Shown here: piece by piece, positions 1-23,173 of the stretch | Numbering within the stretch: position 1 is the first letter of the stretch | How the letters are laid out: each line of letters starts with the position of its first letter | From: Caldisericota bacterium | GTDB lineage: Bacteria; Caldisericota; JANLFM01 | NCBI GenBank assembly: GCA_024655865.1 | Contig: JANLFM010000022.1 | Span: forward strand, 1 to 23,173 | Direction of reading: 5' to 3' | DNA length: 23,173 nucleotides | Made by a program: the position numbers and the translations under genes | The notes under the pieces: model-generated | Database searches by the model: none | What the model saw: only the letters and a program-made list of their open reading frames with translations | What the model was told of the DNA's origin: nothing

Positions 1-1
1 T

Positions 2-424
2 GTTTCTTTCCGTGAGGCGCAAGTTCTTGCTGCGGCCCAGGAGCCCTCCCTGGAGTTGGTTTTCCTTTACGATCAGGACAACGACGGCAGGCCCGATTTC
101 GAGAAGCGCTATACCACTTCGCTCGTAAAGGGAGTATTTGTCAATTTTGCTTTTCCAGAGACCGGGAATCGGACCTGGAGCGCCATCATCTCCGCTTTCC
201 TGGGGGTGCTTCTCGGGATTGTGGGAGTGGAGATGGTCCGAACTAAAGAAAAAAGGGGGGTCTTGCTCCTACTGATCATATTTCTTGCAATCCTGGGGTA
301 CGGATTCTTCCTTCTTTACCGCGCTATGCCGTTCAGTTGGCTTGAGACCATCTGTGGCGCTTTAGGTGTCCTGATCGCTGCACTCGGTTACGGAATTTAC
401 AGTAAAGGTAAACCAGCTCCTTAA
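2..424 (+). CDS. C-terminal part of a membrane protein with a calcium-loop-like motif (5' end outside window)
   Basis: The frame is open from base 2 with no upstream stop, so this is the tail of a longer gene; the TTG at 56 is not a convincing start. The visible ~140 residues begin with a soluble stretch carrying D-Q-D-N-D-G-R-P-D-F-E, an EF-hand/dockerin/thrombospondin-type-3-like Asp-rich loop. About 40 residues later come three hydrophobic segments (WSAIISAF.., GVLLLLIIFL.., LETICGALGV..) separated by short basic turns, and a KGKPAP tail. This suggests a secreted or extracytoplasmic domain anchored by a C-terminal membrane bundle. No family is recognised. The stop codon lies in the left flank of the palindromic repeat at 421-467, which may serve as its terminator. 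Confidence is high that it is coding, low on function. Confidence 0.7.
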   Translation, partial: VSFREAQVLAAAQEPSLELVFLYDQDNDGRPDFEKRYTTSLVKGVFVNFAFPETGNRTWSAIISAFLGVLLGIVGVEMVRTKEKRGVLLLLIIFLAILGYGFFLLYRAMPFSWLETICGALGVLIAALGYGIYSKGKPAP

Positions 425-467
425 AAATAGGGACTGTCCCTATTTTTTAAAACAGGCTCCAGGAGCC
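421..467. repeat. Palindromic repeat unit, copy A (likely bidirectional terminator)
   Basis: Bases 423-447 form a perfect inverted repeat around one central base: AAAAATAGGGAC, T, GTCCCTATTTTT. A second small palindrome follows at 455-467 (GGCTCC-A-GGAGCC). The first can fold as a 10-bp stem with a 5-nt ACTGT loop bounded by A and T tracts, as in a bidirectional intrinsic terminator, and it lies between two convergent genes. Bases 436-464 recur exactly at 3457-3485, so this is a dispersed repeat. Similar GGGACAGTCCC palindromes occur dispersed in many genomes and resemble REP-type elements mobilised by REP-associated transposases; that link is inferred, and no transposase is present here. Confidence 0.75.
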
Positions 468-1901
468 CGTTGGGAGGTCCTTGAGGTAGCCTTTCAGCCA
501 CTGGAATTGAGGATTCTCCTCAATAGCTTCTTCCGCCACAAAGGGGATTCCACAGGGAGCGCCCCAGAAGGCCCACAAATGCATTCCTGAAGCAAGATCA
601 GAGGTCGTTACCTTTCCATCCATAGCCCCGCTTGGTGCCTCATGGTAAACGTAGTGTCCGCAAATGGTGCGAGAAGAAGGGTTTTCCTTCCCGAGCCAGG
701 TATCATAATGATCTGCGAGGATAATTTTAGCGATTTCTACATCGATCCTCCCCTTGTATTCCGCCATTAATTCCTCGAAGCGCACTTTCCTTGCCCCGCT
801 GAAGTTCGAGGGATCATCCGCGCTCCATCCCCCACATTCACTCTGGATATCCGGATTCTCGGCGGCGTTGTACCCGGCGAAGTACCCGTTAGATTTTTTC
901 TCAAAGCTTACGTACTCCAGACCCTGTTCGAAGCGAGCGATCTCTCCCGTGCGGACGTCTCCTAAAAGCCAGGAATTGGGATACCCTCCGTTGTTCCCTT
1001 CGTTTAGGAGATTTACAAAATCCTCAATGGAGTCGGCGTACTGCATAGCGCAGCGGGAGCGGAGAAAGGCTGGGGCTCCTTCTTCCCTAAAGCGCTGGAA
1101 ATTATAAATCGTGGTTTCGCATCCCATGAGTCCGGCACCAGTGAGAAAGAAATCTGAGCCCGACCAGATGAGCCCGGGAGCGGATTGCATTACTATGCGG
1201 TACCCCTCCTCCGGGGTAATGTCTAAAATCAGGTTCCAGGGGGAGAAGCTGAAGTAATCCCACCAGGTGTTATGCGCTATGATGATCTTCCCATCAGCCG
1301 TCCAGTCTCCTGTAGCGATGAAGGCACTGCAATGATTAAGCTGGGAAGCACTTCCCTGAACCTTAATCCGCCACCAGCTTGTCAGGTCAATTAAGGTGTT
1401 CAAACAGAAGATGTCCTCGTAGGAGACTTCCACTCCTTGAGCACGTGCCCCGTCAGCAATCCCTTTCATCTCTTCCTGATATTCCGGGTCGACCATTTCC
1501 CCGTAGAACTGCACTGCTTTCTCCCGGAAGAAAGAGAAATCTTGACCTGTGTCGTGTTTCAGGCTGTAATCCTGAATCTTGATATTTTCCATGATCTCTT
1601 CCCCGAGTAAATAACCATGCTGGAATCCCCGCTCATACGGGCTCCCGGAAATTCTCAGGCGAATCCAGCCCCCTATATCTTCCCTTGTTCCTCCGATTTG
1701 GGGAGTGGTGGGTGTTCCCGTTGGTTGAGGCAAGAAGGGGGAGGGTGTGGATCCCGTTTCAGTAGGAGAAGTAAAAGGGATGCTCCCGCTCTCGGGTGGG
1801 ATTGAGGGGGAAGGGCTCCCGCATCCGCAGAGAAGAATTCCGCAGAGCATAGTGATTAAGGAAAGAGAAATATATTTAGCCGGCGGGTTCGCTTTTACCA
1901 T
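447..1901 (-). CDS. Lipoprotein, C45 / phospholipase B-like Ntn-hydrolase
   Basis: A 484-residue secreted lipoprotein. Residues 10-26 are a hydrophobic signal peptide ending in a lipobox (L-C-G before Cys27), followed by a Ser/Thr/Pro/Gly-rich tether to about residue 72. The catalytic domain opens with E-R-G-F-Q-H-G (residues ~90-96), typical of C45 acyltransferase/hydrolases. Residue 191 lies in N-H-C-S-A-F and is the expected autocatalytic cut site, whose Cys becomes the N-terminal nucleophile. The following DWTADGK.. IIAHNTWWDY matches the phospholipase B-like/C45 substrate-pocket pattern. It probably cleaves an amide or ester bond on acyl substrates outside the membrane; the substrate is unknown. 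The start is ATG at 1901 with AAAAGGGG about 13 nt upstream. The last residues (SWSLF, then stop) are encoded by the palindromic repeat, so the C-terminus has been remodelled by it. Confidence 0.8.
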   Translation of the reverse strand: MVKANPPAKYISLSLITMLCGILLCGCGSPSPSIPPESGSIPFTSPTETGSTPSPFLPQPTGTPTTPQIGGTREDIGGWIRLRISGSPYERGFQHGYLLGEEIMENIKIQDYSLKHDTGQDFSFFREKAVQFYGEMVDPEYQEEMKGIADGARAQGVEVSYEDIFCLNTLIDLTSWWRIKVQGSASQLNHCSAFIATGDWTADGKIIIAHNTWWDYFSFSPWNLILDITPEEGYRIVMQSAPGLIWSGSDFFLTGAGLMGCETTIYNFQRFREEGAPAFLRSRCAMQYADSIEDFVNLLNEGNNGGYPNSWLLGDVRTGEIARFEQGLEYVSFEKKSNGYFAGYNAAENPDIQSECGGWSADDPSNFSGARKVRFEELMAEYKGRIDVEIAKIILADHYDTWLGKENPSSRTICGHYVYHEAPSGAMDGKVTTSDLASGMHLWAFWGAPCGIPFVAEEAIEENPQFQWLKGYLKDLPTGSWSLF

Positions 1902-2004
1902 GGATTGATTTTAACCCCTTTTGGGATTAAGGCTAAGGAAGAATAACTGCATTCTTTTCAAGCCCTCACAAACCACTTCAAGCCTAAAAATTGAGGCCAA
2001 AAAT

Positions 2005-2018
2005 GGGGTGAAATCGAT
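2005..2018 (+). repeat. 14-bp copy of the glnA ribosome-binding region
   Basis: GGGGTGAAATCGAT at 2005-2018 is repeated exactly at 2104-2117, where it is the glnA Shine-Dalgarno sequence plus the AT of the start codon. In the upstream copy the start position reads ATT and is followed shortly by a stop. It may be a local duplication relic or a protein/RNA binding site. Confidence 0.6.
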
Positions 2019-2058
2019 TAAATGATTCGGTAAGGCATCACTGTCCATTTTTTCTCCC

Positions 2059-2087
2059 TTGCCCTCCCGCCTCCTTTGTGCTAAAAC
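2059..2087 (+). promoter_or_regulatory. Possible glnA promoter (weak)
   Basis: TTGCCC at 2059-2064 and TAAAAC at 2082-2087 are separated by 17 bp. Each matches the sigma-70 consensus at four of six positions. It would give a leader of about 20 nt before glnA. No GlnR-type (TGTNA-N7-TNACA) operator was seen. This is a tentative call from spacing only. Confidence 0.25.
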
Positions 2088-2115
2088 CCTAAAAACCACT
2101 CAAGGGGTGAAATCG

Positions 2116-3444
2116 ATGCTTTCAAAGGAAGAAATCGAAGAAAGGTTAAAACTTGATGGGGTGCGCTTCGTCAATTTACAGTTTACCGATCTTGTAGGGA
2201 TGGTGAAGACCGTAACGGTCCCGGTGAAACAATTCATAGAAGAAACTATGGAGTACGGAACCTGGTTCGACGGTTCCTCCATTGAGGGTTTTGCCCGAAT
2301 CGCTGAAAGCGACATGTACCTCGTTCCCGATCTCGAGACCTACGCCCTCGTTCCTTGGGACAAGGGAGAAAACACCACTGCTCGCTTTATCTGTGATGTC
2401 TACACCCCGAAGGGAGACAGGTTCGAGGGAGATCCCCGTTTTGTCCTCACAAAGGCCATTAAGGCAGCCAGGGAATTAGGTTATGAGTACAAGGCGGGCC
2501 CGGAAATGGAGTTCTTTCTCTTTAAATCCCAACCGAACGGCGAGGCCTTAGCTCAGCCGCACGACCGCGCCGGGTACTTCGATGTCTCCACAGACCTGGC
2601 CTCCCATGTGCGCCGCCAGATGGTGAACGCTCTCCTCTTTTTCGGCATCCAGGTGGAGGCTCATCACCATGAAGTGGCGGTGGGACAGCACGAGATCGAT
2701 TTCCGCTATGCCGATGCCCTGCGCACCGCTGATAATGTGGTCACCTTCAGGTTAACCGTGAAGGCTGTAGCTCAGATCAACGGCCTCTACGCCACTTTCA
2801 TGCCCAAGCCCATTTTTGGAATTGCGGGATCGGGAATGCATGTGCACCAGAGTTTAACCGATGTCCAGAGTGGTAAAAACTTATTTTTTGACCCCCAAGA
2901 TCCCTACATGCTCTCCCCGCTGGCTCGCAAATTCATCGCCGGACAGCTCTATCATGCCCGTGGGATGTGTGCCATCCTCGCTCCGCTCGTCAACTCCTAC
3001 AAGAGATTAGTAGCAGGTTATGAGGCTCCGGTTTATATCTCCTGGGGTTCCCGAAACCGCTCCGCTTTAATTCGCGTTCCCAGAATCAACCCTCGTAAAC
3101 CGGATGCTGCTCGCTTAGAGCTTCGCTGCCCTGATCCTTCTTGCAACCCTTACCTGGCTTTGAGCGTGATGCTGGCCTGCGGACTGGACGGAATAAAGAG
3201 GGATCTTTCTCTCCCCGAGCCAGCCGAAGAGGACCTCTATCATTCCCAGATCAACCAGGACTTGCCTAGGCTTCCGGGCTCTTTAAATGAGGCTTTGATG
3301 GAGCTCCAGAAGGACGAAGTGGTCAGGGAAACCCTGGGAGAACACGTCTTCCAGCGATTCCTGGAGGCTAAGACCCAGGAGTGGCACGAGTATCGGTCCC
3401 AGGTTACGAGCTGGGAAATCGAACGTTACCTCCCAGTGTTTTAA
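2116..3444 (+). CDS. glnA: Glutamine synthetase type I (alpha-type)
   Basis: A 442-residue glutamine synthetase making glutamine from glutamate, ammonia and ATP in the cytoplasm; the usual form is a dodecamer. The N-terminal beta-grasp domain holds W-F-D-G-S-S-I-E-G-F. The catalytic domain holds the metal-ligand strand G-P-E-M-E-F-F-L-F, the H-H-E-V-A-x-G-Q-H-E-I-D-F segment, the ATP-binding loop K-P-I-F-G-I-A-G-S-G-M-H-V-H, N-R-S-A-L-I-R-V-P and N-P-Y-L-A-L. Length and the uninterrupted core fit the alpha subtype (Firmicutes, Thermotogae, archaea), which is usually feedback-regulated and not adenylylated. Start: ATG 2116, five bases after GGGGTGA; the longer open frame from 2059 is rejected because family N-termini begin near LSKEEIEERLK. 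The stop codon abuts palindromic repeat copy B. No other nitrogen-regulation gene is adjacent, so it is probably a single-gene transcript. Confidence 0.97.
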   Translation: MLSKEEIEERLKLDGVRFVNLQFTDLVGMVKTVTVPVKQFIEETMEYGTWFDGSSIEGFARIAESDMYLVPDLETYALVPWDKGENTTARFICDVYTPKGDRFEGDPRFVLTKAIKAARELGYEYKAGPEMEFFLFKSQPNGEALAQPHDRAGYFDVSTDLASHVRRQMVNALLFFGIQVEAHHHEVAVGQHEIDFRYADALRTADNVVTFRLTVKAVAQINGLYATFMPKPIFGIAGSGMHVHQSLTDVQSGKNLFFDPQDPYMLSPLARKFIAGQLYHARGMCAILAPLVNSYKRLVAGYEAPVYISWGSRNRSALIRVPRINPRKPDAARLELRCPDPSCNPYLALSVMLACGLDGIKRDLSLPEPAEEDLYHSQINQDLPRLPGSLNEALMELQKDEVVRETLGEHVFQRFLEAKTQEWHEYRSQVTSWEIERYLPVF

Positions 3445-3485
3445 AAAATGGGGACAGTCCCTATTTTTTAAAACAGGCTCCAGGA
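3441..3485. repeat. Palindromic repeat unit, copy B
   Basis: AAAAATGGGGAC (3444-3455), central A, GTCCCTATTTTT (3457-3468), with one G:T wobble in the stem. Bases 3457-3485 equal 436-464 of copy A without mismatch, including the CAGGCTCCAGGA tail. It sits at the glnA stop codon and could terminate glnA transcription. Its last 12 bases are also the first 12 of the duplicated patatin segment (3474-3593), so the junction lies within this shared sequence. Confidence 0.75.
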
Positions 3486-3593
3486 ATTTATCCCACCCCA
3501 CCACTCCCACTCTGGGAGAGATCACAAGATCGGCCCAGCGCACGTTCTCTCGAGCCAGATGATACCTCAAGGCGTTGATGGAATTGTTAACGA
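3474..3593 (-). pseudogene. Duplicated 120-bp fragment of the neighbouring patatin gene
   Basis: Bases 3474-3593 match 4367-4486 at 119 of 120 positions (the single difference is 3583 A against 4476 G). They encode part of the patatin C-terminal region, including N-N-S-I-N-A-L-R-Y-H-L and V-V-G-W-D-K-F-L-E-P. The fragment has no start, no catalytic motif and runs into the palindromic repeat, so it is not a functional gene. One mismatch in 120 bp implies a recent event. Together with 4367-4486 it forms direct repeats flanking the NYN gene, 893 bp apart. Confidence 0.9.
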
Positions 3594-3663
3594 GCCGCGA
3601 AGGAAAAGGCACGATGCATTATTAGGAACACCTCGGGAATGGCACTTCCCAGAGTAAAAAGTA

Positions 3664-3691
3664 TTGACAAGTGACTTAGCGCTGGTATAAT
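3664..3691 (+). promoter_or_regulatory. Near-consensus sigma-70 promoter
   Basis: TTGACA at 3664-3669 and TATAAT at 3686-3691, both perfect consensus hexamers with a 16-bp spacer. It is the strongest promoter-like sequence I found in the window. It reads rightward, opposite to the NYN gene, and no protein gene follows in its direction. An inverted repeat ATCGT-AATC-ACGAT (3695-3708) covers the expected transcription start and could be an operator or a 5' hairpin. Confidence 0.75.
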
Positions 3692-3696
3692 TAGAT

Positions 3697-3758
3697 CGTA
3701 ATCACGATGGGGGGACACACCTAAGGGTTAGTCCGAAGGTTAATGCCTCCCATTTTTT
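3697..3758 (+). ncRNA. Candidate small structured RNA
   Basis: A transcript from the 3664-3691 promoter would begin near 3697-3699. It contains GGGGGG (3709-3714) pairing with CCTCCC (3746-3751), a nested ACCT (3719-3722) / AGGT (3737-3740) stem and an alternative CTAA-GGG-TTAG hairpin, then six T residues at 3753-3758. Promoter, fold and T-run within about 60 bases form a plausible small RNA unit whose 3' end is antisense to the last codons of the NYN gene. No known RNA family is recognised. Alternatively it is a promoter orphaned by rearrangement. Confidence 0.35.
3709..3758 (+). terminator. Possible intrinsic terminator of the rightward transcript
   Basis: A GGGGGG/CCTCCC outer stem (3709-3714 with 3746-3751) is followed after one A by T6 at 3753-3758. 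The loop is large but contains the nested ACCT/AGGT pairing, so the terminator is imperfect by standard criteria. On the opposite strand there is no T-run in the correct place. Confidence 0.35.
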
Positions 3759-4234
3759 AATTCAAGCTTACCTTTGAGATCACTTAGGAAAGCTGCATCA
3801 GTCAGAAATTCCCTTAGGAGTGAAGAAAAGCTCCTTTTGTTAGGTATTAAAAGTTTCCGCAGCTTCCCATTTTTTTTCAAGTAGTCTATCAAGCAATGAA
3901 AATCTCCATCTCCGGTGACTATTACCGCTTTATCATAGTTGTTAAGCTCAATCATTGCTTTAAGCACTAATTCAGCATCTATATTTCCTTTTACCTCGCC
4001 ATTGGGTTTTTGGACAACCGGTTTAAAAACAATTTCGTACCCATATCTCCTTAATCCTGAATAAAGGTTTTCGTACTTTTTGACATAGCCTATAAATATA
4101 AAGGCTTTCTCTACATTGAACTTGTCCTTTAAGTAAGCTCTAAATCGCTTAAAATCCAGCTTCCATCCTTGATTCTGAATTCCCAGGTGCAGGTTCTGGC
4201 AATCGATAAAGGCGTAAACAGTTTCTCTTTTCAT
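3740..4234 (-). CDS. NYN-domain (LabA/DUF88-type) putative ribonuclease
   Basis: A 164-residue protein covering one NYN domain, a PIN-like metal-dependent nuclease fold usually acting on RNA. Visible acidic centre: F-I-D11-C-Q-N near the N-terminus, G-N-I-D86-A-E-L-V in the middle, and V-T-G-D109-G-D111-F, all in family order. The length is normal for a stand-alone NYN protein. The gene is clearly more AT-rich than its neighbours and is flanked by a 120-bp direct repeat of patatin sequence, suggesting a recent insertion. It starts 58 bp after the patatin stop in the same direction, so it may be co-transcribed. The Shine-Dalgarno is weak (GGGATTG). The 15 bases before its ATG resemble one end of some CRISPR repeats (see findings). 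Confidence 0.85.
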   Translation of the reverse strand: MKRETVYAFIDCQNLHLGIQNQGWKLDFKRFRAYLKDKFNVEKAFIFIGYVKKYENLYSGLRRYGYEIVFKPVVQKPNGEVKGNIDAELVLKAMIELNNYDKAVIVTGDGDFHCLIDYLKKNGKLRKLLIPNKRSFSSLLREFLTDAAFLSDLKGKLELKNGRH

Positions 4235-4292
4235 GTTTCAATCCCATTAAGTCTTCTCGTGCATAATTCGGGTCTTCGGAAAAGCAGGGCTT

Positions 4293-5075
4293 TCATTTTC
4301 CTAATAAGGCTGTCAGTTCCTCGAGTTTCTCCTCCATGGCCTCGACCCCTTTGGGGATGAGCTCCTCAGGCTCCAGGAATTTATCCCACCCCACCACTCC
4401 CACTCTGGGAGAGATCACAAGATCGGCCCAGCGCACGTTCTCTCGAGCCAGATGATACCTCAAGGCGTTGATGGAGTTGTTAACGATGCGTCGATAAGAG
4501 AAAGTGCGGGGGCGGGCCTCCAGAGAGAAGTGCTCGGAGTCCAAATTCACAGCCAGAACCACTTCCGCCCCCATTTCCCTGACTATTTCTGCAGGAACCG
4601 GAGCAGAGAGGCCACCATCTACAAGTAGCCTTCCCCTCCACTCTACAGGCTGGAAGACCAGAGGATAAGCTCCTGAAGCGCGAATGGCGATAGCTACTTC
4701 ACCCTCGTCAATGACGACCCTCTCCCCGGTTAAAAGGTCAGTGGCTATCGCTTTGAAGGGAATTAAAAGATCCTGGAATTTCTTCTTGCCGACCAGGCGT
4801 TCCAGGAAACTGATAATTTTCTGTCCCCGGATCAGGCCCTGGCGGATTGTGGGGTCAATCAGGGAGAGAAGTTCCCTCCAGTTGGTGGAGTAGGCCAATT
4901 CCTCCAGTTGGCCCACATCCATCCAGGAGGCGTAGAGGCCTCCCACCAGCGCTCCTATCGAGGAGCCTGAGACGAAGCTTACGGGAATCTTCTCCCTCTC
5001 CAGGACCTTCAGCACTCCAATGTGCGCCAGTCCCTTTGCTCCGCCAGAGCCTAAAGCTAATCCTAATTTTTTAAT
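4293..5075 (-). CDS. Patatin-like phospholipase, RssA type, apparently AUU-initiated
   Basis: A Ser-Asp dyad lipid acyl hydrolase of about 260 residues, probably cytoplasmic and acting on phospholipids or acylglycerols. Reading from the ATT at 5075: L-A-L-G-S-G-G-A-K-G (residues 6-15) is the oxyanion-hole motif, G-S-S39-I-G holds the nucleophile, and D153-G-G is the second catalytic residue. The first conventional start in frame, GTG at 5015, would delete the oxyanion hole. ATT 5075-5073 lies exactly where the family has ATG (I-K-K-L-G-L-A-L-G) and is six bases after a strong AAGGAAGGTGG ribosome site; a stop codon lies just upstream. The gene begins 29 bp after the hppA stop and is probably co-transcribed with it. 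A 120-bp part of its 3' half (4367-4486) is copied at 3474-3593. Confidence 0.85.
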   Translation of the reverse strand: MKKLGLALGSGGAKGLAHIGVLKVLEREKIPVSFVSGSSIGALVGGLYASWMDVGQLEELAYSTNWRELLSLIDPTIRQGLIRGQKIISFLERLVGKKKFQDLLIPFKAIATDLLTGERVVIDEGEVAIAIRASGAYPLVFQPVEWRGRLLVDGGLSAPVPAEIVREMGAEVVLAVNLDSEHFSLEARPRTFSYRRIVNNSINALRYHLARENVRWADLVISPRVGVVGWDKFLEPEELIPKGVEAMEEKLEELTALLGK

Positions 5076-5092
5076 TCGTGCCCACCTTCCTT
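5073..5092 (-). promoter_or_regulatory. Ribosome binding site with non-canonical AUU start
   Basis: On the minus strand AAGGAAGGTGG (5092-5082) is followed by GCACGA and then ATT (5075-5073). The strong Shine-Dalgarno at ideal spacing supports initiation at this ATT. AUU initiation is known for infC, where it enables autoregulation. Alternatively an ATG mutated to ATT and lowered expression. Confidence 0.6.
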
Positions 5093-5104
5093 AAAAGGAA
5101 GCTA

Positions 5105-7387
5105 TTAAAATTTGGCTTCGCTTTCTTCTTTAGCCTTCCGAAATCCTCCGCGCTTGGAGAAAACGATCGCTCCCACTACCAAAATCACGCAGAGGACAAC
5201 GGCAACGATCACTCCGGGATCCGAAGTCTTATACTGGATCAAAATGGGAGCAGCCAGAAGGGAAACGAGGTTGATAACCTTAATCATAGGGTTTAGGGCA
5301 GGGCCAGCGGTGTCCTTAAGGGGGTCACCCACGGTGTCCCCAACCACCGAAGCCTTATGGGGCTCTGATCCCTTTCCCCCGTAAAGGCCATCCTCGATTG
5401 TCTTTTTAGCGTTATCCCAGGCACCACCAGATGTAGCCATGAAAACAGCCAGAAGCTGACCGGAAAGTATCGCCCCGGCGAGGAACCCTCCTAAAGCCTC
5501 TACTTGAAGGAGCATACCAATAATCAGCGGGGTGAGTACGGCAATCAGGGCCAGGCCGACAAGCTCTTTCTGGGCGGCGATGGTACAGATGCTCACTGCT
5601 TTCTTGTAATCAGGCTGCACTTTTCCCTCCATTAATCCAGGGATACGGAACTGCCGGCGTACTTCATCCACAATTAGTGCCGCAGCGCGGGCTACGGAGT
5701 TGATGGTCAGAGAGGAGAAGAGCCAGGGAATGGAACCGCCCACGAGCATGCCAATGAAGACCTGAGGATCAGAAACCCTGATCCCGATGTTCATCAAGCG
5801 CAGGATCTCAGGAATGCCCATCTGGGCCTGAACCTTGGTGACATCGGTTAAGAAGGAGCCAAAAAGTGAGACTGCAGCGATAACGGCCGAACCTATAGCC
5901 ACTCCTTTCGTGATCGCCTTAGTAGTGTTCCCCACGGCGTCCATATCAGCAAGGACCTGCCTGGATTCCGGTTCTAACTTTGTCATTTCGCCAATGCCGT
6001 TCGCGTTGTCCACGATAGGTCCATAGGAATCCATGGCCACATTGTTTCCGGTCAATGTAAGCATGCCGATACCGGTCATGGCTACACCGTAAAGGACGAA
6101 AGTCACAGGCTGACCCCAGTAGATCAGGACAGCAGCCAGGATAGTGGAGGCAATAACGATGATCTGCCAGACTGAAGCCTCGAAGCCAACCGCCAGGCCT
6201 CTCAAAATCAGGGTAGCTGAGCCGGTTCTGGAGGCGGAGGCGATGTCCTTCACGGGCTTATGGTGGGTGTCCGTGAAGTACTTGGTGACTTCGTCGATGA
6301 GGATAGCGAGCAAAATGCCCACACCCACGGAGAGAAAAGCGCGCCACTCGTGCATGTAGAACATGGCAAGAAAGAAAAAGGCAATTAGGGAAATAGCCGC
6401 TGAGCTGTAAAATCCTCTGTTTATGGCCGTCATGGCGTTGCCCCGTTTTTCCTCCTTTTTCCCCTTAACCAGATACGTACCAATGATAGAAGAAAGGACT
6501 CCAATTCCTCGAACGAGCAGAGGGAAAACAATCCACTTCAACTCGTGAGTTATGGACATAAGCGCCAATCCTAAAATTAAGCCTGAGACAATGGTTACCT
6601 CGTAGGATTCAAAGATATCCGCAGCCATTCCGGCACAGTCCCCTACGTTATCCCCAACCAGGTCAGCCACGACAGCGGCGTTCCTGGGGTCGTCCTCCGG
6701 TATTCCGGCTTCTACCTTGCCTACCAAATCAGCTCCCACGTCTGCAGCTTTAGTGTAAATTCCACCGCCCACGCGCATGAACAGGGCAAGAAGGGTTCCA
6801 CCGAATCCAAATCCCAGAAGGGCATCAGGAGCAGCCACGCCAAAGATCATGAAGATGATTGTTCCACCCAGGAGGCCCAGGCCATCCGTGAGCATTCCCG
6901 TGATTGTCCCGGAACGGTAAGCTATCTTTAAAGCCTCCCCAAAACTCTTCCTGGAAGCGGCCGCCACACGCACGCTTCCTTGAACAGCCATGCGCATCCC
7001 GAACTGACCTACAAGCAGAGAGAAGGAGGCGCCAAGCACAAAGGCAATGGCACGCCCCAGACCGACCACAAGCCTGACCTGATCAGGAGCAAGTTGGGGA
7101 AACCTGGCCAGGGCCTCCTCAGTGGGGGGAACAATGTAAACGGAAAAGAAGAGCACTACTGTGAGGACCACGATCAGGGGCAGGATAGTTTTCAACTGGC
7201 GGCTTAAATAAGCATCAGCGCCGAGCCTGATGGCGTTCCAGACCTCCTGCATTTTTGCGGTCCCCTTTTCCTTACGAATAACCTCAGCGCGAAGGAATAA
7301 AGCGTACGCCAATCCCAGGATGGCAATTCCTAAAATGACCCAGATTGCCACAATCTCGAATGGACTGGCGTTTACAAGGCTTGCCAT
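5105..7387 (-). CDS. hppA: Membrane-bound pyrophosphatase, K+-independent type (proton pump)
   Basis: A 760-residue integral membrane protein with the expected ~16 hydrophobic helices, coupling PPi hydrolysis to ion export. The substrate site is intact: D216-V-G-A-D220-L-V-G-K224-V-E, then the D-D-P-R-N stretch and G-D246-N-V-G-D250-C-A-G-M, and near the C-terminus [14 protein letters not shown]. In G-N-T-T-K490-A-I-T-K-G the lysine occupies the position that is alanine in K+-dependent enzymes, so this is a K+-independent member, a class known as H+ pumps. It recovers energy from biosynthetic PPi, common in energy-limited anaerobes. Start ATG 7387 has AAAGGATGAG upstream. The preceding SIS gene ends 51 bp away and patatin follows at 29 bp; the AT-rich 51-bp gap could hold its own promoter. 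Confidence 0.96.
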
Positions 7388-7438
7388 AGTCTCATCCTTT
7401 CTATTAAGAATTGGCTAATTTAAAAAATTTTATGTATT

Positions 7439-8485
7439 TTAAGCCTCGGGCGCAATAAACTTTTCCCATTCCGGGAGCTCCACGTAAGGAGACAGGTTTT
7501 CCGGCTGATCGGGATCTATCCCTCTCTTTAAGCCGATTCGGTAAGCGAGCGCCTGCCCCAGGAGAAGTTGTACAAAAAAACTTTCCCAAAAACTCATTCT
7601 GGACTTGGGCCTGAAAGAGAGCGGATTGGAGTGTGTTCCCCGGCAATCGATAGCAATGTGTTGGGCCCTGGTCTCCAGCTCTTGAAAAAGGCGGGCTTCC
7701 TCCGGATAGGAACTGCTTTCGGGATGGGTCAGGAGGAAAAAAAGGGAATTTGAATCCAAAAGCAAGTGAGGACCGTGCCGAAATTCCAGGGAGTGGTAGG
7801 AAAAAGCCCTGCCCCTGGCCATTTCAATAACCTTTAAAGCGAGCTCCCTGGAAAGGCCGTAAAAGGGGCCGCTTCCCAGGAAGATGAAGCTGGAAAAATC
7901 TCCCTGGATTTCCTCAGAAAAGGCAAGCACCCGCTCCACCTCCTCTTCCATTCGGTGGAGAACCTTCGTTGGGTCAAAGGAGAAAGGATGAACTGCATCC
8001 AGAACCCTCAGCGCCAGAAAAAGCATAGCGGAGAAGGTCTTAACTGAAGGAATATTTTCTTCCTGAACCTCGGTCGAGTAGAGAAAGTCTGAGAATTCTG
8101 CAATCGGACCCTCTTCGGTAGAGAGAAAAGAAACCGCCGGGCCGCCTTTGTAACTTTTAAATATTTTAATAGCCATAGCGCTCTCTGAGGTCTTTCCGGA
8201 GCGGGAAAAAGAGATCAAGGCACTTTCTTCCTTAAAATAGCTTTCCGGAGTAAACACCAGTTCGGAGGAGGGGATAGCCAAGACATCTCCGGAGTAGCTC
8301 TTTCTTAATAGGCTTTCAAGGATCAAGGCGATGTGAAAGGAAGAGCCACAACCATGAAGGATCACCCTTCTCCCTTTAAGCGCTTGTGCCAGACCCTCTA
8401 AAGAAAAGGGGCGTTCCAGAACCTCCTTAAGGGCTTGAGGGGTAGAAAGTAATGATTCTCTGACCAGGGCTCCTGGGGATTTCAT
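7439..8485 (-). CDS. SIS-domain sugar-phosphate isomerase/deaminase-like protein
   Basis: A 348-residue cytoplasmic protein with two tandem SIS (sugar isomerase) domains, as in the GlmS isomerase half and AgaS/FrlB-type aminosugar deaminases or deglycases. Domain 1: V-I-L-H-G-C-G-S-S-F-H (~residues 40-50) and S-F-S-R-S-G-K-T-S-E-S, the phosphate-binding Ser/Thr-rich loop. Domain 2: F-L-G-S-G-P-F-Y-G-L-S-R-E and S-L-E-F-R-H-G-P, the Glu/His region at the active site. There is no glutaminase domain, so it is not a complete GlmS. Its start overlaps the PfpI-type gene by 4 bp (ATGA), indicating coupled translation and perhaps shared work on glycated or aminosugar-phosphate compounds; that pairing is an inference. 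The exact substrate cannot be assigned. Confidence 0.85.
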   Translation of the reverse strand: MKSPGALVRESLLSTPQALKEVLERPFSLEGLAQALKGRRVILHGCGSSFHIALILESLLRKSYSGDVLAIPSSELVFTPESYFKEESALISFSRSGKTSESAMAIKIFKSYKGGPAVSFLSTEEGPIAEFSDFLYSTEVQEENIPSVKTFSAMLFLALRVLDAVHPFSFDPTKVLHRMEEEVERVLAFSEEIQGDFSSFIFLGSGPFYGLSRELALKVIEMARGRAFSYHSLEFRHGPHLLLDSNSLFFLLTHPESSSYPEEARLFQELETRAQHIAIDCRGTHSNPLSFRPKSRMSFWESFFVQLLLGQALAYRIGLKRGIDPDQPENLSPYVELPEWEKFIAPEA

Positions 8486-8988
8486 TCAGCCAGCTGTTTC
8501 AAGAATTCTTTCATAAAAAGGGGTAAATCCTCAGGCTTTCTTGAAGTAATCAGGTTTCCGTCAACCACAAGGGGTTCATCCAAGTATTCTCCTCCGGCGT
8601 TAATGAGGTCGTCCTTCACGGCTATAAAGCCGGTGACCCTTTTCCCTTTGACGATGCCCGCGGAAATGATAACCCACCCTGCGTGGCAGATTGCAGCTAC
8701 GGGCTTTCCTGATTCATAGACCCTCTTCACCAGAGCAATGGTCGCTGGATCCCTCCTCATAAAATCTGGAGCGAAACCCCCGGGAATCAAGATGCCAGCA
8801 AGCTCTTTGGGATCAACCTCGGCTGATTTCGCTTCGGCTTTCATAAGCAGCCCGGCTTTGGAATGATAATCCTTAGCCTCAGGCCCAATGAGCACCACCT
8901 CGTAACCGGCCTCCTTGAGCCTGTAATAGGGATAGATAACTTCAAATTCATTATAAAGGTCGGCAATTAAAACTCCAACTTTTTTCAT
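8482..8988 (-). CDS. DJ-1/PfpI family protein
   Basis: A 168-residue class-I glutamine-amidotransferase-fold protein of the PfpI/DJ-1 superfamily, whose members act as peptidases, deglycases/glyoxalases or stress proteins. The nucleophile elbow is A-I-C101-H102-A-G, followed by I-S-A-G-I-V-K-G-K-R-V-T-G-F and the KDDLINAGGEYLDEPLVVDGN segment typical of PfpI. The Glu that normally assists the Cys (E12 in Pyrococcus PfpI, in an F-E-x-x-E context) aligns with Asn13 in L-Y-N-E-F-E, unless the adjacent Glu14 substitutes. Start ATG 8988 follows an AGGAGG-containing leader. It overlaps the SIS gene by 4 bp, so the two form a transcriptional unit. Confidence 0.88.
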   Translation of the reverse strand: MKKVGVLIADLYNEFEVIYPYYRLKEAGYEVVLIGPEAKDYHSKAGLLMKAEAKSAEVDPKELAGILIPGGFAPDFMRRDPATIALVKRVYESGKPVAAICHAGWVIISAGIVKGKRVTGFIAVKDDLINAGGEYLDEPLVVDGNLITSRKPEDLPLFMKEFLKQLAE

Positions 8989-9046
8989 TCCTAAATCCTC
9001 CTTTCCCGCTAAAAATACTATTTTCTTCTAAAGGGTGGCAATTACG

Positions 9047-9805
9047 TCAGAGAATCCCCCAGATTGCCGTAAGGGCGGCTCCGAGGAGGGTGAAGAGAAA
9101 TAGCGCCCTCTCCTTCAGAGTGCGTGCGCGTTCCTTCTCCTCCCAGAGATAAACCAGGCGTGCCCCGAGGAAGAAGAAAAGGAAAGCTAAGATCAGAAGA
9201 AGGATCTCCAGAACAAACACCGTGACTACCTCCTTATCCAGGACTATCTTCGAGGCAATGTAATTCCAACTGAAGGAAATGGCCATAGTCCCAGAGAGAA
9301 AGAGGGAAAGATCTCCCAATACCTCCCAGAAAACAACCTCTTCAAGAGAGGAAAATTTTTGAGGAACTGCCAAGAGGAAGAGGAGAAAAAGTTCCTTGAA
9401 CATGTTCATGATGCTCAAAATGATGAATAACCATCCCTCATAGGGAATACCAAAGGAAGGAGGAAGCAATATAAGGAGAAAAAAGGAGAGAACGAAATGA
9501 AAAACCCAGCACACCAAAAGGAAGTTAGAAAATTTCCCTCCCCCCTTGATTTTCCTCAGGCGATTCCCCATTATGGGCGCTTTGAGCACTGTCCCTACGG
9601 TATCCAGAATTAAAGTTAAAAGAACCAGAGAGCCTAAAAGGATGTCGGGGGTCTCTTCATTAAATAGTCTGTCAATGCGCAAAAAGAGGCGATTTTCCAG
9701 GAATAGGAAATAGACAATAAAAATAATGTTAAATAAGATGGAGATATTTCTTTGAAAATAGACCCAGAGTGAAAAACGGGCCTCCTCAACTTCCCCTTTT
9801 TTCAT
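9047..9805 (-). CDS. Uncharacterised integral membrane protein (about six helices)
   Basis: A 252-residue, very hydrophobic protein of no recognised family. A short charged N-terminus (KKGEVEEARF) is followed by about six membrane segments: NISILFNIIFIVYFLFL, ILLGSLVLLTLILDTV, FLLVCWVFHFVLSFFLLIL, GWLFIILSIMNMFKELFLL, VTVFVLEILLLILAFLFFF and a C-terminal one; another weak segment lies near LSLFLSGTMA. A basic loop (NRLRKIKGGGKF) separates helices two and three, and a charged WEEKERARTLKER loop precedes the last. I start at the ATG 9805 (GAGGA upstream); the TTG at 9817 is less likely. It precedes the PfpI gene by 58 bp in the same direction. No catalytic motif is visible. Confidence 0.75.
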   Translation of the reverse strand: MKKGEVEEARFSLWVYFQRNISILFNIIFIVYFLFLENRLFLRIDRLFNEETPDILLGSLVLLTLILDTVGTVLKAPIMGNRLRKIKGGGKFSNFLLVCWVFHFVLSFFLLILLPPSFGIPYEGWLFIILSIMNMFKELFLLFLLAVPQKFSSLEEVVFWEVLGDLSLFLSGTMAISFSWNYIASKIVLDKEVVTVFVLEILLLILAFLFFFLGARLVYLWEEKERARTLKERALFLFTLLGAALTAIWGIL

Positions 9806-9939
9806 CCATTTCCTCAAACCATATCAGGGCTTTCTCCTTGGTCTCCTTCCTCTGTGGAAGGCTCCCTATACTCTTTTTGCTTTCCCTGTATGAACATGGT
9901 CGAGTAGATCCCTGTGCAGGTAAACGGCAGCCATCCAAT

Positions 9940-10539
9940 TCAAGCTATTCTCCTGTTCTGGCAGGCCAGCCGGGAATACTGATGGGCTAATCGAATTGGT
10001 TCCGGCTTTCGATACTGAGAGAGAAGCAGGGTCCAGCGCACGGCTTCCTCTATGGAAAGCCTTTTCCCTGGAGAGACGAAGAGCTCCCTCACTCCATCCC
10101 TGGTTCTGAGCACCGCTCCGATTTTAACCCCGTTCAGGTAAAGATAGCTGAAGGAGCCGCGTTCAATAGGAGGAGGGGTAAATTCCCCCACAAACGGCTT
10201 TTTGGTAATCCCAATCGTAGGGACATCCAGCTCCTCCTCCAGGAAGGTGGCTAAGCCGTAGTTATAAGGATGAGCGGATCCCGCTCCGTCCACGAAGAGC
10301 AAATCCGGTTTGGGATCCAATTTGCGGACAGCTAAAGCGCAGAGGATACCCTCCCTGAGGGCGAGAAAGCCAGGAATATAGGGGAATCCGGGGGTGCCGC
10401 AATAAAAGGACTTGCCTAAAAGTCGAAGATCCGGGAAAGAAAGCAGTACCGCGCAAGCGATCCCCTGTTCATCAAAATAGGAAACGTCCACCCCAGCTAC
10501 ATGACTTTCCTTTATTTGAGCCTGGCTCAACTTTCCCAT
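9940..10539 (-). CDS. nfi: Endonuclease V (deoxyinosine repair)
   Basis: A 199-residue endonuclease V that nicks DNA near deoxyinosine formed by adenine deamination. All active-site positions match E. coli EndoV with the same spacing: D18 (G-V-D-V-S-Y), Y54 in the P-Y-I-P-G wedge, E63 (A-L-R-E), D84 (V-D-G-A-G), H90 and K113 (G-I-T-K). The N-terminus is about 17 residues shorter than in E. coli but the core is complete. The frame closes with a stop a short way upstream, so ATG 10539 is the only ordinary start. It is transcribed away from the dehydratase operon, with only 45 bp between the two start codons, so their promoters must overlap. Thermophiles often retain this gene because deamination is faster at high temperature. 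Confidence 0.95.
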   Translation of the reverse strand: MGKLSQAQIKESHVAGVDVSYFDEQGIACAVLLSFPDLRLLGKSFYCGTPGFPYIPGFLALREGILCALAVRKLDPKPDLLFVDGAGSAHPYNYGLATFLEEELDVPTIGITKKPFVGEFTPPPIERGSFSYLYLNGVKIGAVLRTRDGVRELFVSPGKRLSIEEAVRWTLLLSQYRKPEPIRLAHQYSRLACQNRRIA

Positions 10540-10584
10540 CTCTGATATGCTAATTAAAGCACATCAAAATAGCGAGGTGAAATT

Positions 10585-10884
10585 ATGCCTGTTGCGGAAA
10601 TCAGCATAATTCCTATAGGCACTGGATCTACCAGCCTTTCGGACTTTGTGGCTGAGGCCGTGAAAGTGATTTCCAAAAGCGGTCTGAAATACGAGCTCAC
10701 CGCCATGGGTACCAATGTGGAAGGCACGCTGGCCGAGATCCTTTCCTTAACGCAAGAGGTCCACCAAGCTGCTTTGCGTATGGGGGCTCAAAGGGTCCTT
10801 ACCACCGTAAAGATCGATGACCGCAAGGATAAAGAGTTAACCCTGAAGGGAAAGGTGGAGGCGGTTAGAAAGAAGATCGCTTAA
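10585..10884 (+). CDS. MTH1187/YkoF-type thiamine-binding protein (UPF0045)
   Basis: A 99-residue ferredoxin-fold protein of the UPF0045/MTH1187 family. It opens with V-A-E-I-S-I-I-P-I-G-T-G and continues with Y-E-L-T-A-M-G-T-N-V-E-G, both family signatures. Relatives (YkoF) bind thiamine or its pyrimidine precursor, and MTH1187 is a small oligomer. Start ATG 10585 follows GAGGTGA. Its stop codon TAA shares its last base with the A of the next ATG (TAATG, 10882-10886), so translation is coupled to the dehydratase subunit downstream. Thiamine is not a known dehydratase cofactor, so its role in this operon is unexplained. Confidence 0.85.
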   Translation: MPVAEISIIPIGTGSTSLSDFVAEAVKVISKSGLKYELTAMGTNVEGTLAEILSLTQEVHQAALRMGAQRVLTTVKIDDRKDKELTLKGKVEAVRKKIA

Positions 10885-11861
10885 TGAGCAAGGCTCTCTG
10901 GAACTGCTCCTACCTTCCTTTAGAACTCCCTCTGGCTTTTGAGTTCATGCCGGTGCGCATGACGGGGAAAACAGGGACAACTCCCCGCGCCGATCGCTTT
11001 CTCCCGGTGAACCTTTGCTCTTATGCCCGGTCGTTCCTTGAGGAGTCTTTATTAATGAAGGATGAGAGCGTCTTTCTCCTCGCGGACTGTTGCGATTCCG
11101 TGCGTCGCCTGGCTGATGCCCTGGAGCACGAATTTCCCGGAAAGGTCTTTCTCCTCTTTCTTCCCCGCTCTCAAGATAACTGGGAATTCTTCCGGGAGGA
11201 GTTAAGGAGGCTTCAGGGTTTCCTCTCACAGTTAAAGGGCACCAGTCTCAAGGATGGTCAGATTCTTGAGGCCACAGAAATCGTAGCTCAAAGGAGAGAG
11301 CGTTTTCGGGAATGGGAAGCTTTAAAAAGAGAGGGATTGATCAGGCCGCTCGATTACTTCCACGCCCTTCAGGCCCTGAACGATTTTTCCCAGGATCTTG
11401 AGCCGGTAAAAGTAAGTCCCTCAGGGGGAGCCAAGGTCTTCCTTTTAGGGACTAATCTGGACGACGAAGAGGTCTGGGAGATTTTCGAGGAGCTGGAGCT
11501 CAGGATCGTGGGAGATGACCTCTGCTATGGGGAAAAGCAGGGCGAGATCTCCTGCGGGTTCAGCAGAGGGGATCCTCTGGAGCCTCTGGCCCTGAGCTAT
11601 CTTTCCCGGCCACCTTGCCCGCGCATGAGAAATTTGGAAGAGCGCTTTAGTGATCTCCTTCAAAAGATCGAGGAAAGAAAGGTAGATGGCGTTCTCCTTT
11701 TCCCCACCAAGTACTGCGACTCCTTTTTCTACGATCTTCCCCTGCTCCACGATATGTTGAGAGAAAGAGGAATACCGTTTGTGGTTCTAGAGCAGGATTA
11801 CTCCCAGAGGCCCGCCGAACAATTGAGGACAAGAATTGAGGCCATGCTGGAGAAAAAATGA
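10884..11861 (+). CDS. 2-hydroxyacyl-CoA dehydratase-family Fe-S subunit (first)
   Basis: A 325-residue member of the HgdB/FldB/BcrC superfamily, in which a [4Fe-4S] cluster receives one high-energy electron from the activator. Cysteines at family positions: C45 (P-V-N-L-C-S-Y-A-R-S), C69/C70 (D-C-C-D-S-V-R-R) and C278 (T-K-Y-C-D-S). D-D-L-C-Y-G (C214) resembles the second-domain motif. The C-terminus E-Q-D-Y-S-x-R-P-A-E-Q-L-R-T-R-I-E-A-M matches the conserved family tail. It is shorter than classical HgdA (~470 residues). It overlaps the genes on both sides (TAATG before, ATGA after), so it is part of a coupled operon. The substrate is unknown: no CoA-transferase or acyl-CoA dehydrogenase gene is nearby. 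Atypical double-cubane relatives are possible but unproven. Confidence 0.87.
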   Translation: MSKALWNCSYLPLELPLAFEFMPVRMTGKTGTTPRADRFLPVNLCSYARSFLEESLLMKDESVFLLADCCDSVRRLADALEHEFPGKVFLLFLPRSQDNWEFFREELRRLQGFLSQLKGTSLKDGQILEATEIVAQRRERFREWEALKREGLIRPLDYFHALQALNDFSQDLEPVKVSPSGGAKVFLLGTNLDDEEVWEIFEELELRIVGDDLCYGEKQGEISCGFSRGDPLEPLALSYLSRPPCPRMRNLEERFSDLLQKIEERKVDGVLLFPTKYCDSFFYDLPLLHDMLRERGIPFVVLEQDYSQRPAEQLRTRIEAMLEKK

Positions 11862-13069
11862 ATCTGGGCAACTTCGTTCAAGCGAAACTTCAGGATGGCT
11901 CCGCTATAAGGCTTTTGCGTTCTCCTTGGATTTACCGCTTCCTTTCCCTCTTTTTGAGAAGCCAGAGTCCGAGCGTCCGGTTTTCCTTTCACCTTGCCCG
12001 GGACGCCTATCTTAAAAGGAAGCCCGTGGCCTTTACCTCCCTCTTTTTCCCCACTGAGCTGGTGTACGCTCTGGGAATGGTCCCCTTCCCGCTTGAAGTA
12101 ATAGCAGCACTCATCTCTTCCATGGGGATGGCAGTGCCCTTCCTGAAAAAAGCTGAGGAGGAGTGGTATTCCCAGGATCTCTGTTCATTTCATCGCCTGG
12201 GCATGGGACTTGCCCTTCAAGACTACCTTCCTCAACCGGACGTCGTCCTTTCCCTGACCAGTCTCTGCGATGGTTCCCACCGTTTCTTTTACAACGTATC
12301 CCGCCTTTTCAAGGTGCCCCATTTTTTGATCGAGGTTCCGGGGAACGGCGGAAAGAAGGATCAAGAATACGTAGTAAGGCAGCTTAAGAGAACAAGGATG
12401 GAACTTGAAGCGCTCCTTGAAAGAAAAATTAAAAAGAGCGATTGGGAGGATTCCCTGGGATATTCCAATTCTTTAAGGGAAGAGCTTTTAAAAATTTACG
12501 AGCTCCAAGCGCATGTGCCTTGCCCGGTCTCCGGGGAGGCTGCCTTAGGAAACGTGGGCCTGATCTTCACCTGCGCAGGAAGCAGGTGGGGACCGGAACT
12601 CATCTCGGCCTGGAGAAAGAGCATTAGGGAAAACGCCAGTTCCGAAAATTACCGTCTCTTCTGGCTGCACCTTCGCCCATATTATCCGGCTCCGATCTTC
12701 GCTTTTTTAAAAGAAAGAGGAGTCTCCATCGTGGGGGATGAGCTTTCCAATTATATCTGGCCTCGGCTTGATCCCAAAAATCCGGAGCTCAGCCTGTCCT
12801 CTAAAATTTACGCTAACTTTGGTCTGGGGCCAATCAAAAACAGGATAGATAACATCGTTCGCTTGGTCCGGGAGAGAAAGGCGCAAGGGGTTGTCAACTT
12901 TTCTCACCGGGGGTGTCGACAGAGCACAGGAGGAGCTTTCCTCTTAAAAGAGGCCTTGAAAGAAAAGGGAATCCCGTGTTTGATATTGGACGGCGACTGT
13001 GTGGACCCCAGGGAATTAAACTGGGAACAGATGAGAACTCGCATAGAAGGATTCTTGGAGATACTATGA
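11858..13069 (+). CDS. 2-hydroxyacyl-CoA dehydratase-family Fe-S subunit (second)
   Basis: A 403-residue homologue of the preceding gene, presumably the partner subunit of a heterodimer. The N-terminal domain has T-E-L-V-Y-A-L-G-M-V-P-F-P-L-E, typical of the HgdB-type entry helix. Cysteines follow in family order: C109 (Q-D-L-C-S-F-H-R), C137 (S-L-C-D-G-S) and C353 (H-R-G-C-R-Q-S-T-G-G). The tail I-L-D-G-D-C381-V-D-P-R-E-L-x-x-E-Q-M-R-T-R-I-E-G-F-L-E is a strong signature. Start ATG 11858 overlaps the upstream stop by 4 bp, and its own stop overlaps the activator start by 4 bp (13066-13069). The enzyme should be cytoplasmic and oxygen-sensitive. Confidence 0.88.
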   Translation: MNLGNFVQAKLQDGSAIRLLRSPWIYRFLSLFLRSQSPSVRFSFHLARDAYLKRKPVAFTSLFFPTELVYALGMVPFPLEVIAALISSMGMAVPFLKKAEEEWYSQDLCSFHRLGMGLALQDYLPQPDVVLSLTSLCDGSHRFFYNVSRLFKVPHFLIEVPGNGGKKDQEYVVRQLKRTRMELEALLERKIKKSDWEDSLGYSNSLREELLKIYELQAHVPCPVSGEAALGNVGLIFTCAGSRWGPELISAWRKSIRENASSENYRLFWLHLRPYYPAPIFAFLKERGVSIVGDELSNYIWPRLDPKNPELSLSSKIYANFGLGPIKNRIDNIVRLVRERKAQGVVNFSHRGCRQSTGGAFLLKEALKEKGIPCLILDGDCVDPRELNWEQMRTRIEGFLEIL

Positions 13070-13836
13070 GCGTTTACTGTGGGCTGGATATCGGATCACT
13101 TCAAGCTAAGGGAATCTTGCTCAGGGATGGACATCCTCTTTTCAGGACGATCTTCCCTACGGGCGGAAATGCTCCCGAGACGGCTAAAAAACTTTTTCAG
13201 GCACTCCTTGAGGGTGGAGAAATATCTTCTGACGAGGTAAAGACCATCGTGGCCACAGGATATGGAAGGATCTCGGTTCCTTTTGCCACAAAGACGGTGA
13301 CTGAAATTACCTGCCATGCACGGGGGATTGCTCATTTCCTTCCTCAGGCAAAGACCCTCATCGACTTGGGCGGGCAGGATTCTAAAGCCATCCGGCTGGA
13401 GAAGGGAAAAGTAATGGACTTCGTGATGAATGACAAGTGCGCTGCGGGGACGGGCCGTTTCCTGGAAGTTATGGCCCAGAACTTCAAGCTCACTCCCTGG
13501 GAGCTGGGAGAACTTTCGCTTCAAGCTAAGAATGAAGTATCCATTTCCGCAACCTGCACCGTCTTTGCGGAATCGGAGGTCATTGGCCTGATTGCCAGAG
13601 GACTTCCCAGAGAGGAGATCGCCCGGGGAATCATGTCCGCCATCGCCCAGAGGATAGCAGGAATGGTGCATCGCCTCGGCTTGGAGGAACCGGTAGCCAT
13701 GTCCGGCGGTGTGGCCCAGAATCCCGGAGTGGTAAAAGCCCTGGAAAGGGAGCTGGGGGTGAGCATCTTGATCCCCGAAGAACCTCAGATGATTGGTGCC
13801 TGGGGAGCAGCCCTCATTGCTCAAGAGTATGCCTGA
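13066..13836 (+). CDS. 2-hydroxyacyl-CoA dehydratase activator (archerase)
   Basis: A 256-residue ASKHA-fold ATPase of the HgdC/YjiL family that injects an electron into the dehydratase using ATP hydrolysis. L-D-I-G-S-L-Q-A-K-G is the phosphate-1 loop, I-D-L-G-G-Q-D-S-K is phosphate-2, and A-M-S-G-G-V-A-Q-N-P-G is the adenosine motif. The two cluster cysteines are C125 (M-N-D-K-C-A-A-G-T-G) and C164 (S-A-T-C-T-V-F-A-E-S), 39 residues apart as in Acidaminococcus HgdC; a homodimer holds one [4Fe-4S] between subunits. Start ATG 13066 (ATGA overlap); the longer frame from 12913 runs inside the upstream gene and is not used. It overlaps the next gene by 8 bp. Confidence 0.95.
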   Translation: MSVYCGLDIGSLQAKGILLRDGHPLFRTIFPTGGNAPETAKKLFQALLEGGEISSDEVKTIVATGYGRISVPFATKTVTEITCHARGIAHFLPQAKTLIDLGGQDSKAIRLEKGKVMDFVMNDKCAAGTGRFLEVMAQNFKLTPWELGELSLQAKNEVSISATCTVFAESEVIGLIARGLPREEIARGIMSAIAQRIAGMVHRLGLEEPVAMSGGVAQNPGVVKALERELGVSILIPEEPQMIGAWGAALIAQEYA

Positions 13837-14788
13837 ACTGATTAAAGACAAAATTCAAGGAGCCTTAATAGGCTTCGCGCTGGGTGATGCCCTGGGAATG
13901 CCTGTGAGGGGTTTTTCTTCCAGGGATGCCAACCTATTCTTTAAAGACGGGATCATGCCCAAGGATGGAAAGGACCTCAAGGCAGGACAGTTCACCTCTC
14001 ACACTTTGATGCTCCTTGCCGCCACAAAGAGCTTCCTTGAGCGGTTCACATTTGATCCGGCAGACGTTGCTCAAAAAGTTCTGGAAATTTACGAAGAGGG
14101 ATTGATCAGAGGGATGGGTTCAAGTACACAGGCTGCCTTAAAGAGGATCAAGAGAGGAATTCCCTGGCACCAGGCGGGAGATTATGGACCCCTTGCCATA
14201 GGAAGAGGCGCTCTGATGCGCGTTCTGCCCGTGGTGCTCTGGACCCTCAAGCGTCCCGAAGAAATGCGTGAGGCTGTGGCCACCGCCACCATGATCACGC
14301 ACCAAAGCGATGAGGCTATTGCCAGCTCGGTTGCTTTCGCTATTTCCATCCAGGAGGCGATTCGGGGGGAAATTGGGGACTTCTTCCATAAGTGCTTGCG
14401 GGAAGTCAAAGGGACAAGGGCCTACTTCAAGCTTAAACAGGCGGAAGAGCTTTTCAAACGCAGGGTCACCCCGAACGAGGCTATTCAGACCCTTGGTAAT
14501 TCTGGAGTTGCGGCGGAAGTGGTCGCATCGGCCATTTATTGTTTCCTGTACTTCCCTTCCAGTTACCGGGATGCAATTTCGGGACCCTTGCTTGCAGGAG
14601 GAGATTCCTCGGCAATTGCGGCCGTAACTGGCGCCCTCTCGGGAGCGTATCTAGGCTTAAAGAAAATCCCCGCAGACTGGCTCAAAACCCTGGAAAGAAA
14701 AGAGGAAATCCTCGGCTTAAGTCAGAAATTTGCGGAATTAGTCCTTAATAATCAGAAAGGAAAGGACCCAGGGGAGGCTAATCCTTAA
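13829..14788 (+). CDS. ADP-ribosylglycohydrolase homologue with lost metal ligands (probable pseudoenzyme)
   Basis: A 319-residue protein with the full ARH/DraG architecture: K-I-Q-G-A-L-I-G-F-A-L-G-D-A-L-G-M-P (residues 8-25), G-A-L-M-R-V-L-P (127-134), T-H-Q-S-D-E-A-I-A, and G-G-D-x(3)-I-A-A-V-x-G-A-L-x-G-A-Y-L-G near the end. The two binuclear-metal motifs are altered. The usual T-D-D-T is T56-S57-H58-T59, and the usual G-G-D-T-D-T is G257-G-D-S-S-A262. Most magnesium ligands known from ARH/DraG enzymes are therefore missing, so hydrolysis of ADP-ribose is unlikely, while ligand or protein binding could persist. The ATG at 13829 overlaps the activator gene by 8 bp, linking it to the dehydratase. 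The stop overlaps the molybdoenzyme pseudogene on the other strand by 4 bp. Confidence 0.85.
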   Translation: MPELIKDKIQGALIGFALGDALGMPVRGFSSRDANLFFKDGIMPKDGKDLKAGQFTSHTLMLLAATKSFLERFTFDPADVAQKVLEIYEEGLIRGMGSSTQAALKRIKRGIPWHQAGDYGPLAIGRGALMRVLPVVLWTLKRPEEMREAVATATMITHQSDEAIASSVAFAISIQEAIRGEIGDFFHKCLREVKGTRAYFKLKQAEELFKRRVTPNEAIQTLGNSGVAAEVVASAIYCFLYFPSSYRDAISGPLLAGGDSSAIAAVTGALSGAYLGLKKIPADWLKTLERKEEILGLSQKFAELVLNNQKGKDPGEANP

Positions 14789-15257
14789 CCATATCGCTCT
14801 TCCTTCCAGGGATCGGCGGAGTTGGAATACCCCCTTTCCTCCCAGTATCCCAGAGTTTCTTTATCTAAAAAGCGGATTGTACAGAGCCACTTCAGGGACT
14901 TGTAAGCGTATTTCCCGGGAACAACCAGTCGTAGTGGTCCCCCATTTTCGGGAGGGATAGGCTTCCCCTCAAGGGAGTGTGCGATGATTGTGGGTTCCTT
15001 CCTCAAATAATCCAGGGAAAGGCTGGCAGTGTACTCGTTTTGCGCCTCAAAGAGAACGTATTTGACCTCAGGAAAGGGCCTGACTTCATCCAGGAGGCGC
15101 CGGAAATACATCCCTTGCTAAAGCGCAGTGGATTTTCCACCATTCCTTTTATTTCCAGGTACCAGATCTCCCTGGGAATTTTGGGAATGGGGCTTTCGAT
15201 GTGCAACGGGATGAGCCGATTTGATAGTTTCTGGCCAGGAGGAATCCTTTCTTTCAT
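14785..15257 (-). pseudogene. Broken sulfite-oxidase-type molybdopterin oxidoreductase
   Basis: The first frame (from ATG 15257) encodes M-K-E-R-I-P-P-G-Q-K, then W-Y-L-E-I-K-G-M-V-E-N-P-L-R-F-S. The family continuation resumes in another frame at about 15111 with F-R-R-L-L-D-E-V and includes P-P-E-N-G-G-P-L-R-L-V-V-P, Y-A-Y-K-S-L-K-W and G-Y-W-E-E-R-G-Y. The ~30-45 residues expected between them, including the H-C-V-T-x-W-S segment whose Cys binds molybdenum, are absent and the frame changes. Intact small SUOX-fold relatives have about 200 residues. The deletion plus frameshift destroys the active site. The ATG overlaps the HAD gene stop (ATGA), so it was once co-translated with it. A sequencing error could explain a frameshift but not the missing segment. 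Confidence 0.8.
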
Positions 15258-15955
15258 TTCAAATTTTCCCGTTCCAGAATTTCGAGGAGATTTCTGACGA
15301 TATACGGCTCCCGGGGAAATCTACCCCTACGATCCACAAGGTAGGCTCTGATTCCGGCCGCCTGAGCCCCTTTCAGATCCTCCTCAAGGGAGTCGCCGGC
15401 ATAAGCTACTTCCTCCGTCTTCAAGCCGGATTGCTTTAAAGCCACAAGAAAGGGAAGAGGGGACGGTTTGATCTCCCGCACTGATTCCCTGCCTAAAACC
15501 AGGGAAAAGTAGCGGGAGAGCCCAAACTTCACTAACTTCTGTTCTACACCCTCTAAAGGCCTTGAAGAAATAATAGCCAAATAGAGGCCCTTGTCTTTCA
15601 AGTGCTGGAGAAAGGGGATTGTTTCAGGATAAAGCCGCTCTTCCTCTCTTTTATCCATCCCTTTCTTGATTTTCTCCAGTAAATCTTCGGGGTAATCCTT
15701 AATCCCCAGGCGCAGGAGCACCTGATCGGCAAAACCCTTCCAGAGCTCCTCCCCCGTGTTATAGGGGTTAGAGCTTGATCGATACCATACCCTGGCAGCC
15801 ATGTAGGCGGAATAGACCTCTTCCAGAGGAAATTCCATGCCCAGTTCCAGAAGGGTCTCGTAAAAATCCTCTTCCGGTGCTCGAATTAAGGTCCCATCAA
15901 GATCGGAGAAGAAACCTGCAAGCATTCCCTTCACACTTGCCATTTTATTTAGCAT
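15254..15955 (-). CDS. HAD-superfamily hydrolase, phosphoglycolate-phosphatase-like
   Basis: A 233-residue HAD subfamily IA hydrolase. Motif I F-S-D18-L-D20-G-T-L (nucleophile and acid), motif II I-I-S-S-R, motif III lysine in E-I-K-P-S-P, and motif IV Y-A-G-D-S-L-E-E-D are all present, with a helical cap between motifs I and II (~residues 30-100). It should remove phosphate from a small metabolite such as phosphoglycolate or a nucleotide; the substrate cannot be told. Two nearby ATGs (15955 and 15943) are possible starts and neither has a clear ribosome site. The next gene on the strand, a sulfite-oxidase-type relic, starts inside its stop codon. Confidence 0.9.
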   Translation of the reverse strand: MLNKMASVKGMLAGFFSDLDGTLIRAPEEDFYETLLELGMEFPLEEVYSAYMAARVWYRSSSNPYNTGEELWKGFADQVLLRLGIKDYPEDLLEKIKKGMDKREEERLYPETIPFLQHLKDKGLYLAIISSRPLEGVEQKLVKFGLSRYFSLVLGRESVREIKPSPLPFLVALKQSGLKTEEVAYAGDSLEEDLKGAQAAGIRAYLVDRRGRFPREPYIVRNLLEILERENLK

Positions 15956-16140
15956 AACACAGCTGGCGCTTTCCCTGAATAGGTCGCTGGAAAACTGAAT
16001 TGCATTTCAGCTGAACTCAGACCATATTTCAGGTATGATAACGGTCGCCTGGAAAAGGGAATCCTGTGAAACAAAGACTCTCCCTCTTCCTTCCCCTTTT
16101 GACCACTCGGAAAGGAGGGTCAGAAATAAAAAGGAAGAAG

Positions 16141-16236
16141 ATGGAAAAGATTTACATGGGCGAGAGGATTGTGGTAAAAAATCACGGGTATGCTCTACTT
16201 AGTAATCTTAGCTATTTTCGTAGCGCTGGTCTTTGA
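16141..16236 (+). CDS. Possible 31-residue leader peptide overlapping the pit start
   Basis: ATG 16141 is preceded by AAAAAGGAAGAAG, a better ribosome site than anything in front of pit. The frame runs 31 codons (M-E-K-I-Y-M-G-E-R-I-V-V-K...) and terminates inside pit at 16236, 47 bases after the pit ATG. It could couple ribosome arrival to pit, or be spurious. There is no homology that I recognise. Confidence 0.25.
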   Translation: MEKIYMGERIVVKNHGYALLSNLSYFRSAGL

Positions 16237-17176
16237 TTTTTTGAACGGCTTCCACGATGCCGCCAATTCTATTGCCACCGTGGTTTCCACTCGTGTTCTT
16301 TCCCCCAGATTAGCGGTCGCCTGGGCCGCTTTTTTTAATTTTATTGCCGCATTTGGCTTTGGTACACAGGTCGCCCACACTATTGGTGCGGGATTAATAG
16401 ACATTTCCATCGTGGACTACTACGTGATCCTGGCTGGCCTTTTGGGCGCAATTTTCTGGGATATCCTTACCTGGTGGTTGGGGCTTCCTATCTCTTCCTC
16501 CCACGCCCTGATCGGCGGATACGCAGGAGCAGCTATTGCCAAGGCGGGATTCTCCACCCTCATTCTCTCAGGATGGGTCAAGGTGCTCTCCTTTATCGTG
16601 ATTTCTCCCCTGGTGGGCCTGGTTTTAGGCTATTCATTCATGATTCTGGTTTTCTGGATATTTCGCAAAAAGTCCGCTACCAAAATGGACAGGGTTTTTC
16701 GCCGGCTCCAGCTTCTCTCTGCCGCTTCCTACTCCTTAGCTCACGGGACCAATGACGCCCAGAAGACTATGGGGATCATCGCTGGAGTACTTTTTACCGC
16801 AGGTTACCTGAAAACTTATGATATCCCCTTTTATGTGGTGCTCATGTGCCATGCAGCCATTGCCCTGGGGACCTTTTTTGGGGGGTGGCGCATTGTCAAA
16901 ACTATGGGCAGTAAAATCACCAAGCTAAAACCGGTAGGAGGGTTCTGTGCTGAAACGGCAGGGGCCATAACCATCATTGGTTCTTCCCTGGCGGGAATCC
17001 CTGTTTCTACCACCCATACCATCACGGGAGCAATCATGGGCGTGGGATCAGCTCGCAGACCAAAATCGGTAAGGTGGGGAGTGGCCCGCTCAATAGTCTG
17101 GGCCTGGATCCTGACAATTCCCGTAGCTGCTTCTGTTTCTGCTCTGGTCTACCTTCTCTTCTCCCTTTTCGTTTAG
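16190..17176 (+). CDS. pit: Low-affinity inorganic phosphate transporter, PiT family
   Basis: A 328-residue membrane transporter that moves (metal-)phosphate with an ion gradient. The two inverted PiT signatures are present: F-D-F-L-N-G-F-H-D-A-A-N-S-I-A-T near the N-terminus and L-A-H-G-T-N-D-A-Q-K-T-M-G-I-I-A in the second half, with about ten hydrophobic helices. Length matches short bacterial PiT proteins. Start ATG 16190 has no good ribosome site and an in-frame stop lies just upstream. The 234-bp upstream gap holds TATGAT (16034-16039) as a possible -10 with poor CTGAAC 17 bp before it, and direct repeats ATTTCAG (16004-16010, 16026-16032) spaced 22 bp. Unusually, the PhoU-like partner is convergent rather than upstream; the two stop codons overlap in TTAG. 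Confidence 0.93.
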   Translation: MLYLVILAIFVALVFDFLNGFHDAANSIATVVSTRVLSPRLAVAWAAFFNFIAAFGFGTQVAHTIGAGLIDISIVDYYVILAGLLGAIFWDILTWWLGLPISSSHALIGGYAGAAIAKAGFSTLILSGWVKVLSFIVISPLVGLVLGYSFMILVFWIFRKKSATKMDRVFRRLQLLSAASYSLAHGTNDAQKTMGIIAGVLFTAGYLKTYDIPFYVVLMCHAAIALGTFFGGWRIVKTMGSKITKLKPVGGFCAETAGAITIIGSSLAGIPVSTTHTITGAIMGVGSARRPKSVRWGVARSIVWAWILTIPVAASVSALVYLLFSLFV

Positions 17177-17793
17177 GAGTGCTTGATTACAATGTTCTGG
17201 AGCACCGTGGCTACATCCTCAGCTTTGTCGGTAGCTGCCTCCAGGATGTCATAAATCTCCTTTAGTTTGATGACCTCAATGGGATCCCGGGAGTGATCCT
17301 GGAAAAGGAGAGAGATGGCTTTTCTATAAGTATCATCAGCTTGATTTTCGTAGCTATGCACTTCAATCCAGTGGGGCGCAATCCCCTTAAAGGTCGGGAG
17401 TTTATCCACAGCCAGCTTAAGCTCCTTAACCATTTTGATTAGAATTTCGGAAAGGGCGATCATAGTCGTGTTTGGCTGATTTACGGAAAACAACACCAGG
17501 CTGTCTGAAGTAGCCTCGATCAAATCAATGACGTCATCCATAGCGGAGGCTAAAGCGTATATGTCCTCACGGTCTATAGGGGTAACAAAGCTCTGATTGA
17601 CTTGCTGCGCTATCTGGTGGGTCAGGTTGTCGCATTCGTGCTCCACTTCTTTAATAGCCTTGGCCTTGAAAACGGCATCGTTGTAACTGGTGAGGAGATC
17701 GTGCAAGAGCTGGGAGGCTTCAACCATCTTCTCCATGGTAGAGGAGAAGAGCTCGTAAAAGATTTTATCCTTAGGAAACAGATTGAGCTTCAT
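17173..17793 (-). CDS. DUF47 / PhoU-like Pit accessory protein
   Basis: A 206-residue all-helical cytoplasmic protein of the DUF47 (PhoU-like) family, thought to regulate Pit-type phosphate transporters. Typical features: an N-terminal F-P-K-D-K-I-F-Y-E-L-F (residues ~6-16), E-H-E-C-D-N-L-T-H-Q-I and D-R-E-D-I-Y-A-L-A-S-A-M-D-D-V-I-D-L-I-E, an acidic metal-binding helix, then D-I-L-E-A-A-T-D-K-A-E-D-V-A near the C-terminus. It faces pit tail to tail with a 4-bp overlap. Upstream on the minus strand TTGCAA (17828-17823) and TAAATT (17805-17800) with a 17-bp spacer would put transcription initiation at the start codon itself, so a leaderless message is possible; the ribosome site is otherwise poor. 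Confidence 0.92.
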   Translation of the reverse strand: MKLNLFPKDKIFYELFSSTMEKMVEASQLLHDLLTSYNDAVFKAKAIKEVEHECDNLTHQIAQQVNQSFVTPIDREDIYALASAMDDVIDLIEATSDSLVLFSVNQPNTTMIALSEILIKMVKELKLAVDKLPTFKGIAPHWIEVHSYENQADDTYRKAISLLFQDHSRDPIEVIKLKEIYDILEAATDKAEDVATVLQNIVIKHS

Positions 17794-17837
17794 ATCTCAA
17801 ATTTATTCCATTTTTTGAGGCTTTGCAAGGAATGGCT

Positions 17838-17864
17838 TTGAAGATTTTCCTGAGGGCTTAAAAT
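17838..17864 (+). promoter_or_regulatory. Possible promoter of the yetF-like gene
   Basis: TTGAAG (17838-17843) and TAAAAT (17859-17864), the latter five of six to consensus, but the spacer is only 15 bp. The gene's ATG is 27 bp downstream. Confidence 0.3.
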
Positions 17865-17891
17865 TAAGGAAAAGGATCGAAGGAGGCTTTC

Positions 17892-18404
17892 ATGTTCCAG
17901 TTATCAGGGGACCTCTGGCAAATTGTCTTGAGGACCACCATAGTATTCCTGGTTATCCTTCTTGGGCTGAGAATCCTGGGGAAAAGGGAAATGGGCCAGA
18001 TGACGCCCTTTGACCTTGTTCTGCTTTTGCTTTTGGCAAACGCCGTACAAAATGCCATGACCGGCCCCGATACCTCCATCTGGGGTGGATTGGTCGGTGC
18101 CACTACATTAATCGTCATCACCTGGGGAGTTTCTCTAATCAGGGAAAGGTATGCCAGGCTCAGGGGAGCGCTTGAAGGACAGCCCACAATTCTCATAAGC
18201 AGAGGAAGCATCATTGAACAAAACCTGAAGAGGGAAAAGATCGACAGGGATGAGCTGGAGATGGCCGCCAGGGAACATGGTATTGAGGATTTAAAAAATG
18301 TGGAACTCGCCGTACTGGAAATAGACGGCTCTATCAGCATCATTCCCTATTCTGAGCACCACGTGCGCGTGAAGAGAAAATTAAAAGCTTTGCGCCACCG
18401 TTAG
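17892..18404 (+). CDS. YetF-like DUF421 membrane protein
   Basis: A 170-residue DUF421/YetF-family protein. The N-terminal half has three membrane segments and the signature L-G-L-R-I-L-G-K-R-E-M-G-Q-M-T-P-F-D-L-V (residues ~24-43); the C-terminal half is the soluble YetF domain with G-Q-P-T-I-L-I-S-R-G, then E-L-x-M-A-A-R-E-H-G-I-E-D-L-K-N-V-E-L-A-V-L-E-x-D-G-S-I-S. The family's biochemical role is poorly known; in Bacillus relatives it is linked to sporulation/stress and membrane homeostasis. Start ATG 17892 follows AAGGAGG. It stops 2 bp before the end of the convergent three-gene operon, without a terminator between them. Confidence 0.9.
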   Translation: MFQLSGDLWQIVLRTTIVFLVILLGLRILGKREMGQMTPFDLVLLLLLANAVQNAMTGPDTSIWGGLVGATTLIVITWGVSLIRERYARLRGALEGQPTILISRGSIIEQNLKREKIDRDELEMAAREHGIEDLKNVELAVLEIDGSISIIPYSEHHVRVKRKLKALRHR

Positions 18405-18406
18405 GC

Positions 18407-18685
18407 TCAGGATTTTAGGAAGGTGCGCAGGAACTCCTTGGTCCCTTCCTTTAAGGCGATCAAAGTGGCAAAGGGTCTAGCAATGGGGGCTGCTAACTTC
18501 TTCGTAGAGCCCTGAACTGACTGAGCGGTTCGGTTCCATTGTTTGAGCTTAAGGTCTAACTCTCGTTCTGCCTTCCTTAGGGCATTTCCCAAAGCCAAAA
18601 GAAAGATGGATAAAACGATAGTGAGCCCGATGAAGAGCAGGGCTATGAGAAAGATAGCCAGGTCCCGCCAGAACGAAAGATCCAT
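18407..18685 (-). CDS. Small single-pass membrane / coiled-coil protein
   Basis: A 92-residue protein with one N-terminal membrane helix (DLAIFLIALLFIGLTIVLSI, residues ~8-27), then an amphipathic helical region (A-L-R-K-A-E-R-E-L-D-L-K-L-K) and a basic tail. I recognise no named domain; the layout resembles DUF948-like membrane coiled-coil proteins. It begins 1 bp after the stop of the YtxH-like gene, so it is the last gene of a three-gene operon. Function is unknown; envelope or stress role is a guess from the neighbours. Confidence 0.75.
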   Translation of the reverse strand: MDLSFWRDLAIFLIALLFIGLTIVLSIFLLALGNALRKAERELDLKLKQWNRTAQSVQGSTKKLAAPIARPFATLIALKEGTKEFLRTFLKS

Positions 18686-18686
18686 C

Positions 18687-18875
18687 TCATCCGCTCCAGC
18701 ACCCCATTATTTCTTCTTTCTTCTTCTTGAAGGCTTCCTTGCCCTTTTCGCAAGCTTCCTGGATGCGTTTCCCTAACTCTTCCCGGGTCTTCTTGCCCTC
18801 CTGAGGAGCAAAAAGAAGCCCCAGTACAACGCCCAGACCAGCCCCAATGGCAAAACCCAAAAGGAAATTCCTCAT
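18687..18875 (-). CDS. YtxH-domain protein
   Basis: A 62-residue YtxH-like protein. It opens with a glycine-rich membrane segment F-L-L-G-F-A-I-G-A-G-L-G-V-V-L-G-L-L-F-A-P followed at once by Q-E-G-K-K-T-R-E-E-L-G, which is the family signature, then a Lys/Glu-rich helix. YtxH proteins are general-stress-associated in Bacillus, without a known reaction. It overlaps the gene before it by 4 bp (ATGA) and is 1 bp from the gene after it. Confidence 0.85.
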   Translation of the reverse strand: MRNFLLGFAIGAGLGVVLGLLFAPQEGKKTREELGKRIQEACEKGKEAFKKKKEEIMGCWSG

Positions 18876-19177
18876 TTTTTTCTCCTCCTTCTCCTTAACA
18901 ACCTGCTTAAAATTTTAAAAGCGAATGAACCCTTACGGCTCGGTTTCAGAACTCCCTCCAAGGGGCCGCTTAAGGAGTCACTGATTATCTTCACAAGGTT
19001 TGATACTGTTTTAAAAGTCTCCTCCCCTGCTTTTAGAATCGGCTTCAGATCCTCTTTTAGCGTGCGCAGAAAGGAAATAATAGAAGCAATTAGCCAGATA
19101 AAAAGGCCAAAAGCCACCAGAGTGATCCCCGCAAGCACAATTACCGCTATATCTCTCGCTGTTTGCAAGATTCTCAC
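18872..19177 (-). CDS. Small membrane protein, DUF948-like
   Basis: A 101-residue protein with an N-terminal membrane helix (I-A-V-I-V-L-A-G-I-T-L-V-A-F-G-L-F-I-W-L), a helical region (I-S-F-L-R-T-L-K-E-D-L-K-P-I-L-K-A-G-E-E-T) and a strongly basic end (R-L-L-R-R-R-R-R-K-K). Pairing with a YtxH gene matches the common DUF948-YtxH gene neighbourhood, although the domain match itself is weak. First gene of the leftward three-gene operon; the divergent SDR gene starts 96 bp away. Confidence 0.7.
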   Translation of the reverse strand: MRILQTARDIAVIVLAGITLVAFGLFIWLIASIISFLRTLKEDLKPILKAGEETFKTVSNLVKIISDSLSGPLEGVLKPSRKGSFAFKILSRLLRRRRRKK

Positions 19178-19273
19178 CCGTCCTCGTTTAGACTATTTCT
19201 TTTATAGCACAGCGTTTTTGATTCCGCTATACTTTACGAAAGATTATTCGAGGAAAAAGCGGGGAAATCCGAG

Positions 19274-20275
19274 ATGAAACAACTGAAAATCTTCATTACT
19301 GGGGCATCCTCAGGGATCGGGCTAACCACGGCCCTGCACTTAATTTTAAGAGGGCATTTTGTGGTGGGGTCAAGCCGCCATCCGGAGCGGCTGACCAAAG
19401 AGGCACTAAAAGAAAAGGTGCTCCGCGACCACACCCGCTTCCGGTTGGATAAGGAGGGTCGGGCCATTCCCTTGCGGATTGAGCTCCCGCGGGAGTTCCA
19501 AAATCTCGATCCTCTTTTAGAATCCCTGAAGTTTGTGGCTCTTGATCCCTCCCGGGAGGGATCGGCAGAAGAGGCGGCTCGAGAATTTTTTTCCCTTTCT
19601 GAGGGAGAGATTGACGTTCTCTTTTTGAATGCCGGAATGGGAATCTTCGGCCCGGTGGAGGAGACCGGAGTCGAGCTCGTCCGCGAGCAGTTTGAGGCTA
19701 ACGTCTTTCAGCATCTTAAGGTGTTGAAACAGTTTCTTCCGGTAATGAGGGAAAAGAGAAAGGGGAAGGTGATCTTCACGAGTTCCCTGGGAGGCCTGAT
19801 CTCCATCCCCTTTGAAAGCCATTATTCTGCAACCAAAGCCGCCCTGGAGCGTTTAGCTGAGGGCTTGAGGATGGAGCTTAAGCCCTTTTCCGTCCAGGTT
19901 GCCGTGGTGGAACCGGGGGACATTAACACTGCCTTTAATCTGACTACGGCCCAAGCCCTGAAAAGGATCGCTCCTGAAGCAAAAAGCGACGACCTCTCTC
20001 GTTTGCTAAACTCCTTTCCGCTTCCCGAAAGCTCGCCTTATTATTTACGGGCTCGCAATTCCTGGAACTACATTTTTAGGAGCCTGCTTTTAAAACCATC
20101 GCCTTCAGTGGTAGCCAGATTGATGGTTAAGCTGGCCGAGAAGGAGCGCATCGCTTTTCGCTATCGGGCAGGGGACCCTTTCCAGACGATCCCTGTGTGG
20201 ATCGGGACAAAACTCCTACCGCAAAGGGTAATTCAGTGGGCGGTAGAAAAACTCTACGAGCTGGATAAAAAATGA
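19274..20275 (+). CDS. Classical short-chain dehydrogenase/reductase with a long insertion
   Basis: A 333-residue NAD(P)-dependent SDR. T9-G-A-S-S-G-I-G16 binds the nucleotide, N119-A-G is the structural motif, and S171, Y184 and K188 (H-Y-S-A-T-K) form the active site with normal 12-residue spacing. V-V-E-P-G-D-I-N-T follows. Residues about 39-85, between the second beta strand and the Asp of strand four (A-L-D-P-S), form a charged insertion of about 35-40 residues not found in ordinary 250-residue members, and the C-terminus is also extended. Substrate unknown. Its stop overlaps the next start by 4 bp (ATGA), coupling it to the ATP-grasp ligase. Confidence 0.9.
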   Translation: MKQLKIFITGASSGIGLTTALHLILRGHFVVGSSRHPERLTKEALKEKVLRDHTRFRLDKEGRAIPLRIELPREFQNLDPLLESLKFVALDPSREGSAEEAAREFFSLSEGEIDVLFLNAGMGIFGPVEETGVELVREQFEANVFQHLKVLKQFLPVMREKRKGKVIFTSSLGGLISIPFESHYSATKAALERLAEGLRMELKPFSVQVAVVEPGDINTAFNLTTAQALKRIAPEAKSDDLSRLLNSFPLPESSPYYLRARNSWNYIFRSLLLKPSPSVVARLMVKLAEKERIAFRYRAGDPFQTIPVWIGTKLLPQRVIQWAVEKLYELDKK

Positions 20276-21198
20276 GGGTAGCCATACTCCTCAAAGGAAG
20301 GTTTTCTTCCTCTCCTGAAGACCAAAAGAGGAAAAAACAGCAGGAGAAAACTGCCCGGGCAGTGGAGGAAGCCTTAAATGAACTGGGCTTCGAGGTCTTT
20401 CGCCTTTACTTCACCCCTCCCGATTTTTCCCCACTTATAAATTCTTCTTGTGATGTTATCTTTAACCTCTATGCGGCAACGGGAAGGGAGCAGGCTTTAG
20501 TGGCGGGACTCCTGGAACTTTCAGGAGTTCCTTTCACAGGATCCACCGCCTTGGGACATTTCCTGGCTTTAGGAAAGCACATCGCTAAGGCGATCTGGAA
20601 GCAGAACGAAATACCCACTCCCTCTTCCTTTTTCCCGCCTGACCCCCGGGAAGGGGACTTCCCTTTGATCGTCAAGCCAGCGTATGGGGGTTCCGGGGAG
20701 GGAATCTCCTCGAGCTCCATCGTTAGGAACTTAGAGGAATTGGAGCAAGCGATAAGGAGAGGGGAAAACCGTTCCCCTCTCCTTATAGAAAAGTTCATCC
20801 CGGGAAAGGAGCTTACCATTGGTCTTTTAGGGAATCCTCCTCATGTTCTCCCCCCACTTGAGGTCTCCTTTGATCGCCTTCCTAAAGAGGTGGCAAGGAT
20901 CAACAGCTTCGAGGCCAAAACGACTTACAGCGATCTTGTAGAGGTGAAGCCTGCTTGCCTTCCAGGTAAGGTCAGGCTTTCGGTGGAAGAAGTGGCATTC
21001 CGTGCCTTTCAGGCTTTGGGGCTCAGGGACTACGCGCGCTGCGACATCAGGCTGGATGAAAGCGGTAACCCCTACGTTCTGGAGATCAACAGCCTCCCCG
21101 GCCTGGAACCCGGATATTCTGACCTGCCCAGGGCAGCAGAGGCCGCAAGCATCTCCTATAAAGAATTAATAGCGCGAATAATAGCCAGGTGCTTATAG
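20272..21198 (+). CDS. ATP-grasp ligase related to D-alanine-D-alanine ligase
   Basis: A 308-residue ATP-grasp protein of the Ddl family. The central domain has F-P-L-I-V-K-P-A-Y-G-G-S-G-E-G-I and L-L-I-E-K-F-I-P-G-K-E-L-T-I-G (ATP binding), and the last third has C-D-I-R-L-D and L-E-I-N-S-L-P-G-L, the metal-binding Asp, Glu and Asn. V-P-F-T-G-S-T-A resembles the Ddl I-P-Y-T-G-S loop. The N-terminal Ddl substrate motifs are altered: H-G-x-x-G-E-D-G is replaced by N-L-Y-A-A-T-G-R-E-Q, and the first-strand G-G-x-S-x-E is absent. It may therefore join other amino acids or peptides. It is coupled to the SDR upstream, an unusual partner for cell-wall Ddl. Confidence 0.8.
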   Translation: MRVAILLKGRFSSSPEDQKRKKQQEKTARAVEEALNELGFEVFRLYFTPPDFSPLINSSCDVIFNLYAATGREQALVAGLLELSGVPFTGSTALGHFLALGKHIAKAIWKQNEIPTPSSFFPPDPREGDFPLIVKPAYGGSGEGISSSSIVRNLEELEQAIRRGENRSPLLIEKFIPGKELTIGLLGNPPHVLPPLEVSFDRLPKEVARINSFEAKTTYSDLVEVKPACLPGKVRLSVEEVAFRAFQALGLRDYARCDIRLDESGNPYVLEINSLPGLEPGYSDLPRAAEAASISYKELIARIIARCL

Positions 21199-21215
21199 AT
21201 AATGCTTATAGATAA
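21190..21215 (+). repeat. Tandem 13-bp duplication across the ligase stop codon
   Basis: TGCTTATAGATAA occurs twice, head to tail, at 21190-21202 and 21203-21215. The first copy contains the TAG stop of the ATP-grasp gene, so the gene's end is unaffected. It looks like a slippage duplication in a 93-bp AT-rich gap. Confidence 0.8.
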
Positions 21216-21291
21216 AACGCTTAAAAGCCTTCAGTATCTATTCTTCGCTTATTCTAATAATATTTTTGAACTAAAAATTTGAGAGGAGCAA

Positions 21292-22026
21292 ATGTTGAAC
21301 ATCTTGAAACCCAGGGAGAAACACCCAGTTTGTGCGGAAATCCGGAAGGATGGCCGCGCCATGGCGCACGTCATGGACCTTCCGGGATGTATCAGCAAAG
21401 GCCAGAACCTTGATCAGGCTTTAGCAAAGTTACCAGAGGAAATCGAGGATTATCGTCTCTGGATTTCCCGCCATTTCCCAGAGAGGGAAATAGGATCGAA
21501 CTCCTGGGAGCTTTTAGAACTTCAGGAGGGCCTGGCCCCTTTCGAATCCGGGGACGCCGCTGCCCTTTTCCAGCTTGACCTTTATCCCCCTGAGGACGAG
21601 GAGTTAGAAGAATACCTCAGAAGGATGGAGGCCTCGCGCAAAGACCTTCTGGATTTGGTTTCTGGCCTTTCTGAGGAAGAGCTCAAAAAGGATCGAAGTC
21701 CTGGGAAAAGAACCATTGAGAAAATCCTCTGGCACATCGCACACGCTGAGGAGTGGTATATTTCCCGTCTGGGAATAATTCCTGAGCTTAAGGAATTCGA
21801 CGACTTTAAGGGAACCCAGTTCGAGTACCTGGAAGCGGAGAGGGATATGGCCTATAAGAGACTGCGCTCCCTTACCCCTCTGGAGAGGGCCACGGTTTAT
21901 CGCATACCGGAGTACACAAATCATCCAGATGAACCCTGGACATCGCGCAAGGTGCTGCGGAGGTTCTTAGAACACGAAAGGGAGCACACGAGGAACATCA
22001 GGGAACTTTTGGGAAAAATTTCCTGA
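21292..22026 (+). CDS. HicB-like domain fused to a DinB-type metal-binding domain
   Basis: A 244-residue two-domain protein. Residues 11-65 resemble a HicB antitoxin-type partial RNase H fold (A-H-V-M-D-L-P-G-C-I-S-K-G-Q-N-L-D-Q-A-L). Residues 105-244 form a DinB/YfiT four-helix bundle: W-H148-I-A-H151-A-E-E-W-Y, then E-H228-E-R-E-H232, giving the His triad that binds a divalent metal in DinB proteins. The family includes thiol-dependent transferases (bacillithiol S-transferase type) and many of unknown role. No HicA gene is near, so it is not an ordinary toxin-antitoxin pair. ATG 21292 follows GAGAGGAG. Its stop directly abuts the convergent patatin stop. Confidence 0.82.
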   Translation: MLNILKPREKHPVCAEIRKDGRAMAHVMDLPGCISKGQNLDQALAKLPEEIEDYRLWISRHFPEREIGSNSWELLELQEGLAPFESGDAAALFQLDLYPPEDEELEEYLRRMEASRKDLLDLVSGLSEEELKKDRSPGKRTIEKILWHIAHAEEWYISRLGIIPELKEFDDFKGTQFEYLEAERDMAYKRLRSLTPLERATVYRIPEYTNHPDEPWTSRKVLRRFLEHEREHTRNIRELLGKIS

Positions 22027-22950
22027 TCAAAGGGCGTCTAACGCTTCCTGCGCCTGAGCTTTTCCCAGGGCGACTAACTCCCCTCCGTGCTCGAAATCGA
22101 AGAAAGGCAGGCCCTTGGGGGAAAGGGAGATCAAATGGACAGGAATGCCTGAAGCCCTCACCTCTTCCAGCTCTTGCTCCATTTGCCTGGCAAGCATGAA
22201 GGAGATTGTGCGCCAGACGATGCCTATCATGTCCAGATTCTCCCTGGGCTTGGCTCCTTCGTCCACGGTCAGGGTGTAAATCTCCCTGGCCCCCCTTTCT
22301 ACCGCTACTTTCAAAGGGAGGTTACTCACTGCTCCTCCATCCACATGGAGTTCGCCATTAACCGGCCAGGGTGGATAATAGGGAGGGATCGCGGAACTAC
22401 TGATCATACCATCTAAGAGTAAGTCGTCCGGGCTGTCCCCAAAGACGCGCAGAGTACCGTCCGAGAACCTCACAGCTACAGTATATGCCGGGACTTTCAG
22501 GTCTCCAAACTTCCGGATGCCTGCGGGAAGGTGCCTCTCGATAAATTGAGCTAAGGGCCGGGAATCGTAAAAGGAGGGCTTGCGCTGGACCAGACGCCTG
22601 ACAACCACCAGGGGGTGGGAAAAGCCGACCTCTTCCGGTTTAATCGTGGCCCAAATTTGGGAAAGCGTCCGCGCCTGAGCTAAGGTGGGATCTACAGCAA
22701 GAAAAACAGCGTTCAGGGCACCAGCGGATGTCCCCACAAGGAGGTCAGGATAGATCCCTCTTTCCAAAAGAATTTCCAGGGCCCCCGCCTGCAGGGCACC
22801 ATAGTTTCCTCCCCCGGATAGAACGAAGGCCACCCCCTTCCTGGGGTCAGGTCTTGCAATCCAACATTTTTGCTTAAGCTTGAAGGCCACTTCTCCCGAT
22901 CCAAGCCCCTCTTTTGGAAGCTTCCGGATTTCTCCCTTTTTAACCAACAT
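22027..22950 (-). CDS. Patatin-like phospholipase (second in window)
   Basis: A 307-residue Ser-Asp acyl hydrolase (numbering from ATG 22950): F-V-L-S-G46-G-G-N-Y-G-A oxyanion motif, G-T-S75-A-G nucleophile elbow, H-V-D204-G-G-A second catalytic residue, all intact. Unlike the 4293-5075 patatin it has G-G-G-N-Y-G rather than G-S-G-G-A-K-G and a ~40-residue N-terminal extension, so the two are distant paralogues. The frame remains open to 23037 (336 residues), but the extra residues look unlike the family and neither start has a proper ribosome site, so the N-terminus is uncertain. The remaining 223 bp to the window end hold no gene I can support. Confidence 0.85.
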   Translation of the reverse strand: MLVKKGEIRKLPKEGLGSGEVAFKLKQKCWIARPDPRKGVAFVLSGGGNYGALQAGALEILLERGIYPDLLVGTSAGALNAVFLAVDPTLAQARTLSQIWATIKPEEVGFSHPLVVVRRLVQRKPSFYDSRPLAQFIERHLPAGIRKFGDLKVPAYTVAVRFSDGTLRVFGDSPDDLLLDGMISSSAIPPYYPPWPVNGELHVDGGAVSNLPLKVAVERGAREIYTLTVDEGAKPRENLDMIGIVWRTISFMLARQMEQELEEVRASGIPVHLISLSPKGLPFFDFEHGGELVALGKAQAQEALDAL

Positions 22951-23173
22951 CCTTTTATTTATAACCCAAAAGACAACTACCTTGAAAGTGGTTATCGTGT
23001 TGCGATTGAAAGAAAAAAGCCCTTTCCTCAAATCCATTTCCGAGTTGGAAAGTATCCAAGCGGAACGATGGAGAAAAAAGAAATTTACGCTAGGAATTCA
23101 GAGATCAAAATGTATGAATGCAAGACCTGAACATCCCGCTCTGATTTTCAAGTGGTCCCTACCCCCTCTCGCA

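Follow-up and report, generated by a model that had tools for sequence, protein, structure and literature searches.

A candidate ATP-driven low-potential reductase in a clade of its own, sharing an operon with an MTH1187-type protein and an ADP-ribosylglycohydrolase-fold protein

The stretch of DNA analysed here (the window, 23,173 nucleotides of a Caldisericota contig) hosts a tightly packed operon of five genes (Table 1). In gene order, thb-A-B-activator-ARH, the neighbouring ORFs overlap by 1, 4, 4 and 8 bp, and their coordinates agree with the original prediction on this point. The Pfam/NCBIfam families of the genes are Thiamine_BP/TIGR00106 for thb, HGD-D for both A and B, BcrAD_BadFG/TIGR00241 for the activator and ADP_ribosyl_GH for the last gene. 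We refer to A, B and the activator as the core.

Table 1. Genes and motifs of the operon, with positions in the window.
Feature	Position	Strand	Basis
thb, MTH1187/TIGR00106 thiamine-binding family protein, 99 aa, operon gene 1	10585..10884	+	TIGR00106, PF01910
Subunit A, HadC/BzdN-like small subunit, 325 aa	10884..11861	+	PF06050 204 bits
Subunit B, HadB/BzdO-like large subunit, 403 aa	11858..13069	+	PF06050 237 bits
Activator ATPase, acyl-CoA dehydratase activase, 256 aa from ATG 13066	13066..13836	+	TIGR00241
ADP-ribosylglycohydrolase (ARH)-fold protein, 319 aa from ATG 13829, pseudoenzyme candidate without di-magnesium site	13829..14788	+	PF03747 203.7 bits
TSHT codons, ARH residues 56-59 (TDDT in active ARH enzymes)	13994..14005	+	alignment
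GGDSSA codons, ARH residues 257-262 (GGDTDT/S in active ARH enzymes)	14597..14614	+	alignment

Subunit A carries six cysteines (Cys8, Cys45, Cys70, Cys214, Cys245 and Cys278) that align with those of BzdN and DCCP, and the pattern is found in 66/69 full-length relatives. On the basis of this alignment they are expected to be the site of a double-cubane [8Fe-9S] cluster. Most of the six positions are lost from the A subunits of three Chloroflexota loci, therefore the predicted cluster may be dispensable in some relatives. The single-chain structure model of A (pLDDT 93.5) has BzdN as its best fold match, tied with HadC (Z 35.6 and 35.0), and HadC is also the best PDB sequence match.

In subunit B the residues Cys109, Cys137, Cys353 and Glu80, the last at the position of HadB Glu55, are kept in all 74 of the 74 relatives and make up the predicted catalytic [4Fe-4S] site. 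The single-chain model of B (pLDDT 94.1) is closest in fold to HadB (Z 44.4), followed by BzdO (Z 40.3). The position of the catalytic His131 of BzdO is Ser140 in B, and is not a histidine across the family. The clade has active-site residues of its own, i.e. Trp269, His271, Glu295 and Arg354-Gln355; the apparent conservation of W269, H271 and G352-Q355 is partly biased, as these B motifs also served as search patterns.

The activator scores 271.5 bits against TIGR00241 (cut-off 125.4), and its Cys125 and Cys164 are kept in orthologues. Natural fusions of the activator with A or with B occur at five loci (L108, L117, L118, L121 and L122). The claim that the two subunits and the activator form a self-sufficient ATP-driven set is supported by an activase above its cut-off, by the HAD/BCR-like folds of both subunits and by these fusions.

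Relatives in genome contigs were recovered with an alignment of B, while a single-sequence scan with A gave no match. The resulting clade comprises 80 loci from several phyla, and the activator is usually adjacent or fused. In the trees of A and B both subunits lie outside the dehydratase (HAD), benzoyl-CoA-reductase and DCCP clades, so the phylogeny that had been suggested as a check places them in no characterised substrate clade. Within the class I benzoyl-CoA reductase/2-hydroxyacyl-CoA dehydratase superfamily, the core falls in a large and so far uncharacterised clade. The 80 loci have no metabolic neighbour in common; the flanks are lineage-dependent and often hold housekeeping genes. 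Examples are ysxC/birA/bioY in some Bacillota and a QueG-like gene in Atribacteria (names read from sequence).

Among known systems, BzdNO(PQ) shares with the core two different HGD-D subunits and an ATP-driven activase of the same family, as well as the combination of a six-Cys small and a three-Cys large subunit (from alignment with BzdN/DCCP and HadB/BzdO). However, the core forms a separate clade with its own invariant residues and lacks the BzdO histidine, and it has one activator gene in place of the P/Q pair. It also stays below the BzdN, BzdO and BzdQ cut-offs (66.9/453.8, 41.8/448.6 and 201.7/380.2 bits) and those of BcrA-D, and a single-family search of the window genome gave no match to the downstream enoyl-CoA hydratase family of that system. 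HadBC/HadI likewise pairs two subunits with one activator, and B keeps its three cysteines and the glutamate. That said, HadC is without the Cys8 and Cys214 positions that A has, the HadB and HadC equivalog cut-offs are far from reached (74.7/750 and 85.4/700 bits), and the core is in a different clade. DCCP with DCCP-R has the same six-Cys site as A and, like the core, one ASKHA activator. DCCP is a single-gene homodimer, whereas the core consists of two different subunits with six cysteines in A only, and A is under the cut-off of the DCCP model NF040772 (124.7/350 bits).

We propose that A, B and the activator work as one ATP-driven electron-injection enzyme. The activator would be an ASKHA ATPase dimer, with a [4Fe-4S] cluster held between Cys125/Cys164 pairs, that passes electrons from ferredoxin to subunit A, driven by ATP hydrolysis. 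Subunit A would store electrons on its double-cubane cluster. From there they would reach an aqua-[4Fe-4S] cluster in B, the proposed place of substrate reduction at very low potential, with protons relayed by Glu80. We infer the cluster types, the electron path and the assignment as a reductase; the six cysteines of A, with the three cysteines and glutamate of B, point to a BzdNO-like ATP-driven reductase rather than a dehydratase of amino-acid fermentation. For BzdNO and HADs, PMC11971306 describes the [8Fe-9S] and [4Fe-4S]-OH2 chemistry and reports that HADs have lost the [8Fe-9S] cluster. The clade and its active-site residues are distinct from BzdNO, thus the substrate is probably different from that of BzdNO-type benzoyl-CoA reductase.

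The outer genes of the operon have a narrower distribution. The thb product is a full-length match to MTH1187 (112.6 bits against TIGR00106, cut-off 54.7; 116.3 bits against PF01910, cut-off 24.9) and differs in its operon context with an FeS reductase. The ARH protein matches DraG, MJ1187 and ARH3 in fold and family over its full length, but in alignments to these three the metal-binding acids of the TDDT and GGDTD motifs are missing, and the DraG equivalog cut-off is not reached (84/337 bits). The metal site is lost in 3 of 4 genomes; the orthologue in G003 is intact and canonical. Despite the lost site the ARH protein is still constrained. Against G001 its dN is 0.22, and that of B 0.21, at saturated synonymous sites, which in A, B and ARH preclude a proper dN/dS. 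The trees disagree on the number of metal-site losses, one or two: a G000/G001/G002 clade is rejected with A+B+activator (AU p 0.012) and supported with ARH (98/97).

The identical five-gene order, with overlaps of the 4/8-bp type, is found in G001 (L030), G002 (L031) and two contigs of G003 (L032/L033), and thb is retained upstream of A in all three genomes. The host family is Caldisericota/Coprothermobacterota-like. The order is kept across three genera whose operon flanks differ from genus to genus, and we conclude that the arrangement is not due to chance. In a further genome, G004, the contig ends inside thb. An NCS1-type permease (a weak match to the allantoin permease model) just upstream of the G004 thb was considered as a link to pyrimidines and rejected, as it is absent in G002.

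Outside this family, none of 77 loci has a thb gene beside the core; an ARH gene is present at a single locus, at a distance of about 4.5 kb, and is never adjacent. MTH1187 genes are carried by many genomes that lack the core, and our literature searches found no paper containing both '2-hydroxyacyl-CoA dehydratase' and 'thiamine-binding protein'. MTH1187 and ARH are late additions to the core. The suggestion that both proteins belong to the dehydratase system therefore holds as a conserved linkage within the window's family, but not across the 77 outside loci surveyed; the predominance of loci without the two genes had been named in advance as evidence against it.

It is possible, if somewhat doubtful, that the two are passengers sharing a transcript by chance. 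Their linkage is limited to one family and the catalytic site of ARH has decayed in most copies, and yet order and overlaps persist in differing surroundings and ARH has a dN close to that of B. Rather unlikely, in our estimate, is that both take part in reductase function as subunits or regulators, with MTH1187 binding a thiamine/pyrimidine-like ligand and ARH an ADP-ribose-like nucleotide to gate the ATPase jointly. The gene order and start overlaps shared by three genera with unlike flanks, the G004 contig that breaks inside the same thb and the constraint on ARH are consistent with such a role; the outside loci argue against it, as do the MTH1187 genes of core-less genomes and a search near the operon that found no TPP riboswitch or other Rfam family. 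Control by DraG-style ADP-ribosylation, as originally suggested, is a weak idea for the window copy since its hydrolase metal site is gone; activity is conceivable only for the orthologue in G003. We suggest that MTH1187 and the ARH-fold protein are accessory proteins recruited into the operon in one bacterial family, and that in 3 of 4 genomes ARH is no longer a hydrolase but probably binds a ligand or acts as a scaffold. The proposal as a whole, of an ATP-driven low-potential reductase with a BzdNO-like layout, a clade of its own and accessory proteins gained in one family, is one that we consider reasonably probable.

Two further readings concern the core itself. That it reductively activates another metalloenzyme or cofactor, like the ATP-driven MCR activation complex of methanogens (PMC12176620), would suit the varied, often housekeeping flanks and the sub-cut-off match of the methanogenesis marker 15 model to the activator; with no linked client protein and the three-Cys/Glu catalytic site of substrate-reducing relatives retained in B, we think it improbable. 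Least probable of all is that the core serves amino-acid fermentation as a sequence-divergent but otherwise ordinary (R)-2-hydroxyacyl-CoA dehydratase of the HgdAB/HadBC type: the structural and sequence matches to HadB and HadC and a CoA-transferase pair on another contig of the genome fit this reading, but the position outside the HAD clade, the equivalog scores, the six-Cys site and the lack of any enoyl-CoA hydratase (ECH_1) or acyl-CoA dehydrogenase match in single-family searches of the whole genome, on which our genome-wide statements rest, speak against it. The original case against fermentation thus stands in its conclusion, although the absence of CoA-transferase genes that it cited is wrong genome-wide.

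More tentatively, the reductase reading could be extended to the whole A-B-activator family, which would then form an additional functional class, of ATP-driven reductases with double-cubane and [4Fe-4S] clusters, apart from dehydratases, benzoyl-CoA reductases and DCCP. Such a class would be widespread in strict anaerobes, its members now wrongly taken for benzoyl-CoA reductase or 2-hydroxyglutaryl-CoA dehydratase, with the vitamin-binding protein and the ARH pseudoenzyme gained as partners in the window's own family. Very few enzymes with double-cubane clusters are known, and what the archetype, DCCP, does physiologically is still described as unclear (PMC11971306). Finding a DCCP-like cysteine signature in the heterodimers of a widespread family, most of it uncultured, would broaden what is known of ATP-driven chemistry at low potential. 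The family is also an annotation trap. For example, bcrBCD annotations in Atribacteria actually matched hgdABC of organisms not known as degraders of aromatics (PMC6776118). Atribacteria carry the core, and so do Moorella species, which makes it testable in cultured organisms.

The five-gene operon is real, and the coordinates of its reading frames bear out the overlaps of 1, 4, 4 and 8 bp between successive genes in the original prediction. Subunits A (325 residues, HadC/BzdN-like) and B (403 residues, HadB/BzdO-like) and the activator form what we call the core; A and B are the only HGD-D genes of the window genome (1.82 Mb in 63 contigs, the window being contig 14).

Operon genes and two further genes, with their positions in the window
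Feature	Position	Strand	Profile match
MTH1187 gene (thb)	10585-10884	+	Thiamine_BP/TIGR00106
Subunit A	10884-11861	+	HGD-D
Subunit B	11858-13069	+	HGD-D
Activator	13066-13836	+	BcrAD_BadFG/TIGR00241
ARH protein	13829-14788	+	ADP_ribosyl_GH
Molybdopterin-oxidoreductase-like gene, broken	14785-15257	-	
Glutamine synthetase	2059-3444		

A wider survey, in which an alignment of B served as query, found 80 loci. Each of them has genes for both A and B, and 52 have an activator nearby. They belong to Bacillota (four Moorella among them), Atribacterota, deltaproteobacterial groups, Actinomycetota, Chloroflexota, Armatimonadota, Spirochaetota and Thermotogota. The activator is fused to A in L117, L121 and L122 (Thermotogota and one other) and to B in L108 and L118 (Thermodesulfobacteriota). 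These natural fusions argue that the three proteins are one machine, and bear out the claim of a complete, self-sufficient enzyme set. No neighbouring gene besides the core was found in common across lineages in the 80 loci. One Bacillota-like group (L061, L069, L089, L097, L098, L099, L106) has the core in a housekeeping setting, with clpX/lon/ysxC-like genes on one side and bioY/birA-like genes on the other. Glutamine synthetase lies close to the core in the window, L051, L077 and L093, which may be chance.

The AlphaFold models are confident (pLDDT 93.5 for A, 94.1 for B). The best matches of A are BzdN (Z 35.6) and HadC (35.0), which are tied, followed by the double-cubane cluster protein DCCP (33.6); B matches HadB (44.4) and BzdO (40.3). 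In trees with HAD, BCR, Bzd and DCCP references (and Mbd, for A only), both subunits group with a new family outside HAD/BCR/Bzd (support 96 in the B tree) and outside DCCP, although the deep split in the A tree is weakly supported. Placement inside a known substrate clade, which would have counted against the original prediction, was thus not seen.

Cysteines 8, 45, 70, 214, 245 and 278 of A align with cysteines in the two double-cubane proteins whose structures are known, BzdN and DCCP, whereas HadC is without counterparts of Cys8 and Cys214. BzdN carries an [8Fe-9S] cluster with six cysteine ligands, a cluster that HAD is reported to have lost (PMC11971306); the ligands of A are assigned by alignment, since that text does not number those of BzdN. 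Of 69 full-length relatives, 66 have all six cysteines; the exceptions are Chloroflexota L110, L119 and L120. These loci, and possibly L115, keep B and the activator; most of the six cysteines of their A subunit are gone, several changed to Asp or Ser. In B, Cys109, Cys137 and Cys353 (BzdO Cys95, 128 and 380) and Glu80 occur in 74/74 relatives and W269, H271, E295, R354 and Q355 are conserved and peculiar to its family, but because W269, H271 and the GCRQ motif served as search patterns, only the conservation of E80, E295 and D138 is unbiased. Glu80 aligns with HadB Glu55, a catalytic residue. The core is predicted to be a complete ATP-driven FeS reductase, so far uncharacterised; its superfamily is recognisable and its cluster signature resembles that of BzdNO, but it forms a clade of its own.

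A different HGD-D set occurs in the same phylum (G020, G023, G040, G041, G042; L038-L041). It consists of a small subunit, a larger HGD-D-like protein that lacks the third Cys, and an activator carrying a fused DCCP-like domain; a methyltransferase-like gene lies beside it in G020.

Ordinary fermentation had been disfavoured for want of CoA-transferase and beta-oxidation genes. Neither ECH_1 nor Acyl-CoA_dh_M has a match in the window genome (96% completeness; controls match), which makes fermentation via 2-hydroxyacyl-CoA, or ring reduction via benzoyl-CoA as known, unlikely. The CoA-transferase part of the argument falls, as the genome holds one pair, of unclear type.

Within the window's family the five-gene order is kept in G001 (JANLFL010000002, same genus, labelled Caldisericota) and in G002 and G003 (other genera, labelled Coprothermobacterota), the last with its operon divided between two contigs. 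Overlapping starts are retained, except for a gap of ~130 bp between B and the activator in G003. The window genome and G001 share endonuclease V upstream and a HAD hydrolase and phosphate transporter downstream; the flanks in G002 and G003 differ. The contig of a further relative, G004, breaks off within the same thb gene, so the rest of its operon may merely be unassembled.

Among the 80 loci, MTH1187 and ARH genes adjoin the core only in L043, L044 and L113, all from this family (L044 begins within A, and its MTH1187 gene sits on companion contig L033). Neither adjoins the core in the 77 outside loci, of which 64 have at least 1.5 kb of sequence upstream, 59 downstream and 50 on both sides; L108 has a distant ARH relative ~4.5 kb away. 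As both profiles pick up remote members in other genomes, this absence is not simply an artefact of sensitivity. The linkage behind the proposal that both proteins belong to the system is therefore conserved within the family but not outside it, and the operon in its five-gene form is an elaboration specific to this lineage. The MTH1187 family is frequent in the phylum without the core, with a match in 41 of 61 genomes searched. In G021 it lies in a thiamine-salvage cluster (neighbours identified from sequence), consistent with the family name, and another copy lies elsewhere in the window genome (C11).

The metal motifs of active ARH enzymes are TDDT and a GGDTD-type sequence. In the proteins of the window genome and G001 the first reads TSHT and the second GGDSSA or GGDAPA, and that of G002 has TAVT and GGAASL; G003 retains TDDT and GGDTDT, and has by far the shorter branch in the ARH tree (0.18 vs 0.79 for G002 and 0.67 for the stem of the window genome and G001). 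Between the window genome and G001, dN is 0.22 for ARH and 0.21 for B at saturated synonymous sites, which argues that the ARH gene is maintained. The metal site may have been lost once or twice: a tree of A, B and the activator rejects a clade of the window genome, G001 and G002 (AU p 0.012), while the ARH tree supports one (98/97). With its metal motifs lost, the window protein is unlikely to act as an ADP-ribosyl hydrolase; nitrogenase-like (DraG-style) control is thus poorly supported for this copy, and a binding or scaffold role would be the best remaining guess. The G003 orthologue may still exert such control. The adjoining molybdopterin-oxidoreductase-like gene, through either true decay or a fault in the assembly, has its ends in different frames and is missing ~30 residues, including FHCVTGW, present in the intact 186-aa orthologue of L030 (G001).
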